Shown: piece after piece, positions 1 through 64,000 of the stretch
Layout: each line of letters begins with the position of its first letter
Position numbering within the stretch: position 1 is the first letter of the stretch
NCBI GenBank assembly: GCA_947644645.1
Contig: CANSAF010000005.1
Coordinates: forward strand, 1-64,000
From: an uncultured Sporosarcina sp.
GTDB taxonomy: Bacteria; Bacillota; Bacilli; Bacillales_A; Planococcaceae
Length of the DNA stretch: 64,000 nucleotides
Direction of reading: 5' to 3'
Made by a program: the position numbers and the translations under genes
Notes under the pieces: generated by a model
The model's input: the letters and a program-made list of their open reading frames with translations, nothing else
Told to the model about the DNA's origin: nothing
The model's database searches: none

Positions 1-231
1 TGGAATATCGATTACAGACCTTATAATATTTGTTTGAAATAGTGTTGACAATCCATCCTCAAATTGGATTGGGGTTTATTGGTGTTACCCTCGTAGCCTC
101 TTTTGAATTTGAAAATGATATTCGGGGTTATAATGAATTGAGCTTTACCGACAAAACTATAATAGGTTCTGTCAAGTAGTGAACTTTCTTTTTATATTTA
201 CAGTAAAATACAAACGTTAGTTCTTATTGTG
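1..231. other. Non-coding left edge, no gene seen
   Basis: No open frame of useful length or recognisable protein piece was found on either strand. The stretch is AT-rich and ends in the promoter of the CBASS operon. It may be the decayed end of an upstream mobile or accessory segment, but nothing in it proves that. Confidence 0.4.
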
Positions 232-240
232 TGGTATAAT
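232..240 (+). promoter_or_regulatory. Extended -10 promoter of the CBASS operon
   Basis: TGG followed by a perfect TATAAT (235-240) forms an extended -10 element about 30 bases before the first CBASS gene. I see no good -35 hexamer at the expected distance (around 212-217), which is tolerated for extended -10 promoters. A purine-rich ribosome site (AGGGGGG, 256-262) follows. Confidence 0.5.
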
Positions 241-269
241 TAACTTAGAAACTTTAGGGGGGAATGGGT

Positions 270-1310
270 ATGGCTGACTGTATAACGCAATTCAATAAGT
301 TTCACGAAAATATTAAGCTGAAAGAAGAAAATGAAGTTTTAAAAGACAAAAGGGAAATCATTATTAAAAAAATTAATGAGAAATTACCAGAGGAAACGGA
401 TTATAAATTCAGCGTTTTTAATCAAGGCTCATATGCTATGTATACTGGAATTAAACCACTGGATGATGATTATGATATTGATGTTGGTCTATATTTCGAA
501 ATGTCCAAGGATGATGTTAAGCCAGTTGAAGCGAAAAAGTGGATATTTAATGCCCTTGAGGGACATACCAATGATGTCAAGATAAAGAATCCTTGCGTAA
601 CAGTTACTTATGCGGCGGGATACCACGTGGATATTACTGTTTATGCAGCTGAGAACAGTGATGGAAAAGTATATCTTGCAAAAGGGAAACCTTCTAGTAA
701 TGCAGACGATAAGTTTTGGGATGAATCAAATCCAAAAGATCTAATTAAAACAATAAGAGAGAACTTGACTGATGAAAAAGACCGTAAGCAATTTAGAAGA
801 GTTGTCCGATATTTAAAGAGATGGAAGGATAATAATTTTACGTCCGTAAATGGAAAACCTACAGGTATAGCACTAACTTCTTGCGTCTACCATTGGCTAG
901 ATATTCAAAAAGAAACAGATCCATTCGATGGTAAAACGATTTACAAGGATTTAAATGCATTGATTAACATTGTTTCTACTATGATTTCTAATTTTGTGAA
1001 TGAGTTAGTATTAATAGATGGTGAATATGAATATATGACTAGACTAAGAGTCAACCTCCCAGTTGAACCAAAACCAGAACTATTTGAAAAGATGACTCAT
1101 AAGCAAATGAAAACTTTTAAAGAAAAGTTAGAAGATCTATTGATTGTTTTGGAGGAGGCAAAGGAGAAAATAGACCCTTCAGAAGCTGCTGAGATATTAC
1201 AAAAGCAATTTGGAGATGACTTTCCAATCCCGACTAAATCAGCGACTGGTAAAAAGGCTATTGCACCTGCTGTTATTACAAGTTCTGAGTCTGCGAGTGA
1301 GAAGAGTTAA
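270..1310 (+). CDS. CBASS cyclic oligonucleotide synthase (CD-NTase, DncV/cGAS-like)
   Basis: Predicted signal-generating enzyme of an anti-phage CBASS system: on infection such enzymes join NTPs into a cyclic di- or trinucleotide that switches on the effector. Visible are the nucleotidyltransferase signature GS (residues 53-54) followed by D-x-D (D69, D71) and a third acidic residue in HVDIT (D121), then the helical KRW...GIALTSC region typical of DncV-like proteins. Length (346 aa) is normal. I prefer ATG 270 to ATG 264 because the AGGGGGG ribosome site ends at 262, leaving a usable gap. The stop codon overlaps the start of cap2 by one base (TAATG). The C-terminus is a flexible Ser/Ala-rich tail ending in Lys-Ser; Cap2 partners usually conjugate the C-terminus of this enzyme, and many end in Gly or Ala, so the end is worth noting. 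The product (cGAMP or other) cannot be read from sequence alone. Confidence 0.9.
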   Translation: MADCITQFNKFHENIKLKEENEVLKDKREIIIKKINEKLPEETDYKFSVFNQGSYAMYTGIKPLDDDYDIDVGLYFEMSKDDVKPVEAKKWIFNALEGHTNDVKIKNPCVTVTYAAGYHVDITVYAAENSDGKVYLAKGKPSSNADDKFWDESNPKDLIKTIRENLTDEKDRKQFRRVVRYLKRWKDNNFTSVNGKPTGIALTSCVYHWLDIQKETDPFDGKTIYKDLNALINIVSTMISNFVNELVLIDGEYEYMTRLRVNLPVEPKPELFEKMTHKQMKTFKEKLEDLLIVLEEAKEKIDPSEAAEILQKQFGDDFPIPTKSATGKKAIAPAVITSSESASEKS

Positions 1311-3142
1311 TGGGAGTAAATCTAGAGGAAATTAAAGCAGAGTTAGATGGTATTGATCAAGACCTAATCAGTTCGTTTAATGTATTGGATGAAGTAGACC
1401 CAAAAAAGTTTTTTGGATGTACAAGCTTAGTAGAGATTGAAATTAAAATTTGTGGGAAGCCAGCTCTATTAACGGTTGGCTTCCCTAAAAATTTCCCTAA
1501 TGAAATCCCAAGATTCTATGATACTAAAAATCAATTTGGTGATATTCCCCATAAATTAAGTAACGGTTATTTATGTTTTACAAGAAGTGAATCCCTTCTT
1601 ATTGATGTAAGGTATCCTGCCTCAATTTTATTAAACTGTTTAGATAAGGTTATTGAATTGATAGAAGCTGGTGTTAAAGGGGAAAATAAAGAAGACTTCC
1701 TGAAAGAATTTGAAGTATATTGGGGTGGGTTTCTGACCATTTATGCTCATATTGATACAACTGAAACAACGTTAAGAGAAGTAGATTTATGGAGTAAAAA
1801 AGTGGATGAAGATTTTTTAATGGTAGCCGCTGAAAAAACTGTAAGAATAGAAGATGTAATCCAAAGTATTTTTGGATTGGATATAAAAATAGCGACTAAG
1901 TACCGATGCTTGTACGTTCCATTAAAAGAAGGAACCTTTTTGCTACCTCCAATAAATAGTGATTGGAGTTTTGCTGAATTAAAGGATAATATATTCTCTA
2001 ATCTATCTGAAGAAAATAAAAGTAGGTTTTATCGGATTGTGAACAGGGCAGTAAAAGATGTTAGTCCTATTTTTGAATATTTGATAATTGGTTTACCTAG
2101 TTCAAATAAGAATGTTGCATTATTTGGTTGTGGGATAGATGGGAATATCATTAAACTTAATTCTTTCAAGAAAAAAAGTAAAGTTAAAAAACAAATACAT
2201 CCGTTTGTGTTAAAGCCTAAAGATACAAATTTGTATAAAGCAATGATTAAGAGGTGGCATCCTGAATATCTCTTAAACAGAACTGGTGGGAATCGACAAC
2301 TTAAGGATAAACATATATTAATTGCAGGAGTAGGCTCAGTAGGAAGTGAAGTTGCTATACGTTTAGCAAAAGCCGGAGTTAAAAAGTTATCATTGGTTGA
2401 TTTTGATGATATGGCATTTGAAAATGTTCATCGTCACGTACTTGGTATTGATCAGGTTTTTCTTGCTAATGATGATTTTTTTTATGAAACTCCAAAAGTA
2501 TTCGGATTAAAATCTGAAATAAATAGAAAATATCCTTTTACTGAGGTTGAAACACATTTTAAAAGCCTATTCACTTTTATGGAAGAAGTAAAAATATGCA
2601 AAAATGACATCGATTTAATTATAATTGCTATAGGTTCTCCGAATAAAGAGATGAGGATTAATAGAATGTTGTTCAAACTTCCTGATCCACCACCTACAAT
2701 CTATACTTGGGTCGAACCGCTAGGTATAGGCGGGCATACCCTAGTTACGTTAAATGGGAAAAAAGAAGGGTGTTATCAGTGTTTATTTAAATATGATGAT
2801 GAATCCCCTATTTATAACCGTTCGGCTTTTGCAAAGCCTGGACAAGACTACTCAAAATCAATAACAGGATGTGGTTCGGTATTCACCCCTTATAATTTCT
2901 TAGATAGTGAGCGGTCGGCTATTTTAACAGTGGAAACAGGTATAAAACTATTAATGGGGAAAATGGATGGGAATCCATTGCTATCCTGGAAGGGAAAGGA
3001 TGACCTATTTGAAGAAAGTGGGTATAAAACAACTTTCAGATATAATTTTTCTGTTGAAGAGTTAAATGAGAGGAAGTATTTGTATGAAAACGATGAGTGT
3101 CCAGTGTGTTTTAAAGTAGGAGTGGATATGCATAGACAGTAA
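1310..3142 (+). CDS. cap2: CBASS Cap2, E2-E1 fusion ubiquitin-transfer-like protein
   Basis: Ancillary protein of type II CBASS. Cap2 enzymes use an E1-like adenylation domain and an E2-like domain to attach the CD-NTase C-terminus to a cellular target, which primes the synthase. The N-terminal ~150 residues look like an E2 fold with the candidate catalytic Cys89 in NGYLCF. The C-terminal half is a ThiF/E1 domain: nucleotide loop GVGSVG (about 340-345), VDFDD after the second strand, and candidate catalytic Cys521 in TGCGS. CxxC pairs at 488/491 and 597/600 probably bind zinc. The 610-aa length fits the family. Translation is coupled to the synthase by the TAATG overlap. Confidence 0.9.
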   Translation: MGVNLEEIKAELDGIDQDLISSFNVLDEVDPKKFFGCTSLVEIEIKICGKPALLTVGFPKNFPNEIPRFYDTKNQFGDIPHKLSNGYLCFTRSESLLIDVRYPASILLNCLDKVIELIEAGVKGENKEDFLKEFEVYWGGFLTIYAHIDTTETTLREVDLWSKKVDEDFLMVAAEKTVRIEDVIQSIFGLDIKIATKYRCLYVPLKEGTFLLPPINSDWSFAELKDNIFSNLSEENKSRFYRIVNRAVKDVSPIFEYLIIGLPSSNKNVALFGCGIDGNIIKLNSFKKKSKVKKQIHPFVLKPKDTNLYKAMIKRWHPEYLLNRTGGNRQLKDKHILIAGVGSVGSEVAIRLAKAGVKKLSLVDFDDMAFENVHRHVLGIDQVFLANDDFFYETPKVFGLKSEINRKYPFTEVETHFKSLFTFMEEVKICKNDIDLIIIAIGSPNKEMRINRMLFKLPDPPPTIYTWVEPLGIGGHTLVTLNGKKEGCYQCLFKYDDESPIYNRSAFAKPGQDYSKSITGCGSVFTPYNFLDSERSAILTVETGIKLLMGKMDGNPLLSWKGKDDLFEESGYKTTFRYNFSVEELNERKYLYENDECPVCFKVGVDMHRQ

Positions 3143-3158
3143 TAATAAAAATATATAT

Positions 3159-3626
3159 TTGCTACCGGATAATAGATTGTTGTATATACGACCAGAAGTA
3201 ATTGGAAAGATGTTCAAGTACAAACAGGTAAACTTGATGGATAAAGAAGCAGGAGGCATACTTGTTGGAAGAATATTGGTGGAAGGCAATAATATTATTA
3301 TAGATGATATCTCCGAACCGATGCCAACTGACAAAAGAAAAAGAAATAGCTTCAGTCGGGGACCTGATGGACATCAAGAATATATGAATGAATCTTTTCA
3401 GAGAGAAAAAGGGTGTTGTTTTTATCTTGGGGAGTGGCATACTCATCCCGAAAAGGTTCCTAATCCTTCATCTATCGACAGGAAAGATTGGGAACGATTA
3501 TTAAAAGTAGGATTTGAATCAGGATGCCTATTTTTCATAATAGTAGGTATAGATGATTTGAAAGTTTGGTATGGGCAAGTAGAGAAGTTAGTAATAGTAG
3601 AACTAGAGAGGTGGGTAAGAAAGTGA
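3159..3626 (+). CDS. cap3: CBASS Cap3, JAMM/MPN isopeptidase
   Basis: Metal-dependent peptidase that in type II CBASS removes the CD-NTase from its conjugates, opposing Cap2. The JAMM zinc signature is complete: Glu in KEAGG (about residue 30), H-x-H-P in EWHTHP (94-96), then P-S-x-x-D (Asp107) and W. Length about 155 aa is usual. The start is uncertain. The frame is open from 3120 but holds no ATG or GTG before the conserved core; the first accepted codon is TTG 3159, which has no ribosome site. A good AGGAG lies at 3118-3122, nine bases before an ATA codon at 3132, so either a rare ATA start or translational coupling from cap2 is possible. The end overlaps cap5 as GTGA. Confidence 0.85.
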   Translation: MLPDNRLLYIRPEVIGKMFKYKQVNLMDKEAGGILVGRILVEGNNIIIDDISEPMPTDKRKRNSFSRGPDGHQEYMNESFQREKGCCFYLGEWHTHPEKVPNPSSIDRKDWERLLKVGFESGCLFFIIVGIDDLKVWYGQVEKLVIVELERWVRK

Positions 3627-4759
3627 CTTCAACTGCAGATATTTCTAAAAAAACAAAGCCTCAGAGAAGACCACTTAGAAAAGTGGAAGATGCATATTTA
3701 TGGGTTTCCTGTGGTGGAGTTTGCTCATTCGAAGGATGTAATAAGAGATTGATTGAGTCTCATTCTGGAGATCTAACTAATGCAGGGATAAAAGCTCATA
3801 TAATTGGCCACGCAGAAACCTCGGCCCGACACGAATATATGGAGGAGTATGGGTATACCCAAGAAACTTTGGAAGATGTCTCAAATTTAATGTTGATGTG
3901 TTACTATCATTCTAAATTAATAGACGATGAACATACTCAAGAACAATATCCTCCCGATAGATTATTTAAAATGAAAGAAGATCACGAGAAAAAAGTAACA
4001 TCTTGGGCGGACGATAAGAAAAAGAAAAGTATTGCCTTAATTCATAAAAGATTGGGTGGCCCTATAAGTGATATAGAATATGATGGCGAGACTCCATATA
4101 TTCTTTTGGATGCAGTTGAAGACCAAACAGTATTCGAAGATTTTACTGACAAAGGTTGGAAAGAGGCGGTAAAAAGGAACATTGAGTTATACGAAAAATT
4201 TCTTCAGAAAATAAAAGAAAAAGATGCAAATATAGGTGAAGTATTCGCTTTATCTCCTATTCCGTTATTAATTCACCTAGGTTCTTTATTGACGGATACG
4301 GTCCCCTACTCTATTTACCAATTCAATCGGGAGACGCAACTATGGGTATCGGATAATCCAGGTTCTAATAAAGATTTATCACTTACTGTTTCACAGGAGA
4401 TTAAAGGGAATTTAGATTTAGCTGTTCTTATCTCAATAAGCGGATTAGTAAAACTAAAATCTGCGGAGGAAACATTAGGAAATGACTTTGATTTTATATC
4501 TTTCGAAGTAGATGATCCTGGTTTAAAGAGAATTTTATATAGGGAAGATGTCGTTAACATCCAGTCCAAGATAAAAGAAGGTGTTGAAAAATTACTTCAG
4601 AAGTACGATTATGAAAAAATACATCTCTTTTATGCTGGTCCGGCAGGTCTAGCTATTGAGATAGGCAGAGGTATAAATCCAAATATATGGTGTGAGGTTT
4701 ATTTGTATCAATACAATAATAGGACAAATCCGAAGTATCAATATGCATTAACAATATAA
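3623..4759 (+). CDS. cap5: CBASS Cap5, HNH nuclease with SAVED sensor domain
   Basis: Predicted effector: the SAVED domain binds the cyclic nucleotide and the HNH domain then degrades DNA, causing abortive infection. The N-terminus has the zinc/HNH pattern: C34 and C39 (CSFEGC), H59 in AHI, N88 in SNL, C93 and H96 (CYYH). Residues about 150-378 form the SAVED domain, with the hydrophobic strand YEKIHLFYAGPAG near the end, as in other CD-NTase-linked SAVED proteins. GTG 3623 is the likely start: GAGAGGTGGG stands just upstream and GTGA overlaps the cap3 stop. A longer frame from 3566 would overlap cap3 with no ribosome site. No terminator is evident right after the gene. Confidence 0.9.
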   Translation: MTSTADISKKTKPQRRPLRKVEDAYLWVSCGGVCSFEGCNKRLIESHSGDLTNAGIKAHIIGHAETSARHEYMEEYGYTQETLEDVSNLMLMCYYHSKLIDDEHTQEQYPPDRLFKMKEDHEKKVTSWADDKKKKSIALIHKRLGGPISDIEYDGETPYILLDAVEDQTVFEDFTDKGWKEAVKRNIELYEKFLQKIKEKDANIGEVFALSPIPLLIHLGSLLTDTVPYSIYQFNRETQLWVSDNPGSNKDLSLTVSQEIKGNLDLAVLISISGLVKLKSAEETLGNDFDFISFEVDDPGLKRILYREDVVNIQSKIKEGVEKLLQKYDYEKIHLFYAGPAGLAIEIGRGINPNIWCEVYLYQYNNRTNPKYQYALTI

Positions 4760-4955
4760 TTACTGACGCATCAAACGGTTATATTTGCGAAAGAAGTAAT
4801 GTTTAGATATTAAATAGGCGCGATTCCATTAAAAAAAGGAACCAAGCTCATATAAATAAACCAAGTAAATTCTCTGCATTGCAACTTTCACTCACACATG
4901 CTGAGTGTGAACAACGGTGATAGATAATCCGACTTAAATGCTAACATTTTGCTAA

Positions 4956-5327
4956 CGCAACCCCATAAAACGTTTTAAAGAGGCGAATGATGAATGCTTC
5001 TTTGAGGAATTACGGTTATTCATTGAAGAAGAACAAAAGCGTAAAATATTGTTGGAGCAATATCGAGGAGAAGTTTTGTTATTCTTAAAATCAGAATTTG
5101 TTATTTTAACAGAAGCATTAGGAAATGTTGCGTTAACAAAGGATAACTTTCCTGGTCAAACAAGCTTGCTAAACTCGCTACAAAAGCAAGGCTTCTTATA
5201 TGTTAAGGATTTACCGAAAGAACTAGTGCTATTGGGCAAGTACCGTAATGTTGGGGAAACAGCTTTAGGGAATTTGTTTAATCAGCTGAAGGTAAAGGGA
5301 ATGGAATTTTCGATGGTAGAAATATAA
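4956..5327 (+). pseudogene. 5'-truncated remnant of an unrecognised gene
   Basis: An uninterrupted frame of about 123 codons begins right after a TAA at 4953 and has no ATG, GTG or sensible ribosome site in its first part; the first accepted start (TTG 5049) sits inside continuous coding-like sequence rich in Glu/Lys. The C-terminal part (LLGKYRNVGETALGNLFNQL) has the look of a helix-hairpin-helix motif like that in the RNA polymerase alpha C-terminal domain. I infer that this is the tail of a larger gene whose front was lost when the CBASS block arrived. I do not recognise the family. Confidence 0.5.
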
Positions 5328-5456
5328 AGTTTGTCAAGGCAGCGATACTGATATCTGGATTTATTAATCTGGAATGCAGTGTCGCTCCTTTTATTGATCT
5401 CTTGTACATTATATTTTAATTATCTTAGCAATGCGTGCCTAGTATTGCTTTATCGA

Positions 5457-5497
5457 ACGTCATAAACCTTATAATAACGAGGTTTATGGCGTTTTTT
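5457..5497 (+). terminator. Rho-independent terminator
   Basis: Near-perfect 13-base arms (acgtcataaacct at 5457-5469 against aggtttatggcgt at 5480-5492) with a 10-base loop and a run of T to 5497. It ends transcription from the CBASS/remnant side. The rest of 5328-5689 shows no gene. Confidence 0.8.
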
Positions 5498-5689
5498 CAT
5501 ATCATTCAGTTTCACCTGATTTCAACGAAGTATAGTAAATTTCATAAAAACGTAACTGCACTCAAACATCCGCAAACTTCATAATTATTGTCATTAATAT
5601 ATTTGTGCATTTCACTCAGCACTTAATCCCCGAAATAATTGTAACTAAACCGCGAAAAGATAGTCTAATACAATAGGAGGGGGATATTA

Positions 5690-6166
5690 GTGAAAAAATT
5701 ACTTATGTTACTCATCGTATTCAGTTTCTTAATCGCCGGTTGTGGGCAAGAGCAAGCAAGGAAAAAAGATGCAAATGATCAATCTGAAGTGACGGATGAA
5801 TCTAACCAAGTGGATGATTTCAAAGTATCTATCCATGTAGAAGATGAACTTGATGCATATGCCACGATTACGTATGTAGGGGAAGAAGCTGAAAAAGATA
5901 TTTACCATGGCGGGAGTATTTTTTTCTTTAATAATTATCAGCTAGACGGTGATTTTAAGGATATAGGTGCAATGCATCTACCATTATTAACGACGACACT
6001 GATTCAAAATGAACCCCATCGTGTCACATTTAATAATTTAGATAATATTACGTTAAAACCAGGGAAGTATAAATTTGAAGCAATCGCCCAGTTTTCATTG
6101 GATTCAGAGGATATATTGGGAACGGAAATTGAAATCCCAGTTTCAAAAATGGTAGTTGTTGAATAG
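5690..6166 (+). CDS. Hypothetical lipoprotein
   Basis: Secreted, lipid-anchored protein of unknown role. A short Lys-start signal peptide ends in the lipobox LIAGC (Cys18), followed by a Lys/Asp/Glu-rich linker and about 110 residues that look like an all-beta domain (alternating hydrophobic strands, no cysteine). GTG 5690 is preceded by a strong ribosome site (AGGAGGGGG, 5676-5684). The next lipoprotein gene starts 55 bases downstream on the same strand and may be co-transcribed. I do not recognise a named domain. Confidence 0.7.
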   Translation: MKKLLMLLIVFSFLIAGCGQEQARKKDANDQSEVTDESNQVDDFKVSIHVEDELDAYATITYVGEEAEKDIYHGGSIFFFNNYQLDGDFKDIGAMHLPLLTTTLIQNEPHRVTFNNLDNITLKPGKYKFEAIAQFSLDSEDILGTEIEIPVSKMVVVE

Positions 6167-6220
6167 TTGTCGAAGTGATGAAAGGGCATGAGATCTTTAA
6201 AATATTTGAGGTGGAAAGCA

Positions 6221-6703
6221 ATGAGGAAGTTTGTATTATTAGGTGTGTTAACACTTACAATCGTATTAAGTGGTTGTGGCAATTCGACTAGAATTTTAAC
6301 CGGAGATGCCCCACCAAAAGTTATAGTAGAAGCTGACGGTGAAACATATGAAACGATTTTAGGATCAAATTGTTGGGGATCGAGTTCCAAATCAGTCGGA
6401 GAACTCGTCTGTACGGATACTGCCGGCGCAGCAGAATTATTAAAGGATAAGTCGTCGATTGAAGTAGAGGCGGGCGAGACTATTACACTGAAAATGGATT
6501 ATCGTCCACAGCCTAATGTTATTCATCTTTTAGAAATTGCAAATGAAATGGAAACTGAAGTAAAAGTAAAAGATGGTCAATTTACCGCGCCAAAGTATCA
6601 GGGCGTTTATTACTATACTTATAATGTTTGGTGGATGGATGAAGAAGACGAAGATGTATCGAATGCCGATGCGGTGTATGTGTTTGCGTTGGAGGTTCAG
6701 TAG
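6221..6703 (+). CDS. Hypothetical lipoprotein with DAPPK motif
   Basis: Predicted lipoprotein: signal peptide with lipobox LSGC (Cys19), then DAPPKVIVEADGE and a mature domain with two cysteines (in NCWG and VCTD) that could form a disulphide. ATG 6221 is chosen because GAGGTGG (6208-6214) lies at proper distance; the longer frame from 6188 lacks one. Function unknown. Pieces of the same family lie nearby: a clear 14-codon remnant at 6967-7008 and a more distant one at 9755-9961, so this was once a small family cluster. Confidence 0.7.
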   Translation: MRKFVLLGVLTLTIVLSGCGNSTRILTGDAPPKVIVEADGETYETILGSNCWGSSSKSVGELVCTDTAGAAELLKDKSSIEVEAGETITLKMDYRPQPNVIHLLEIANEMETEVKVKDGQFTAPKYQGVYYYTYNVWWMDEEDEDVSNADAVYVFALEVQ

Positions 6704-6790
6704 ATAATAAAAGCGACAAATACACAAACATTCATGAATTTCGTGGTTATTGCAATTAACGTGTTTGTTTGTGCCTGTCACTTTGTATTT

Positions 6791-6961
6791 ATATTTCAGT
6801 TAGAATGGATATAGATAGTAAAGGAAGGAAGAGCTTAAACTCTTCCTTCTCGCAGCCTCAGCCGTACAGGTGGTGGTTGTTAAATAAGAGTTATTTGCGG
6901 TAACCCCCCTTTTGCTTGCTACGGCGCTAGGTGGTTTTCTTTTTGTCTAAAAAGTTTTCTG
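6791..6961. repeat. Degenerate copy of the toxin-antitoxin-like locus at 27.6-27.9 kb
   Basis: About 170 bases match 27628-27811: the same TAGAAT -10 element (6801-6806), the same GGAAGGAAGAG hairpin, the same GCAGCCTCAGCCGTACAGG core and the same GGTGGTTTTCTTTTTGTCT end. On the minus strand it still encodes the basic tail of the small protein found at 27731-27877 (KKKTT, a stop, then R-R-S-K-Q-K-G-G-Y-R-K), but with one T missing from the T run and a TAG in place of an Arg codon. The N-terminal half is gone. The -35 of the antisense promoter is also degraded. Confidence 0.8.
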
Positions 6962-6966
6962 AAAGA

Positions 6967-7008
6967 GATGCGCCGCCAAAAGTTGTGGTGGAGGCTGACG
7001 GAGAATAA
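6967..7008 (+). pseudogene. Lipoprotein-gene remnant (DAPPK piece)
   Basis: Fourteen codons reading DAPPKVVVEADGE and a stop match the intact lipoprotein gene at 6221-6703; by hand count 32 of 39 bases agree and most differences are silent. It abuts the degenerate toxin-antitoxin-like copy directly, so a recombination joined two unrelated pieces here. Confidence 0.7.
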
Positions 7009-7073
7009 GTACATGGTACCAAATCCCCCAACAGTTTGAAATAGTTCATGGACCTGGCATTTGATACTTTTAA

Positions 7074-7107
7074 GCCCTCGAAAATTCATCTGAGAATTCT
7101 CAAGGGC
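7074..7107. other. Inverted repeat after the amino-acid ABC operon
   Basis: Perfect 7-base outer arm with a longer imperfect stem (gccctcgaaaattc against gaattctcaagggc) 42 bases past the last gene of the leftward ABC operon. There is no T run on either strand, so it is at best a weak terminator or an RNA 3'-end stabiliser. Confidence 0.45.
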
Positions 7108-7148
7108 TCAAAAGTTGACTACACGCTTTGAAATTTTACGTTTTCAAC

Positions 7149-7919
7149 CTACTTCCTAAAACGATGTAAAAACGTTTTCAGGCGTTTGTTATCTGATTGC
7201 TCGATGACTTCTGACGGTGTACCTTGCTCTGCGATTACACCATTATCTAAAAAGATCACACGGTCTGCGACATCGAGTGCAAACTTCATTTCATGCGTCA
7301 CGAGGATCATCGCCATTTCTTCTGATGCTGCGAGGTCGCGAATGACTTCGAGCACTTCATCGACAAGCTCAGGGTCTAAAGCTGAGGTCACTTCGTCAAA
7401 TAAGATTACTTTTGGTTTCATGACGAGTGCACGAGCGATGGCAACACGTTGTTGTTGACCGCCAGATAATTGGTTTGGATAGCTGTGTAAATGGTTTTGT
7501 AAGCCCACACGCTCCAACATTTGAATCGCTAACGCTTCTGCTTCTTTTTTCGATTTCTTTTTGCCTTGTATTAATGCAAGCGTACAATTATTTAAAGCAG
7601 TTAAATGAGGAAATAGATTAAAATGTTGAAAGACCATCCCGATATCTCCGCGAATTTTTTGTAAATGCTTTTCATTGGCAGGGCGTAGGCGATTGTTCTT
7701 TTCCATTTGCCATAAATTTTGTCCATTTATCAAAATCGAGCCAGCTGTTGGACTTTCTAACGTCATTAATAGTCGGATTAAAGTCGTTTTACCAGACCCA
7801 CTCGCACCAATCAGCGCAATTTTTTCTGATGGCTGAATCGACAAATCGACTCCGTTTAATACATTTACCCCATCAAATGACTTGTGGATATTATTAAATT
7901 GAACGATTGGTTCATTCAT
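7149..7919 (-). CDS. Polar amino-acid ABC transporter, ATP-binding protein
   Basis: ATPase of a PAAT-family importer (GlnQ/EhuA type). Walker A GASGSGKTT, Q-loop FQHFNLF, signature LSGGQQQR, Walker B VILFDE, and H-loop THE are all present in the expected order; about 256 aa is normal. The start is ATG 7919, eight bases after GGGAGGAG; a longer GTG start would lie inside the ribosome site. Last gene of a three-gene leftward operon (binding protein, permease, ATPase). Confidence 0.93.
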   Translation of the reverse strand: MNEPIVQFNNIHKSFDGVNVLNGVDLSIQPSEKIALIGASGSGKTTLIRLLMTLESPTAGSILINGQNLWQMEKNNRLRPANEKHLQKIRGDIGMVFQHFNLFPHLTALNNCTLALIQGKKKSKKEAEALAIQMLERVGLQNHLHSYPNQLSGGQQQRVAIARALVMKPKVILFDEVTSALDPELVDEVLEVIRDLAASEEMAMILVTHEMKFALDVADRVIFLDNGVIAEQGTPSEVIEQSDNKRLKTFLHRFRK

Positions 7920-7955
7920 TTTGAAGGCTCCTCCCACTATAAAATATGTTGATCT

Positions 7956-8639
7956 TTACACGTATTTACTAAACCTTGCTTCCAATCGATCTTGAATAAA
8001 TGAAATGATGACACAAATTGCCCAGTAAATGAGGGCAACGAGTATATACATCGTCATTGCATCATAGGTTCTTCCGACAACAATTTGCGTTTTTTGGAAT
8101 AACTCTGGCACGGTAATAACCGCCGCGAGTGATGTCGATTTCACTAAGTTCATAAATACGTTTGTCAGTGGTGGAATCGCAATTCTCGTTGCTTGCGGCA
8201 AAATGATTTTTTGTAAAGTCGTCCAATATGATAAGTTTAAGGCTTTGGCTGATTCCCATTGACCTTTGTCCACGCTATTTAAAGATGAGCGGTTAATCTC
8301 AGCGATATACGCCGCACTATTTAATCCAAATCCGATTGAAGCAGCCGTGATCGCAGAAAGTTGGATGCCGATCATTGGGAGCCCAAAATACAAAATAAAT
8401 AAAAAGACGAGCATAGGTGTTCCGCGCATAAAGGAAATATAAATACGTGCTGGCCAACGGAAAAACCAGTAAGAAGATCCACGTAGTAAAGCAAGTATGA
8501 GACCGAGCATCAGGCCGATTGCCATACCGATTAAGGATACAGCGAGTGTCATTGAAATTCCGCTTAAAATGAACGGTAAATTTTCCCATGCCAATGCAGC
8601 GTCGAATATATCTGTGAATTGAAAGTTTATGATGTCCAT
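7956..8639 (-). CDS. Polar amino-acid ABC transporter, permease
   Basis: HisM/GlnP-type inner-membrane subunit of 227 aa with about five hydrophobic segments and the ATPase-contact EAA-like loop (ESAKALNLSYWTTLQKIILPQA). Only one permease is present, so it probably works as a homodimer. It lies 15 bases after the binding-protein gene and 36 bases before the ATPase gene. Confidence 0.92.
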   Translation of the reverse strand: MDIINFQFTDIFDAALAWENLPFILSGISMTLAVSLIGMAIGLMLGLILALLRGSSYWFFRWPARIYISFMRGTPMLVFLFILYFGLPMIGIQLSAITAASIGFGLNSAAYIAEINRSSLNSVDKGQWESAKALNLSYWTTLQKIILPQATRIAIPPLTNVFMNLVKSTSLAAVITVPELFQKTQIVVGRTYDAMTMYILVALIYWAICVIISFIQDRLEARFSKYV

Positions 8640-8654
8640 TTAACCACCAACCGC

Positions 8655-9527
8655 TTAAATATCTAAGCCATCAATTTCAATGATTTCTTTCTCAGGAAAT
8701 TTAGATGCATCTTCTTCATAAAATTGAATTGCCAGTTCCGATAAAGTCCCGTCTTCATGCATTTCAGCAATGACTTCGTTAATTTTCTCTTGTAATGTAT
8801 ATGCACCTTTTGGCATTAACACACCAGATTCTGTTAAATTAAAGTTTAAAGTCGGATGTAAATGAATATCGAAATCTGGGAACGCCGCGACACCAAACTT
8901 TGTTAAATAATAGTCGTTAATCACAACATCTGTTCTGCCGTTATCTACATCACGTAAATACGCTTCGTTCGGTGCATTTCCATAGGTAACCACTTCTGCA
9001 CCAAATTGCTCCGCGATTTGACTGTAAATGGTCGTTGCACCTCCGCCAGCTTTTTTGCCGTTTAAATCTTCTAATGTTTCAATGCCTGAATTATCTTCTT
9101 TGCGAACTGCCATCGTTATGTATGAATATTTTATTGGGTCGCTAAAGTCAAATTGCTCTTTTCTTTTATCTGTAATGGTTGCCGAAGAAATATCAATACG
9201 ACCACTTTTAATCGCAGGCATTACAGAGTCTACGCCGATAATTTCAAACGAAATATCCAAATTGAGTCGTTTCGCAATTTCCCTCATCGTTTCAACTTCA
9301 AATCCTGTAAGCTGATCTTCTGTTTCTTCATCGCCATCATAATAAGATGCAGCGATTAATGTGCCGGATGTCGCAACAACTAATTTACCCGACTCTTGTA
9401 TTTTCTGCCAATACTCATCTTCGCTATCATCCTTCGTTGACGGATTTGCTTCTTGTGTTGTATTGCCACAAGCGACGAGTAACAGAACTGATAAAAGCAG
9501 TGTCATTCTCATAAAAAAGTTTTTCAT
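8655..9527 (-). CDS. Polar amino-acid ABC transporter, substrate-binding lipoprotein
   Basis: Extracellular solute-binding protein family 3. Lipobox LVACG (Cys20), then the family hallmarks: LTGFEVETMREIAKRL, IKSGRIDI, DFSDPI and a GTLSEL helix near the end. 290 aa is slightly longer than usual. The substrate is not decidable by eye; cystine, glutamine or a related polar amino acid is plausible. The promoter lies in 9540-9600. Confidence 0.9.
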   Translation of the reverse strand: MKNFFMRMTLLLSVLLLVACGNTTQEANPSTKDDSEDEYWQKIQESGKLVVATSGTLIAASYYDGDEETEDQLTGFEVETMREIAKRLNLDISFEIIGVDSVMPAIKSGRIDISSATITDKRKEQFDFSDPIKYSYITMAVRKEDNSGIETLEDLNGKKAGGGATTIYSQIAEQFGAEVVTYGNAPNEAYLRDVDNGRTDVVINDYYLTKFGVAAFPDFDIHLHPTLNFNLTESGVLMPKGAYTLQEKINEVIAEMHEDGTLSELAIQFYEEDASKFPEKEIIEIDGLDI

Positions 9528-9550
9528 TATAATCCTTCCTTTCTAAACTG

Positions 9551-9580
9551 TTATACTATTAGACGAATTAAATAATAACA
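9551..9580 (-). promoter_or_regulatory. Putative promoter of the amino-acid ABC operon
   Basis: Reading leftward, TTGTTA is followed by TAGTAT about 17 bases on, then a ribosome site GAAAGGAAGG before the binding-protein gene. Both boxes deviate from consensus, so this is a moderate call. No riboswitch-like structure was recognised. Confidence 0.35.
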
Positions 9581-9754
9581 ATAAAAGGTTTGAAGGTCAA
9601 TGCTAATCTGTGCTGTACCAATTTTAGTGATTTTTTTATGAAACAAAGATAAACTGTACTAGGTCACGAAAAAATTTAAATCATTTACGGACCTAGCACA
9701 TTTGACTCCATAAACCTACAGATCTAGTCCTCTTTTTCGAATGAAGCCATCTAG

Positions 9755-9961
9755 TATCCGCCATGTGAAAACGCGCCTATTAAATTAATTGTTAATACAA
9801 AAGGAAAAGAGATCACATTAAAAATGTTAAAAAATGATTCACTAGTTGAAGAAGTGAAATATGGTGAGAATGAAGTAGCTTACCAATTATGGGCGTTTGC
9901 TTTAAACGTGAACCGATATTCAACAGAAGCTGTGGAAAGTGTCGCTGATTTTAAAGAATAA
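9755..9961 (+). pseudogene. Remnant of a lipoprotein-family gene
   Basis: A 68-codon open stretch starts after a TAG, has no start codon or signal peptide, and begins NAPIKLIVNTKGKE, which lines up loosely with DAPPKVIVEADGE of the lipoprotein at 6221. I infer a 5'-truncated relative. The likeness is weak apart from the A-P-x-K-x-I-V core. Confidence 0.4.
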
Positions 9962-10082
9962 ACGAGTGACATTTTGACACAGGCAGGCATTTCAAGAAAT
10001 GAAAAATCACATTTGGTTGGCAGGGGAAACCGCAACTTTATAGGATACAGACCAAGTGACAAAGAGGGATCAAAAGATTATA

Positions 10083-10280
10083 ATGCCTGTATTGTTAATA
10101 GTCATTGCAGTATTATTGTTTGTTTATTTAAAATCAATTGTCGCAACAGCATATTTCCTTGTAACCGGATTATAACTTGGTACACCAAACCGCCACGAGA
10201 AAGCGGTGTATGTATTGATCGACATTCTGAAAACGAAATTTTTTTCGTCTGGGGTATTTTTCATGCAATCCAGTTATTAG
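10083..10280 (+). pseudogene. Small membrane-protein gene with an internal stop
   Basis: ATG 10083 opens a hydrophobic 30-residue segment (MPVLLIVIAVLLFVYLKSI...) that stops at TAA 10173; the same frame then continues without break to 10280 as plausible coding sequence (GTPNRHEKAVYVLIDILKTK). I read this as a nonsense-mutated short membrane protein. A weak ribosome site (AGAGGGA) precedes it. Family unknown. Confidence 0.35.
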
Positions 10281-10379
10281 ATTTTAAATTTTTTCTCTAC
10301 CTTCTCTACAGCTGTTTATAAATGAATAGAAAAGGGGAATTTACTTATTAAAGTAAAATTTCAGAGGAGATGGGAATTG

Positions 10380-10862
10380 ATGAAGAAATTGAATTGGAAA
10401 TTGATTGCAACAGTAGCGCTGCCTGTAGTTGGTGGATCTGTTTTAGGAAGGGTTGCTACTAAAGAAGCTAGTGAAAAGTATGAAAGTTTTAAAACGCCGA
10501 GGTTTTCACCGCCTAGTTGGCTGTTTCCTGTAGCGTGGACAAGTTTATATACTATGATGGGAATCGCAAAATATACCTTTGATAATAAAGAAAAGCCGAA
10601 ACAACGACAACAAATGGGCAATTTCTTTTATTATACGCAATTAGGTTTAAATTTTTTATGGTCGCCACTTTTCTTTAAAGAAGAAAAAAGAGGAATTGCT
10701 TTAGTAGATGCTTCTTTTCTATGGTTGGCAGTTGTCTCCACAACTTCTATTTACAATAAACATAGTCAGACTGCGGGGAAACTCATGCTGCCTTATGTGG
10801 GTTGGTCAGCTTATGCAATGTATTTGAATTATGCAACTTGGAAGCTAAATAAAGATTATTAA
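10380..10862 (+). CDS. tspO: TspO/MBR family membrane protein
   Basis: Five-helix tryptophan-rich sensory protein/benzodiazepine-receptor homologue that binds porphyrins in other bacteria. Seen are the SPPSWLFPVAWTSLYTMMGIA stretch, N-x-x-W-S-P-L-F-F (NFLWSPLFF) and a final helix with Y-x-x-Y-L-N, all family marks; 160 aa is usual. ATG 10380 has AGAGGAGA nine bases upstream; TTG 10377 is the alternative. In a genome this rich in haem genes a link to porphyrin handling is possible but unproven. Confidence 0.9.
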   Translation: MKKLNWKLIATVALPVVGGSVLGRVATKEASEKYESFKTPRFSPPSWLFPVAWTSLYTMMGIAKYTFDNKEKPKQRQQMGNFFYYTQLGLNFLWSPLFFKEEKRGIALVDASFLWLAVVSTTSIYNKHSQTAGKLMLPYVGWSAYAMYLNYATWKLNKDY

Positions 10863-10945
10863 TTTAAATGGTGGAAGGTTTTGACGGCAATAATCTGTCA
10901 AGATATCACCGTAATTACAATGTCTAAAGAGAAGGGGCGATCGGC

Positions 10946-11464
10946 ATGAAAGAGCAAGAAAATAGGATTGATGAACCAAAATTTGTGATGAAGGCAGCAC
11001 ATGCAGTATGGGCGGCAAATAAGTATTTTGTTTTAGCTTGTCGGCAACAGGATTATTTGAAGATTCGAGAACTGCTGAAGCCAGAAAAGATTCAAACACA
11101 AGCTGCCTATGAGGTACTGGAAAGTGTCGTCCATCAATTTTCTGATGTGAAAAGTAAAGACTTGCCACAGTTAGAAAATGCGCTTTACCATATCGCAGGT
11201 TATTTTAAAAATCAATTAACGAAAGAACAACGACAACAGTTGAATTGTTTAATACAAGATCATCCAGAAGAGGCTTTAGCTCAGTTGGACCACTATAGAC
11301 GCCTGTTCGATATTGATTATTTACAAAATACAACATTATGGCAAGGCAGTCGGGCAAAATTATTTAACGAAGTGCCTGTCGAATTGTCGTATAAAAATGT
11401 CACTTATCCAAAAGGGGAACTGATTTGGAAAGGTCATTATGTATTAGTAAAACCACAAATGTAG
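10946..11464 (+). CDS. YbgA/DUF1722-like protein
   Basis: Unknown function. The middle of the protein (LYHIAGYFKNQLTKEQRQQL... then LDHYRRLFDIDYLQNTTLW) resembles the DUF1722 domain found in YbgA and next to photolyase or DNA-repair genes in other bacteria. The next gene, 16 bases downstream, resembles a pyrimidine-dimer glycosylase, which fits a repair theme. A ribosome site (AGAAGGGGCGA) precedes ATG 10946. Confidence 0.7.
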   Translation: MKEQENRIDEPKFVMKAAHAVWAANKYFVLACRQQDYLKIRELLKPEKIQTQAAYEVLESVVHQFSDVKSKDLPQLENALYHIAGYFKNQLTKEQRQQLNCLIQDHPEEALAQLDHYRRLFDIDYLQNTTLWQGSRAKLFNEVPVELSYKNVTYPKGELIWKGHYVLVKPQM

Positions 11465-11480
11465 AAAGAGATGGATAGAG

Positions 11481-11843
11481 ATGAGACTTTGGCATGAAGA
11501 TTTACTGAAGGGATTACCAAGACAACAGTTGCTGGGACAACATAGAGAATGTTGTGCTTTACGTGGAAATGGTTGGAAAAGGAAACATGCAACGGTTGAT
11601 TATATCTTCCTTTATTCACCTTATAAATTATACCAATACCATATGTTGGTCATAAAGGAAATGCAGAGAAGAGGTTACCAAAATGATCAAATGTGGGAGG
11701 AACCTTTGTATCGCGGAAAGCAATGTGTTGCTTACGACCAATTAGAGACAATTGAGCAAACAACACCTATTTATCCTGAGCATAATGATGAATATTTAAA
11801 AGAATGTATAGAGAATTTAAAAGAGAAAGGAATTGATCTTTGA
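11481..11843 (+). CDS. Pyrimidine-dimer DNA glycosylase-like protein (TIGR02328 type)
   Basis: Short 120-aa protein with the conserved opening MRLWHEDLL...LPRQQLLGQHRECCALRGNGW and H-A-T-V-x-Y, shared by a family related to phage T4 endonuclease V, which cuts at UV-made dimers. Catalysis in this branch is not established. It forms a pair with the YbgA-like gene, with GAAAGAGATGG as ribosome site inside the 16-base gap. Confidence 0.75.
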   Translation: MRLWHEDLLKGLPRQQLLGQHRECCALRGNGWKRKHATVDYIFLYSPYKLYQYHMLVIKEMQRRGYQNDQMWEEPLYRGKQCVAYDQLETIEQTTPIYPEHNDEYLKECIENLKEKGIDL

Positions 11844-11849
11844 AACCTT

Positions 11850-11957
11850 TCTCGATGTCTAAATCGTAAAGTGGCAAACCGTATCATCAGATTGACTGGT
11901 GAAACTCCTGATAAAGCGTTAGAAAACAGAAAAGTGAAGCGAGAGAAGACGAATTAA
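11850..11957 (+). pseudogene. C-terminal gene fragment, unrecognised
   Basis: Thirty-five codons (core NRKVANRIIRLTGETPDKAL, then a basic end and TAA) without a start. The composition looks coding but the family is not recognised. The rest of 11844-12106 is non-coding and contains the cupin ribosome site. Confidence 0.25.
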
Positions 11958-12106
11958 GCTGCTTGAGGTGGGATTTAGAATGAGAAATACTACAGCGATT
12001 GTTCACTTAAAATGGAATCATTAATTTTTTATTTCAACTTCTCCAGGTACGTTATTGCCTATTAAACATATAATAAGTTGCATGATGATTAGAAAGGAAT
12101 GATAAC

Positions 12107-12643
12107 ATGTATTGGGTTTATCAACCGGCGTATTATTATCCATCCCCTTCTTATCCAACTCAACATTTCCTAAATTCAACGCAACGCCAAGATATGTGGC
12201 AATTCAATGGTCCAAGTTGGCATGAAAACAATAATCATTTCAGCACAAATGATTATGGACAGCAACCCTTTGTGGTCAATATTAATGAAGCAGCCCGAAG
12301 AAATAATACGTTTCGTACTGCTATATGGACTGGAGAATACCTACAAGTTACATTAATGAGTATCAATGTGGCTGAAGATATTGGGATTGAAACACATCCT
12401 GATACGGATCAGGTTTTACGAGTCGAGCAAGGAGAGGGTGTCTTAAGAATATGGGAAGATAATGATTCAAGTTATGACAGGCCCTTATCTAGCGACTCGG
12501 CAATTATGATTCCAGCGGGTACATGGCATAATGTAATCAATACGGGGAATGTTCCTTTAAAGCTTTATTCAATATATGCGCCTCCGCATCATCCGTATGG
12601 AACAGTAGAAACAACGAAAAGCGATGCTATGAAAGAAAAATAA
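12107..12643 (+). CDS. Cupin-domain protein
   Basis: 178 aa: a Tyr/Pro/Gln-rich N-terminus of about 55 residues, then a single cupin barrel with metal-site motifs G-x5-H-x3-D-Q (GIETHPDTDQVL) and G-x5-G, followed by GTWHNV. Resembles mannose-6-phosphate isomerase-type cupins; the YYYPSPSYP start is reminiscent of spore-coat-associated proteins. Probably a metal-binding protein; substrate unknown. GAAAGGAATG gives the ribosome site and a rho-independent terminator follows. Confidence 0.8.
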   Translation: MYWVYQPAYYYPSPSYPTQHFLNSTQRQDMWQFNGPSWHENNNHFSTNDYGQQPFVVNINEAARRNNTFRTAIWTGEYLQVTLMSINVAEDIGIETHPDTDQVLRVEQGEGVLRIWEDNDSSYDRPLSSDSAIMIPAGTWHNVINTGNVPLKLYSIYAPPHHPYGTVETTKSDAMKEK

Positions 12644-12693
12644 AAATTTCCATTCATTACCAAATGCATTCTTATTCTTTTGATAGGATACTG

Positions 12694-12733
12694 AACGTCA
12701 TTTGATTCATCTATCGACAAATGACGTTTTTTT
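12694..12733 (+). terminator. Rho-independent terminator after the cupin gene
   Basis: Perfect 11-base arms (aacgtcatttg and caaatgacgtt) and T7. It isolates the cupin gene from what follows; 12734-12985 shows no gene or clear signal. Confidence 0.85.
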
Positions 12734-12985
12734 GTATTTTTTTGAAGCGATAGCGAATGAATAATCAATATCTTCATTTAAAACTTAATCAGTGCGCTAG
12801 TTCCTATCATGACATATTGGTTGACCTGATTATGCAAGAGGATTGAAGGAATTTTTCATAATAAAAATAAAGAGATTATGTAAAGGTTTTGTAAAAGGTC
12901 TTGAAGTGGTTAAACGATTGTAATAATCTTGTCGTAGGTTAACAATATCGGAAGTCATTACCGGTATTCGATAACAGAATGGTAA

Positions 12986-13336
12986 ATGAGCGTGGAAGCT
13001 ACAGTTTTACGAAAGTTATTTCTAGAATTCATTCACATCCATATCCTTCATCATGCAAGTGAACATTCTATCTTCGGGTGATGGATGGTGGATGAACTGA
13101 AAGCGCATGGATCCAGCATGAGTGCGGGAACTTTATACCCGATTTTACATACGGTGGAATCAGATGGATTGTGAACCAAAGAAGAGAAGAATGTTGAAGG
13201 TAAAATAAGAAAATACGATCAATCAACGTACAAAGAGAGAAAAGTACTTCAGGAAGCAAGGATAAAAGCATACGAGTGATTTAAGGAAATTCAAGAGGAG
13301 TTTCCTTTATTTCATGATGTAAGGAGAGTGAATAGA
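12986..13336 (+). pseudogene. padR-type regulator, inactivated by stop codons
   Basis: One continuous reading frame from ATG 12986 still spells a PadR regulator: LRKLFLEFIHIHILHHASEHSIFG, stop, WMVDELKAHG..MSAGTLYPILHTVESDG, stop, TKEEKNVEGKIRKY...KAYE, stop, FKEIQEE. All three interruptions are TGA and no frameshift is needed. The frame even runs into chrA without its own stop. PadR proteins commonly regulate the adjacent chrA in Bacillales, so this cassette has lost its regulator while the transporter stays intact. Confidence 0.85.
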
Positions 13337-13339
13337 TGT

Positions 13340-14551
13340 ATGGATCGTCAAACAAAGCATGAAGAAAAGAGGACCTATTCCTTCCGAACTTTATTCGAGA
13401 TTCTTATGGTTTCAATAAGATTGGGGGTAACGTCATTTGGAGGACCTATTGCACATTTAGGGTATTTCCATGAGGAATATATTCGCAGAAGAAAATGGAT
13501 GGATGAAAAAAGCTATGCTGATTTAGTCGCATTGGCTCAATTTCTTCCAGGTCCAGCAAGTAGTCAAGTAGGGATTGGTATTGGCATCGTTCGGGGCGGA
13601 GTTTTAGGTGGCATTATATCATTTCTAGGGTTTACGTTACCTTCTGTTATTGCGCTGATTATTTTTGCATTGCTCTTGCAAACGTTTAATCTTGGAGAAG
13701 CAGGCTGGATACATGGGCTTAAATTGGTGGCAGTCGCAATTGTTGCGCACGCTATTTTAGGGATGGCAAAAAATTTAACGCCTGACCTGAAGCGGAAAAC
13801 CATTGCCTTATTCGCATTGACAATTACGTTAGTATGGCCAGCAATTTATTCTCAAATCGGTATTATTTTGTTGGCTGCATTGACTGGTTTTTTAATGTTT
13901 AAACAACATCATTTACAAGAGGATCATTCAAAGGTATATTTTCCTGTTTCCAAAAAGCTTGGCGTCATTTGTTTAACTTTGTTTTTTGGCTTATTATTTC
14001 TATTGCCATTCTTGAGAGAACTCACTTCTATCCGATGGATTGCGATGTTTGATAGTTTTTATCGCTCTGGCGCACTCGTTTTCGGTGGAGGACATGTTGT
14101 GTTACCGTTACTGGAGCAAGAATTTGTGCCGACTGGTTGGTTAAGTGCAGAAGCGTTTCTTGCAGGATATGGGGCAACACAAGCCGTTCCCGGTCCATTA
14201 TTTACTTTCGCAGCTTATTTAGGGGCTGTTATAAATGGATGGCAAGGTGGATTCATCGCAACCATTGCTATTTTTTTACCGGCTTTTCTTTTGATTTTAG
14301 GCACATTGCCTTTCTGGGATTCTTTACGCCGTAATCCAAAAATCAAGGGCGCTTTGATGGGCGTAAACGCAGCTGTCGTTGGTCTTTTGATTGCTGCATT
14401 TTACCAACCGATTTGGACAAGTTCTATTATAAAGCCAATCGATTTTGCATTTGCGGCGATCTTGTTTAGCATGCTAGCCTATTTTAAGTTACCCCCATGG
14501 GTAATTGTACTAACAGGTGCAGTAGGAGGAACACTGCTCGGATTGTTATAA
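13340..14551 (+). CDS. chrA: Chromate transporter ChrA
   Basis: CHR-family membrane protein expected to export chromate. Both halves of the duplicated family are visible: TSFGGPIAHLGYFHEEY...LAQFLPGPASSQVG in the N half and VFGGGHVVLPLLE...GATQAVPGPLFTFAAYLG in the C half, with about ten hydrophobic segments. About 403 aa, full length. The open frame can start at GTG 13328 but AAGGAGA ends at 13327, so ATG 13340 is better spaced. A closely similar but frameshifted copy lies at 49969-51151 on the other strand. Confidence 0.92.
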   Translation: MDRQTKHEEKRTYSFRTLFEILMVSIRLGVTSFGGPIAHLGYFHEEYIRRRKWMDEKSYADLVALAQFLPGPASSQVGIGIGIVRGGVLGGIISFLGFTLPSVIALIIFALLLQTFNLGEAGWIHGLKLVAVAIVAHAILGMAKNLTPDLKRKTIALFALTITLVWPAIYSQIGIILLAALTGFLMFKQHHLQEDHSKVYFPVSKKLGVICLTLFFGLLFLLPFLRELTSIRWIAMFDSFYRSGALVFGGGHVVLPLLEQEFVPTGWLSAEAFLAGYGATQAVPGPLFTFAAYLGAVINGWQGGFIATIAIFLPAFLLILGTLPFWDSLRRNPKIKGALMGVNAAVVGLLIAAFYQPIWTSSIIKPIDFAFAAILFSMLAYFKLPPWVIVLTGAVGGTLLGLL

Positions 14552-14575
14552 ATCGTCATGAGCCATAAAACTATA

Positions 14576-14611
14576 AAAACGCATGAAATCAATCTTGATT
14601 TCATGCGTTTT
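14576..14611. terminator. Bidirectional terminator between chrA and the peptide operon
   Basis: Sixteen-base perfect arms (aaaacgcatgaaatca and tgatttcatgcgtttt) with a four-base loop, A-rich on one side and T-rich on the other, between convergent genes. It can end transcription both ways. Confidence 0.9.
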
Positions 14612-14644
14612 CTATAAAATAGACTATTATACTTTTTCTACTTG

Positions 14645-16696
14645 TTAAACAAAATTCCTTGGAATGTCTTTCGTCCATGTTTTCTCGAAAACTTTTTCAT
14701 TGTTTTCATAAGCTTCTAACGTATTGAGCAAATAAAATGTTGTTTCGTCACAAGTCATTTTACTGTATGTGATAAGTTTGGTTTGCCAGTTTTCGCGTGA
14801 TAAAGTTAGTTCCCATTCGCATTCGGCTTTTGCAGAGAGTGGGTCGTTTGCGGCAATTGTGTAACTGTTTTTATTTTTGCTGCCGTATTGGATGCCGTTG
14901 GAAAGGAGTAATCTTTCTCCTTCATCAGAAAAGTCTTCTAGTTTCCATACGCCGTTTATTAAGTCTTGTGTCGTATGCCTTGTTCGATTTTCTTTGCGAA
15001 TGATTTCAGTTTCGGTAACTTCGGCAATTTCTGGAATGTCGAAGTGAATTAGGGCATCATGTGCTTGTGGTGTGCGCATGGGTAGTTCGAGCGCCGTATA
15101 TTCACCTTCATGCAATGTCAATGTTACTTCTTTAGGTGATGGCCATGCTTGTGGCCAGTAAGTTGGCGAAACGGCAATTTCTAATTGATGTCCTTTAGGA
15201 ATTTTTTGACCGATTGCATCTAATTGAATGGAAACACGATATTTTTCATCGACTTGTAACAGTTCTGGATGCTCATGTGAATTGCGATGGGTTAAATTCA
15301 ACATGCCCCAACTAATTAAAGTGGATTCTCCAGTTGGTGCTTTCATGCATAAACGCACCGCCATTAATGCCTGTACTTGATTAGCAGAGATTTCTGCGTG
15401 GAATATCGGATGCCCTAATATTTCTTTGTCTGTTTCAAAAGGTGCTGAAGTGTAGACAACTGCATAGCCATTTTCGATTCTTTGGTCAGATGCCAAGTCT
15501 CCAGGTTCGCCGAACGGACAGAAAACGCCGTGATGAAAACCGTGTTGTTGTACGCTTGGGACGAGCATTTGATTTTTTTCTGGTGCAACGTCCGTTAAGC
15601 GGTTTTTCGACGGATACAATGTTTCTTTTTGGATATCATTTGATGGCCAATGATCATCGGCAACCCATTTTCCAGGGCGTGTATCGTAACTCACTTGTGG
15701 CAATTCACTGTTTTGAATATAGCTAATGAGTTTCGGATCTTCTTTGACACCTGTATCTTCACCTTTTAACCATTGATCCCACCAGCGCAAACTCTCTTGT
15801 AAAAATCCTATGCTCGGTTCAGGGGTTGCGACTTCTGGATATTCATGCGCCCACGGACCGACTAATCCTTTACTATACGCATTTGGTAAGTTTTCAATTA
15901 AACGAAATACCGCGTTTGTATAGCCGTCTTGCCAGCCGCCAACTGCAAAGACAGGAATTTTTACTTTCGAGTAATCTTCGCAGATTGAGCCGTGTTTCCA
16001 ATAATCATTTCTAAGTTGGTGTTTGAGCCAGTATTCAACAAGTGGCGGTGTGTTTTCTAAACGATCAATCCAATTGTCACGCCAACTTTCACCAACAACT
16101 TCTGGGTCTTGTGGTCTTGCGTTATAGGCGAACATTGTCGATGACCACCAAAGCATATCTGAAGCAAGCACATTGCCACCGCGATAATGTACATCATCTG
16201 CGTAACGATCATCGGTTGAACAAAGTGTAATAATGGCTTTTAAATTTGGATGCTCACGTGCCGCAACTTGTAAACTGTTAAATCCACCCCATGATTTTCC
16301 GAACATGCCTACAGAGCCTGTACACCACTCTTGCGTGGCGAGCCAATCAATTAAATCGAGTGCGTCGTCTTGCTCTTGTTTCACATATTCATCTTCTAAA
16401 ACTCCGTCTGAATCTCCAGATCCACGAATATCTACACGAATGCTGGCATAGCCATGTCCTGCTAAATAAGGATGTCTAGCCGAGTCACGAATTTTCGTAA
16501 AGTCATTTTTACGATAAGGAATGTATTCGATAATAGCAGGGACTGGATTTTCAATTGCATCGATAGGTAACCAAATTGTTGCAGCTAATTTTGTGCCGTC
16601 AGACATTGGAATCCAAACATGCTCCATCACTTTCACTTCTCTTGGAAACTTTGTTTTGACGATTCTTCGTTCAGATTCTCGAATACTAAATACCAT
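14645..16696 (-). CDS. S15/CocE-NonD family hydrolase (X-Pro dipeptidyl-peptidase-like)
   Basis: Alpha/beta hydrolase of the S15 peptidase/CocE family. N-terminal domain: ISMSDGTKLAATIW-type opening, RVDIRGSGDSDG, then the nucleophile elbow GKSWGG (Ser135). The C-terminal half is the jelly-roll typical of X-Pro dipeptidyl-peptidases and CocE. 683 aa is a usual size. No signal peptide, so it acts in the cytoplasm. It is the last gene of a leftward operon that begins with a peptide importer, which favours action on imported proline-containing peptides; an acyl-amide or ester substrate is the alternative. AGAAGGG precedes ATG 16696. Confidence 0.88.
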   Translation of the reverse strand: MVFSIRESERRIVKTKFPREVKVMEHVWIPMSDGTKLAATIWLPIDAIENPVPAIIEYIPYRKNDFTKIRDSARHPYLAGHGYASIRVDIRGSGDSDGVLEDEYVKQEQDDALDLIDWLATQEWCTGSVGMFGKSWGGFNSLQVAAREHPNLKAIITLCSTDDRYADDVHYRGGNVLASDMLWWSSTMFAYNARPQDPEVVGESWRDNWIDRLENTPPLVEYWLKHQLRNDYWKHGSICEDYSKVKIPVFAVGGWQDGYTNAVFRLIENLPNAYSKGLVGPWAHEYPEVATPEPSIGFLQESLRWWDQWLKGEDTGVKEDPKLISYIQNSELPQVSYDTRPGKWVADDHWPSNDIQKETLYPSKNRLTDVAPEKNQMLVPSVQQHGFHHGVFCPFGEPGDLASDQRIENGYAVVYTSAPFETDKEILGHPIFHAEISANQVQALMAVRLCMKAPTGESTLISWGMLNLTHRNSHEHPELLQVDEKYRVSIQLDAIGQKIPKGHQLEIAVSPTYWPQAWPSPKEVTLTLHEGEYTALELPMRTPQAHDALIHFDIPEIAEVTETEIIRKENRTRHTTQDLINGVWKLEDFSDEGERLLLSNGIQYGSKNKNSYTIAANDPLSAKAECEWELTLSRENWQTKLITYSKMTCDETTFYLLNTLEAYENNEKVFEKTWTKDIPRNFV

Positions 16697-16724
16697 TGAT
16701 AAAACCCTTCTTTCGATAAAATAT

Positions 16725-17429
16725 TTACTTCATTTTTGGAACGCTATAATTGATTTCATGTCGTTTATTTGGATCGATTGTTTGAAGCACACATTCGTAT
16801 AACAGTGTCATCGTTTTATGTAAAGCCTCTTCGGCAGTCAATTGTTGACGTTGGTTCATATACGTGCTCATCATACCTTTCCATATCATGAGTGTGACAT
16901 CGGAAATATAAGATAAATCTTCTGGTTGGATAAATCCTTCGTCAATTGCAGATTGAATAAACATCGTACTTCGTTTTGAAAAACTTTGTTCCATAATGAT
17001 TGGCTTCACTTCTTCAGGCAATCCGACTAAGTCTTTTTGATAAATATCGTAATATTTCACGAGCAAATCTTTCGGAAATGTTCCTAAATTTTCCATGAAT
17101 AAAATGGAATAAACTTCAGGATTATGAAAAGAATGTTTACAGAAACATTCCCATGTATAGAGCCATTTTTCAATCTTGGAATGTCCTTTTTCGATATACT
17201 CGGGTAGCTCTTCTACATAGTCTTTCGTATATCTAATCATTGCAAAGAATTTCAAATGAGACAAATCTTTAAAATAGTTATAAACGGTAGAACTCGTGTA
17301 ACCGGCTTTCTTTGCGATATTTCTTACCGTTAAATTGGCGATACCTTCTTCTTCAATAATCTCGGCAGCTGCCTCTAAAAAATATCGATACATTCGCTGT
17401 CTTTGTATTTCTTTTCTCGACAAACTCAC
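16725..17429 (-). CDS. TetR/AcrR-family regulator of the peptide operon
   Basis: 234 aa with an N-terminal helix-turn-helix of TetR type (IIEEEGIANLTVRNIAKKAGYTS then TVYNYFKD) and a ligand-binding C-domain. It is embedded between the carboxypeptidase and the hydrolase genes, 12 and 28 bases away, so it is probably co-transcribed and feeds back on the operon. The strong palindrome at 24701-24729 just after the promoter is its likely operator. Starts at GTG 17429. Confidence 0.9.
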   Translation of the reverse strand: MSLSRKEIQRQRMYRYFLEAAAEIIEEEGIANLTVRNIAKKAGYTSSTVYNYFKDLSHLKFFAMIRYTKDYVEELPEYIEKGHSKIEKWLYTWECFCKHSFHNPEVYSILFMENLGTFPKDLLVKYYDIYQKDLVGLPEEVKPIIMEQSFSKRSTMFIQSAIDEGFIQPEDLSYISDVTLMIWKGMMSTYMNQRQQLTAEEALHKTMTLLYECVLQTIDPNKRHEINYSVPKMK

Positions 17430-17441
17430 ATGAACTCACCT

Positions 17442-18947
17442 TCACTTAAATTGATAAATCGTTTGATATTTTTCAGTTAAATAATTAATCAAATACTCTG
17501 GACGCAAAGTTTCATTCGTTAATTCTTCCAGAAGTTGCAAAGGAAGTTTACTTTTCCCGCTTTGGTAAAGTCGGGGCGTTAACCAGTCGTGAATGGTTGT
17601 TAATTGGTTATTTGCAATTAAAGAACGAATATCGATTTCGCGTTCTAATGTTTGAAAAATTTGGGCGGCATACATAAAGCCGAGCGTATAAGTAGGGAAG
17701 TAGCCGAAATAACCGCTTGCCCAGTGAATATCTTGTAAGACGCCGTCGCGATCATTGGGTGGTGTAATACCTAAATAGGCTTGTGTTTTTTCATTCCATA
17801 CGGCTGGCAAATCATCCACCGACAACTCGTCATTTAGCAATAACTTTTCAATTTCATATCTCAACATAATATGGAGAGAATACGTGATTTCATCGGCATC
17901 TACACGGATGAGCGATGGTTGCACACGATGTAATGCGGTATACAATTCATTGGCTGTAATCGTTTGGAATGATGCAGGCGCATGCTTTTTAAATAACGCT
18001 TCATTTGCCGACCAAAACTCCTCACTTCGTCCAATCCAATTTTCCCAAAGTAAAGCTTGTGATTCATGTAAACCCATCGAACTCGCTTCGGCTAATGGGG
18101 TATTTTGAATGTCTTTCCCGAAACTTTGTTCATAAAGTGCGTGACCTCCTTCATGAAGGACACCAAAAATCGATTGACGGAAATCAGTTTCATCATAACG
18201 TGTCGTAATGCGTACGTCACGCGCATGTAAGCCGAATGTAAACGGATGTTCAGAAGTATCGAGACGCCCAGCTGTATGATCGAATCCAATATTCGTTAAC
18301 AGCTGAAGGCAAATTGCTTTTTGTTGAGCTGAAGGGAAGTGTTGCGTAATGAGCTGCTCATCGACAATGATTTGACTGTGATTCACTTTCGCTAAAAGGT
18401 CAATTAAAGCACTTCTGAGTTTCGGGAATAATTGGTCGAGCGTCTGAGTCGTCATACCAGGTTCCCATTGTTGTAAAAGTGCATCATATCGATTTTTGCC
18501 ATCGCCTAAACAATCTGCCTTCGCTTGTGTTAACTGAATCATTTTTTGTAAAGCTGGTTTGAATTGTGCATAATTCGATTCGTTTCTTGCAACTTCCCAT
18601 GCTGCTTCGGCTTTTGAAATTTGCATCGCATACGCTTTAGCTAGTGATGAAGGAATTTTTGTCGCAGAATCATAAATATTTTGGCATTCATATGCTAAGT
18701 TTTGTAGTAATGCATCTTTTGATTGATCGATGAAATAATCGCTATAATATTTCATCTGCTCAGATGATTGAAGCTGGTGGAGCTTTTCTGAAAAATAGCC
18801 GATGACTTCAGCTCTTTGTTCGTAACCTTGTATGGGAATTTGTGTGTGAGAATCCCATTGTAAGAGTTGTAAATTTTGTTTATAGTAATTTTGTTCTTGC
18901 AGGAAGTTTAAAAACGCTTGCTTTTCTTTTTCATACGTCATTTCCAT
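17442..18947 (-). CDS. Metallocarboxypeptidase, peptidase family M32
   Basis: Thermostable-carboxypeptidase-1 type enzyme that removes C-terminal amino acids from peptides. The zinc motif HEGGH (about residues 265-269), the second conserved ES motif (GLHESQALLWENWIGRS) and the DEIT motif (RVDADEITY) are all present, and 501 aa is normal. Cytoplasmic, no signal. It sits 8 bases after a peptide-permease gene, so imported peptides are the probable substrate. Confidence 0.93.
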   Translation of the reverse strand: MEMTYEKEKQAFLNFLQEQNYYKQNLQLLQWDSHTQIPIQGYEQRAEVIGYFSEKLHQLQSSEQMKYYSDYFIDQSKDALLQNLAYECQNIYDSATKIPSSLAKAYAMQISKAEAAWEVARNESNYAQFKPALQKMIQLTQAKADCLGDGKNRYDALLQQWEPGMTTQTLDQLFPKLRSALIDLLAKVNHSQIIVDEQLITQHFPSAQQKAICLQLLTNIGFDHTAGRLDTSEHPFTFGLHARDVRITTRYDETDFRQSIFGVLHEGGHALYEQSFGKDIQNTPLAEASSMGLHESQALLWENWIGRSEEFWSANEALFKKHAPASFQTITANELYTALHRVQPSLIRVDADEITYSLHIMLRYEIEKLLLNDELSVDDLPAVWNEKTQAYLGITPPNDRDGVLQDIHWASGYFGYFPTYTLGFMYAAQIFQTLEREIDIRSLIANNQLTTIHDWLTPRLYQSGKSKLPLQLLEELTNETLRPEYLINYLTEKYQTIYQFK

Positions 18948-18955
18948 ATCATCCT

Positions 18956-19873
18956 TTAACTTTTATTGCCTCGTGGGTCAAAGGCATCTCTTAATCCATC
19001 CCCGATGAAATTAATGGATAATACTGTCAGAAGAATAATTAATCCAGGCGGAAGCCAAGCTTCAGGATGATTTCTTAAAATCCGGATATTTTGTGCTTCT
19101 GAAAGCATATTTCCCCAAGTCGGTGTCGGTTGTGGAATTCCCATTCCGATAAAGCTCATGCCTGACTCTAAAATAATCATCGTTGCCATTAATAATGTCG
19201 CGTTGACGATAATGGGGCCCACTGCGTTTGGCAGTAAATGTTTGAAAATAATGCGATGATTTTTCGCACCTAATGCTTGTGCGCTTAAAATGAATTCTCT
19301 TTCACGTAATGTCAAAAATGAGCCGCGTACAATTCTCGTTAAGTTTGGCCAAGTCGTAATGGCGATGACAAAAACGAAAAGTGCAATGGTTACTTCATCA
19401 ACAATTGCAATAATTGTTAAAGCTAACACGAAAAAAGGCAGTGCTAACATTAAATCGGCAAATCGCATAATTAAACTGTCGATTTTCCCACCGAAATATC
19501 CTGCAATCGTTCCAGTGACGACACCGATGATTAAAGAAAACATCATAGCGGAGAAGCCGACGATTAAGGAAATCCTGCCGCCATATAATAAACGAGCAAA
19601 ATTATCTCTTCCTGAACTATCTGTTCCGAGAATATGTTCACTCGAAGGCGGCTGTTCAATCTTTGTTAAATCGGCTTTCGTTGGATCTATATTTGTAAGT
19701 AAAGGCGCAAATATTGCTGTTAAAATAATGAGTGACAATATAATCGTTCCAGCGACCGCTAACTTATTTTGCATAAACCTTTGTAAACCCAATCGCCCGG
19801 GAGATTTTGGCAATTCATCTGTCGTATTTGTTTGTTCTTTTTGTTCCATTGTTGGATTGATATTATTTTTCAT
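18956..19873 (-). CDS. Peptide ABC transporter permease (OppC/DppC type)
   Basis: Second permease of the peptide importer: N-terminal cytoplasmic tail, about six hydrophobic segments, the GTDSSGRDNFARLLYG motif and the ATPase-contact loop LSAQALGAKNHRIIFKHLLPNA. 305 aa fits. Follows the OppB-type gene by 17 bases. Confidence 0.93.
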   Translation of the reverse strand: MKNNINPTMEQKEQTNTTDELPKSPGRLGLQRFMQNKLAVAGTIILSLIILTAIFAPLLTNIDPTKADLTKIEQPPSSEHILGTDSSGRDNFARLLYGGRISLIVGFSAMMFSLIIGVVTGTIAGYFGGKIDSLIMRFADLMLALPFFVLALTIIAIVDEVTIALFVFVIAITTWPNLTRIVRGSFLTLREREFILSAQALGAKNHRIIFKHLLPNAVGPIIVNATLLMATMIILESGMSFIGMGIPQPTPTWGNMLSEAQNIRILRNHPEAWLPPGLIILLTVLSINFIGDGLRDAFDPRGNKS

Positions 19874-19890
19874 CGTCGTTTTATGTCACC

Positions 19891-20856
19891 TCAATCGTAT
19901 CTAATTCTAGGGTCTGCCACGCTATACAAAATATCGGATAGTAAATTTCCAAATAAAATCGTTGCACCCAGCAGTAAGTTAATGGACATAATGACAGGAT
20001 AATCACGATTCATAATCGATTCGATAAATAACATGCCAAGTCCTGGATAATTAAATACTTGCTCGGTAATGACAGCGCCGCCTAAAAGAATTCCAAATTC
20101 ATAACCTGATAATGTAATAATCGGGATTAAAGCATTTCGAAGTGTATGTTTATACAAAATCGTCCTTTCTTTCATCCCTTTTGCTTTTGCCATTCGAATG
20201 TACTCGCTCCCTAAAATATCTAATGCTTCAGATCGAACGTATCTCATATACGTTGCTGTTCCCGCCAACGCTAATGTAAAACTAGGTAAAATCATATGAT
20301 GCAGTCGATCTAATAGGGCAGGGATCCCAGTTAAAAGTGGATCAGACATCGTGCTTTGGGAAGGAAGCCAGCCTAAGTGAATCGAAAAAATATAAATTCC
20401 AATCAAACCGAAAAAGAAGTTTGGAATTGCTAGTCCAATAAAGCTAAACGTTGTCGCTGTATAATCCAATATTGAATAGGGACGCTTAGCTGAGTAAATT
20501 CCTAAAGGTATTGAAATGGCTAAAGTAATTAGATAAGCAAATACGCCCAAGTAAACAGTGTTTAATAAACGACTCGAAATGAGTGATTCAACCGAACGTC
20601 CATTGTAATACATCGAATTCCCAAGATCTCCACTTGCAAGGGAACTTAACCAATTCCAATATTGTTTTGGCAATGAATCATTTAAACCCAATTCCTCTCG
20701 TTGGATTTCATAGACTTCTTTGGATACTGTTGGATCTAATTGTTTTCCAGTTAATGGATCTCCGGGTGCTGCTTTTGCCAAAGCAAATATGATAATCGTT
20801 AGTAAAAACAACATCGGAATAAAAACGAGTAATCTTCTAATAATATATCTCGACAT
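19891..20856 (-). CDS. Peptide ABC transporter permease (OppB/DppB type)
   Basis: First permease of the importer: MSRYIIRRLLVFIPMLF start, PGDP motif, about six membrane segments and the coupling loop MAKAKGMKERTILYKHTLRNA. 321 aa. It lies 59 bases after the binding-protein gene. Confidence 0.93.
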   Translation of the reverse strand: MSRYIIRRLLVFIPMLFLLTIIIFALAKAAPGDPLTGKQLDPTVSKEVYEIQREELGLNDSLPKQYWNWLSSLASGDLGNSMYYNGRSVESLISSRLLNTVYLGVFAYLITLAISIPLGIYSAKRPYSILDYTATTFSFIGLAIPNFFFGLIGIYIFSIHLGWLPSQSTMSDPLLTGIPALLDRLHHMILPSFTLALAGTATYMRYVRSEALDILGSEYIRMAKAKGMKERTILYKHTLRNALIPIITLSGYEFGILLGGAVITEQVFNYPGLGMLFIESIMNRDYPVIMSINLLLGATILFGNLLSDILYSVADPRIRYD

Positions 20857-20915
20857 ACTTTAACCTCCGTAATTGTATTGGAAAGATTGTGCTTCATAAA
20901 AGGCAGAGAGCTTTC

Positions 20916-22649
20916 TTACTCCACATCTACGGACCATTTATGGATATCATTAAATAGCGTATGTGGCAGAGGATAGACTCCGTCAATTCTTTTGTTATAA
21001 ATCCATAAAGCTGGTTCAACATAAAGCAACACGGCAGGCAAATCTTCTGAAAATAGCTCTTGCCACGAAGCATAGATTTCTGCACGATTGTCTTGGTCTA
21101 ATCCATCGGGAGCCGAGATTGCTTTTTGAATGAATTCATCAGATGACTCATTATGCCATCTTGAATAATTCCAAGGCGTGTAGCTCGACCAAAGTTCCGT
21201 TGGGTCAGGGTCTGATGTTTCTAGTCCCCAGCCGATTAAATATAAATCTGTATCGTCTTGCTCATTATCATTTTCCATGTCAATTAAAAATGCAGACATT
21301 TCTTTCGGCTGCTTTAAATTCACACTAATGCCTACATCTTCTAATTGTTGTTTAATCAGCGGTGCTGTACGTTCACGTAATTCATTGCCCGCGGGATATT
21401 TCATATTTAAACGCCATGGCTTTCCGTCTGGTGTTTCCCTAAAGCCGTCGCCATCTATGTCTTTATAGCCTGCTTCGTCAAGTAAAATCTTTGCTTGTTC
21501 AGAATCAAAGGCATATTGTTTCGTTCTTTCTTCTGAAGATGCCCAGTGCTGCGGTGCAATAGGAGAGTTAATCACAGCACCTTTACCATACAATAAGCCG
21601 TTAACCATACCTTCACGATTTAATGCATAGGCAATTGCTCGTCGAACTTTTGGATTGGATAATTTATCATTTTCCACCCAGTTATTTGGCTCAATGGCAT
21701 TATTTTCGACGTCAGCATTTGTTCGATGATTGAGTTTAAAACCGAGCACTTGGTAAGAGAAATCCAATTGTTCAATCGTTTGAAGGTTGTTATTTTCCGC
21801 TAATGTGTTGAAATCTGCTGAATTTATACCGCTCGGGCGACCAACAAAATCAATCTCACCTTTTTCGATCAATCCAATCATGACTGAACTTTCAACAACT
21901 CTGTAATTCAGGCGTTCGATTTCGGGTGTACCTTGCCAATAATCTTCGTGTCGAAGGAAAATATAACGTTCTCTGTCGGTAATGTGTACAAATTTATAAG
22001 GACCTGTACCGATAATACTTTCTGCTTCTTGTGATGCTGGTGCTCCTGGCATATCTTTTATAGGAATATCTTCGAAAACATGCTTCGGAATAATTGGGAC
22101 ACTAGCCATATACAATGGCGTTATACTCGGTTCAGTAAAATGGAAGGTAACAGTATAATCATCATCCGCAACGACGCCGATAAAATCTGTCGTGTCTCCA
22201 GTGTTATACTCTTGATAACCGAGTAATGGTTCCACAAATAATGTCCGCAAACCTCCTGCAGCAACATAATCAGGATCTGACATTGTTTGGTATGTAAAAA
22301 CGACATCATGTGCAGTGAAAGGCTTTCCATCATGCCATTTCACATCTTCTTCCAATTTAAATGTGATTGAAGTGTGATCTTCATTTACAGTCCAATTTTT
22401 AGCTAAGTTTGGTTCAAATTCTAATTGTTCATTTTGCTTAACTAAACGTTCATGTGTTAATTCCAAAATGGTTTCTTCATACATATCCATATAAAAAATA
22501 GGATTAAACAAACCAGCAGGGGCGGTATCGATTGCACCTGTAATTTCGGTTTTATAAGGTGTATTTTGGTTTGCACTGCAGGCGGATAAAATGAGTACAT
22601 TTATAAGGAGTAATAACAAAATCCACTTTGTTCTCTTCGTAAACTTCAA
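20916..22649 (-). CDS. Peptide ABC transporter substrate-binding lipoprotein
   Basis: Family 5 extracellular solute-binding protein. Lys/Arg start, hydrophobic segment, lipobox LSAC, then the signatures FKLEEDVKWHDGKPFTAHDVVFT and the IAYALNREG region. About 577 aa. TTG 22649 is chosen as start because GGAGG (22658-22662) lies eight bases upstream; the longer frame would begin within that ribosome site. Captures oligopeptides outside the cell. Confidence 0.92.
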   Translation of the reverse strand: MKFTKRTKWILLLLLINVLILSACSANQNTPYKTEITGAIDTAPAGLFNPIFYMDMYEETILELTHERLVKQNEQLEFEPNLAKNWTVNEDHTSITFKLEEDVKWHDGKPFTAHDVVFTYQTMSDPDYVAAGGLRTLFVEPLLGYQEYNTGDTTDFIGVVADDDYTVTFHFTEPSITPLYMASVPIIPKHVFEDIPIKDMPGAPASQEAESIIGTGPYKFVHITDRERYIFLRHEDYWQGTPEIERLNYRVVESSVMIGLIEKGEIDFVGRPSGINSADFNTLAENNNLQTIEQLDFSYQVLGFKLNHRTNADVENNAIEPNNWVENDKLSNPKVRRAIAYALNREGMVNGLLYGKGAVINSPIAPQHWASSEERTKQYAFDSEQAKILLDEAGYKDIDGDGFRETPDGKPWRLNMKYPAGNELRERTAPLIKQQLEDVGISVNLKQPKEMSAFLIDMENDNEQDDTDLYLIGWGLETSDPDPTELWSSYTPWNYSRWHNESSDEFIQKAISAPDGLDQDNRAEIYASWQELFSEDLPAVLLYVEPALWIYNKRIDGVYPLPHTLFNDIHKWSVDVE

Positions 22650-22666
22650 TTCAACATCCTCCAATC

Positions 22667-23683
22667 TTAGTTTTTATCGTATAAATGACAAGCTACTTGC
22701 TGATCATCTTTTATTTTTCTTAGCTTTGGAACTTCTTTCGTACAACGGTCAAATGCAAAAGGGCATCTCGTACTCAACGGACAACCTTTAGGTGGATTTG
22801 CGGGACTTGGAATATCACCTTTTAACCGTACTTCTTGCATTTCTGTTTCATCTGGACCGGTTGGGATTGAAGAGAGTAAAGCTTTTGTATACGGATGCAG
22901 TGGGTCATTATAGATGCTTTCATTATTTGCAATTTCCATAATCTGTCCTAAGTACATCACTGCTACGCGATCACTCATATGATGCACAACGCTTAAATCA
23001 TGTGAGATGAACATATATGTTAACTGCAACTCTTCTTGTAAATCTTTCATTAAATTTAAAACTTGTCCTTGAATGGAAACGTCCAATGCGGATACAGATT
23101 CATCACAAACGACAAATTTTGGTTCTAAAATCAACGCTCTAGCGATACTGATTCTTTGACGTTGTCCGCCAGAAAACTCATGAGGATATTTATGCAAATC
23201 TGATTTTCGAAGCCCGACTTTTTCAATCATTGCACTTACTTTTTTCTGACGTTCGGATTTTATGAAACTCGTTTGGATAAGTAAAGGTTCTTCCAATAGT
23301 TCATAAACATTCATCTTAGGATTTAGTGAACTAAAAGGATCTTGAAAAATCATTTGGATATCTTGACGGTACTGTCGCATTTCTTTGTTCGTTAAATGGG
23401 TTAAGTTTTCGTCTTTATAATAGATTTCCCCATCTGTTGCGGGGCTTAGCTTTAAAATGACGCGACCTAATGTTGATTTTCCTGAACCAGATTCTCCGAC
23501 GATTCCTAAAGTTTCACCTTTGTATATATCAAAAGAAATATCGTCTACAGCTTTGACATGTCCAACAGTCTTTTTTAAGAGACCTTTTCGGATTGGGAAA
23601 TATTTCTTTACGTTTTTTATTTGAATTAAAGGTGGAAGCGTTTTCTCCTTGCTGTCAATTTTTGCAATGTCATTCATCGTCAT
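22667..23683 (-). CDS. Peptide ABC transporter ATP-binding protein (OppF type)
   Basis: ATPase with Walker A GESGSGKST, Q-loop FQDPFSSLNP, signature FSGGQRQR, Walker B FVVCDES and the oligopeptide-specific C-terminal Cys cluster (CPLSTRCPFAFDRC), which in this family binds an iron-sulphur cluster or metal. ATG 23683 follows AAAGGAG and overlaps the end of the OppD-type gene by 14 bases. Walker B ends DES rather than DEP, as is common in OppF. Confidence 0.92.
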   Translation of the reverse strand: MTMNDIAKIDSKEKTLPPLIQIKNVKKYFPIRKGLLKKTVGHVKAVDDISFDIYKGETLGIVGESGSGKSTLGRVILKLSPATDGEIYYKDENLTHLTNKEMRQYRQDIQMIFQDPFSSLNPKMNVYELLEEPLLIQTSFIKSERQKKVSAMIEKVGLRKSDLHKYPHEFSGGQRQRISIARALILEPKFVVCDESVSALDVSIQGQVLNLMKDLQEELQLTYMFISHDLSVVHHMSDRVAVMYLGQIMEIANNESIYNDPLHPYTKALLSSIPTGPDETEMQEVRLKGDIPSPANPPKGCPLSTRCPFAFDRCTKEVPKLRKIKDDQQVACHLYDKN

Positions 23684-24668
23684 TGTCAACTCCTTTTTCA
23701 TATAGAAAACATCGAATATCATGATGATCCTTTAAAGGATATAAGTTTGGACTTTCATTGATACAACGATCCATTACTTTCGGACATCTTGTAGAAAAAC
23801 GGCATCCGGAAGGGAAGTCATAAGCCGGCGGTATCGTACCTTCAATTGTTGCTAATCGTTTTTTAGGATTTTTAATGCTTGGAAGACTGCTCATTAACCC
23901 AACTGTATAAGGGTGTTTTGGTGAATTCATTAATTGTTTAGTAGAGGATTTTTCGACGACTTGTCCTCCGTACATAACGGCTACTTCGTCAGCGTATTTT
24001 GCAACAACACCTAAATCATGGGTAATTAATAAAATCGACATATCAAACTTCTTTTTCATTTCCATAAGAAGGTCTAATATTTGCCCTTGTATCGTGACAT
24101 CAAGAGCGGTTGTCGGTTCATCGGCAATTAATAATTGAGGTTCGCAACTAATTGCAATTGCAATCATGACTCTTTGTCGCATACCTCCTGATAATTGGTA
24201 TGGATATTCATGCATAATTTCATCGGGGCGCGGTATCCCAACAATTTTAAGTAACTCGATTGCTCGTTCTTTGGCTTGTTTTTTGGATACCTTTTTATGT
24301 CTTCTAATCATTTCAACTAATTGATTGCCGATTGTGAAGACAGGGTTTAAGGCAGTCATAGGTTCTTGGAAAACCATCGCAATTTCGTTGCCTCTAATAG
24401 ATTCCATTTCTTTATCTGTTTTTGAAACAAGGTTCTCTCCATTTAAATAGATAGCCCCTTCGACAATTTTTCCCGGGGGATTGATGAGTTTTAAAATAGA
24501 TAGCGCAGTCATACTTTTTCCACTACCTGATTCACCAACCAAAGCTAATGTTTCTCCTTGTTTAATAGATAAAGAAACGCCATCAACGGCTTTTGCGATT
24601 TTATTTTCATTTAGATGAAAATATGTTTTTAAGTGATCGATTTGTAAGATATTTAAATCTGTGTGCAT
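23670..24668 (-). CDS. Peptide ABC transporter ATP-binding protein (OppD type)
   Basis: First gene of the leftward peptide operon. Walker A GESGSGKSM, FQEPMTALNP, signature LSGGMRQR, LLIADEPTTALDV and the C-terminal Cys motif (CRFSTRCPKVMDRC). 332 aa. Order in the operon is ATPase, ATPase, binding protein, permease, permease, M32 peptidase, TetR, S15-type hydrolase. Confidence 0.93.
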   Translation of the reverse strand: MHTDLNILQIDHLKTYFHLNENKIAKAVDGVSLSIKQGETLALVGESGSGKSMTALSILKLINPPGKIVEGAIYLNGENLVSKTDKEMESIRGNEIAMVFQEPMTALNPVFTIGNQLVEMIRRHKKVSKKQAKERAIELLKIVGIPRPDEIMHEYPYQLSGGMRQRVMIAIAISCEPQLLIADEPTTALDVTIQGQILDLLMEMKKKFDMSILLITHDLGVVAKYADEVAVMYGGQVVEKSSTKQLMNSPKHPYTVGLMSSLPSIKNPKKRLATIEGTIPPAYDFPSGCRFSTRCPKVMDRCINESPNLYPLKDHHDIRCFLYEKGVDNDDE

Positions 24669-24700
24669 GTTGCACCTCTATTCTTTATAATAATTGATTA

Positions 24701-24769
24701 CTCAGAAAGAAGAACGTGTTCTTTTTCTGAACGTGTTTTTTATTATAGGAAATTATTGAAATGAAGTCA
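24701..24769 (-). promoter_or_regulatory. Promoter and operator of the peptide-uptake operon
   Basis: Reading leftward: -35 TTGACT (24764-24769), exactly 17 bases, perfect TATAAT (24741-24746), then an interrupted palindrome TCAGAAAGAAGAAC-GT-GTTCTTTTTCTGA (24701-24729) just downstream of the start point. The palindrome core AGAAC-GT-GTTCT is perfect, and GAACGTGTT occurs twice (24711 and 24728). Position and symmetry suit a repressor such as the TetR protein encoded inside the operon. Confidence 0.8.
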
Positions 24770-24840
24770 AATTGAGAAAAGTGTATTAAAAGGATTTAAG
24801 AGTAGGAGATGTGGTGATTTTATATGTGTTTTAAGTTACT

Positions 24841-24886
24841 AAAAAAATAAAGAACCCTTCGACAGATTTTCTCTAATCAAAGGGTT
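24841..24886 (-). terminator. Terminator of the Spo0E-like gene
   Basis: Arms aaccctt (24853-24859) and aagggtt (24880-24886) followed, in the leftward direction, by a T-rich run. The right arm lies inside the last codons of the gene. Confidence 0.65.
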
Positions 24887-25067
24887 TCTTCAAATCAGTA
24901 TAATTTATTTTTTCTACATCCTCAAGTTTATTCAATAAAACATCCAATGCTTGGCTTACTTTGACGACTTCTGAATCAGTCAAAGTTTTTTCTTTTGTTA
25001 ATGTGTTTAATTCTTTTTTTGTTTGCTCAATTTGTTCTAATAATTTTTCAGTATGAAAATCCGTCAT
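24873..25067 (-). CDS. Spo0E-like aspartyl-phosphate phosphatase
   Basis: 64-aa two-helix protein with the family motif S-Q-x-L-D (EVVKVSQALDVLLNKLE). Spo0E-family proteins dephosphorylate Spo0A~P and delay sporulation. The first helix (LEQIEQTKKELNTLTKEK) is followed by the LTDSEVV turn as expected. GAGGAGT precedes ATG 25067. Its presence supports a spore-forming host. Confidence 0.8.
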   Translation of the reverse strand: MTDFHTEKLLEQIEQTKKELNTLTKEKTLTDSEVVKVSQALDVLLNKLEDVEKINYTDLKKPFD

Positions 25068-25124
25068 GTTGACTCCTCTTTGGCAGTCGTTATTGATTAG
25101 AATGCCATTGATTGTTATTCTAAA

Positions 25125-25861
25125 TTAATTTTGTATGCCGCTAAACAATCCTTTCGTTGTTGCTTCAGCATGTAAATCTACGAAAAATAGTACAACCGTA
25201 GTCTTCGTTAAAGCGGTGATATCGGGAAGGTTGTCATCGAGATCTGTGACTAAATCCTTCTTTTGTAATAGGTCGTTCCCAAGGCTTATTTCTCCATCCA
25301 TGACATAAAGGAGCGGTGTAAATCCATTTTTAACGGGGATACTTACCGTTTCTTGTTCATTTAAATGAAGATCGTATAAATAAACTTTTTGACGAATGAT
25401 AAGTGGGGCATCCGACTCTTTAGGTCCGCCAATTAAATTCCATTTACCTGTTTGAATCATAGGTCTATCAAAAAATTGAATTTGGGGTGCAAATCTGCTT
25501 TTTCAGGTCTGATGAAAATTTGTAGCATTTCGACATCTTTTTCAGGGACAGATTCTTCATGTCTAAATCCGGATCCCGCGTTCATCATCATAAGTTTTCT
25601 GTCAGAAATTTTGACCATATTTCCAGTTGAGTCATCATGCATCATTTCACCTTTCCACATATAGCTTAATATTTCATCGTTGATATGGTCGTGCATTTTA
25701 ACGAAAGTACCTATATTGGCATTTGCATGATCAAAACGTGCGAGTGGACCAAAGGCAAAGTCAGTTTCTTTATCTAATAGTCTACCTGCCGCAATCAAAT
25801 TAACTGTGAAAGGACCGTTTTGAAATTTTCTAAATTGAGCTCCGTTCAGTCTTCTTAACAT
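25125..25861 (-). pseudogene. Pirin-family bicupin, split by a one-base frameshift
   Basis: Two overlapping frames make up one pirin/YhhW-type bicupin. The N half (25457-25861) carries HDHINDEILSYMWKGEM and runs to KFNF, then leaves frame; the C half (25125-25460) continues with RPMIQTGKWNLIGG. Adding one T to the T6 run (A6 at 25470-25475 on the given strand) restores an unbroken protein of about 245 aa. This is either a genuine inactivating slip, a phase-variable tract or a sequencing error. Such proteins are quercetinase-like or redox-sensing cupins. The HxlR regulator is divergent from it. Confidence 0.8.
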
Positions 25862-26038
25862 AAAATCACCTTCCTATCATGTTCTTGTTTAAGATTATTC
25901 CATATGAAAAGAATTTGGTGAAGTAGGGATATATAATCTACTAAGAAACAAATGGTATACTATTAGAAATCGCATGTTCTATGATTAGATAACGTGAATT
26001 TTTATGATATGTCAAGTACATTATAGGGGTAGAAAATA

Positions 26039-26671
26039 ATGGATGATCGACAAATTAAAGCTGCTTTAGAAGTTTTTTCTGAAAAGTGGAAGCCGATTAT
26101 TATTTATCATCTAATCCATGAAGGAAAAAAACGATATAGCGAAATACAAAGGCTCGTCCCAGAAATTAATAAAAGAATGTTGACGCTAAGATTAAAAGAA
26201 CTAGCAGAAGATAAAGTTATTAATCGGATTGCTTATCCAGAAATTCCGCCAAGAGTCGAATATGAAATTACCGATTATGGTACCACATTAAAACCAGTCT
26301 TAATCTTAATGAATGAGTGGGGCGAAACGCATGCAAAAGAAAAAGAGATTGGTTTCCCGCTTGAAGATAATCCTGGAAATGTCTGTTTTGCCATGACAAC
26401 TATGGAGACGATTGATGGGAAATGGAAGCCATTAATCATTATGCACTTATTAAAAGATACGTTACGTTTTAACGAATTACTAAAACGTATCCCGACTACA
26501 AAACGTACTTTGAGTGTTCATTTGAAAGAGTTGGAAGAGGAAAAAATTATTAAAAGAAAAGTATATAATGAAGTTCCCCCGAGAGTGGAGTATTCTATAA
26601 CTGAGTACGGGAAAACGTTGGAACCTTTGCTAAGAGAAATTAGTGAATGGGGAAATAAGCATTTTGATTGA
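26039..26671 (+). CDS. Tandem HxlR-family regulator (two winged helices in one chain)
   Basis: 210 aa made of two consecutive HxlR winged-helix domains, each with the hallmark K-W-K-P-L/I-I-I (SEKWKPIIIYHL; DGKWKPLIIMHLL), R-x-L-x-x-x-L-K-E-L and PPRVEY-x-I-T-x-Y-G. Usual HxlR proteins are about 110 aa and dimerise, so this one resembles a covalently linked dimer. The Cys often found before the first helix is missing in domain 1. It is divergent from the pirin gene, 177 bases apart, and probably controls it. Confidence 0.88.
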   Translation: MDDRQIKAALEVFSEKWKPIIIYHLIHEGKKRYSEIQRLVPEINKRMLTLRLKELAEDKVINRIAYPEIPPRVEYEITDYGTTLKPVLILMNEWGETHAKEKEIGFPLEDNPGNVCFAMTTMETIDGKWKPLIIMHLLKDTLRFNELLKRIPTTKRTLSVHLKELEEEKIIKRKVYNEVPPRVEYSITEYGKTLEPLLREISEWGNKHFD

Positions 26672-26759
26672 ATAAAATGAATTTCTTGAATCGGAATGTT
26701 TGAATTTTCTTTATGAGCATAAAAAAATACTTTGTTTAAATAGAAAGCGAGGAAAAACG

Positions 26760-27518
26760 ATGTACACAATTAAAAATTTTCAAGACAATCCAAACGTAAA
26801 AGTAACAGAAGAACTAGGTGCATTTCAGGTGGTTGAGTATCAGCGGGATTTGAGTGTTGACCATATGACAGCGCAAGCGGCTTATTATGCAGCCGAGATG
26901 AATGTAAGAAGAAGGCAGTTGGTTTGTGATGTGAATGAATCAAATATCACGATTCAAGCTGGAGCGATGCAATGGATGGCGGGGGATGTGAAAGCAACAA
27001 CCGGCATTAAAGGTGTGGGCGATTTCATCGGGAAAACATTTAGAGGAAAAGTGACAGGAGAATCTGCGATTAAGCCTGAGTATACAGGAAGTGGAACGCT
27101 TGTCTTGGAGCCAACGTATAAGCATATTTTGCTCATCGATGTGGCAGATTGGAATCAATCAATCATTATTGAAGACGGGATGTTTTTAGCTTGTGAATCG
27201 GAGTTAAAACAAAAAGCTGTCATGCGTTCGAATTTATCTTCCGCAGCATTAGGGGGAGAAGGGTTATTTAACTTGGGCATTACAGGAAATGGGATTGTTG
27301 CGCTGGAATCTGATGTGCCAAGAGAAGAACTGATTGAAATCGATTTGCAAGATGATGAGTTGAAAATCGATGGCAATATGGCGGTCGCATGGTCGGGAAG
27401 CTTGAACTTTACAGTAGAAAGATCAGGTAAAACATTGATGGGATCCGCAGCTTCAGGCGAAGGATTGGTGAATGTTTACCGTGGGACTGGGAAAGTTTTA
27501 ATGGCACCGATTCGGTAA
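26760..27518 (+). CDS. AIM24 family protein
   Basis: 252-aa all-beta protein of the AIM24 (TRAP-like) family, with the family opening (V.EYQRDLSVD...AAYYAAEMNVRRRQLVCD), GAMQWMAG, and the Gly-rich end GEGLVNVYRGTGKVLMAP. Its molecular role in bacteria is unclear. ATG 26760 follows GCGAGGAAAAA; the longer frame from 26700 lacks a ribosome site. Confidence 0.88.
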   Translation: MYTIKNFQDNPNVKVTEELGAFQVVEYQRDLSVDHMTAQAAYYAAEMNVRRRQLVCDVNESNITIQAGAMQWMAGDVKATTGIKGVGDFIGKTFRGKVTGESAIKPEYTGSGTLVLEPTYKHILLIDVADWNQSIIIEDGMFLACESELKQKAVMRSNLSSAALGGEGLFNLGITGNGIVALESDVPREELIEIDLQDDELKIDGNMAVAWSGSLNFTVERSGKTLMGSAASGEGLVNVYRGTGKVLMAPIR

Positions 27519-27614
27519 TCCAGCTAAAATTATGTGCTAAATAGTGTTGGTACGCCTAAATGATTATTCGCTTGATTAACAGGTGAAAGTCACTTGACAT
27601 TGTTTTTCCACAAC

Positions 27615-27643
27615 TTGAAATTGGAATATATCTCAGTTAGAAT
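27615..27643 (+). promoter_or_regulatory. Promoter of the candidate antisense RNA
   Basis: TTGAAA (27615-27620), exactly 17 bases, TAGAAT (27638-27643). It points rightward into a segment that has no forward reading frame but overlaps the 3' end of the small minus-strand gene. Confidence 0.65.
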
Positions 27644-27649
27644 GGATAT

Positions 27650-27787
27650 AGATAGTAAAAGAAGGAAGAGCGCGAACCCTTCCTTCTCGCAGCCTCAGCC
27701 TCAGCCGTACAGGCGGTGGTTGTCAATTAATTATTTGTGTTGAGAACCACCCTTTTGCTTCCTACGGCGTCGGGTGGTTTTCTTTTT
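27650..27787 (+). ncRNA. Candidate antisense (antitoxin-like) RNA
   Basis: A transcript from the 27615 promoter would run about 138 bases to a rho-independent terminator with arms AACCACCC (27745-27752) and GGGTGGTT (27772-27779) and a T-rich tail. It carries a 5' hairpin (GAAGGAAG 27661-27668 with CTTCCTTC 27679-27686). Its last ~57 bases are complementary to the end of the small minus-strand gene, and that gene's mRNA, if it ends at the same 5' hairpin, would pair with the whole RNA. The core is also conserved in the degenerate copy at 6.8 kb. Existence of the RNA is inferred from sequence only. Confidence 0.55.
27657..27686 (-). terminator. Likely terminator of the small minus-strand gene
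   Basis: The GAAGGAAG/CTTCCTTC stem is followed, reading leftward, by TTTTAC. In the degenerate copy the stem is kept and even lengthened, which argues that the structure matters. Confidence 0.5.
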
Positions 27788-27877
27788 GTCTAAAAAAGTT
27801 TTCTGAAGGAAATGCGCACTTAAAACGCGTGTAATTCCTTTCAGTACTTCTTTTAAAAACTCAAGAAAGATTTCCAT
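27731..27877 (-). CDS. Small basic amphipathic protein (candidate type I toxin-like peptide)
   Basis: 48 aa. An amphipathic helix (MEIFLEFLKEVLKGITRVL) leads into a strongly basic tail (KKKTTRRRRKQKGG). A near-perfect ribosome site (AAAGGAGGTGAT, complement at 27882-27893) stands seven bases before ATG 27877, so translation is very likely. The reading direction converges on the candidate antisense RNA, and the antisense terminator hairpin lies inside the last third of the gene. This resembles the layout of txpA/ratA, bsrG/SR4 and fst loci, but the peptide itself has no long transmembrane stretch and is not one of those toxins. It is too short for usual gene calling. Confidence 0.65.
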   Translation of the reverse strand: MEIFLEFLKEVLKGITRVLSAHFLQKTFLDKKKTTRRRRKQKGGSQHK

Positions 27878-28103
27878 AGTTGATCACCTCCTTTCCTCAT
27901 AAAAGAGAAAAGGATAAAATGTTGTGACAACTATCCACCCATATACTAGCATATTTCAGGAGATTAAGTGACAGTTTTAGACACGGGATTGAGTTGTTTT
28001 TGGAGACGCAAGGGGACAGTTCCTTTGTGTTCCGGTGCTCATTTATAAAGGATTTACTACACAGTGTACCTGTCCCCGCGTGTCCAGGTGCAGCTTTTCC
28101 CTT

Positions 28104-28853
28104 TTAAATCGCCAACAATTCCTCCAATGCTTCAAAAGTTAATGTTTTCCCTGTGTAAAAATCTCCAAATAAACCGTAACGTGCGGTTGCTGTGTCGTAG
28201 CGCATTTCGTAGACGATTTTTTTGAGTTGTAAATAATCATGTGCAAATAATGTGACGCCCCATTCCCATTCGTCAAAACCAGTTGAACCTGTGATGATTT
28301 GTTTCACTTCATTGCCGTATTTTCTGCCAGTAATACTATGTTCATATAATAGTTTTCCACGAGTACCTTTTTCCAATGTGTACCAGTTGTCTTCGCCATC
28401 ACGTTTTCGGCTCATTGGATAAAAGGAGACATAATCCCATTTTTCAAGAATTGGTTTTAGTCTTTTTTGAGTTTCAGGTAATGTTTCAGGATCTACGCCG
28501 TCTTGTGCTGGGCGATATTTTGACAGTTCAACAACAGACATATAAGACTCTGCTGGGATTAAAAATTCAGCTAAAGATGATTTATTTAACAGTGTTTCTG
28601 CTGTTAAAATCTCGTCTACTGTTGGTCTTAGCAATGTAATCATGAGGTCTGCTTTTTGACCGACGATATGAAAAATGCCATAAGATCCTTCTTCTTTTTT
28701 CTCGTTTTCATCCCATGTTAAATAATGTGCGCGGAATTCTGTCAGTGCGGCTTGGCGTTTTTCTTCAGAGGCAGCCTTCCATTTTCCCCAATCTACTTTT
28801 CTTAAATCATGTAATACATACCAACCATCCATTGTTTCAACAGCTTCTGCCAT
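28104..28853 (-). CDS. hemQ: Coproheme decarboxylase (HemQ/ChdC)
   Basis: Last enzyme of the Gram-positive coproporphyrin branch: two oxidative decarboxylations turn Fe-coproporphyrin III into haem b. The catalytic Tyr145 (SFYPMSRKR) and the proximal haem ligand His172 (YEHSITGRKYG) fall at the family positions; 249 aa is usual. ATG 28853 follows GAGAGG; a TTG two codons upstream is less likely. It is divergent from a haem-type ABC importer and 3 kb from ferrochelatase. Confidence 0.95.
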   Translation of the reverse strand: MAEAVETMDGWYVLHDLRKVDWGKWKAASEEKRQAALTEFRAHYLTWDENEKKEEGSYGIFHIVGQKADLMITLLRPTVDEILTAETLLNKSSLAEFLIPAESYMSVVELSKYRPAQDGVDPETLPETQKRLKPILEKWDYVSFYPMSRKRDGEDNWYTLEKGTRGKLLYEHSITGRKYGNEVKQIITGSTGFDEWEWGVTLFAHDYLQLKKIVYEMRYDTATARYGLFGDFYTGKTLTFEALEELLAI

Positions 28854-28889
28854 GTTCAATCAACCTCTCTTTATCATATTAGAAATCCC

Positions 28890-28918
28890 TTTATATTTAT
28901 TTTTAGCATTGTCTACAA
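28890..28918 (-). promoter_or_regulatory. Promoter of hemQ
   Basis: Leftward TTGTAG (28913-28918), 17 bases, TATAAA (28890-28895), about 35 bases before the hemQ start. Confidence 0.6.
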
Positions 28919-29039
28919 GAATAAATTATATTCACATAATTTTTACTAGACCTTAATTTGAAATTCAAAAAAAAGACATAATTCCTGCTACAATTTTGTG
29001 AAAAATAAATTTAGGGGTTTCTTTTCGTTTTTAATTATA

Positions 29040-29055
29040 TATACTGGTTAGTAAG
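29040..29055. promoter_or_regulatory. Putative TetR operator upstream of the haem importer
   Basis: TATACTggttAGTAAG, preceded by TTATA, matches the palindrome TATACTgactAGTATA found before the isd-like operon (38233-38248) at 10 of 12 arm bases. The stretch 28919-29229 otherwise holds only AT-rich DNA and the ribosome site AGGTGGGG of the next gene; I found no clear Fur box. Confidence 0.5.
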
Positions 29056-29229
29056 TTTCAAGTGTTTGATTTGAAAAATGGTAAAGCTTTTTATGGAAAA
29101 TGGAGAGGAGATTTTAAAAGAATGAAGGTGTAATGCAGTTTGAGCGAGTAAAAATCTTGTTTGTGTACAAATTAAGAAAGTCTTACAAAATACGTGAAGG
29201 CTGAATCGATTTAGGTGGGGACGTTTGGA

Positions 29230-30273
29230 ATGAAAATGGTTGATAACGAATATGAACAGACGTTGATCGTTGAAGAAGCTGAAAAGAATCCTGTCGAGAA
29301 AAAAAGAGTTTATCTGTTAATAAGTTGTTTTGTGCTTGTCATCTTGACGCTTATTTACGGTCTTGCCACAGGGTCGGTAACCTTAACGATGAGCGAGGTT
29401 GTGAATGGACTTTTTGGCGAAACAGGAACGATGGAACATCAAATTGTTTGGAATTTACGTTTGCCACGGCTTTTAACAGGTCTTCTCGTGGGGATGTGTC
29501 TAGCTGTTTCAGGTGGAATTTTACAAGGAATTATGCGGAACCCGCTCGCTGATCCAGGGATTATTGGTGTTTCTTCGGGCGCAGGACTCGTCGCAGTTTC
29601 GACGATGTTGATATTTCCAGCTTATACAGGGCTTGTGCCTGTTGGTGCGTTTATTGGTGCTTTTATTGCAGCGGCATTTGTTTATGTTTTGGCATGGAAT
29701 GGCGGGGTTGCGCCGTTACGTTTAATCCTTGCAGGTGTTGCGATTAACACACTTTTAGGTGCACTGACATCAGGTGTAATGATTGTCTATAGCGATAAAG
29801 TGCAAACGGTTTTGTCATGGTTAATGGGTGGATTGAGCGGAAAAAGTTGGCCGCATTTACAAATGATTTTGCCTTATGCAGTGATCGGACTGATTTTATC
29901 GCTTTTTGCTTCGAGGTCTGTCAATATTCTTCGCTTAGGAGACGATGTAGCCAAATTACTCGGCTACAATGTTGAAAAACATCGTTTCTTATTGCTGCTA
30001 TTAAGTACATTTTTGGCAGGAGCAGCGGTTAGTGTAGCGGGGTTATTAGGATTTGTTGGGTTAGTTGTTCCGCATATTGTTCGTTTATTAATCGGCAATG
30101 ATTATAAGTTTTTATTGCCAATATCGGCTTTACTTGGCGGAGCGTTAGTTGTTTTTGCGGATACGGCAGCAAGAAGTTGGTTCGAACCAATTGAATTACC
30201 TGTTGGTGTGTTACTAGCCGTAATTGGTGCGCCATTCTTTTTATATTTATTAAGATCAGGAAAAGTGATGTAG
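29230..30273 (+). CDS. Haem/iron-siderophore ABC transporter permease (FecCD family)
   Basis: 347-aa integral membrane protein with about ten helices and the family marks LRLPRLL, NPLADPGIIGVSSGAG, GLVVPHIVRLLIG and a DTAAR motif late in the chain. ATG 29230 lies ten bases after AGGTGGGG; a GTG start at 29215 would be inside it. First gene of an operon: permease, binding protein, ATPase, ferrochelatase. Its setting among haem genes suggests haem as substrate, but an iron-siderophore is possible. Confidence 0.9.
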   Translation: MKMVDNEYEQTLIVEEAEKNPVEKKRVYLLISCFVLVILTLIYGLATGSVTLTMSEVVNGLFGETGTMEHQIVWNLRLPRLLTGLLVGMCLAVSGGILQGIMRNPLADPGIIGVSSGAGLVAVSTMLIFPAYTGLVPVGAFIGAFIAAAFVYVLAWNGGVAPLRLILAGVAINTLLGALTSGVMIVYSDKVQTVLSWLMGGLSGKSWPHLQMILPYAVIGLILSLFASRSVNILRLGDDVAKLLGYNVEKHRFLLLLLSTFLAGAAVSVAGLLGFVGLVVPHIVRLLIGNDYKFLLPISALLGGALVVFADTAARSWFEPIELPVGVLLAVIGAPFFLYLLRSGKVM

Positions 30274-30285
30274 GAGGAAAATGAC

Positions 30286-31239
30286 ATGAGAAAATTAATG
30301 ATTGCAGCGATTATGATGGGGCTTTTATTCGTAGTGGCGGCTTGTGGAAAAACGGAAGAGAAAGTAGAAAAGATTGAAAAAGAAGAAATAGAAGAAGTAG
30401 CGGAAGGTATTACGGTAACAGATTTACAAGGCAATACAGTGGAATTTGATAAAGCGCCAGAACGCATTGTGTCTTTAATCGCTGGTGATTTAAATACGCT
30501 TTATGATTTAGGGGCAACGGCAGTCGGTCGTCCGGTTATTCGTGGGAAAATGAGTGAAGAAATTGCGGCGATTGAAGAAGTGGGTACGTCAAATGATGTC
30601 AATGTCGAGAAGATTGCAAGTTTAACGCCAGATGTTGTCATCGCACATCCACAGTTAAATAAAGATGCGATTCCAGCGTTGGAAGAACTTGGTATTGGTG
30701 TGATTCAAATGGGCGCAAATTCAATTGATGGTGTGAAAGAGTCGATTGAAATTCTTGGAAAGCTTGTTCAAAAAGAAGAGAAAGCGGCTGAATTGATCGC
30801 AGAAATTGAAGAGAGATCAAAAGGCGAGCAAGAAGAAGCGCTTCGTACATTGGTGATTTTTGGTTCTGCAGGAAACTGGATGGTTGCATTACCAGACTCC
30901 CTATCAGGCAATATGTTAGAGGCTGTTGGTGGGTATAATATCGCGGAAGATTATGAAAAACTAGAGCGATTCCCGCAATATGCGCAGCTCGATATGGAGA
31001 AAATTATTGAAGCAGATCCAGAAGTGATTTTCTTTATTACAGCTGGACCACAGGAAGAAACGGTGAAAGCTTTTACAAGTGAAATGGAGCAAAACCCTGC
31101 TTGGAATAATATTCAAGCTGTAGCAAAAGACCAATTTATCAGTTTGCCGAATGATTTATTTGGAGCAAATCCGGGTTCACATATTATCGAGTCTTTAGAT
31201 TATTTACATGAAACATTAGCGGGAATGTCTAAAAAATAA
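30286..31239 (+). CDS. Haem/iron-siderophore ABC transporter binding lipoprotein
   Basis: 317-aa cluster-A-III type solute-binding protein. Signal peptide with lipobox VAACG, an acidic/Lys linker, then VTDLQGNTVEF, APERIVSL and LTPDVVIAH, the family pattern. Paralogous in role to IsdE at 41010, though quite different in sequence. Twelve bases after the permease gene with AGGAGG as ribosome site. Confidence 0.9.
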   Translation: MRKLMIAAIMMGLLFVVAACGKTEEKVEKIEKEEIEEVAEGITVTDLQGNTVEFDKAPERIVSLIAGDLNTLYDLGATAVGRPVIRGKMSEEIAAIEEVGTSNDVNVEKIASLTPDVVIAHPQLNKDAIPALEELGIGVIQMGANSIDGVKESIEILGKLVQKEEKAAELIAEIEERSKGEQEEALRTLVIFGSAGNWMVALPDSLSGNMLEAVGGYNIAEDYEKLERFPQYAQLDMEKIIEADPEVIFFITAGPQEETVKAFTSEMEQNPAWNNIQAVAKDQFISLPNDLFGANPGSHIIESLDYLHETLAGMSKK

Positions 31240-31255
31240 GTGAGGGTGATGAAGA

Positions 31256-32065
31256 TTGGTGCAAAAATTAACCGCTGAAAATATCGTTTACAAGCAGTCA
31301 CCGACTTTTTCATTAGAACGGATTTCTTTAGAATTTCCACCCGAGCAAGTGACGAGTATTATCGGTCCAAATGGCTCTGGAAAATCGACTTTTTTAAAAG
31401 TGCTAACGAATTTAATCAAACCAGATGAAGGCGTTGTCGTCATTAATGATCAATCGGTTGCGCGCATGAAAGCCAATGCGCTCGCGAAGAAAATGACGAT
31501 GCTTTCGCAAGTACAAAATAATGATTTGGAGTTAACTGTGAAAGAACTGATTTCACATGGGCGTTTGCCGCATCGAAAATGGTATGAAAAATTAACATCA
31601 GAAGATATGGCAACGGTAGAATGGGCGATTTCAATTACGAACTTGGAACATTTAAAACATAAGCCGATTCAAGAATTATCGGGAGGAGAACGACAACGTG
31701 CTTGGATTGCGATGGCAGTTGTCCAGTCTCCATCGATTTTATTATTAGATGAGCCGACGACATATTTAGACATTTCCCATCAACTGGAAGTCATGGAACT
31801 CGTTCGGTATTTGAATGAAAAATTAAATATGACAATTGTGATGGTCTTACACGATATTAATCAAGCGGCAAAATATAGTGATCATTTAATCGTGATGAAA
31901 GACGGTGAAATGGTGAAAAGTGGGCATCCACTCGAAGTGATGAATGAAACATTGTTTCGAGAAGTCTTTTCGATTCATGCAAAAATTGTAAAAGAAGACG
32001 GTGTCCCAACTTTTACCGCAACTGGGTTAGTGGAAAGTAAAGTGAAAGAAATTCCAAGAAAATAA
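31256..32065 (+). CDS. Haem/iron-siderophore ABC transporter ATP-binding protein
   Basis: 269-aa FecE/FhuC-type ATPase: Walker [10 protein letters not shown], signature LSGGERQR, Walker [10 protein letters not shown] with the family [11 protein letters not shown]-loop LHDINQA. Start is TTG 31256 or GTG 31259 downstream of GAGGGTGA. A second ATPase of the same type is at 42940. Confidence 0.92.
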
Positions 32066-32085
32066 TAATCATTGAGGTGGACGAC

Positions 32086-33009
32086 ATGGAAAAAAAGAAA
32101 ATTGGATTACTTGTGATGGCATATGGCACGCCGTATAAAGAAGAGGATATTGAGCCGTATTATACGCATATTCGTCACGGAAGAAAACCGTCTGAAGAAG
32201 CATTACAAGATTTAACAGAACGTTATCAAGCAATTGGTGGGATTTCACCGTTAGCGAGAATTACAGAGGAACAGGCGAATGCCATTACGGAAAAACTCAA
32301 TGACATGCAAGATGAGTATACGTTTGAATTATTTATCGGATTAAGACATATTCATCCATTTATTGAAGACGCGGTGGCGGATATGGCGAAAAAAGGGATT
32401 GAAGAAGCGGTGACGTTAGTATTGGCACCACATTATTCAACGTTTAGCGTTAAAACATATAATCAGCGTGCGGAAGAAAGTGCAAAACCATACGGAATTA
32501 AGTTACATTTTGTTGAAGAATGGTATGATGCACCTGGATTTATCAAATTTTGGGCAAATAATATTAAAGAAACGTATGCGAAGATGTCTGAAACTGAACG
32601 TGAAAAAGCGGTGTTAATCGTATCGGCGCATAGTTTACCAGAGAAAATTTTACAAAATAATGACCCGTATCCTGAACAATTGGCTGAAACGGCAGCCTTA
32701 ATTGCAAAAGAGGCTGGGATTACAGAATATGCGGTCGGTTGGCAAAGCGAAGGGAATACGCCAGATCCTTGGTTAGGTCCAGATGTTCAAGATTTAACAC
32801 GTGCATTACATGAAGAAAAAGGCTATGAAACTTTTGTTTATACGCCAGTTGGCTTCGTTTCAGATCATTTGGAAGTTTTATTTGATAATGATGTGGAATG
32901 TAAAGAAGTTTGCGATGAGGTTGGCGCAGCTTATTATCGTCCGAAAATGCCGAATACGGATCCGTTGTTTATTGAGACGTTGGCGAAAGTTGTTTTGGGG
33001 AAGTTGTAG
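32086..33009 (+). CDS. cpfC: Coproporphyrin III ferrochelatase
   Basis: Inserts Fe(II) into coproporphyrin III, the step before HemQ (formerly annotated hemH). Metal-site residues His182 (SAHSLPEK) and Glu263 (SDHLEV) are in place and the 307-aa length matches the soluble Bacillus enzyme. ATG 32086 follows GAGGTGG; the longer GTG start is within that site. Co-transcribed with the importer, so iron insertion and haem/iron uptake share a message. Confidence 0.95.
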
Positions 33010-33029
33010 GATTGGTCTTTCCTTCATTG

Positions 33030-33135
33030 ATGAATCAAGGTACTGAAAAGTCGTCGGGAATCGAAGTCTAGAATTCAAGGCACTGAAAACTTTCATCGAA
33101 GCGCTGAAAATTCACGTCGAGGCACTGAAAAGTTC
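33030..33135 (+). repeat. Short degenerate tandem repeat (CACTGAAAA units)
   Basis: Four to five units of roughly 20-30 bases share the core AAGG-T/C-ACTGAAAA or CGAGGCACTGAAAA (33038, 33080, 33102, 33121). Units are spaced irregularly and not separated by unique spacers, so this is not a CRISPR. It follows cpfC directly, has no T run and no reading frame. Confidence 0.65.
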
Positions 33136-33179
33136 TACAAAAAATCATATTACTCGCTTCAATACTTGCGGGTGTCCTG

Positions 33180-33218
33180 GCCATAAGCTAGATAGCAAAC
33201 GACTATCTGGCTTATGGC
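33180..33218. repeat. Long inverted repeat
   Basis: Sixteen-base arms gccataagctagatag and ctatctggcttatggc with one mismatch and a seven-base loop. No T run follows. It belongs to the same intergenic block as the CACTGAAAA repeats and may be part of a dispersed repeat family. Confidence 0.6.
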
Positions 33219-33440
33219 TATGGTTACCGCTTGAAAGGCGCTTTTACTTTAAAAACTTCAAATCATAAAGTATCGATTATCTCCATGATCCAGGTCAGAA
33301 TCTTGCATCAAAAAAGCGTTTTTTTTTATTTGAAAGAGCATTTCCTAATTATAATTAGTATCTCAAAAAACACTCATTTGAAGAAAATCACAAAGAATAG
33401 TAAAATAGTAGGTGATTATAAGTAAAGTGAGGAATTTTAA

Positions 33441-34040
33441 TTGGCTGAAAGAAAGTATGAACAAATGCTTAATATTCGAACGACGGGGTTAAGAGAATGG
33501 CGAAATCAGACCCATTACCATCGTTATGAGGCAACGCCGTATCGGGCATTGGAAAGACTTTTTGAGGTTTATAAATTAAATAGGGATGATGAAGTTGTAG
33601 ATTTTGGATGTGGAAGAGGGCGTGTTTCTTTTTATATTCATAATCGATTTAAAATCCCGGTGACTGGCGTTGAAGTCAATGACTTAACGCTTGAAGAAGC
33701 GCTTGATAATAAAAGAAGTTATCGTTATAAAGCGAGTCATATAGAAGCACCAATCCGATTTGACTTTGCGTATGCCGAACAATATGAAGTAGAAGATGAT
33801 GATACTGTATTTTACTTTTTTAATCCATTTTCGGTTGAAATATTTAAAAAGGTTGTAGGAAATATATTGAAATCAGTGGAGAGAACAAAAAGACCGATTG
33901 ATTTAATTCTTTATTATCCTACGGCAAATTATAAAAGGTTTATTGCTAAAAACACTGCTTTTAAGCTGGTGAATAAAGTAAAAGTCCCCGCAGCACAAGA
34001 TCGAAAAGAAAAGTTTTTAGTCTATCGATTGGCGGTCTAA
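33441..34040 (+). CDS. SAM-dependent methyltransferase, class I
   Basis: 199 aa with the SAM-binding motif VVDFGCGRGRVSFY and acidic residue after the second strand (VTGVEVND), then a FFNPF motif where N-P-P-Y/F often sits in N-methyltransferases. Substrate unknown. TTG 33441 is the start, with GAGG eight bases before it. A strong terminator follows immediately. Confidence 0.8.
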   Translation: MAERKYEQMLNIRTTGLREWRNQTHYHRYEATPYRALERLFEVYKLNRDDEVVDFGCGRGRVSFYIHNRFKIPVTGVEVNDLTLEEALDNKRSYRYKASHIEAPIRFDFAYAEQYEVEDDDTVFYFFNPFSVEIFKKVVGNILKSVERTKRPIDLILYYPTANYKRFIAKNTAFKLVNKVKVPAAQDRKEKFLVYRLAV

Positions 34041-34086
34041 AAAATCAGGTACGAGAAAACAATTTGTTTTCTTGTGCCTGATTTTA
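34041..34086 (+). terminator. Terminator after the methyltransferase
   Basis: Long stem, aaatcaggtacgagaaaac against ttttcttgtgcctgattt, with small mismatches and T-rich on both ends, so it may also work leftward. Confidence 0.8.
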
Positions 34087-34230
34087 TTTTTACAAATTTG
34101 TCACTAAATCTACGTTTTTAAATTCGCCATTTGTGAATCAGTCATGTACAATTTTATAGGCGTTAAAATCATGCCAAATGTAAAGGAATCGCATTGGTTT
34201 ATTGAAAATAGGCAATATTGATATAAATTG

Positions 34231-34259
34231 TTGATCGCAAATCGTTGCGATCAATTTTT
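34231..34259 (+). promoter_or_regulatory. Terminator-like hairpin in the leader of the MFS exporter gene
   Basis: Perfect ten-base arms TTGATCGCAA (34231-34240) and TTGCGATCAA (34245-34254) around ATCG, followed by T5, only 26 bases before ATG 34280. It could be an attenuator or, as DNA, a dyad operator. Confidence 0.6.
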
Positions 34260-34279
34260 AACTAGAGAGGGGCTACGAT

Positions 34280-35443
34280 ATGAAAAATAAAAATACAGTA
34301 CTTGCGATACTGTTGATGAATTTATTTATTGCATTTTTAGGGATTGGACTGGTCATCCCTGTTTTACCAACGATTATGAATGAACTTGGGATTACAGGTT
34401 CCGTTGTTGGATATATGGTTGCGGCGTTTGCTGTGACACAATTGATTATTTCGCCGATTGCGGGACGGTGGGTAGACCGTTATGGACGAAAGAATATGAT
34501 CATTATTGGACTTTGTATTTTTGGTTTTTCTGAGTTTTTATTTGGATATGGAAAAACGGTTGAAGTTTTATTTGTGTCGAGAATGCTTGGGGGTGTCAGT
34601 GCGGCGTTTATTATGCCGGCAGTTACAGCGTTTATTGCGGATATTACGACAACTGCGACACGTGCAAAAGCACTTGGGTATATGTCTGCGGCAATTAATA
34701 CTGGATTCATTATCGGGCCAGGGCTTGGTGGATTTTTAGCAGAAATTGGGACGCGTGTGCCATTTTATACGGCGGGTGTGCTCGGGATTGTGGCGGCAAT
34801 TTTATCATTTTTACTGTTAAAAGAGCCAGAACGTCAAAAGAGCGACGCGGAGGAAATGACGGGCACTCAAGGTTTAAAACGTGTTTTCTTACCGATGTAT
34901 TTTATTGCGTTTTTACTGATTTTCGTGTCGACATTCGGGCTTTCGGCGTTTGAATCGTTATTTAGTTTATTCGTCGACCATAAATTTGCGTTTACGCCGA
35001 AAGACATTGCGATTGTCATTACGGGCGGTGCGATTGTTGGGGCAGTTGCGCAAGTTGGTTTATTTGACCGATTGGCAAAGTATTTTGGGGAAATTAAACT
35101 GATTCGCTATTGTTTGGCAGTATCTGCTGTCCTTGTTTTGGTCATGACAATGGTGAAATCTTATCCGATGATTTTACTGACAACATTTTTTGTCTTCGTT
35201 GGATTTGACTTAATGCGCCCAGCGATTACTTCGTATTTATCGAAAGTGGCTGGCAATGAGCAAGGATTTGTTGGGGGCATGAACTCAATGTTTACAAGTA
35301 TCGGAAATGTTTTTGGTCCAATTATTGGCGGAATTCTTTTCGATATTAACTTGAACTTCCCGTATTATTTCGCAACAATCGTTTTAGTCATTGGCGTTGT
35401 GATTACGCTTTTTTGGAAGAAACCGAAGGAAATGATGCATTAA
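34280..35443 (+). CDS. MFS multidrug exporter (DHA1 type)
   Basis: 387 aa with twelve predicted helices. Motif A (AGRWVDRYGRKNM) between helices 2 and 3 and the antiporter motif C (GFIIGPGLGG) in helix 5 mark a proton-coupled drug exporter of the Bmr/NorA/TetA kind. AGAGAGGGG is the ribosome site. Substrate not predictable. Confidence 0.88.
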   Translation: MKNKNTVLAILLMNLFIAFLGIGLVIPVLPTIMNELGITGSVVGYMVAAFAVTQLIISPIAGRWVDRYGRKNMIIIGLCIFGFSEFLFGYGKTVEVLFVSRMLGGVSAAFIMPAVTAFIADITTTATRAKALGYMSAAINTGFIIGPGLGGFLAEIGTRVPFYTAGVLGIVAAILSFLLLKEPERQKSDAEEMTGTQGLKRVFLPMYFIAFLLIFVSTFGLSAFESLFSLFVDHKFAFTPKDIAIVITGGAIVGAVAQVGLFDRLAKYFGEIKLIRYCLAVSAVLVLVMTMVKSYPMILLTTFFVFVGFDLMRPAITSYLSKVAGNEQGFVGGMNSMFTSIGNVFGPIIGGILFDINLNFPYYFATIVLVIGVVITLFWKKPKEMMH

Positions 35444-35458
35444 TATTAATAACGGGAA

Positions 35459-35499
35459 AGCCATTCAGAAGGTGATGATTTCCTTTTGAATGGTTTTTT
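35459..35499 (+). terminator. Terminator after the MFS gene
   Basis: GCCATTCAgAAGG pairs with CCTTtTGAATGG, followed by T6. Confidence 0.8.
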
Positions 35500-35556
35500 G
35501 ATATTTAAAAATGTCCACTCACAAAACCACCTGTGGATAAATATTTTTTAATCCAT

Positions 35557-35609
35557 AAAAAATCCACTGTTTGTCCGGTGGGACGTGTCCGGTCGCTTGG
35601 GTGGATTTT
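35557..35609. other. Structured non-coding block before the HTH gene
   Basis: Arms aaaatccac (35559-35567) and gtggatttt (35601-35609) enclose two direct copies of TGTCCGGT (35572-35579 and 35586-35593). The surrounding 35500-35800 has no convincing gene. Could be an operator region or RNA leader of the HTH gene downstream. Confidence 0.45.
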
Positions 35610-35812
35610 GCCTTAGTGTCTCTAGGGTTTCAAGCCGCAAAATGGAAGGTGAACCTTTCTTTTTTATTAAGCTAAAATCATTGTCTTTATCATACGTATT
35701 CGGGACCCATTTTGGGGAGAATTTCTTTTTTAAAATTCTTTTTCCAAAGTGTATCCCTTTTTCATTTTCAGCTCTATGTAAAGAGTAACTGAAGATGAAA
35801 GGGCTGATCGAT

Positions 35813-36523
35813 ATGTATTATTTGGAAAACTACCAAACATTTACGCATAAAAGTGAATTGAATGAGGCGATTGCTTTACATCTTGAAGCATATGGTCAAA
35901 TGTTAAATCAAACGGAGCGAATGATTTTAACATTTTTGAGTCGTTATGCGGTGAAATATCCGGGAGTTGCCCATTTGAAAAATACGACAATCGCCCAGGC
36001 TATGAAGAAATCAGAACGAACAGTGCGTCGTGCGTTGGCAAAATTAGAAAGTCTTCAAATCATTGAAAGACGTATATTTCACCGTGAAAAAACAGGTGGA
36101 TTTGGCGCAAATCTTTATATTTTTCTTCCGTATCAAGCAGTGAACAAATCTGTCGAAGAAACGGTTTCAAAGCAGATTCCAACAAATCCAATAGAGACGA
36201 GTGGATTTGAGGAAGAACCGGTCACTTTTTACACGAGATTTAGTGCCTTGATTTCTGGATATATTGGTCATGGCAATGAAAAATTAATTCGTGAATTGTA
36301 TGGCGTTCATAAAGCGAAATCGATTCCCCTCATGAAATTTAGTATTTACGAAGATCATGGGGAAGTTTTTGAAACGTTTGCGATTCAGGCAATTAACATT
36401 TTATTTCAAACGACTAAAAAACGTCAGATTAGAAATTTGGTCGGTTATTATGACGGAATTTTAGGCAATGTGATTTATGATAATTTACTAGCTGATGCGT
36501 TTTTTTATGAGGAAACGGAGTGA
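35813..36523 (+). CDS. Helix-turn-helix protein, unknown role
   Basis: 236 aa. Residues about 20-90 are a winged helix of the HTH_36 kind (TERMILTFLSRYAVKYPGVAHLKNTTIAQAM then SERTVRRALAKLESLQIIERR), as in plasmid-replication and phage proteins; the C half is alpha-helical with no known motif. ATG 35813 has AAAGGG upstream; ATG 35795 is possible. Probably a DNA-binding regulator. Confidence 0.65.
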   Translation: MYYLENYQTFTHKSELNEAIALHLEAYGQMLNQTERMILTFLSRYAVKYPGVAHLKNTTIAQAMKKSERTVRRALAKLESLQIIERRIFHREKTGGFGANLYIFLPYQAVNKSVEETVSKQIPTNPIETSGFEEEPVTFYTRFSALISGYIGHGNEKLIRELYGVHKAKSIPLMKFSIYEDHGEVFETFAIQAINILFQTTKKRQIRNLVGYYDGILGNVIYDNLLADAFFYEETE

Positions 36524-36600
36524 TGACTATGCTATGATTTAAGAGTGTTTAAGTTTTCGGAATAATTAATTTGTAACTACTAATAAAAGGAGAAATGAAT

Positions 36601-37218
36601 ATGCAATCCACAATCGAACAATTAAAAACAGTGCCAACAACAGCTATTTCGGATGTATTAAAAGGGATGAGAAATTTGGATCCGGCAATTAAGCCGTTGA
36701 AAGAAACGTATCATATTGTGGGGGAAGCATTTACGGTAAAATTACCAGTTGGAGATAATTTGTATTTATTGAAAGCCTTAAAAGAGGCTAAGCCAGGTGA
36801 TGTTTTAATAGTAGATGTGAAAGGAGATACGTACCGGGCGATAGCTGGGGATTTTGTAGTGGGTATGATGCAGACACTTGAACTTGGTGGACTTGTTGTT
36901 GACGGGGCGATTCGTGATGTGATCGATATTAAAAAGTTGGATTTTCCTGTATTTGTAAGAGGAACGACGGTATCAGCTGGCAGTAAAAATGGACCAGGAG
37001 AAACGAATGGTTCCATTTCTTGTGGTGGCGTTTCCGTACAGCCAGGCGATATTGTTGTTGGAGATGCGAATGGTGTTGTTGTCATTCCGAGGGATCAAGC
37101 GGCAACTGTTTTAGAAAAAGCACGAGAAAAAGAAGCAGCAGATGAAAAACGTGAGGAAAATTACGGTCAAAGTAAAGAAATGATTCATCAATATATTGAT
37201 GAAATGTTAAACAAGTAG
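36601..37218 (+). CDS. RraA-like protein (HMG/CHA aldolase family)
   Basis: 205-aa RraA fold: TTAISDVL opening, GDVLIVDVKGD, VVDGAIRDV (the R and D bind substrate/metal in the aldolases), VQPGDIVVGDANGVVVIP. Members are 4-hydroxy-4-methyl-2-oxoglutarate aldolases or oxaloacetate decarboxylases; the RNase-E-inhibitor role belongs to the enterobacterial branch. ATG 36601 has AAAGGAG eight bases before it. Confidence 0.85.
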   Translation: MQSTIEQLKTVPTTAISDVLKGMRNLDPAIKPLKETYHIVGEAFTVKLPVGDNLYLLKALKEAKPGDVLIVDVKGDTYRAIAGDFVVGMMQTLELGGLVVDGAIRDVIDIKKLDFPVFVRGTTVSAGSKNGPGETNGSISCGGVSVQPGDIVVGDANGVVVIPRDQAATVLEKAREKEAADEKREENYGQSKEMIHQYIDEMLNK

Positions 37219-37233
37219 TGATGATATCCATAC

Positions 37234-37280
37234 AAAAAAGCGTTTAGAAAGCAATGTTAGGCTTTCTAAACGCTTTTTTT
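37234..37280. terminator. Terminator after the RraA-like gene
   Basis: Perfect arms aaaaagcgtttagaaagc and gctttctaaacgcttttt with an eight-base loop; A-run and T-run on either side allow use from both directions, including for the leftward tetR gene. Confidence 0.9.
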
Positions 37281-37358
37281 GTATGCGGATGGACTGCGCA
37301 TCTGCGTATGATTGAATCATGGATGTTGTGCATTCAATCATGCGCGGATACATTTTGA

Positions 37359-37973
37359 TCAGCGTTGATTGGCCAATCCATCCCAGAAAAAGTCAATCGT
37401 TTGAGAAACTAGGTTGTCTAGTGATTCGAATGATTTTTCATTGTTTTTGCCAATGATGAGCATGGACATGAACATGAGTGAAGCCAAGTATGCGTTGGAT
37501 GGTGGAATTTCTCCTGAATCGATGGATTTTTGGATTCCTTGTTCTAACGCTTTATACATTTGATCTTCAGCGTCTTTTAATAATTTCTCGTGTTCTACTG
37601 AAAGAGAATGTCTTGCTTCTTTCATAAATAAGTTTACATCCATATCAGCAGTTGCCCGTAAATGCGCTTTCGCCAATGAAAATAACTGCTCTTTCAATGG
37701 TTTATCCATCGCAAAAGTTTTCTGAATGCCTCCTGTAATTCTTTCCATTAACTTAACAACGGCATCTGTGAAGAGGTCGTCTTTCGTTTTGTAATGGTAA
37801 TAAACAGTTGCTTTTGTAACATCCGCTCGTTTCGCGACATCATCCATTGAGATTAAAGGATAGCCTTTTTCTAAAAAAAGAAACGTTGCGATTTGTAAAA
37901 TTGTATCTTTTGTTGATAATTCATTATTGTCTTTTCGTGGACGTCCTAATTGTCGACCTAAATTTTGGTTCAT
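37359..37973 (-). CDS. TetR-family regulator next to the isd-like locus
   Basis: 204 aa; N-terminal GRPRKDN, then the helix-turn-helix (FLEKGYPLISMDDVAKRADVTKATVYYHYKTKDDLF). The C-domain is of the common efflux/stress TetR kind. Divergent from the NEAT-protein genes; palindromes lie in between (38203-38248) and a near-palindrome, AGTAAATATATATTACT, sits just upstream of its own start. I infer that it represses itself and the haem operon; its ligand could be haem or a lipophilic compound. Confidence 0.9.
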   Translation of the reverse strand: MNQNLGRQLGRPRKDNNELSTKDTILQIATFLFLEKGYPLISMDDVAKRADVTKATVYYHYKTKDDLFTDAVVKLMERITGGIQKTFAMDKPLKEQLFSLAKAHLRATADMDVNLFMKEARHSLSVEHEKLLKDAEDQMYKALEQGIQKSIDSGEIPPSNAYLASLMFMSMLIIGKNNEKSFESLDNLVSQTIDFFWDGLANQR

Positions 37974-37985
37974 ACTCTCACTCCA

Positions 37986-38002
37986 AGTAAATATATATTA
38001 CT
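37986..38002. promoter_or_regulatory. Near-palindrome upstream of tetR
   Basis: AGTAAATATATATTACT is symmetrical except at the middle and lies 13 bases before the tetR start, a place suited to autoregulation. It shares the AGTAA half with the site at 29050. Confidence 0.4.
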
Positions 38003-38194
38003 CTTTATTGTATCAATAAACCTGCTATACCGCAAAAATACAATGCTTTTCAAATTAAAACATTCACCTGTTAATCGAATAAAAACAAATGTTCACAAAT
38101 CAGTCAAAAAACTTATAAATGTAGATATAGCAATCTTTTCATAAGGATTTTCAACTTCAGAAAAAATTAATCATAAGATTTCTTAAAATTCTTC

Positions 38195-38254
38195 TTGATT
38201 AATTAACTAACTGGTATATATAATGTAATTGCTATACTGACTAGTATATATAAT
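38195..38254 (+). promoter_or_regulatory. Promoter with two operators for the isd-like operon
   Basis: TTGATT (38195-38200), 18 bases, TATAAT (38219-38224). The spacer is filled by TTAACTaactGGTATA (38203-38218), an imperfect form of the perfect palindrome TATACTgactAGTATA (38233-38248), which lies at about the transcription start and is followed by another TATAAT (38249-38254). A repressor bound to either would block RNA polymerase. No convincing Fur box was found. Confidence 0.7.
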
Positions 38255-38283
38255 TGTGATTCAATGAATTGGAGGTGCGGAAA

Positions 38284-38901
38284 GTGAAAAGAAGAATGAT
38301 GATGTTTATCGGAATTTTTATGTTTAGCTTATTTCATATGGTTTCAACGACTGATGTTGCGAGTGCCGCAACGTTTGAGAATGGAACATACAATATTCCT
38401 TTTGAATTGAAAGAAGCTGGAACGAATAATGCATCGATTGCAGATGGTTATTTTAGTAAACCAGCGAAGTTAGTCGTCAAAAATGGTGTGAATTATATTC
38501 AATTAACGACGACTGAAAGTGATTGGATTAAATCAATTAGTGGTCCGCTTGGAAGTGCAACGGTTATTAGCGAAAGTGGAAATACGCGCACGGTGCAGTT
38601 TGAAGTAGGCAATTTATCAAATGCGGTTAATTTAAAAATGCATGTTGTCGTTCCGAAAGAAATTGCGGGAATGGAATATGACAATCACCATTCAGTTCGC
38701 GCTGATTTCAATACGAGCGGCATTCCGACAGCTTCAGCAGGAAGTACTGAAACGAAAGAAGTAAGTGGAGAAAACGGTTCAGTTGAAAACCCAAAAACAG
38801 GAGACACTTCTTCAATTGGGTTATATATCGTTCTACTATTAGGGTCAATTGCAGTATTTGCATTAACGAGCAGGAAAATAGCTGTTTCAAAACTTAAATG
38901 A
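38284..38901 (+). CDS. NEAT-domain haem-binding wall protein (IsdC-like)
   Basis: 205 aa: signal peptide, one NEAT domain (about residues 30-150), linker, sortase-B type sorting motif NPKTG, hydrophobic segment and a Lys/Arg tail. The haem-loop motif reads Y-D-N-H-H-S-V-R where most haem-binding NEATs have Y-x-x-x-Y: the iron-ligand Tyr is kept and the partner Tyr is His. Like IsdC, it would pass haem through the wall to the lipoprotein IsdE. GTG 38284 follows GGAGGT by seven bases. Confidence 0.9.
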   Translation: MKRRMMMFIGIFMFSLFHMVSTTDVASAATFENGTYNIPFELKEAGTNNASIADGYFSKPAKLVVKNGVNYIQLTTTESDWIKSISGPLGSATVISESGNTRTVQFEVGNLSNAVNLKMHVVVPKEIAGMEYDNHHSVRADFNTSGIPTASAGSTETKEVSGENGSVENPKTGDTSSIGLYIVLLLGSIAVFALTSRKIAVSKLK

Positions 38902-38949
38902 GAATCACGTCCAGTAAAAAATTAACTGCGTGTAGAGGGGATATCCAAG

Positions 38950-40920
38950 ATGAAAAAACTAGCAACGATATTTTCTATAATGGTTCTTGCATTTAGTTTA
39001 TTTGGCCAGCAATTTACTTATGCGGCTGCGAATAACTATGATAATTTAGCCTATGGTACATACGACATTACCGCAAAGGCATTAAATGCAGACTCAAATG
39101 AAGCATCAGGTGCAGCAGGATTTATTGAAGAAGATGCACAATTAAAAATCAGTGAAAGCGGCATTTATTTTACAGTAACTGTACCGCATAATGACATGGC
39201 TGAAATTACAGGCATGCAAATTGAAGGAGCGCAGCCGACTAAAAATGGTGAACAATGGACGTATAAAATCGCTTCAGTAAAGCAGACTTTACAAGCAAAA
39301 GTTCAATATGAAGTGCCAGCTTTAAATATGAAGCATGATGTACCATTTAAATTTGCGTTAGAAGGATTGGATAAAATCCCGGAGAAGCAAGAGCCTGAAG
39401 TGGAAAAACCAGAAGTGAAGCCAGAACCTGAAAAACCGGAAGTTGAAGAAGATAAAAAGCCAGAGGAAGAAGAGAAAGCTCCAACACTGAAAAAAGGTTA
39501 TTACACAGTAGGTGCAGCTTATTTACATGCATCTAAAGATGAAGCATCTTCAATGGGACGTTATTTATCGAATCCAGTATTTGTCAATGTGAAAGACAAT
39601 CAAGTTGAATTAACAATTACGGTAAACGACCATAAAACGGTAACGAAATTACAAGTTGACGGGAAAAATGCGAAGTCAACAAAAGTAGATGGCAACACAA
39701 GATATGAAACATTTACAATTGCAAACTTAGAAAAACCGGTAAGTGCTTATGTAGAATACGAAGCACCATACGGCGGATCTGTTCATAAAGGCAATGCACA
39801 ATTCCGCGTTCAATTTGACACAAAAAGTGCAAAACAATCAAGTGCAAGTGCACAACCAGGTTATGGTATTGACGCAGAACAAGAAAAATTAGCAGATGGT
39901 TTATATGCAATTGACGCAGCTTTTATCAATGCAAAAAACGGTGAAAACTCTGCAATGGCACGTTACTTAGGGGAACAAGCATATGTTTCAGTAAAAGATG
40001 GCAAAGCAACAATCTATTTCTTAATCAATGATAACGGTACTGTTACGAAACTAACCGTCAATGATCAAGAAAGCATTGAGCAAATCAAAAATGGCAAACA
40101 GACATTAGCCGCGTTTACGGTGAATCCATTGACGATGGACTTGAAAGGATATGCTGAATATGAAGCACCTTTCAATGGATCAACGCATTATGGCAATGCA
40201 GGGTTTGATATTGCTTTAAATGAGTCAACAATTCAAGCAGTCAAACAACTGCCATTTGAAAACGAAAAATCTAAAGAAGATGACAAAGAAGAAGCAAAAC
40301 CGAAACCAGAAACGCCAAAACCAGAAGTACAAGAACCAACTGTGAAAGGCTATACAATCGACTATATCATTAAACATGCAACGAAAGACGAAGCTTCAGC
40401 AGCAGATAAGTTCTTTGAAAAACCTGGTATTCTTCTGAAAAAAGACGGTAAAAATTATTTACAAATTAAAGTGAATAATTGGAGCATGATTGGTTCATTG
40501 AAAGTAAATGGACAGTCGGCAACAGTCATTCAAGAAGATAAAAAAGCAGACACGGCAACTGTTCAGTTCCAAGTATCTGAAGATTTAAGTAAAGTTGTCC
40601 AGTTAAGCATGAAAGTAACGGTTCCGGGACTTTATGAAACAACACATGAAGCACGTCTTGTGATGGATGCGAAATCTGTTGTAGAAGATCAAAGCGGAAA
40701 CGATTATGTCGTGCAAGCACCATCAGTTGGCAATAATGATGAAACGCTTAAGAAACCGGAATTTGGAAGCAACGGAACAGAAACTGGTAAGCAAAATGTA
40801 GCGGGCGCACAGAAAAACCCACAAACAGGGGATAAGAGTAATCTTGTTTTATACAGTGTTTTACTTCTTGCATCGTTAACATTATTAGTCATTCAATATA
40901 GAAAACGTCAATTAAATTAA
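38950..40920 (+). CDS. Four-NEAT-repeat cell-wall haemophore
   Basis: 656 aa: signal peptide (to about 26), NEAT-like repeats at about 31-140, 181-290, 314-424 and 466-574 joined by Pro/Glu/Lys-rich linkers, then NPQTG (623-627), a hydrophobic segment and RKRQ tail for sortase B anchoring. Only repeat 4 keeps the haem-ligand Tyr position (LYETTH, Y-x-x-x-H); repeats 2 and 3 have His there (HKGNA, HYGNA) and repeat 1 neither. The others may bind haemoprotein or structure the stalk. Second gene of the isd-like operon. Confidence 0.88.
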   Translation: MKKLATIFSIMVLAFSLFGQQFTYAAANNYDNLAYGTYDITAKALNADSNEASGAAGFIEEDAQLKISESGIYFTVTVPHNDMAEITGMQIEGAQPTKNGEQWTYKIASVKQTLQAKVQYEVPALNMKHDVPFKFALEGLDKIPEKQEPEVEKPEVKPEPEKPEVEEDKKPEEEEKAPTLKKGYYTVGAAYLHASKDEASSMGRYLSNPVFVNVKDNQVELTITVNDHKTVTKLQVDGKNAKSTKVDGNTRYETFTIANLEKPVSAYVEYEAPYGGSVHKGNAQFRVQFDTKSAKQSSASAQPGYGIDAEQEKLADGLYAIDAAFINAKNGENSAMARYLGEQAYVSVKDGKATIYFLINDNGTVTKLTVNDQESIEQIKNGKQTLAAFTVNPLTMDLKGYAEYEAPFNGSTHYGNAGFDIALNESTIQAVKQLPFENEKSKEDDKEEAKPKPETPKPEVQEPTVKGYTIDYIIKHATKDEASAADKFFEKPGILLKKDGKNYLQIKVNNWSMIGSLKVNGQSATVIQEDKKADTATVQFQVSEDLSKVVQLSMKVTVPGLYETTHEARLVMDAKSVVEDQSGNDYVVQAPSVGNNDETLKKPEFGSNGTETGKQNVAGAQKNPQTGDKSNLVLYSVLLLASLTLLVIQYRKRQLN

Positions 40921-40931
40921 CGGCGACCATC

Positions 40932-40966
40932 ATTCAATCAGTGGGATATTATCCTGCTGATTGAAT
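40932..40966 (+). other. Intercistronic hairpin
   Basis: Perfect ten-base arms ATTCAATCAG and CTGATTGAAT with further inner pairing, no T run. It lies between the wall-protein gene and isdE and may separate mRNA levels by processing or protect the upstream message. Confidence 0.55.
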
Positions 40967-41009
40967 TTGGACGTTTATTGAACAATTTCACAAAAAAGGT
41001 GTGTAATGG

Positions 41010-41936
41010 ATGAAAAAGAAGCAATGGTTATTATTTTTTGGCGTGATAACACTCCTATTGCTAATGGTCGGATGTGGTGGATCGAAGAACACGGACGATG
41101 AAGTAGAGCAAGAAGTAGCGGGAAATGAAGAAGCGGAAAAAGTAGATGATGCGAATGCAGATGAGCGGATTATCGCCGCAACCTTTGCGATTACAGAGTT
41201 TATGGATGTATTAGACATCGATCTTGTCGGCGTGCCGAGCAGTTATAAAGATTTACCAAAACGTTATGAAGGCGTCACTGAAATCGGAAATCCGATGTGG
41301 CCAGATATGGAAATTATGATGTCTTTAAAGCCGACCAACGTTTTAACTGTAACAACATTACAAAGCGATTTAGAAGAAGATTTTGATAAAATTAATACAC
41401 CCGCGACATTTTTAGATTTAACAACTGTCTCAAGTATGCTTGGTGAAATTAAAAAAATCGGTGCACAGTATCATCGCACAGAAGAAGCGGAAAAGTTTGT
41501 CGCAGATTATGAAGCGAAAATGGCTGAAATTGAAGCGAAAGTTGACGCCAATGAACAACCAAAAGTGCTTATTTTAATGGGGATTCCAGGAAGTTATATT
41601 GTTGGTACAGAACATTCTTATATCGGTGATTTAGTAAAAAGAGCTGGTGGCGTCAATGCAGTAACGGATCGTGATGAAGAATTTATTTCCGCGAATACAG
41701 AGTATTTACAGCAATTAGCACCGGATATTATTTTACGCGCAGCACATGGTGCACCGCAAGAAGTGATTAAAATGTTCGATAAAGAATTTGCAGAAAATGA
41801 TATTTGGAAACATTTTAAAGCGGTAAAAGAGGATCGCGTCTATGATTTAGAAGAAACCCGTTTTGGCACGACAGCAAATTTAGCCGCATTAGAAGCGTTA
41901 GAAGAATTAATCGAAATCATCCATGTTGAATCTTAA
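41010..41936 (+). CDS. isdE: Haem ABC transporter binding lipoprotein IsdE
   Basis: 308-aa lipoprotein (lipobox VGCGG) that takes haem from IsdC-like wall proteins. Strongly IsdE-like: ERIIAATFAITEFMD, DLVGVPSSYKDLPKRY, IGNPMWPDMEIMMSLKP (the Met is a haem ligand candidate), VLTVTTL and, late, the conserved R-F-G-T (His/other second ligand not certain by eye). ATG 41010 follows AAAAAGGTGTG. Confidence 0.92.
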   Translation: MKKKQWLLFFGVITLLLLMVGCGGSKNTDDEVEQEVAGNEEAEKVDDANADERIIAATFAITEFMDVLDIDLVGVPSSYKDLPKRYEGVTEIGNPMWPDMEIMMSLKPTNVLTVTTLQSDLEEDFDKINTPATFLDLTTVSSMLGEIKKIGAQYHRTEEAEKFVADYEAKMAEIEAKVDANEQPKVLILMGIPGSYIVGTEHSYIGDLVKRAGGVNAVTDRDEEFISANTEYLQQLAPDIILRAAHGAPQEVIKMFDKEFAENDIWKHFKAVKEDRVYDLEETRFGTTANLAALEALEELIEIIHVES

Positions 41937-41969
41937 AAAACAGCTTATTGTAGTAAAGAGGTACAATTT

Positions 41970-42950
41970 ATGTTGAAAAAAACCATTAGTTTTATTGCGA
42001 TTTGTATTGCCTTACCTTTCATGATTTTATATGCAGCAACGACAGGAAGTATTGAAATGTCGATGTTGGAACTTGTAAAAGGATTATTTTTTGAATCAAA
42101 TGATCAAGTGGCAGTCATTAAAGACTTGCGTTTTCCGCGGATTCTCGTGGCATTATTAGCAGGTGCTACACTCGCAGTTTCAGGTGTATTATTACAAGCG
42201 GTGATGAAAAATCCTTTGGCGGAACCTGGCATTATCGGCGTTTCAGCTGGTGCGGGATTTTTTACAATGGTGATGTTGTCGCTATTTCCAACCTTGTTTT
42301 TTTACTCACCATTCTTTGCGATTTTAGGCGGTACTTTGTCTTTTTTACTTGTTTATTTATTTTCATGGCGTTCTGGATTAAATCCGCTGCGCATGATTTT
42401 AATAGGTGTTGCGATGAATGCATTATTTACGGGATTAGGGCAAGTTTTATCATCGAGTGGCAATGCTTTATTGTCTTCGATTTCGATTCAAACATCCACT
42501 TTATCGATGAAAACTTGGGATGATGTAGAAACTTTAGCAATATATGGTGGAATTGGTCTTGTTCTCGCAATGTTATTTTACACATATTGTAATCATTTAG
42601 GGATGCAAGATAAGACACTCAGAAGTTTAGGTTTCAATGTGAACCGGGCACGTCTTGTCATTTCGCTTATTGCTGTCTTGTTGGCATCTGTAACGACAGC
42701 GATTGCGGGCATGTTTACATTTGTTGGTTTACTCATTCCGCATATTGGTCGTGCATTGGTTGGAACAGATCATAAATATTTAATTCCATTTTCTGCATTA
42801 TTAGGTGCATTTTTAATTTTACTAGCAGATACAATTGGTAGAACCATTCTCGCACCGATTGAAATTCCAGCTTCTATTATCGTGGTGATTATCGGAGGCC
42901 CCTTCCTTATTTTTGTGTTAAGGAGAAGTGAACGCATTTATGGAAATTAA
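41970..42950 (+). CDS. isdF: Haem ABC transporter permease IsdF
   Basis: 326-aa FecCD-family permease with LRFPRILVALLAGATLAVSG, NPLAEPGIIGVSAGAG, GLLIPHIGRALVG and DTIGRTI. Located between isdE and the ATPase gene, which it overlaps by 11 bases. Together with IsdE it forms the membrane step of haem import. Confidence 0.92.
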   Translation: MLKKTISFIAICIALPFMILYAATTGSIEMSMLELVKGLFFESNDQVAVIKDLRFPRILVALLAGATLAVSGVLLQAVMKNPLAEPGIIGVSAGAGFFTMVMLSLFPTLFFYSPFFAILGGTLSFLLVYLFSWRSGLNPLRMILIGVAMNALFTGLGQVLSSSGNALLSSISIQTSTLSMKTWDDVETLAIYGGIGLVLAMLFYTYCNHLGMQDKTLRSLGFNVNRARLVISLIAVLLASVTTAIAGMFTFVGLLIPHIGRALVGTDHKYLIPFSALLGAFLILLADTIGRTILAPIEIPASIIVVIIGGPFLIFVLRRSERIYGN

Positions 42951-43722
42951 CAATATACGATTTTCCTATCAAGACAAAGTTGAACGTTTAAAAGGCGTTT
43001 CAACGACTATTGAAAAAGGGAAAATCACGACAATACTTGGACCAAATGGAAGCGGGAAATCTACGCTTTTAAGTGTCTTATCCAAATTAAATCAGCCGAC
43101 TCATGGGGAAATTATTTTTAATGGCAAATCACTTGTTCAATATAAAGCGAAAGAGCTTGCCAAAAACTTAAGTATTGTTCAACAAACAAGTGTCGCCCCG
43201 GAAGATATGACAGTCGAAAAGCTCGTTTATTACGGACGTTTGCCTTATCAACAAATGTTTAAAATGCCATCCGAACAAGATGAAGAAAAAGTAAACTGGG
43301 CATTGGCGAAAACAGGCTTAACGGACAAAAAAGATGCGTTATTGTCTTCTTTATCAGGCGGTCAACAGCAAAGAGCTTGGATTGCTTTAGCTTTAGCACA
43401 GGAAACACCTTATTTATTTTTAGATGAACCGACTGCAAACTTGGATATTTTTTATCAATATGAAATACTAGCGTTAGTGAAAGAATTATGCGAAACAGAT
43501 GGGTTAACGATTGTTATGGTTTTACATGATATTAATCAATCGATGCAATATAGTGATCGTTTGATGGTTATGAAAGAAGGTAAACTCATTGCCCACGGAC
43601 CATCTGAAGAAGTCATTACGAAGGAATTGCTTCAAGAGGTGTACGGCATTCAAGTAATGATGAAAGAAGATGCAGGAATTGGGAAATACATCGTTCCAGT
43701 AGGTCCAGTTCATGCAAAGTAG
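42940..43722 (+). CDS. Haem ABC transporter ATP-binding protein
   Basis: FecE-type ATPase, about 260 aa: Walker [10 protein letters not shown], signature LSGGQQQR, Walker B YLFLDEPTANLDI, LHDINQS. The start is either ATG 42940, 13 bases after AGGAGA, or GTG 42928, which is too close to it; I chose ATG. Staphylococcal isd loci lack a clear dedicated ATPase, whereas Bacillus-type loci such as this one carry it. Confidence 0.9.
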   Translation: MEINNIRFSYQDKVERLKGVSTTIEKGKITTILGPNGSGKSTLLSVLSKLNQPTHGEIIFNGKSLVQYKAKELAKNLSIVQQTSVAPEDMTVEKLVYYGRLPYQQMFKMPSEQDEEKVNWALAKTGLTDKKDALLSSLSGGQQQRAWIALALAQETPYLFLDEPTANLDIFYQYEILALVKELCETDGLTIVMVLHDINQSMQYSDRLMVMKEGKLIAHGPSEEVITKELLQEVYGIQVMMKEDAGIGKYIVPVGPVHAK

Positions 43723-43738
43723 AAGGAGGGGATAGTAG

Positions 43739-44503
43739 ATGAAAAAGAAGCGAAGTTTTTTATCTTATGCAATTACGATTATTTGTTTAACAGTTTTTAT
43801 ATATGCAGGTTCTGGATTGTTTGGAATCTTATTTGATTACTATAATAATGATAAAGTACTCGCCGATTTGCAAGACATCTATTATCAAAACCAAGACGCA
43901 GAAGAAACTGCGCATCCTTCTTCAGAAAAAAGAATTCGTACGGGGTTTGATGAATTAAAAGAGATGAATGAAGACGTTGTCGGTTGGATTACAATAGATG
44001 ATACAAAAATCGATTATCCCATTATGCAGTCAGATAATAATACAGATTATTTGAATCGAAATTATCACGGAGAAAAATCAATTGCGGGCAGTATTTTTAT
44101 GGATTATCGAAATGATATTACGATGCGTGAAAATAATTTGATTTTATATGGGCATCGCGTAAAAGATGGTTCGATGTTTCAACATTTAACAAAGTATTTG
44201 GATGAAGATTTCTTTAAATCCCATCGTAAATTTACGGTTGAAACTTTATATGACAGTTATGAGGCAGAAATTTTTGCCGTTTATAATACGATGATTGATT
44301 TTAATTATATTGAGACGGATTTTTCGAGCGCGGAAGAATTTGGCTCTTTAATAGAAGGAATTCAATCAAGGTCGATTTATGACACAGATGTAGAAATTGG
44401 CGCGACGGACCAAATTATTACATTATCGACTTGTGAATATACGTTAGATGCAGATGACAGCCGTTTAGTTGTTCATGCGAAATTAACGAAAATTGAGGGA
44501 TAG
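43739..44503 (+). CDS. srtB: Class B sortase
   Basis: 254-aa membrane-anchored transpeptidase with catalytic His139 (LYGHRVKDGSMF), Cys232 (LSTCEY) and Arg242 (DDSRLVVHAKL). N-terminal membrane anchor of about residues 7-27. It should cut the NPKTG and NPQTG motifs of the two wall proteins encoded in the same operon and link them to peptidoglycan. AGGAGGGG is the ribosome site. Confidence 0.95.
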   Translation: MKKKRSFLSYAITIICLTVFIYAGSGLFGILFDYYNNDKVLADLQDIYYQNQDAEETAHPSSEKRIRTGFDELKEMNEDVVGWITIDDTKIDYPIMQSDNNTDYLNRNYHGEKSIAGSIFMDYRNDITMRENNLILYGHRVKDGSMFQHLTKYLDEDFFKSHRKFTVETLYDSYEAEIFAVYNTMIDFNYIETDFSSAEEFGSLIEGIQSRSIYDTDVEIGATDQIITLSTCEYTLDADDSRLVVHAKLTKIEG

Positions 44504-44525
44504 GGGGATTGACCCCCCGCTTCGG

Positions 44526-45230
44526 TTAGGTTGTGCGACTTAAAAGAGCAACTTCCTCCGCCGTTAAATAACGCCATTCTCCTAGTGGCAATGAACCTAG
44601 CGTTAAGTTTTTCATGCGCACCCGTTGTAAAGTTGTGACCGTATAATGGGCACTCCGGCACATTCTTCTAATCTGTCGGTTCAGCCCTTGCGATAAAGTA
44701 ATTTGAAAACGTCTGCTGTCTAATTGAACAACAGGACATGGATTTGTGGAGACATAAGATTTTTTACGGGGATTATAAATCTTCGGTCCACTCGACAAGT
44801 GTTCAATGAATTCAGGCGTAATCTCGCGGTCAACAGTGACGATATAATTTTTCTCCACTTCAAATTCTTCTTTTAATAACTGATTGGCAATTTCACCATT
44901 GTTCGTTAATAAAATCAGACCTTCCGATTGTCGATCCAGTCGACCGACAGAAAAAATTCTTTCAGGATAATTAATATAGTCAATAATATTCATTTCAATA
45001 TGTTGTGCCGCCGTACAAATAACGCCAGGTGGTTTATTGAAAAGAATATAAATATCATTTTCTTTTGGAATGATTTGTTCTCCGTCAACTTCGACCACGT
45101 CGCCTTCTTTTACGTGGTAATGAAAAGGAATCGGTTCCCCATTTACTTTTACACGCTGCTCTTTAATGAATTGATCGGCTTTTCTCCTTGAGCATAATCC
45201 TGCTGAACTAATATATTGATTTAATCGCAT
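44526..45230 (-). CDS. rluF: 23S rRNA pseudouridine synthase, RluF/RsuA type
   Basis: 234 aa: N-terminal S4 RNA-binding domain (MRLNQYISSAGLCSRRKADQFI) followed by the pseudouridine synthase core with the catalytic Asp in VGRLDRQSEGLILLTN and the late LSQGLNRQIRRM motif. RluF (U2604) is the closest by feel; RluB/RsuA are alternatives. Convergent with srtB, 22 bases apart. Confidence 0.9.
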   Translation of the reverse strand: MRLNQYISSAGLCSRRKADQFIKEQRVKVNGEPIPFHYHVKEGDVVEVDGEQIIPKENDIYILFNKPPGVICTAAQHIEMNIIDYINYPERIFSVGRLDRQSEGLILLTNNGEIANQLLKEEFEVEKNYIVTVDREITPEFIEHLSSGPKIYNPRKKSYVSTNPCPVVQLDSRRFQITLSQGLNRQIRRMCRSAHYTVTTLQRVRMKNLTLGSLPLGEWRYLTAEEVALLSRTT

Positions 45231-45354
45231 TTTCGAGTCTCCTTCTATTTATATTGTAGCCCGAATTTTTGGATGGAACAACTTTGTAGAAGGAGTTTGA
45301 GTTCATGGATAATGCGCTCAAGTTCCGCACCGATTCATAAATTAAACGCATATA

Positions 45355-45390
45355 CAAAAAGAAGGCTGTCCAAAAGATGGGACAGCCTCC
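45355..45390 (-). terminator. Terminator of the permease-hydrolase operon
   Basis: Arms gaaggctgtcc and ggacagcctcc around an eight-base loop; leftward it ends in CTTTTTG. The remainder of 45231-45354 holds only the leader of the pseudouridine synthase gene. Confidence 0.85.
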
Positions 45391-45402
45391 TAACCTTTAT
45401 CA

Positions 45403-46848
45403 TTACATAAGCTTACGAGAAGGTTGTGAAATTGCGATATATAAAATAGATGTCAACAAAATTGTCGGATAAACAGCTCCTGTTGTCGCCATAAAGAAAT
45501 CGACATTTTGAATGACCGCGTAAAAAATTACCCCGATAAACCAAACGGCTACTGCTTTTACATTGATGCCTTTATAATACCAATACTTTCCACCAATCGT
45601 ATCGAATTGGGATACATCGTATCTTTTTTTCTTGACGAAGAAATAATCAGAGACAAGTATCCCAATTAGCGCACTGAGTACCATACCAATATATTCAAGA
45701 AATATCATAAATGTATCTAAAAAGCTATTCATATAAAGTGGAACTAACATTAGAATACCTGCAAGGATCGTAACGAGCCAGATTGAATGAAGTGGCTTCA
45801 CTTTTCTCGTGATATTTGTGATAGAAACACCTGCCGCCATTAAGTTCACAACATTTGTAGTTACACAAGCTACTACAATCAGAACGAGCGCAATGGGTCC
45901 TAGTCCCAAATTAGTGACGAGTGAACTCGGGTCAGAGTTATCAGGATTGTAAACACCTGTTGTCAGTGCGGCGCCAATTGTTGAAATAATACCAACAAAA
46001 GCAAACCATGCGAGCGCTACGAAAGCTCCGATTAGAGGCGCAACTGTCGCTGTTTTGACAGTTGGGGTATAGCGGGTGAATTCTGCTACGCCCAGTACCC
46101 AAGCTAAACTGAATGCGGCCATCACGTCGATTGCGACACCCATTGGCATTTTCAAATCAGCAGGTGGTTGCCAAGCAAATATTTCTACAAGAGAATGTTG
46201 TTGTAAAACAACCGTTGTAATCCAAACACCTAAAATAAGTACCAGGACCATACCGAGCCTTTCGACGATTTTAATTGAGTTTCTGCCAAGGGAGACAGCG
46301 GCTAAATTTAACAATGTCATAATGATAATCCCAAGAATCATCGGTCCAGAACTTCCAGGCTCCCCGTAAGCGGGCCAGCCGAGTAAATCGCTGAAGATGA
46401 AACTCATGGAAATGACGGCGATAAATGTATTGACGACAGCCCAGCCTAAAAAGACAATCGTATTTAAAAGTGTCGGCAAAGCACTTCCTTTAATTCCGAA
46501 AGCAGGTCTTGTAAGCGCCATTGTCGATGTCCCGACTTTATAACCCATATATCCAATCAGTGCCAAAATTAGGTAGGCGATTGGATTGGCGAGTAAGGTC
46601 ACGCCGATTGCTCCTGCAAATGCAGCTCCTGCGACCGTTCCACCCACATACCAAGAAGCATTATTTGAGTTTGCGCCAATCCAAATGGCAATCATATCAA
46701 AGAAACCGATATTTCTTTGGGCCATTGGGACTTCCTCTGTTGCATAGTATTCTATTGTTTCTACTTTATCTTTCCCCGTTCCTGTATTACCCGAAGTCTC
46801 TTGGATCTTCAGGCACGAACTGGGGCCATCTTCGCTTGCTTTAGTCAT
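45403..46848 (-). CDS. NCS1-family permease (purine-cytosine/allantoin type)
   Basis: 481-aa transporter with twelve predicted helices. Family marks: IGANSNNASWYVGGTVAG near helix 1, GYKVGTSTMALTRPAFG, and EFTRYTP on the loop before helix 7. Transports a nucleobase, allantoin, hydantoin or similar. Starts immediately after the stop of the cysteine hydrolase gene (TAA then ATG), so the two are one unit. Confidence 0.88.
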   Translation of the reverse strand: MTKASEDGPSSCLKIQETSGNTGTGKDKVETIEYYATEEVPMAQRNIGFFDMIAIWIGANSNNASWYVGGTVAGAAFAGAIGVTLLANPIAYLILALIGYMGYKVGTSTMALTRPAFGIKGSALPTLLNTIVFLGWAVVNTFIAVISMSFIFSDLLGWPAYGEPGSSGPMILGIIIMTLLNLAAVSLGRNSIKIVERLGMVLVLILGVWITTVVLQQHSLVEIFAWQPPADLKMPMGVAIDVMAAFSLAWVLGVAEFTRYTPTVKTATVAPLIGAFVALAWFAFVGIISTIGAALTTGVYNPDNSDPSSLVTNLGLGPIALVLIVVACVTTNVVNLMAAGVSITNITRKVKPLHSIWLVTILAGILMLVPLYMNSFLDTFMIFLEYIGMVLSALIGILVSDYFFVKKKRYDVSQFDTIGGKYWYYKGINVKAVAVWFIGVIFYAVIQNVDFFMATTGAVYPTILLTSILYIAISQPSRKLM

Positions 46849-47547
46849 TTAATAACATATCCTTTCTTGAATCTTAATTTTATTTTTATGTGACGAAAGT
46901 TTTGAAAATATCTCTCGCATATTATCCGGTGAAAATTGAAGTTCATCTGGTTCTTCTGAAGACCAAACGGCATAATCTTCTCCGTTTAACTTCTTGTATA
47001 ACTCATCTGTTTGATACACTTCTAAATCATAAACCCAATTCGCCATCATTAAAATGGCTGCCATATGCGCACCTTCTGTTGTAGTACCGCACATATCTTC
47101 TACTAAACTTACCTGATAATCTCTGTAATAAGCATCCATCACTGTTGAAAGCACACAAACATCCGTCAAAACACCACCGACAATTAAGTGCTCGATGCCT
47201 AAACTTTTCAACATCAGGTCTAAATTAGATTCGTGAAATCCACTATAGCGATATTTGTCCACGATGATATCGCCAGCTTCAGGTTTGACGAGATCTGCTA
47301 CTTCAATCGCAGTTGTTTCACTATGATAATAAAGCGGTTCACCTTCTTCACCGACTGGTTCGCGATTAGCAAGACCAATCCCATCTGCACGGTTAATATG
47401 TCGCGTATATAGAACAGGAATATTGAGTTCCCGACATTTTTCAAGAATTGTTTTTGCGTTTTGAAAAATATTGTCCATGCCAACAACGGCAGAAGTACCG
47501 CCTTCATTTTGCATATCGACTAATAAAAAAGCTGTTTTTTGTGTCAT
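46849..47547 (-). CDS. Isochorismatase-like cysteine hydrolase
   Basis: 232 aa with the catalytic triad of the family: Asp in LLVDMQNE, Lys in VDKYRYSGF and Cys in GVLTDVCVLST. Family members are nicotinamidases, ureidoacrylate, N-carbamoylsarcosine or biuret amidohydrolases. Pairing with an NCS1 permease points to hydrolysis of an imported carbamoyl or amide compound from nucleobase breakdown; the exact substrate is open. Confidence 0.87.
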   Translation of the reverse strand: MTQKTAFLLVDMQNEGGTSAVVGMDNIFQNAKTILEKCRELNIPVLYTRHINRADGIGLANREPVGEEGEPLYYHSETTAIEVADLVKPEAGDIIVDKYRYSGFHESNLDLMLKSLGIEHLIVGGVLTDVCVLSTVMDAYYRDYQVSLVEDMCGTTTEGAHMAAILMMANWVYDLEVYQTDELYKKLNGEDYAVWSSEEPDELQFSPDNMREIFSKLSSHKNKIKIQERICY

Positions 47548-47772
47548 TGAATAATAATCTCCTTTCTATTTTTTCATTTTGTTTTACATAGCTAAGTATC
47601 GTAGCACGTTTAAGAGAAAAGTTAAAGTTAGAGATTGTTTTGTGAATTATATACAAATGTAAAACTGTTAATATTCGAATGCGTTGAGGGAAATTGCGAC
47701 AAGTGCATATTCCGCCATAAGACGTTATGATAGAAGGAGTGTTATTGAACGATGAGAGTAGGAGTGTTCTAG

Positions 47773-48696
47773 ATGAAATGTTTTATGGTGATGCAAGGGC
47801 ACACTTATCAAGAAGAGCAAGAAAAAGGATTTATTTGGGCAGCAAAACAAGACAGTAGCGGGATGCCGTCGCATTCATGGGAACGTATGATGGAAGTGGA
47901 GAAAGGTGATCTTATTTTTCATTATGTGAAAGGGGATATTGTTGCGGTAAGTGTGGCGACGACTGGATGTGAAGTTGCGTATCGACCGTCGAATCCACAA
48001 AATCATGCCCTTTGGAATGATCCTGGTTATTTTGTTGCGTTGGATGTTCATGAGCTAGATGTTCCCATCAATATTCAAACAAAACTGGAGGAGATTTCGC
48101 CACTTCTCCCCAATAAATATTCTCCATTTCAAGCAAATGGTCATGGCAATCAAGGTTATCTTTATCCATGTCATGAAGAATTGTCGATTAAATTATTAGA
48201 AATTATTGCAGATTCAAATATTACTAAAATAGAAGATGAACAATTAGCATTAGCGATTGGCACAGTCGTTGAAACTGAAAGAAACACATTAATTCCGTTA
48301 CTAGCTGAGGCAGAATCTGAATTAAAAACTAAAATTCGACTAGAAGAACGAACATTCCATGCGCGGATGATGCCACTTTGGGCGCATCAATGTACAATTT
48401 GTGGAATTGATTTACCAATTGTTTTGCAGGCAACTCGCGCGAAACCACGGAAAGATTGTACAAAGGAAGAAAGAATTGATCCATATAATGGCATACTACT
48501 TTGCGCAAATCATGCGATATTGTATAAAAAAGGTTATATTGCTTTTGATGGGCAAGGAAAAATTCATATAGCTGAGGAAATGTCGGAAGAAAATCATAAG
48601 AAATTCGGAATCCATCGTCAAATTAAAATCGCACGAATGGAACAAAATAAACCTTACATTAAGTGGCATAAACGTTATTTGTTTATTGACAAATAG
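47773..48696 (+). CDS. EVE-HNH protein, putative modification-dependent nuclease
   Basis: 307 aa. The N-terminal ~150 residues resemble EVE/PUA-like domains that bind modified bases (FIWAAKQDSSGMPSHSWERMMEV then KGDLIFHYVKGDIVAVS). The C-terminal part is an HNH_2-like nuclease: C-T-I-C-G, E-R-x-D-P-Y-N-G-I-L-L-C-A-N-H. The first His of the usual H-I-K-P-W is not seen; the stretch reads RAKPRKDC, so catalytic competence is uncertain. EVE-HNH fusions are known type IV-like restriction enzymes against modified phage DNA. Stands alone, 225 bases from the divergent hydrolase gene. Confidence 0.75.
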   Translation: MKCFMVMQGHTYQEEQEKGFIWAAKQDSSGMPSHSWERMMEVEKGDLIFHYVKGDIVAVSVATTGCEVAYRPSNPQNHALWNDPGYFVALDVHELDVPINIQTKLEEISPLLPNKYSPFQANGHGNQGYLYPCHEELSIKLLEIIADSNITKIEDEQLALAIGTVVETERNTLIPLLAEAESELKTKIRLEERTFHARMMPLWAHQCTICGIDLPIVLQATRAKPRKDCTKEERIDPYNGILLCANHAILYKKGYIAFDGQGKIHIAEEMSEENHKKFGIHRQIKIARMEQNKPYIKWHKRYLFIDK

Positions 48697-48874
48697 AGTG
48701 TGAAGTGATTTTTCTTTAACTGATTAATTAGCGTTCGAAAAGTGGCTATATTTTGCTTTTTAGTGAAATGCCGGTCTAAGAACATCAGTAAAATCCCGAT
48801 AGCAATGGTTTGAATTCACACAGGCATGTAAAATATAATAATTTTACAGATGAAAATATTAGGAGGACGAATTC

Positions 48875-49849
48875 ATGAGAGCAGTAACGGTCAAACAACC
48901 TGGTGGAGCGGAGCAATTACAAGTTGTAGATTATGAAATTCCAACGCCGAAAGCTGGCGAATTATTAATTAAAGTAAAAGCGGCTGCGATTAACCGGACG
49001 GATATTTTAAATCGCCAAAGTCCTTTAGGGTATATGAACAATCCAATTTTAGGGATTGAAGTTTCGGGCATTGTTGAGGAAGCGGGCGCCGGAGCGAAAA
49101 TAGCGATCGGAACGCCTGTCATGGGGTTAGTGAACGGTGGTGGCTACGCGGAATATGTTGTGATGTCTGAAGAAAATGCGATGGTTATTCCAGAAAACCT
49201 TTCTTTTGAAGAAGCAGCGGCAATTCCTGAAGTGTTTTTAACTGCTTATCAAACATTATTTTGGCATGGACGACTAGAAAAAGGTGAAAAGGTCCTTATT
49301 CATGCTGGTGGAAGTGGTGTTGGAACGGCAGCCATTCAACTGGCGAAAGAAATGGCGAGCGCGAAAGTCCTTACGACAGCTGGCTCTGATGAAAAACTAG
49401 CTTTTTGTCAGGAATTAGGTGCAGATATTTGCATCAATTATAAAAAGCAAAATTTTGAGGAAGAAGTTTTACAATCCACAGATCAACAAGGCGTTGAACT
49501 CATTTTAGATTTTGTTGGTGCATCGTATTGGGAACGTAATCTTAAAAGTGTAAAAGTAGATGGACGTTGGGTATTGATTGGCATTTTAGGTGGAAAAGTA
49601 GTAGAGAACGTTAATTTAATGGATTTACTGTTAAAAAGAGTTCAAATTACTGGAACTTTATTGACGCCAAGAAGTGATGCTTATAAAGCGAAGTTAACAG
49701 CCGAATTCGCATCCAAAGCTTTAACTTTATTTGAAAATGAAAAAATTCGTCCAGTTGTGGATCATGTTTATTCTTTAACAGATATCCAAAAAGCGCATGA
49801 ACGTATGGAAAGCAACCAAAACATCGGGAAAATTATTATTAAAATTTAA
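48875..49849 (+). CDS. NAD(P)H:quinone oxidoreductase (MDR family, PIG3 type)
   Basis: 324-aa zinc-free medium-chain reductase: INRTDILNRQ in the N domain, the NADPH loop AGGSGVGTAAIQLAK, and the LLDFVGASYWERNL region. Related to TP53I3/QOR enzymes that reduce quinones. Own gene with GGAGGA ribosome site. Confidence 0.9.
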   Translation: MRAVTVKQPGGAEQLQVVDYEIPTPKAGELLIKVKAAAINRTDILNRQSPLGYMNNPILGIEVSGIVEEAGAGAKIAIGTPVMGLVNGGGYAEYVVMSEENAMVIPENLSFEEAAAIPEVFLTAYQTLFWHGRLEKGEKVLIHAGGSGVGTAAIQLAKEMASAKVLTTAGSDEKLAFCQELGADICINYKKQNFEEEVLQSTDQQGVELILDFVGASYWERNLKSVKVDGRWVLIGILGGKVVENVNLMDLLLKRVQITGTLLTPRSDAYKAKLTAEFASKALTLFENEKIRPVVDHVYSLTDIQKAHERMESNQNIGKIIIKI

Positions 49850-49968
49850 TGCCGATCTGTATAAAAAGTGATGGGTTCAGCATATGGGAAGAAAACATTC
49901 AATAGCATAACGATTTGGGGCACGATTCGCATAAGAATTAGTGCCTCAAATAGTTTAAAATATAATTA

Positions 49969-51151
49969 TTAAATTAATGTCATAAGTGATCCACCAATTG
50001 CCCCAGTTAGCACAATAATCCAAGGTGGAAGTTTCCAGTAAGCAAGCATACTAAATAAAATTGCAGCGAGAGCAAAATCAATAGGCGCTATGATTGAACT
50101 TGTCCAAATAGGAAAATAAAAAGCCGAGATTAGAATCCCGATAACTGCTGCATTTACGCCCGTTATTGCGCCTTTAATTTTAGAGTTGTTCCGAAGAGCA
50201 TCCCAAAATGGTAATGCACCCAGAATAAGAAGGAAAGCGGGTAAGAAAACTGCAAGTGTTGCGACTAAACCACCTTGCCAACCTTTCATAACGGCTCCTA
50301 AATAGGCTGCAAATGTAAATAAAGGACCGGGTACTGCTTGTGTAGCACCATAGCCTGCTAAGAATGACTCTTCGCTTATCCATCCAGTTGGTACCAGTTC
50401 CTGTTCTAATAAAGGCAAAACGACATGCCCTCCACCAAAAACTAAGGAACCTGAACGATAAAAACTATCGAACATCGCGACCCAATAGGATCCAGTGATT
50501 TCTCTGATAACTGGTAAAAGAAATAACAAGCCGAAAAATAACAATAGACAGATCACCGAAACTCTTTTAGTAATCGGGAATTTCGATTGAGCTACTTGAA
50601 CTTCATCGTGTTGTTTAAATAAAAGGAACCCAAAGAATGCAGCGATTAAAATGACACCTACTTGAGTAAAAGCTGATTGCCAAAGAAGTGTTCCTATGAG
50701 TGCAAATATAGCGATGGCTTTTCTTTTTAAATCAGGCGTCAAGTTTTTAGCCATCTCAAGAATGGCATGTGCAACTATCGATACTGCAACAATTTTCAAT
50801 CCATGTATCCATCCAGCGTTTCCGATATCAAATCCGGTAAGCAGTAAAGCAAAGAGAATAAGCGCAATAACAGATGGTAATGTAAAGCCAATAAAAGATG
50901 TAATTCCACCCAATATCCCTGCACGCATAACGCCTATACCGATGCCGACTTGGCTACTGGCTGGACCCGGTAAGAGCAACTAAATCGGCATAACTTTTTT
51001 CATCCATCCATTTTCTTCTACGTACATATACTTCATGAAAATACCCTAAATGGGCGGTTGGTCCACCAAAGGAAGTCAACCCAAGTCGCATTGAAACTAA
51101 AAATATTTCCAAGAGTGATTTAAATCTTTTATTCGGGTTACGTTGATTCAT
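49969..51151 (-). pseudogene. chrA: chrA-like gene inactivated by an 11-base deletion
   Basis: N-terminal frame (50954-51151) reads as ChrA up to KSYADLVAL, then a shifted frame (49969-50979) continues with LLPGPASSQVGIGIG to a normal C-terminus. Compared with the intact paralogue at 13340, which has VALAQFLPGP, the codons for A-Q-F are lost together with two more bases (11 in all), giving a frameshift. The rest is well preserved, so the loss is recent. Confidence 0.88.
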
Positions 51152-51163
51152 GATTATCTCCTA

Positions 51164-51460
51164 TTACTCTTTAAAGAGTTCATAAGCTTTTTTCCGAGCA
51201 TCATTAAAAATTAAATCCCCTTTTCAGTTATCGTGTAATACCTTCTAATTTTCCCATTTGCGTTTCTATCTTTTTTATTAAAAGTTTATCAGACGCCATT
51301 GGATGTAGGATAGAGCATACCCGCGTATTCTTTAAGTTCTTCTAATATCCATACACCAAAAATAGGACGCGCTTTCGCATGATGTAAAATGTGTATATGA
51401 ATAAAACCGAGAAACAATTTACGCAATACTTTATCCGCCAAAACATCCTCTCCGACATCA
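51164..51460 (-). pseudogene. padR-type regulator remnant
   Basis: Just upstream of the broken chrA. The frame starts well (LADKVLRKLFLGFIHIHILHHAKARPIFGVWILEELKEYAG), loses the MSAGT segment, then shows fragments of the rest in different frames (KIRRYYTITEKGI, KKAYELFKE and stop at 51164). Several small deletions are needed to explain it. Confidence 0.8.
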
Positions 51461-51698
51461 ATATCGACTTACGATATTGCGAGTATATAATACACGCTGA
51501 TTATTTTCACTGAAAAACAAGTAATTTACACAACCTTTACAATTCTAATTTGATAAAGTTTTTTTTTATCATTTACACTACGAATCAAATATTGAGTAAG
51601 CCATTAATTGATTTATATTTAAGCATCTCTTCTCCGTCAACCAAACTCGTTATAGAACCAATTTCTTGTTCCAAAATAACGAATTATCACAATTCTTG
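51461..51698. other. AT-rich intergenic region, no gene seen
   Basis: No reading frame or recognised RNA structure. In particular I see no SAM-responsive S-box before the methionine-transporter operon that starts downstream. Confidence 0.4.
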
Positions 51699-51727
51699 TT
51701 GACCTTTCCCTTCGATAATAATATAAT
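51699..51727 (+). promoter_or_regulatory. Promoter of the hydroxy-acid/methionine operon
   Basis: TTGACC (51699-51704), exactly 17 bases, TATAAT (51722-51727): a near-consensus sigma-A promoter about 90 bases before the first gene. Confidence 0.75.
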
Positions 51728-51818
51728 TATGAATGTCGGAAATTGTCGAGTTTATTAGAAAACTAAAATTGTCTAATTGAAAAAGTTTACAGATGATTTT
51801 AAAGGAGGGAGTGTCATC

Positions 51819-52943
51819 ATGAATCCAATTGTAAAAGGAGCACCTGGAGATTATCGGCTTGCGGAAGGCATACTGAGTCAACTAGAAGATTTTATGAAGG
51901 CGTTACATGTACATACGATTTATATTGTGGCGGGAGAAAAAGCATGGCACGCAACTCGGTCATATTTTCCTGACAGTATTGTTAAAAATGCACATACGAA
52001 TTTTACGTTGATAGATGGAGTTTGTACGTTAGAAAAAGTTGAAGAGATTTCGGAACAACTCTCATTATGTGCTGCGGACGCTGTTTTGGGAATTGGTGGT
52101 GGAACAGTTCTTGATATTACAAAAGCGGCTGCGGTTCAAGCCAATGTAAAGTCAATTTTAGTTCCTACAATTGCCGCCACTTGTGCAGCTTGGACGCCAT
52201 TAAGTGTTTTTTATGATGAAAATGGTCGTTTCACTCACTTTACTGAATTTCCTCTAGCAAACACGCTCGTCTTAATAGAACCTTCGATTATTGCGAATGC
52301 GCCGTTAAAGTATTTGCGAGCAGGGATTGGTGATACGCTTGCGAAATATTACGAGGCGGATGCATTAATTGCTTCGTTTTATGAAAATAAAGCCCATCCA
52401 GTTTGGCTGCAAGTTTCTCAGTTTTCAGCAAAAATTTGTCAAGATGTTTTGTTAGAAAACGGAGCAGCTGCTATGGAGGCTGCCGCTAACGGAGAAGTGA
52501 ATGCTCAGTTGGTTAGTGTTATTGAAACGATTATTATGACAGGAGGAATGGTCGGCGGATTTGGTGGGAAATTTGGCAGAACCGCAGGCGCACATTCTCT
52601 TCATAATGGATTGACAGAAGCCGAAGAAGTAAAAGAAATTCTTCACGGAGAGCTTGTTGCATATGGCGTGCTCGTTCAATTAGCTTTGGAACAGAAAGAT
52701 GATGAGATTTTGAAGCTCATGAATCATTATCGCGCATGGGGCTTGCCGATTAGTTTAGAGAATTTAACAATAGATCCGAATGATGATGCGTTATTGCGCA
52801 AAGTTGTTCAAAAAGCAATTTTACCAATAGAATCTATCCATCTCATGAAACAAGAAATTACTGAAAAGACAGTAGTATCTGCAATGGAAAAGATTGAACT
52901 GCTTTATTCAACAAATTTTGAAAGAAGAGGAGAATTGATATGA
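51819..52943 (+). CDS. Iron-alcohol-dehydrogenase family, hydroxycarboxylate dehydrogenase (HcxA)-like
   Basis: 374 aa. NAD(P)-binding GIGGGTVLDITKA, VPTIAATCAAWTPLSV, AGIGDTLAKYYEA, GGMVGGFGGKF and the metal-site His residues in AHSLHNGLT and ILHGELVAYG. The V-P-T-I-A-A-T-C-A-A-W-T-P-L-S-V and P-I/V-E-S-I-H motifs match E. coli HcxA (YbdH), which reduces 2-oxo acids such as 2-oxobutyrate to hydroxy acids; glycerol dehydrogenase is a more distant option. ATG 51819 follows AAAGGAGGG. Its stop overlaps metQ by four bases (ATGA). Confidence 0.85.
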   Translation: MNPIVKGAPGDYRLAEGILSQLEDFMKALHVHTIYIVAGEKAWHATRSYFPDSIVKNAHTNFTLIDGVCTLEKVEEISEQLSLCAADAVLGIGGGTVLDITKAAAVQANVKSILVPTIAATCAAWTPLSVFYDENGRFTHFTEFPLANTLVLIEPSIIANAPLKYLRAGIGDTLAKYYEADALIASFYENKAHPVWLQVSQFSAKICQDVLLENGAAAMEAAANGEVNAQLVSVIETIIMTGGMVGGFGGKFGRTAGAHSLHNGLTEAEEVKEILHGELVAYGVLVQLALEQKDDEILKLMNHYRAWGLPISLENLTIDPNDDALLRKVVQKAILPIESIHLMKQEITEKTVVSAMEKIELLYSTNFERRGELI

Positions 52944-53761
52944 AAAAATGGTTGTTAGCGAGTGTCTTTGTTTTAGTATTAGGCGTACTTGCGGCTTGCG
53001 GAGGTAGTGAAGGGAAGTCGGAAGGTGGTAGCGCATTAAGTGATGAAAAATTAGTTGTCGGTGTAACAGCTGGACCTCATGAAGAAATTCTTGAAAAAGT
53101 GAAAGAGTTAGCGGAAGAAGAAGGCTTAACAATTGAGATTAAAACATTTATGGACTATGTTATGCCAAATGTTGCGTTAGCAGAAAAAGAAATTGATATA
53201 AACAGTTTCCAAACAGAACCATTTTTTGATGCGATGAAGGAAGACAGAGGGTTAGATTTAGTAAAAGTAGCGGATACGGTGACGTTTCCAATGGGCGTTT
53301 ATTCGGAAGATGTGACGGATGTCGCAGATCTTGAGCCGGGTGCTAAAATTGGTTTGCCAAGTGACCCAACAAATAGCGGACGTGCATTAATGTTATTTGA
53401 AGCAGCAGGACTCTTGAAAATGGAAGAGGGTGTTGGTCTGAATGGAACAATTCGTGACATTGCAGATAACCCAAATAATTATGAGTTTATCGAATTGGAC
53501 TCTGCACAAATTGCACGTCAATTGAATGAACTTGACGCCGCAGCAATTAACACGAACTTTGCAATCGAAGCTGGGTTATCACCTGCGGAAGACGCGATTT
53601 TTAGTGAAGGTGCAGATTCTCCGTATGCCAATTTAATTGCAGTTAGAACGGAAAATAAAGATGATGCAGTCGTTCAAAAGTTCATTGATTTATATCGATC
53701 GGAAGAAGTTAAACAATTTATCGAGGAAAACTTTTCAAAATCGATTATCCCATCTTGGTAA
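52940..53761 (+). CDS. metQ: Methionine ABC transporter binding lipoprotein MetQ
   Basis: NlpA-family lipoprotein of 273 aa: lipobox LAACG, VGVTAGPHEEILE, the D-Y-V-x-P-N-x-A-L motif (FMDYVMPNVALAEKEID), FQTEPFFD, and LPSDPTNSGRALMLF. Binds L- or D-methionine and, in some species, analogues. Confidence 0.93.
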   Translation: MKKWLLASVFVLVLGVLAACGGSEGKSEGGSALSDEKLVVGVTAGPHEEILEKVKELAEEEGLTIEIKTFMDYVMPNVALAEKEIDINSFQTEPFFDAMKEDRGLDLVKVADTVTFPMGVYSEDVTDVADLEPGAKIGLPSDPTNSGRALMLFEAAGLLKMEEGVGLNGTIRDIADNPNNYEFIELDSAQIARQLNELDAAAINTNFAIEAGLSPAEDAIFSEGADSPYANLIAVRTENKDDAVVQKFIDLYRSEEVKQFIEENFSKSIIPSW

Positions 53762-53778
53762 TCTTTGATAGGTATAGA

Positions 53779-53822
53779 GAAAGGGTGTTTGCATTGTCAT
53801 GATGCAAATCCCCCTTTTTTCT
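53779..53822 (+). terminator. Intercistronic terminator-like hairpin
   Basis: AAAGGG-t-GtTTGCAT pairs with ATGCAAAtCccCCTTTT, with a T run. Placed between metQ and metN, it would let more binding protein than ATPase and permease be made. Confidence 0.7.
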
Positions 53823-53842
53823 ATTTGAAAGGAATGAAGTAG

Positions 53843-54862
53843 ATGATTAGATTAGAAAATGTATCTAAAGTTTTTAAAATTAAAAACAAAGAAGTGACAG
53901 CTGTTGATCAAGCAAATATTCATGTGAAAAAAGGCGAGATCCATGGTGTGATTGGTTATAGTGGCGCTGGGAAAAGTACGTTAATTCGCTGTGTGAATAT
54001 GTTGGAAAAGCCATCTGCTGGAAAAGTGATCATCGATGGGGAAGACATTACAACGCATTCTGCAAATAAACTGCGAGAAGCGCGTCAAAAAGTAGGTATC
54101 ATTTTCCAAGGGTTTAACTTGTTAAAAACGGCGACAGTTTACGATAATATCGCCATTCCACTGAAACTTATCGGGTTGAATAAAGAAGAAGTGAAAGCAC
54201 GAACGGAAAAGTATTTGGATATTGTCGGGTTAGCTGACCGTCATTCAAACTATCCCTCTCAATTATCGGGTGGTCAAAAACAGCGTGTGGCCATTGCAAG
54301 AGCATTATCGCAAGAGCCAGAAGTTTTATTAAGTGACGAAGCGACAAGTGCATTAGATCCTGAAACAACAGAATCGATACTTGATTTATTATTGAAAATT
54401 AATCGTGAGTTTGGGATTACGATTTTACTCATTACACATGAGATGAATGTCATTCAAAAAATTTGTGATTATGTTTATGTCCTTGAAAATGGAAAAATTG
54501 TTGAGGATGGCAATGCGATTGATTTATTCACAAGTCCTCAACATCGAACGACAAAGAAATTTTTAAGCGCGATTGCGCAAAGGAATTTATCGCCTTCTTT
54601 AATTTCACAATTACATTTATCGGGTCCTGTCGTTCGTTTAACTTTCATTGGAGATGTTACGGGGAAGCCGTTACTTGCTGAAGTGAATCAAAAATTCCAA
54701 GTGAAATCGAATATTTTGGCAGCAAATATTATCGAATTAAAAAATGGTGTCATCGGAAATTTAGTCGTTCATTTAATTGGTGATAAGAATGAAATTAAGG
54801 AAGCATTATCATTTTTAAGTAAACAAAATGTCGGGGTAGAAGAATTGAGGGATGACAATTGA
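53843..54862 (+). CDS. metN: Methionine ABC transporter ATP-binding protein MetN
   Basis: 339 aa: Walker A GYSGAGKST, FQGFNLL, signature LSGGQKQR, Walker B VLLSDEATSALDP and a C-terminal NIL (ACT-like) domain of about 80 residues, which binds methionine and inhibits transport in MetNI. Overlaps metI by four bases. Confidence 0.95.
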   Translation: MIRLENVSKVFKIKNKEVTAVDQANIHVKKGEIHGVIGYSGAGKSTLIRCVNMLEKPSAGKVIIDGEDITTHSANKLREARQKVGIIFQGFNLLKTATVYDNIAIPLKLIGLNKEEVKARTEKYLDIVGLADRHSNYPSQLSGGQKQRVAIARALSQEPEVLLSDEATSALDPETTESILDLLLKINREFGITILLITHEMNVIQKICDYVYVLENGKIVEDGNAIDLFTSPQHRTTKKFLSAIAQRNLSPSLISQLHLSGPVVRLTFIGDVTGKPLLAEVNQKFQVKSNILAANIIELKNGVIGNLVVHLIGDKNEIKEALSFLSKQNVGVEELRDDN

Positions 54863-55524
54863 ACGGAGATTTTTGGGGAAAATGGTGGCCGCAATATCAA
54901 CAAGCAACAATTGAAACGTTTCAAATGGTTGGGATTTCTTTATTTTATTCGATCTTAATAGGAATTCCTTTAGGAGTATTACTTGTTCTTTCTCGTCCAG
55001 GTCAATCATGGGAAAATAAATGGGTCTATCAAACTTTAAATATCGTCGTGAATATTGTTCGGTCGATTCCGTTTATTATTCTACTGTTTTTTATTTTACC
55101 ATTTACGAAATTGATCGTTGGGACATCAATCGGCGTAAAAGGTGTAATTGTTCCACTGGTTCTTTACACATCCCCGTACATAGCACGTTTAATGGAAACT
55201 GCATTATTGGAAGTGGAAAGTGGTGTCATCGAAGCTTATACAGCAATGGGGATTAAAACACGACATATTATTTGGCATGTCATGTTGAGAGAAGCACGTT
55301 CTTCAATCATTTTAGGACTGACAATTGCTACAGTTTCTTTAGTTGGTGCAACAGCAATGGCAGGGCTTGTCGGTGCAGGTGGACTTGGTGATTTAGCTTA
55401 TCGTTATGGACATTTAAGGTATGAAGTGGATGTTATGTATATAACAATCTTTATTTTAATTATCATTATTCAAAGTGTCCAGTCGATTGGGAATCGAATG
55501 GCAGCAAGATTGAAGAAAGATTAA
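54859..55524 (+). CDS. metI: Methionine ABC transporter permease MetI
   Basis: 221-aa permease with five hydrophobic segments, NIVRSIPFIILL, and the EAA loop ESGVIEAYTAMGIKTRHIIWHVMLREA; ends with the family GGLGDLAYRYG. TTG 54859 is the start, coupled to metN. Confidence 0.93.
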   Translation: MNGDFWGKWWPQYQQATIETFQMVGISLFYSILIGIPLGVLLVLSRPGQSWENKWVYQTLNIVVNIVRSIPFIILLFFILPFTKLIVGTSIGVKGVIVPLVLYTSPYIARLMETALLEVESGVIEAYTAMGIKTRHIIWHVMLREARSSIILGLTIATVSLVGATAMAGLVGAGGLGDLAYRYGHLRYEVDVMYITIFILIIIIQSVQSIGNRMAARLKKD

Positions 55525-55543
55525 AAAAGGGGAATGGTGAGAG

Positions 55544-56683
55544 ATGAGGATTCAAAATGATGATTTACTACTAAAAAATATTAACCCGGAAGAAGCGATG
55601 CCAGCTGCAATTTTAGAGTTGGAAAAGCTGGCGAAAGATAAAATGACACCAGGTGCATTTGGGTATGTCCAATCAGGTGCAGGCGGCGAAGAAACATTGG
55701 AGAAAAACGTTTCCGCATTTTCGAAGTACAGCATCATTCCACGATTTTTAAATGATGTTTCGTCGATTGATCTATCTGTCACTTTATTTGGTCGTCGCTA
55801 TCCAACACCTTTATTCATTGCGCCGGTTGGCATGCAGAAAATTGCCCATGAAGAAGGGGATTTAGCGACTGCGAGAGCGGCTGCGAAATTTGGCATTCCA
55901 TTTATTCAAAGTACAGTTTCCAGTTATTCGATTGAGGAAGTAAAAGAGGCGACAGGGGATAGTTCGAAATGGTTTCAGTTGTACTGGACAAGTCAGGATG
56001 ATGAAATTGCCTACAGCATGGTGAAACGTGCGGAAGAAGCTGGTTATGAAGCCATCGTGTTAACGGTCGATACGGTGATGCTTGGATGGCGTGAAGAAGA
56101 TGTGCGCAATCAATATTCTCCGTTAAAGCAAGGATTTGGAAAAGCGAATTATGATACAGATCCAGTCTTTTTAGCTTCTTTACCTTCAAATAATTTTGAA
56201 GATGTTATTCAGGCAGTGAGTGATAATGTCTATCATCCTGCACTTAATTGGGAAAAAGTTGCGGAATTAAAGAAGAGAACGACTTTACCACTGTTACTAA
56301 AAGGAATATTACACCCGGAAGACGCGAAATTAGCGATTGAACACGGCATCGATGGTCTGATTGTATCGAATCACGGGGGACGTCAATTAGATGGCGTTAT
56401 TGCGAGTATCGATGCATTACCTGGAATTGTTGAAAGTGTCGATGGGAAAATTCCAGTCTTATTTGATAGTGGTATTCGTAGAGGATCGGATGCTATCAAA
56501 GCGATCGCACTCGGGGCGGATGCTGTATGTATCGGCAGACCTTTCGTGTACGGTTTAGCAGCAGGCGGGCAAAAAGGCGTTGAACATGTGCTAGGAAATT
56601 TATGTGATGAAATAAGAGTTTCCTTATCGCTCGCAGGTGCGGTTCGATTGAAAGATGTTAGGGGATTAATTGTGAAAGAGTAA
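55544..56683 (+). CDS. FMN-dependent alpha-hydroxy-acid oxidase, lactate 2-monooxygenase-like
   Basis: 379-aa TIM-barrel flavoenzyme. FMN and active-site marks: PLFIAPVGMQKI, LTVDTVMLGWREEDV, the catalytic SNHGGRQLDG, and DSGIRRGSDAIKAIALGADAVCIGRP. The L-G-W-R-x-x-D stretch followed by Y-D-T-D-P-V-F is more like lactate 2-monooxygenase (which yields acid plus CO2) than like simple lactate oxidase. Nineteen bases after metI, so its substrate may be a hydroxy acid related to methionine. Confidence 0.85.
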   Translation: MRIQNDDLLLKNINPEEAMPAAILELEKLAKDKMTPGAFGYVQSGAGGEETLEKNVSAFSKYSIIPRFLNDVSSIDLSVTLFGRRYPTPLFIAPVGMQKIAHEEGDLATARAAAKFGIPFIQSTVSSYSIEEVKEATGDSSKWFQLYWTSQDDEIAYSMVKRAEEAGYEAIVLTVDTVMLGWREEDVRNQYSPLKQGFGKANYDTDPVFLASLPSNNFEDVIQAVSDNVYHPALNWEKVAELKKRTTLPLLLKGILHPEDAKLAIEHGIDGLIVSNHGGRQLDGVIASIDALPGIVESVDGKIPVLFDSGIRRGSDAIKAIALGADAVCIGRPFVYGLAAGGQKGVEHVLGNLCDEIRVSLSLAGAVRLKDVRGLIVKE

Positions 56684-56697
56684 TTGAATGAATTAGG

Positions 56698-56750
56698 ATA
56701 AGCCTTTAGGTGTCTGAGAAATAGATGCTTAAAGGCTTATTTATTTTTTG
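56698..56750 (+). terminator. Terminator of the hydroxy-acid/methionine operon
   Basis: Arms ATAAGCCTTTA (56698-56708) and TAAAGGCTTAT (56731-56741), with T-rich tail to 56750. Confidence 0.8.
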
Positions 56751-56772
56751 GGTGCTTTAACACCGTGAATTG

Positions 56773-56781
56773 TGTTATAAT
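56773..56781 (+). promoter_or_regulatory. Extended -10 promoter of the acyl-CoA ligase gene
   Basis: TGT plus TATAAT, an extended -10 element, 38 bases before the start codon; no clear -35. Confidence 0.5.
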
Positions 56782-56818
56782 ACAAAATAATTAAAAAACA
56801 CAAAGTGGGGGATTTGTG

Positions 56819-58381
56819 ATGAATAAACCTTTATTATTAACAGACTTTTTAGATCGTGCAGTTCATTTATACGGGGAGAAAAAAGCGATTATTGATCAAA
56901 ATGAAAAGGTCTATACGTACAATGAAGTGAATGACAGGGTCAATCAATTATCGCATGGGTTACATCATTTAGGGGTTCAAAAACAAGATCGCGTTGCTTA
57001 TCTTGCGCCGAATACGGTTGAGATGTATGAAGGTTTTTATGGGGTGTTTCAAGTTGGTGCGGTGATGGTGTCGCTCAATACGCGCTTGTCACCGAATGAA
57101 TATTTATTTATTTTAAATCACAGTGAAAGTAAAGTATTATTTGTCGACCATGCACTTGTAGATCGAATTGAGCCGATTATCGATCAGCTGGAAACGGTGA
57201 AAACGATTATTGTTCATGGGGCAACTGAAACGAAAGGTCATTTCAATGCTTATGAAAGCTGGTTGGCGAACGAGTCTAAAGAAACTTTTGAACGTGTTCC
57301 ATTAATTGAAGATGATATTGCGACGTTATTATATACGAGCGGAACAACGGGAAACCCAAAAGGGGTCATGTTAACGCATCGTAATAATTATTTGCATGCG
57401 CTTTCAACGATGCACCATCTCCGCGTATCCGACCAAGATACATTGATTCATATTTTGCCCATGTTTCATGTCAATGGATGGGGATCGCCTTTTTATTACA
57501 CAGCGAATGGTGCCACACAAATTATGCAAAAAGACAATGATCCGGCTGGAATTTTACGAAAAGTCGAACAATATGGTGCGACAGTGATGCATATGGCACC
57601 TGTTGTATTAAGTGGACTAATCGATGAGTTTCCGAAGACAAAACCTGTAATTGAGCAAAACGTTCGGATTGTCATAGCGGGGTCAGCACCGCCACAAGCT
57701 TTCATTAAAAAAGTTGAAGAAGAGATTGGCTGGGAATTTATTCAAGTGTACGGCATGACTGAAACAGCGCCATTATCGCTAACTTCTTATATTTCATCAG
57801 AAGACGATGATTTAAGTGGGGATGAATATTATCAAATGAAAGCGAAAGCCGGCTATGAAATGATTGGGACAAGTGTCCGCGTTGTCGATGAAAATGGAAA
57901 AGACGTGAAAAATAACGGGGAAGAAGTCGGGGAAGTGGTTGTTTATGGTCCCGGAGTGATGAAAGGATATTGGAAAAACGAGGAAGAAACGAGCCGAACG
58001 ATTATTGATGGTTGGCTCTATACAGGCGATGTCGGAACGATTGATGAACGAAATCGTGTCGCCATTGTGGATCGTAAAAAAGATATTATCATTAGTGGTG
58101 GAGAAAATATCGCTTCGATTGAAGTTGAAGGGATTTACCATGAACATCCAGCAGTTAAAGAAGTCGCGATTGTTGCCGTTCCGCATGAAAAATGGGGCGA
58201 ATCCCCGCATGCATGTATCGTACTTCGAGAAGGCATGCATGCCACTGAAGAAGAGCTAATTGCATTTGCTAGGGAAAGAATTAGTCATTTCAAATGTCCA
58301 AAAGGTGTGACGTTTTTGGAAGAGTTACCGAAAAATGCGAGTGGTAAAATTTTAAAAGTACAGTTAAGAGAGCTGGTTTAG
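56819..58381 (+). CDS. Fatty-acid/acyl-CoA ligase (AMP-forming)
   Basis: 520-aa ANL-superfamily ligase. P-loop YTSGTTGNPKGVM, LPMFHVNGWG, YGMTETAP, YTGDVG, DRKKDIIISGGENI and the catalytic Lys in NASGKILK. Converts a carboxylic acid, ATP and CoA to acyl-CoA. The L-P-M-F-H-V-N-G-W-G type is common to medium-chain and 3-methylthiopropionate ligases (DmdB) as well as long-chain ones, so the chain length is open. Separately transcribed from the operon before it. ATG 56819 follows GTGGGGGA. Confidence 0.88.
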   Translation: MNKPLLLTDFLDRAVHLYGEKKAIIDQNEKVYTYNEVNDRVNQLSHGLHHLGVQKQDRVAYLAPNTVEMYEGFYGVFQVGAVMVSLNTRLSPNEYLFILNHSESKVLFVDHALVDRIEPIIDQLETVKTIIVHGATETKGHFNAYESWLANESKETFERVPLIEDDIATLLYTSGTTGNPKGVMLTHRNNYLHALSTMHHLRVSDQDTLIHILPMFHVNGWGSPFYYTANGATQIMQKDNDPAGILRKVEQYGATVMHMAPVVLSGLIDEFPKTKPVIEQNVRIVIAGSAPPQAFIKKVEEEIGWEFIQVYGMTETAPLSLTSYISSEDDDLSGDEYYQMKAKAGYEMIGTSVRVVDENGKDVKNNGEEVGEVVVYGPGVMKGYWKNEEETSRTIIDGWLYTGDVGTIDERNRVAIVDRKKDIIISGGENIASIEVEGIYHEHPAVKEVAIVAVPHEKWGESPHACIVLREGMHATEEELIAFARERISHFKCPKGVTFLEELPKNASGKILKVQLRELV

Positions 58382-58386
58382 TAGTG

Positions 58387-58431
58387 AAGAAGTCTAGAAA
58401 GTTCAAAAGAAAACTTTTTAGACTTCTTTTT
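58387..58431 (+). terminator. Terminator after the acyl-CoA ligase gene
   Basis: Arms aagaagtctagaaagtt and aactttttagacttctt with one mismatch and a T run to 58431. Confidence 0.85.
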
Positions 58432-58533
58432 ATCCATTGACATGAATATCCAAAGAAACCACTGTACGAATGATTATATTTGTAAATTAATATATTAAAA
58501 AGTAGGTTTGATAATTGAAGCGATAGGGTAGAA

Positions 58534-58554
58534 AGTTAATGAGCTTTACTAACT
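58534..58554. promoter_or_regulatory. Putative ROK-repressor operator
   Basis: AGTTAaT-gagcttt-AcTAACT, an inverted repeat with AGTTA/TAACT ends, resembles the A/T-rich dyads bound by XylR-type ROK repressors. It lies about 30 bases before the ribosome site of the ROK gene. Confidence 0.4.
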
Positions 58555-58621
58555 TCAATCTTTGTGAAAGGGGGAGGTTCAAGTTACTCACGAACAATTA
58601 AATAGGTCTTTTATAAAACAA

Positions 58622-59764
58622 GTGAATCAGAAGAATGTTTTATTATGTATTAAGCGAAATGACGGAATCTCCAGAGCAGAAATTGCAAAAGTATTGTCCC
58701 TTAGTAAGCCAACAACTTCAAAGCTTGTTCAAGAATTAATCGATGAAGGATGGGTTTACGAAGAGTGGCGGGAAGAAGTAAATTCTTTAGGTGGAAGAAG
58801 GCCCCTTTCGCTTTTTTTTAATGAAAAGTCAAAATACATTTTTGGAATTGATATTGGTGGCACAAATGTTGAAGTGGCATTGGTCAGTTTAACAGGAAAA
58901 GTAATCGAGAAAACAACCTTTTCAACTCAGCAGCATTTAGGCGTTCAATTGATTGAAAAATTGGTAGATAGTTTGTATAAGTTGATGAAAAAACAGAATT
59001 TATCAGACAGTAAAATATTGGGTATTGGCATCGGTGTGCCTGGTATTACAGATTTTGAGAAAGGGATTGTCATTGACGCACCGACTTTGGGCTGGTGTAA
59101 TTATCCTTTACGGCAAGTATTGGAAGAGAAATTATCTTATCCAATTTACATCGATAATGATGTGAATGTTTCTGTAATTGGTGAAAAGTGGCAAGGTGCT
59201 GCGAAGAATAAACGAAATATTTTGAAGGTTATGCTTGGTACTGGAATTGGTTGTGGCATGATTTTAGAAAATGAACTTTACCGCGGTGCTTCCTATGCTG
59301 CGGGAGAAGTTGGTTATATGGTGACAGATCAATCGGCTTTAAATAAAGGATATACTTCAATGTTTGCGGGCTATGGTTTTTTGGATAATCATGTCGGTGG
59401 TCCTGCCATTGCGAGTCAAATGAACAAGCATCTTTCGAAAGAAAACGAAGTGACAGCGAGACAAGTATTTGAACTCGCGCGTGAACATCATCCACAAGCT
59501 GAAAAAATTGTGCAAGACATGATTGAACATTTATCTTTTGCATTAATGAATTTGATTGCGGTTGTGAATCCGCAGTGCATTGTCATTGGTGGAGGAATTG
59601 CGAAATCTTTACCCCCCTATTTACCAATGATTCAAGCGACAATTGAAAAGTATATACCGATTGCCTGTGAAATACTATTTAGCGAGCAAGAAGACATGTC
59701 AGTGTTAGGCGCAGCATATTTATTATTAACTGAACATGATTCGATATTCAATGTAAATGAGTAG
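58622..59764 (+). CDS. ROK-family transcriptional regulator (XylR/NagC type)
   Basis: At least 380 aa: N-terminal winged helix (ISRAEIAKVLSLSKPTTSKLVQELI), then the ROK sugar-kinase-like fold with GIDIGGTNVEVALV, GVPG and the CIVIGGG strand. The usual zinc Cys cluster (CxCGxxGC) is not evident. GTG 58622 is the first accepted start, but the open frame goes on upstream and reads VTHEQLNRSFIKQ, a typical ROK N-terminus, with GGGGGAGG five bases before a GTT at 58583; the real start may be there. Probably controls the sugar transporter that follows. Confidence 0.88.
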   Translation: MNQKNVLLCIKRNDGISRAEIAKVLSLSKPTTSKLVQELIDEGWVYEEWREEVNSLGGRRPLSLFFNEKSKYIFGIDIGGTNVEVALVSLTGKVIEKTTFSTQQHLGVQLIEKLVDSLYKLMKKQNLSDSKILGIGIGVPGITDFEKGIVIDAPTLGWCNYPLRQVLEEKLSYPIYIDNDVNVSVIGEKWQGAAKNKRNILKVMLGTGIGCGMILENELYRGASYAAGEVGYMVTDQSALNKGYTSMFAGYGFLDNHVGGPAIASQMNKHLSKENEVTARQVFELAREHHPQAEKIVQDMIEHLSFALMNLIAVVNPQCIVIGGGIAKSLPPYLPMIQATIEKYIPIACEILFSEQEDMSVLGAAYLLLTEHDSIFNVNE

Positions 59765-59834
59765 AACATAGTTGGGCGATAACATATGGATAGATAGAAG
59801 TTTAATCTCAATACAATAAGAAAGGGTGTAGGAA

Positions 59835-61130
59835 ATGAAAAAGACGTTTGCATTGATTTTTACTTTGCTGATTGGGTCTGTTTTATTGGCAGCTTGTTCT
59901 GGTGGCGATTCTAAAGGAGGAGAAAAGGATTCAGATAAAACAGAAATCACCTATTGGCAATACACATTCCCAACAAAAGTAGAAGAAATTGATAAAATTA
60001 TTGCCGATTTCGAAGCTGAAAATCCAGATATTAAAGTGGTTGCACAAGATTTCCCTTATGATCAGTACCAAAATAAAATTTTTGCGGCAGTGGAAGCTGG
60101 AGATGGACCTGATATTTTAAATATTTATAATGGATGGATTTCTAAGTTTGTCGATATGGATTATATTCAACCAATTCGTGAAGAATTTATGAGTAAAGAT
60201 GAGATTTCAGATTACTATGTAGATATGATTCAACCATATGAGTTAGATGGGGAATATTATACATTGCCAGTCGCAGTGCGTTCATTAGCCTTATTTTGGA
60301 ATAAAGATATGTATAAAGAAGCTGGTTTAGATCCTGAAAGTCCACCGAAAACTTGGGATGAGTTAATCGAAAATGCAAAAGCAATGACTGAAATGACAGA
60401 TGATGGGCGCTATAAAAAAGAAGGTTTTGGTTGGAATGCTGCGGGGCAAGGACTTCATGAATTCCAACAAGTTTTACTGCGGCAATATGGTGTAGAACCT
60501 TATAGTGAAGATGCTTCAAAAGTATTATGGAATGAAAAACAAGAAGGCTATGATGCGTTTAAATATTGGATGGATATGACAATGGTACACAAAATCGGAG
60601 ATCCTGATGTTGGAAATACTTACCGAGAAGCTTTCCTTGCAGGACTTGCGGGCATGATTGTCGATGGATCATTTGCAGTTGGCGATATTCAAAATGCGAA
60701 TTTCGATTGGGGTGTAACGACATTACCTGTACTTGAAGAAGGCGGCTTACAATCGAATTATGCTTCGTATTGGACAAATGCCATTGCAAAAGGTGTAGAA
60801 GGTAAAAAATTAGAAGCGAGTGAAAAATTCTTAGCGTATTTAATCCAAGAAGATGTGCAAAGAGATTGGTTGGAAAATATCGGTGAGTTACCAGCATCTA
60901 AAGCGTTAATTGAAGATGCAGAACTTGCGAATGACCCAACTTACGGACCATTTATCGAAGGATTAGAGTACGCACACGCGACTTTCTTTGTCAATGAAGA
61001 TAAAGAACGTCAAATTATTATCGATGGTGTGGATAAAATTCGTTTGGAAAATGCCGATTATGATGAAACCTTCGATGATATCGTGAAAAAGATTCAAGAA
61101 GTGCGGGATGAATTTTTTGATAAGCAGTAG
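59835..61130 (+). CDS. Sugar ABC transporter binding lipoprotein (CUT1)
   Basis: 431-aa family 1 solute-binding protein: lipobox LAACS, EITYWQYTFPTKVEEIDKIIADFEAENPDIKV, GDGPDILNIYNGW, and ALFWNKDMYKEAGLDPESPPKTWDEL. Binds an oligo- or disaccharide-like compound. No ATPase gene is present in the window, as is common where a shared MsmX-type ATPase serves several systems. Confidence 0.92.
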   Translation: MKKTFALIFTLLIGSVLLAACSGGDSKGGEKDSDKTEITYWQYTFPTKVEEIDKIIADFEAENPDIKVVAQDFPYDQYQNKIFAAVEAGDGPDILNIYNGWISKFVDMDYIQPIREEFMSKDEISDYYVDMIQPYELDGEYYTLPVAVRSLALFWNKDMYKEAGLDPESPPKTWDELIENAKAMTEMTDDGRYKKEGFGWNAAGQGLHEFQQVLLRQYGVEPYSEDASKVLWNEKQEGYDAFKYWMDMTMVHKIGDPDVGNTYREAFLAGLAGMIVDGSFAVGDIQNANFDWGVTTLPVLEEGGLQSNYASYWTNAIAKGVEGKKLEASEKFLAYLIQEDVQRDWLENIGELPASKALIEDAELANDPTYGPFIEGLEYAHATFFVNEDKERQIIIDGVDKIRLENADYDETFDDIVKKIQEVRDEFFDKQ

Positions 61131-61171
61131 CTAAAGAAAAGGTCTATTTTTATAGTGAAATATAACGGGAA

Positions 61172-61204
61172 TGTCCAGGAAGTTTCACATAGACTTTCTG
61201 GACA
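61172..61204 (+). other. Intercistronic hairpin
   Basis: TGTCCAG (61172-61178) pairs with CTGGACA (61198-61204), with inner pairing, between the binding-protein and permease genes; no T run. Likely separates their mRNA levels by processing. Confidence 0.55.
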
Positions 61205-61227
61205 ATACCGATTTTAGGAGGGGGAAA

Positions 61228-62148
61228 ATGGCTACAAATAAAGAAACGATAGAAAAAAAGACTTTAAGTTTACAAACAAAAAAGGCATTGATTGCTTATT
61301 CGTTTTTAATCATTCCAGTTTTGTTTTACTTGGCAATCCGAATTATCCCTGCATTTCAAGCCTTTTTAATGTCTTTTACAACGAGTAGTTCTTCAGCATT
61401 TACCCTTGAAAACTATCAAAAATTGGTTCAAGACGAAGTGTTTTGGAAGTCTGTTAAAAATACGATGTTATATGTTGTTATTGTTGTGCCGCTCCAAATG
61501 CTATTTGGTTTACTATTAGCATTAGCAATCGAAAGAATGGGTGGAAAATTTAAATGGTTTTACCGTGTTGTCTTCTTTTTACCGTATATGACGTCAATTG
61601 TCGCCATTAGCTGGGTTTGGCGATTATTATATGATCCGAACTCAGGTGTTTTAAATGAAATTTTAGTGAAATTACATTTGCCAACACAAGAATGGTTGGG
61701 AAGCCCTTCCACTGCACTTATATCGATTAGTATTGTTATCATTTGGCAAATGATGGGTTTTTGTATGTTATTGTTCACAGCAGGCTTACAAGTTATTCCG
61801 AAACAATATTATGAAGCGGCAAATATTGACGGAGCGACGAAATGGCAATTATTTTGGAATATTACTTTCCCATTACTGAATCCAACGATTGTTTTTCTTG
61901 CGATTATTGGTGTCATTCAAACGCTGCAAACTTTCACACAAATTGCGAATTTGACAGGGGGAAGTTCTGGGGGCGGATTGGGCGGACCTTTGAACAGTAC
62001 GATGAGTGTCGTTGTTTATATGTATAACGAAGGTTTCCGCGAATATAATTTACATTATGCTGCGGCAAGTACGGTTTTCCTGTTTATTTTAATTTTAATT
62101 GTGACGTTAATTCAATTCCGAACATTTAATAAAAGTTATAAATTGTGA
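61228..62148 (+). CDS. Sugar ABC transporter permease (MalF/UgpA type)
   Basis: 306 aa, six hydrophobic segments and the coupling loop EAANIDGATKWQLFWNITFPLLNP. ATG 61228 has AGGAGGGGG at good distance; the longer frame from 61171 covers the hairpin and has no ribosome site. Confidence 0.92.
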   Translation: MATNKETIEKKTLSLQTKKALIAYSFLIIPVLFYLAIRIIPAFQAFLMSFTTSSSSAFTLENYQKLVQDEVFWKSVKNTMLYVVIVVPLQMLFGLLLALAIERMGGKFKWFYRVVFFLPYMTSIVAISWVWRLLYDPNSGVLNEILVKLHLPTQEWLGSPSTALISISIVIIWQMMGFCMLLFTAGLQVIPKQYYEAANIDGATKWQLFWNITFPLLNPTIVFLAIIGVIQTLQTFTQIANLTGGSSGGGLGGPLNSTMSVVVYMYNEGFREYNLHYAAASTVFLFILILIVTLIQFRTFNKSYKL

Positions 62149-62159
62149 GGAGGGAAATC

Positions 62160-62990
62160 ATGAATACGAAAAAAAATAGCATTGGAAAAGTGATTGTCAA
62201 TATTCTTCTCATTTTAGGAATTGGGGCTGTTTCGTTTCCTTTTGTTTGGATGATTTTATCGTCTGTTAAAAGTACGGCAGACTTTTATACATTTTCATTT
62301 TGGCCGCAATCACTCGACTTTTCGGGCTATCGTTATGTTTTTGAAAAGACCGATTTTACACGTTGGTATTTAAATAGTTTTATCGTTGCAATTGTTGTAA
62401 CGGTAAGTAATATTATTTTTTGTTCTTTAATCGGTTATACATTGGCAAAATATCGCTTTACAGGTGCCAAACTGATCTTTTTAATTATCTTAAGTACGAT
62501 GATGATTCCGACTGAAATGTTAATTATTCCATGGTATGTATTCAGTAGTGATTTTGGATGGGTCGATTCATATTGGGGATTGATTTTCCCGGGACTAATG
62601 GAAGCATTTGGGATCTTTTTAATGAGACAGTTTATGGCTTCGGTTCCTGAAGATATTTTGGATGCAGCGAGAATTGACGGAATGGGCGAATTTAAAATTT
62701 GGCTGAGAATTGCGATGCCACAAGTGAAACCAGCGATTTCCGCACTTGCAATCATTACATTTTTAGGAAATTGGAATGCTTATTTATGGCCAGTCATTGT
62801 TACAAATACTGCGCAGATGAGAACTTTGCCTGTTGGGATTGCGATGTACGGAACATCAGATGCAGGCGGGATTCAGTGGAATACGATTATGGCGATGAGT
62901 TCATTAACGGTTATTCCGATGATTATTGTTTTCTTAATTTTCCAAAGACAAATTGTTGAAGGCATTGCGCTTAGCGGAACGAAAGGCTAG
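62160..62990 (+). CDS. Sugar ABC transporter permease (MalG/UgpE type)
   Basis: 276 aa, six hydrophobic segments and the coupling loop DAARIDGMGEFKIWLRIAMPQVKP. ATG 62160 follows AGGAGGG; the frame from GTG 62145 overlaps the previous gene within the ribosome site. Confidence 0.92.
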   Translation: MNTKKNSIGKVIVNILLILGIGAVSFPFVWMILSSVKSTADFYTFSFWPQSLDFSGYRYVFEKTDFTRWYLNSFIVAIVVTVSNIIFCSLIGYTLAKYRFTGAKLIFLIILSTMMIPTEMLIIPWYVFSSDFGWVDSYWGLIFPGLMEAFGIFLMRQFMASVPEDILDAARIDGMGEFKIWLRIAMPQVKPAISALAIITFLGNWNAYLWPVIVTNTAQMRTLPVGIAMYGTSDAGGIQWNTIMAMSSLTVIPMIIVFLIFQRQIVEGIALSGTKG

Positions 62991-63003
62991 AAAGGAGATT
63001 GAG

Positions 63004-64000
63004 ATGGATCTGAAAAAGGATTTTATTAAAAAAGATGGCGCTTCATTTCCGGGAAATGTGTATGTAGAAACTTTGTTAAAGCCCGTTTTTAACGATCAAA
63101 GAGATTTTTTATTTGACGCGATGTTTGCATTGCATCGCGCGCATGTTGTGATGCTGAAGGAGCAAAATTTATTACCGAAAGAAGAAGCGCGTGAAATTTT
63201 GAAAGGGTTATCGCAATTAATTCAAATAGATCGAACGAATCTTGAATATAATCCGCAGTATGAAGATTTGTTTTTTATGATTGAATCTCAATTGAGTGAT
63301 GCCATTGGTGGAGATTTAGCAGGAAAAGTGCATCTCGCAAGAAGTCGAAATGATATGGGAGAAGGAATGTATCGTTATGTGCTACGCGAAAAAATTCTTT
63401 CTCTACTGGGAGATGTGGAAACATTAAGTGAGGCGTTACTTGCGCAATCTACATTACATATCCAATCGATTATGCCGGCACATACGCATACACAACCTGC
63501 ACAACCGACGACATTTGGTCATTATTTATTGGCAATTTATGATAATTTGAGACGAGACCGGAAACGCTTAATTGAAGCTTATCATACAGTGAATGTTTCT
63601 CCATTAGGGGCGGCTGCGATTACAACGACGGGTTTTAATATTAGTCGAGAAAGACTCGCGGAATTGCTTGGATTTGAAGAAGTCCTTGAGAATTCTTATG
63701 ATGCCATTGGGACGGGCGATTATTTAATTGAAGCAGCACAATCTGTCATTAGTTTAATGATCAATACGGGGCGCTGGGTACAAGAATTTTTACGATTCAC
63801 TTCACATGAAGTCGGGCTTGTTAAAGTGGCGGATGCTTATGTGCAAACATCGAGTATTATGCCACAAAAAAGAAACCCAGTCTCAATTGAGCATTCGCGT
63901 TCATTGGCAAGCAATGCAGTCGGAAAAGCACAAACGGTCATTCAAATGTTGCATAATACGCCTTACGGAGATATTAATGATTCGGAAGATGATTTACAAC
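63004..64000 (+). CDS. Argininosuccinate-lyase-like enzyme (3' end beyond window)
   Basis: Starts at ATG 63004, 13 bases after the permease gene with AAAGGAGATTG as ribosome site, and is open to the window end (332 codons). Fumarase/aspartase superfamily: KVHLARSRNDM, MPAHTHTQPAQPTT, and the signature loop SSIMPQKRNP with its catalytic Ser. ArgH removes fumarate from argininosuccinate, but this gene stands in a sugar-transport operon with no arginine genes and opens with residues unlike typical ArgH (FPGNVYVETLLKPVF). It may be a lyase for an N-substituted aspartate or similar compound imported by the transporter. Confidence 0.85.
   Translation, partial: MDLKKDFIKKDGASFPGNVYVETLLKPVFNDQRDFLFDAMFALHRAHVVMLKEQNLLPKEEAREILKGLSQLIQIDRTNLEYNPQYEDLFFMIESQLSDAIGGDLAGKVHLARSRNDMGEGMYRYVLREKILSLLGDVETLSEALLAQSTLHIQSIMPAHTHTQPAQPTTFGHYLLAIYDNLRRDRKRLIEAYHTVNVSPLGAAAITTTGFNISRERLAELLGFEEVLENSYDAIGTGDYLIEAAQSVISLMINTGRWVQEFLRFTSHEVGLVKVADAYVQTSSIMPQKRNPVSIEHSRSLASNAVGKAQTVIQMLHNTPYGDINDSEDDLQ

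What the first reader, a model, noticed from the sequence alone, without database searches (positions are those of the whole stretch)
27600..27900. Candidate type I toxin-antitoxin-like locus with a 48-residue basic peptide
Seen: a 48-codon minus-strand frame with a near-perfect ribosome site (AAAGGAGGTGAT), an amphipathic helix and a KKKTTRRRRKQKGG tail; a convergent promoter TTGAAA-17-TAGAAT; two stem-loops that could end the two transcripts so that they overlap at their 3' ends. Known: this is the layout of txpA/ratA, bsrG/SR4 and fst loci. Inference: an RNA-regulated small toxin or signalling peptide of a family I do not recognise. The presence of a decayed second copy in the same window suggests it is an itinerant, repeatedly lost element, as type I toxin loci often are.
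Basis: partly seen in the sequence, partly recalled or inferred. Interest (0 to 1): 0.75.

Follow-up and report, generated by a model that had tools for sequence, protein, structure and literature searches.

The report
New peptide–antisense RNA module, probably toxin–antitoxin
A 0.35-kb wandering DNA cassette in Bacillus-like bacteria appears to make a small basic peptide and an opposing RNA that overlaps its message, which is the layout of a self-poisoning gene pair, here from a peptide family with no assigned function.

Summary
In detail: a 48-codon minus-strand frame (27731-27877) with a strong ribosome site, a convergent promoter and two transcription-ending hairpins. Comparison turns the guess into a defined family. 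Relatives occur in 24 of 261 genomes of the order, own included, in viral-collection contigs and on two plasmids, with up to five places per genome. The recurring unit is about 27603-27953 and carries both promoters. In 28 aligned copies, 91.7% of the cells of a five-helix RNA model pair (40-56% when slid). The mRNA 5' leader and 3' UTR covary: 0 of 20000 permutations reach the cognate energy. An antisense promoter and terminator recur, the terminator inside the KKTTxRRRKQKGG codons. The frame evolves as protein (pN/pS 0.34; 0.80 and 1.34 in shifted frames). No Pfam, NCBIfam, PADLOC or Rfam family matches; the full-length match is phrog_6429, function unknown. Best reading: a new family of type I toxin-antitoxin loci, with the 3'-overlapping antisense RNA of txpA/bsrG but a closed, hok-like mRNA and an amphipathic peptide mostly without a transmembrane stretch. 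Toxicity and transcription are untested. The window copy lost about 13 nt of leader and may be weakening.

The parts
27603..27953 (.). recurring unit (both promoters, both terminators, ORF)
   Evidence: DNA similarity to other copies covers about 27603-27954 at most, in unrelated flanks
27615..27643 (+). antisense-RNA promoter TTGAAA-17-TAGAAT
   Evidence: 10/12; at least 9/12 with a 17-nt spacer at stop+71 to +88 in 19 of 23 core copies
27650..27787 (+). predicted antisense (antitoxin) RNA, about 138 nt
   Evidence: inferred from promoter and terminator; about 133 nt overlap with the predicted sense RNA
27745..27787 (+). antisense terminator AACCACCC..GGGTGGTT + T run, lying inside the peptide tail codons
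   Evidence: helix 4, 97.8% of cells paired; synonymous divergence 0.13 in codons 32-45 against 0.40 in codons 1-31
27936..27953 (-). sense promoter, extended -10 TGcTAGTAT (27943-27951); start site near 27936 by spacing
   Evidence: TGnTAnnnT at ATG-74 to -92 in 26 of 28 copies examined; no shuffle control, no clear -35
27924..27940 (-). 5' leader arm GGGTGGATAGTTGTCAC; in this copy its first bases lie before the predicted start site and the distal arm is lost
   Evidence: helices 1-2, permutation test, alignment
27712..27726 (-). 3' UTR arm TTGACAACCACCGCC that pairs with the leader
27889..27914 (-). hairpin that sequesters the Shine-Dalgarno sequence
   Evidence: helix 3, 81.6% of cells paired; SD at least 3/5 paired in 28 of 29 folds
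27731..27877 (-). 48-aa amphipathic basic peptide (candidate toxin)
   Evidence: phrog_6429 match E 3e-8
27659..27688 (-). sense terminator hairpin
   Evidence: helix 5, 92.1% of cells paired, 5 of 7 pairs with changes on both sides
6790..6973 (-). decayed copy: leader and 5' half of the ORF lost, one TAG inside; antisense -35 not recognisable by eye

Best explanation
The locus is a type I toxin-antitoxin-like module of a peptide family without a named function. The sense strand makes an mRNA of about 280-300 nt for an amphipathic, basic peptide. The mRNA folds shut: the Shine-Dalgarno sequence sits in a local hairpin and the 5' leader pairs with the 3' UTR. The opposite strand makes an RNA of about 138 nt from a promoter beyond the sense terminator; it covers the 3' part of the mRNA and ends at a terminator built into the codons of the basic tail. 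The antisense RNA carries the same GGTGGTTGTCA as the mRNA leader of the family, so it takes the leader's partner in the 3' UTR, and the long duplex is presumably cut by RNase III. Loss of a short-lived antisense RNA would free the peptide, which by its amphipathic helix would act at the membrane. Shown here by sequence: frame conservation, recurring promoters and terminators, leader-3' UTR covariation. Inferred: transcription, duplex decay, instability of the RNA, toxicity, membrane site.
For: Covariation: 75 cells with changes on both sides against 26.9 in shuffles and at most 23 when slid; 91.7% of cells paired against 40-56% when slid; covariation score 0.280 against at most 0.132. Cognate leader/3' UTR energy mean -38.1 against -31.0 kcal/mol permuted, 0 of 20000. 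Divergent copies keep pairing with other letters, e.g. the Niallia plasmid L060 GGTATGC/GCATACC (by eye). Minimum-energy folds of whole messages close leader to 3' UTR (at least 8 bp) in 25 of 29 copies and hide the SD in 28 of 29, without a shuffled control. Antisense promoter in 19 of 23 core copies. Coding: pN/pS 0.34 over 253 pairs, 0.80 and 1.34 in shifted frames; differences by codon position 2033/1453/3276. Synonymous sites are quiet where the antisense terminator lies. Several places per genome, plasmids, viral contigs, two of them beside an ORF that looks like an integrase by eye; copies of one genome fall in different clades.
Against: No transcript or toxicity data. The window peptide has no transmembrane-grade stretch (maximum Kyte-Doolittle over 19 residues 0.99), unlike the membrane type I toxins of PMC8309996 (passages). 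One of 21 members weakly matches phrog_271, anti-termination N-like (E 4.4e-4), which would fit RNA binding instead. The count of pairs with changes on both sides (15) hardly exceeds one slid control (14 at +2). Singly, the 19 promoters are reached by 0-17% of shuffles; L016 and L027 lack the site there, as do L051, L052a-c and L059; 6 of 10 viral/plasmid-type copies have an extended -10 farther out, 0.97 expected. The window copy lost about 13 nt of leader, its predicted start lies inside the arm, and its closure energy is the weakest of 28 (-25.3). Folds keep the SD hidden even without the 3' UTR (28 of 29), so how translation is switched on is unsolved. Copies were collected mostly by protein similarity, which lowers pN.
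Confidence: 0.74

Rival explanations
1. A non-toxic, RNA-regulated small protein (signalling, antimicrobial or immunity peptide, or a nucleic-acid-binding regulator) that uses the same antisense control.
For: No transmembrane stretch in 23 of 24 peptides and a basic tail of net charge +4 to +12; one member weakly matches an anti-termination N-like family (E 4.4e-4); an array of three paralogues in L052 lies beside a 409-aa ORF that I recall as resembling the arbitrium receptor AimR (not tested).
Against: Sparse, in several places per genome and often decayed; a double lock on translation seems costly for a harmless peptide (inference).
Confidence: 0.17
2. A selfish repeat of the MITE type: the leader/3' UTR complementarity is a terminal inverted repeat and the peptide is incidental.
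For: Inverted arms, several places per genome, unrelated flanks.
Against: Recurring promoters and the sense terminator lie outside the arms; the reading frame is under selection. Target-site duplications and a transposase were not looked for.
Confidence: 0.05
3. The window copy itself is a decaying remnant while the family functions elsewhere (compatible with the best explanation).
For: About 13-nt leader deletion, a change in the leader arm, weakest closure energy of 28; two of the other three clear copies in this genome are truncated.
Against: ORF, SD hairpin, both -10 elements and both hairpins present; low pN against near relatives, e.g. 0.07 with L015.
Confidence: 0.3

Closest known systems
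txpA/RatA, bsrG/SR4, bsrE/SR5, yonT/SR6 (B. subtilis type I systems)
   Same: Small ORF, antisense RNA pairing at the 3' end over about 100-140 bp, sequestered or near-perfect ribosome site, mobile-element association (PMC6562991, sections 2.2, 2.4 and 2.9 read).
   Different: Peptide without a curated family match and mostly without a transmembrane stretch; a long leader-3' UTR closure that the sections read do not describe for these systems; antisense terminator coded in the basic tail.
hok/Sok, aapA1/IsoA1 (recalled)
   Same: mRNA shut by pairing of its 5' end with its 3' end, with possible alternative leader-ORF pairing (at least 5 bp in 19 of 29 folds without the 3' UTR).
   Different: The antisense RNA covers the 3' part, not the leader; different peptide; a coupled upstream frame was not looked for.
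timP/TimR
   Same: Mutually exclusive mRNA folds proposed to control translation (PMC11228461, abstract and opening text).
   Different: An enterobacterial system with a pseudoknot; different antisense geometry.
phrog_6429
   Same: All 21 members of alignment A1 match it, best E 2.6e-11; viral-contig members up to E 1.4e-23. Same peptide family.
   Different: The library gives no function and does not cover RNA features.

Membership tests
type I toxin-antitoxin system | small toxin-like ORF of under about 60 aa under selection as protein | tested here: met
   45-54 aa in the 29 copies listed; pN/pS 0.34 in 23 core copies
type I toxin-antitoxin system | antisense RNA gene overlapping the toxin mRNA | tested here: inconclusive
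   recurring promoter and terminator by sequence; no transcript data
type I toxin-antitoxin system | structured toxin mRNA with hidden ribosome site | tested here: met
   predicted and covarying; not probed
type I toxin-antitoxin system | peptide toxic on overexpression, relieved by the antisense RNA | not testable with these tools
   needs expression in a laboratory strain
membrane-associated type I toxins (TxpA, BsrG, Fst, Hok and others) | hydrophobic transmembrane helix | tested here: not met
   KD19 maximum 0.99 in the window copy; of 24 peptides only L052:88-240 reaches the customary 1.6 (threshold recalled)
membrane-associated type I toxins (TxpA, BsrG, Fst, Hok and others) | match to a curated toxin family | tested here: not met
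   window peptide: no Pfam or NCBIfam match at E up to 10; 21 members: nothing better than 0.05 in Pfam and NCBIfam, nothing up to 1 in PADLOC
Rfam families | covariance-model match at gathering score | tested here: not met
   none on the window; in 16 loci only Bacillaceae-1 RNA in L028, outside the unit
phrog_6429 | profile match over the full length | tested here: met
   21 of 21 members match; window E 3e-8 over residues 1-48

The most novel reading that the evidence does not exclude
A separate design of type I module: the antitoxin RNA mimics the toxin mRNA's own 5' leader and competes for the same 3' UTR, the mRNA switches between leader-ORF-tail and leader-3' UTR pairings, and the antitoxin terminator is written into the toxin's basic tail so that peptide and RNA control cannot diverge separately. 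A truncated copy that keeps the antisense gene (own genome C5:79645) could act as an orphan antitoxin.
Probability: 0.33. Interest if true: 0.72.

Novelty: new variant of a known kind. Interest (0 to 1): 0.62.

Why it matters
If confirmed it adds a peptide family and an RNA architecture to type I toxin-antitoxin loci, found on Bacillales chromosomes, in viral contigs and on plasmids, and without a named function in the family libraries searched. The leader-3' UTR covariation gives a ready prediction for how an antisense RNA that touches only the 3' part can control translation at the 5' end. The tail that is both peptide and terminator is a clean case of two constraints on one stretch of DNA.

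Tried and rejected
Rfam at the lax threshold gave six matches far below their gathering scores, taken as chance. tblastn of two core peptides against phages and plasmids gave nothing; two L052 peptides gave nothing in phages; one of them gave three plasmid hits, of which two (H1, H2) were read; the third, in Azoarcus, covering 49% of the query at E 0.8, was dropped as chance. A scan of viral contigs with the window peptide and one with the Niallia peptide found no relative; alignment A1 found two. An empty site at the window locus could not be shown, because the flanking genes lie apart in the relatives. My first structure string mispaired two helices and was redone before any count. The solved-structure search gave nothing. 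Paper searches: none for the tail motif or the phrog name; no listed title names this family (the rows listed only). Left out of alignment A2 and the counts: duplicates (L011, L017, L021, L022, L044, L054, L056, L058), the near-duplicate L026 (A2 only), and copies that are truncated, cut by a contig end or fetched later. A housekeeping role was set aside for sparse distribution.

Full report
The observation. The frame 27731-27877 (-), its ribosome site, the convergent promoter and the two hairpins are in the sequence as described. The window belongs to a 3.36-Mb assembly. Its genus is probably Sporosarcina: genomes of the same genus in the searches carry contigs of the same length, with the same copy, as named Sporosarcina and Filibacter records (L021 = L008, L022 = L009, L015 = L011).

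Distribution. With the window peptide the own genome has four places at E below 0.001: the window copy, a full copy on C37, a 5'-truncated copy on C5 at 79645, and the decayed copy at 6900; alignment A1 adds two weak partial ones. With the window peptide, 5 of 151 genomes of the family and 24 of 261 of the order have a match; with A1, 6 of 398 of the class; with A3, 4 of 24 in the family of G470. The own genome is counted in the first three. One genome (G209) has five places. The 35 places include three with an in-frame stop and several that cover only part of the peptide. Named hosts of the 8 loci are Sporosarcina (2), Filibacter, Oceanobacillus, Metabacillus, Lederbergia, Cytobacillus and a Pseudogracilibacillus MAG. 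Relatives are in viral contigs (2 loci, 9, 2, with overlap), two of them (L086, L088) beside a 374-aa ORF that looks like a tyrosine recombinase by eye only. Two plasmids, of a Bacillaceae strain and of Niallia circulans, carry far relatives; in the second the frame is annotated as a hypothetical protein, and the first record has no annotation.

Unit and movement. A 1151-base probe centred on the locus hits 58 of 61 genomes of the genus, in separate blocks: the upstream gene (from probe position 1 or 3 to about 170), the downstream gene (from about 760 on), and the unit (about 254-605). In the single-contig genomes G110, G122 and G134 the two flanking genes lie more than 1.2 Mb apart, so the unit, with both promoters, is what recurs. 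In a tree of 24 units and one outgroup, the three G209 copies fall in three places, and the own copy on C37 groups with a Pseudogracilibacillus copy and one from G237 (support 0.94), apart from the window copy, whose sister is the truncated own copy (0.93). Five nodes have support of only 0.27-0.53.

Peptide. Consensus MExFLEFLKEVLKGIxRxxSAHxFQKxFLExKKTTxRRRKQKGGSRxK. No Pfam or NCBIfam match at E up to 10 for the window peptide; members of A1 give only single weak matches of 0.05 or worse in Pfam and NCBIfam and none in PADLOC; no solved structure. All 21 match phrog_6429, of unknown function; other PHROGs are matched by one to three members, the best being phrog_271, anti-termination N-like, by one member at 4.4e-4. 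In codons 1-31 of 23 core copies pN/pS is 0.34 over 253 pairs; the same DNA read in shifted frames gives 0.80 and 1.34; differences fall 2033/1453/3276 on codon positions 1/2/3. The copies were found mostly by protein similarity, so the ratio is biased downward; the frame-shift control answers this in part. The helix of the first 30 residues is amphipathic in all 24 peptides tested (0 to 4.2% of 500 shuffles reach the value), the tail is basic, and the hydrophobicity is below the customary transmembrane threshold in 23 of 24.

RNA anatomy. Twenty-eight copies were aligned from leader to sense terminator (A2). A five-helix structure drawn on the L043 row was counted: helix 1, distal leader with 3' UTR, 95.0% of cells paired, 4 of 6 pairs with changes on both sides; helix 2, GGGTGG.TGGTTGT with ACAACCA.CCACCC, 91.9%, 2 of 13; helix 3, SD hairpin, 81.6%, 2 of 7; helix 4, ORF-tail hairpin, 97.8%, 2 of 8; helix 5, sense terminator, 92.1%, 5 of 7. 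Sliding the partners by 1-3 columns gives 40-56% paired, at most 23 cells changed on both sides (75 observed) and a covariation score of at most 0.132 (0.280 observed); but the number of pairs with any change on both sides is 15 against 14 in the +2 slide, so that measure adds little. Shuffles give 26.9 such cells, 10.3 such pairs (3 of 500 reach 15) and 45.1 further pair types (13 of 500 reach 49). Because the structure comes from one row it favours itself in the slide control; the permutation of leaders and 3' UTRs (cognate mean -38.1, permuted mean -31.0, 0 of 20000) does not depend on that row. Relatedness of copies can inflate both controls. Independent weight comes from far copies that keep the pairing with different letters: L060 GTGGTATGC with GCATACCAC and CAACTAC with GTAGTTG, L052 first copy GGTTGCTAT with ATAGCAACC (by eye), L051 TAACTG with CAGTTA (by eye).

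Antisense gene. The promoter scores at least 9 of 12 with a 17-nt spacer at stop+71 to +88 in 19 of 23 core copies (shuffles reaching the score: 0 to 17% for each copy); L020 and L023 have 8 of 12 at that place; L016 and L027 have their best site elsewhere. Among the six viral/plasmid-type copies of that call only L060 has it. Of ten copies of that type, 6 have an extended -10 farther out, 0.97 expected from shuffles; L086, which is not among the six, has TTGACC-17-TATATT by eye. The terminator of this RNA lies in codons 32-45 of the peptide: synonymous divergence there is 0.13 against 0.40 in codons 1-31 (Mann-Whitney p 0.0006). The L059 copy has another peptide tail and keeps a hairpin with other letters (CCCGCGCTT with AAGCGAGGG, one mismatch, by eye). 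The sense promoter shows as an extended -10, TGnTAnnnT, at ATG-74 to -92 in 26 of 28 copies (not L016, L020), without a shuffle control and without a clear -35.

Mechanism. Folds of 29 whole messages, with start sites placed by rule, close leader to 3' UTR by at least 8 pairs in 25 (not in L008, L009, L015, L016) and hide the SD in 28; without the 3' UTR the leader pairs with the ORF tail by at least 5 pairs in 19, and the SD stays hidden in 28 (no shuffled control). So removal of the 3' UTR alone is not predicted to open the ribosome site, and how translation is ever switched on is unsolved. The antisense RNA contains the leader's own GGTGGTTGTCA, so it competes for the leader's target. In B. 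subtilis systems 3'-overlapping antisense RNAs act through mRNA decay, with SR4 also changing the fold at the ribosome site (PMC6562991 sections 2.2, 2.4, 2.9). I infer the same here; nothing in these calls measures it.

The window copy. It keeps the parts but has lost about 13 nt between the -10 and the GGGTGG arm, including the distal arm, and has a mismatch in the leader. Its closure energy is the weakest of the 28 (-25.3), and that figure includes leader bases upstream of the predicted start; the fold from the predicted start keeps 9 leader-3' UTR pairs.

Verdict. Real and conserved; most likely a new family and a distinct variant of type I toxin-antitoxin modules. Membership in the functional class still needs the toxicity and transcript tests; membership in the transmembrane toxin families was tested and not met. 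Paper searches were limited to the held open library: seven were answered, one of them empty, and the rest were seen as listings. Three papers were opened: sections of PMC6562991, the abstract and opening of PMC11228461, passages of PMC8309996.

Noticed in passing
window 28012-28077: A 66-bp imperfect palindrome GGGGACAG...CTGTCCCC next to the unit; the exact pattern (arms exact, gap 25-54) occurs only here in the own genome. Similar GGGACAGG tags were seen by eye beside L043 and L012.
   Followed up: partly
L002 1492-1725 (own genome C5:79645): 5'-truncated copy without leader or SD that keeps the antisense promoter (by eye TTGAAT-17-TAGAAT) and both hairpins: a possible orphan antitoxin.
   Followed up: partly
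L052 85-1467: Array of three diverged paralogues in a viral contig, next to a 409-aa ORF (2136-3365) that I recall as AimR-like; not tested.
   Followed up: partly
L013 3001-3600: Second tandem copy directly downstream, broken by an in-frame TGA; flanking sequence also repeated (by eye).
   Followed up: no
L028 1058-1124: Bacillaceae-1 RNA (RF01690, 80.4 bits) about 380 nt upstream of the start codon of the L028 copy; perhaps coincidence.
   Followed up: no
window 29215-32065: Gene set that looks like an iron-siderophore ABC transporter (permease, binding protein, ATPase) beyond the flanking gene; named by eye only.
   Followed up: no
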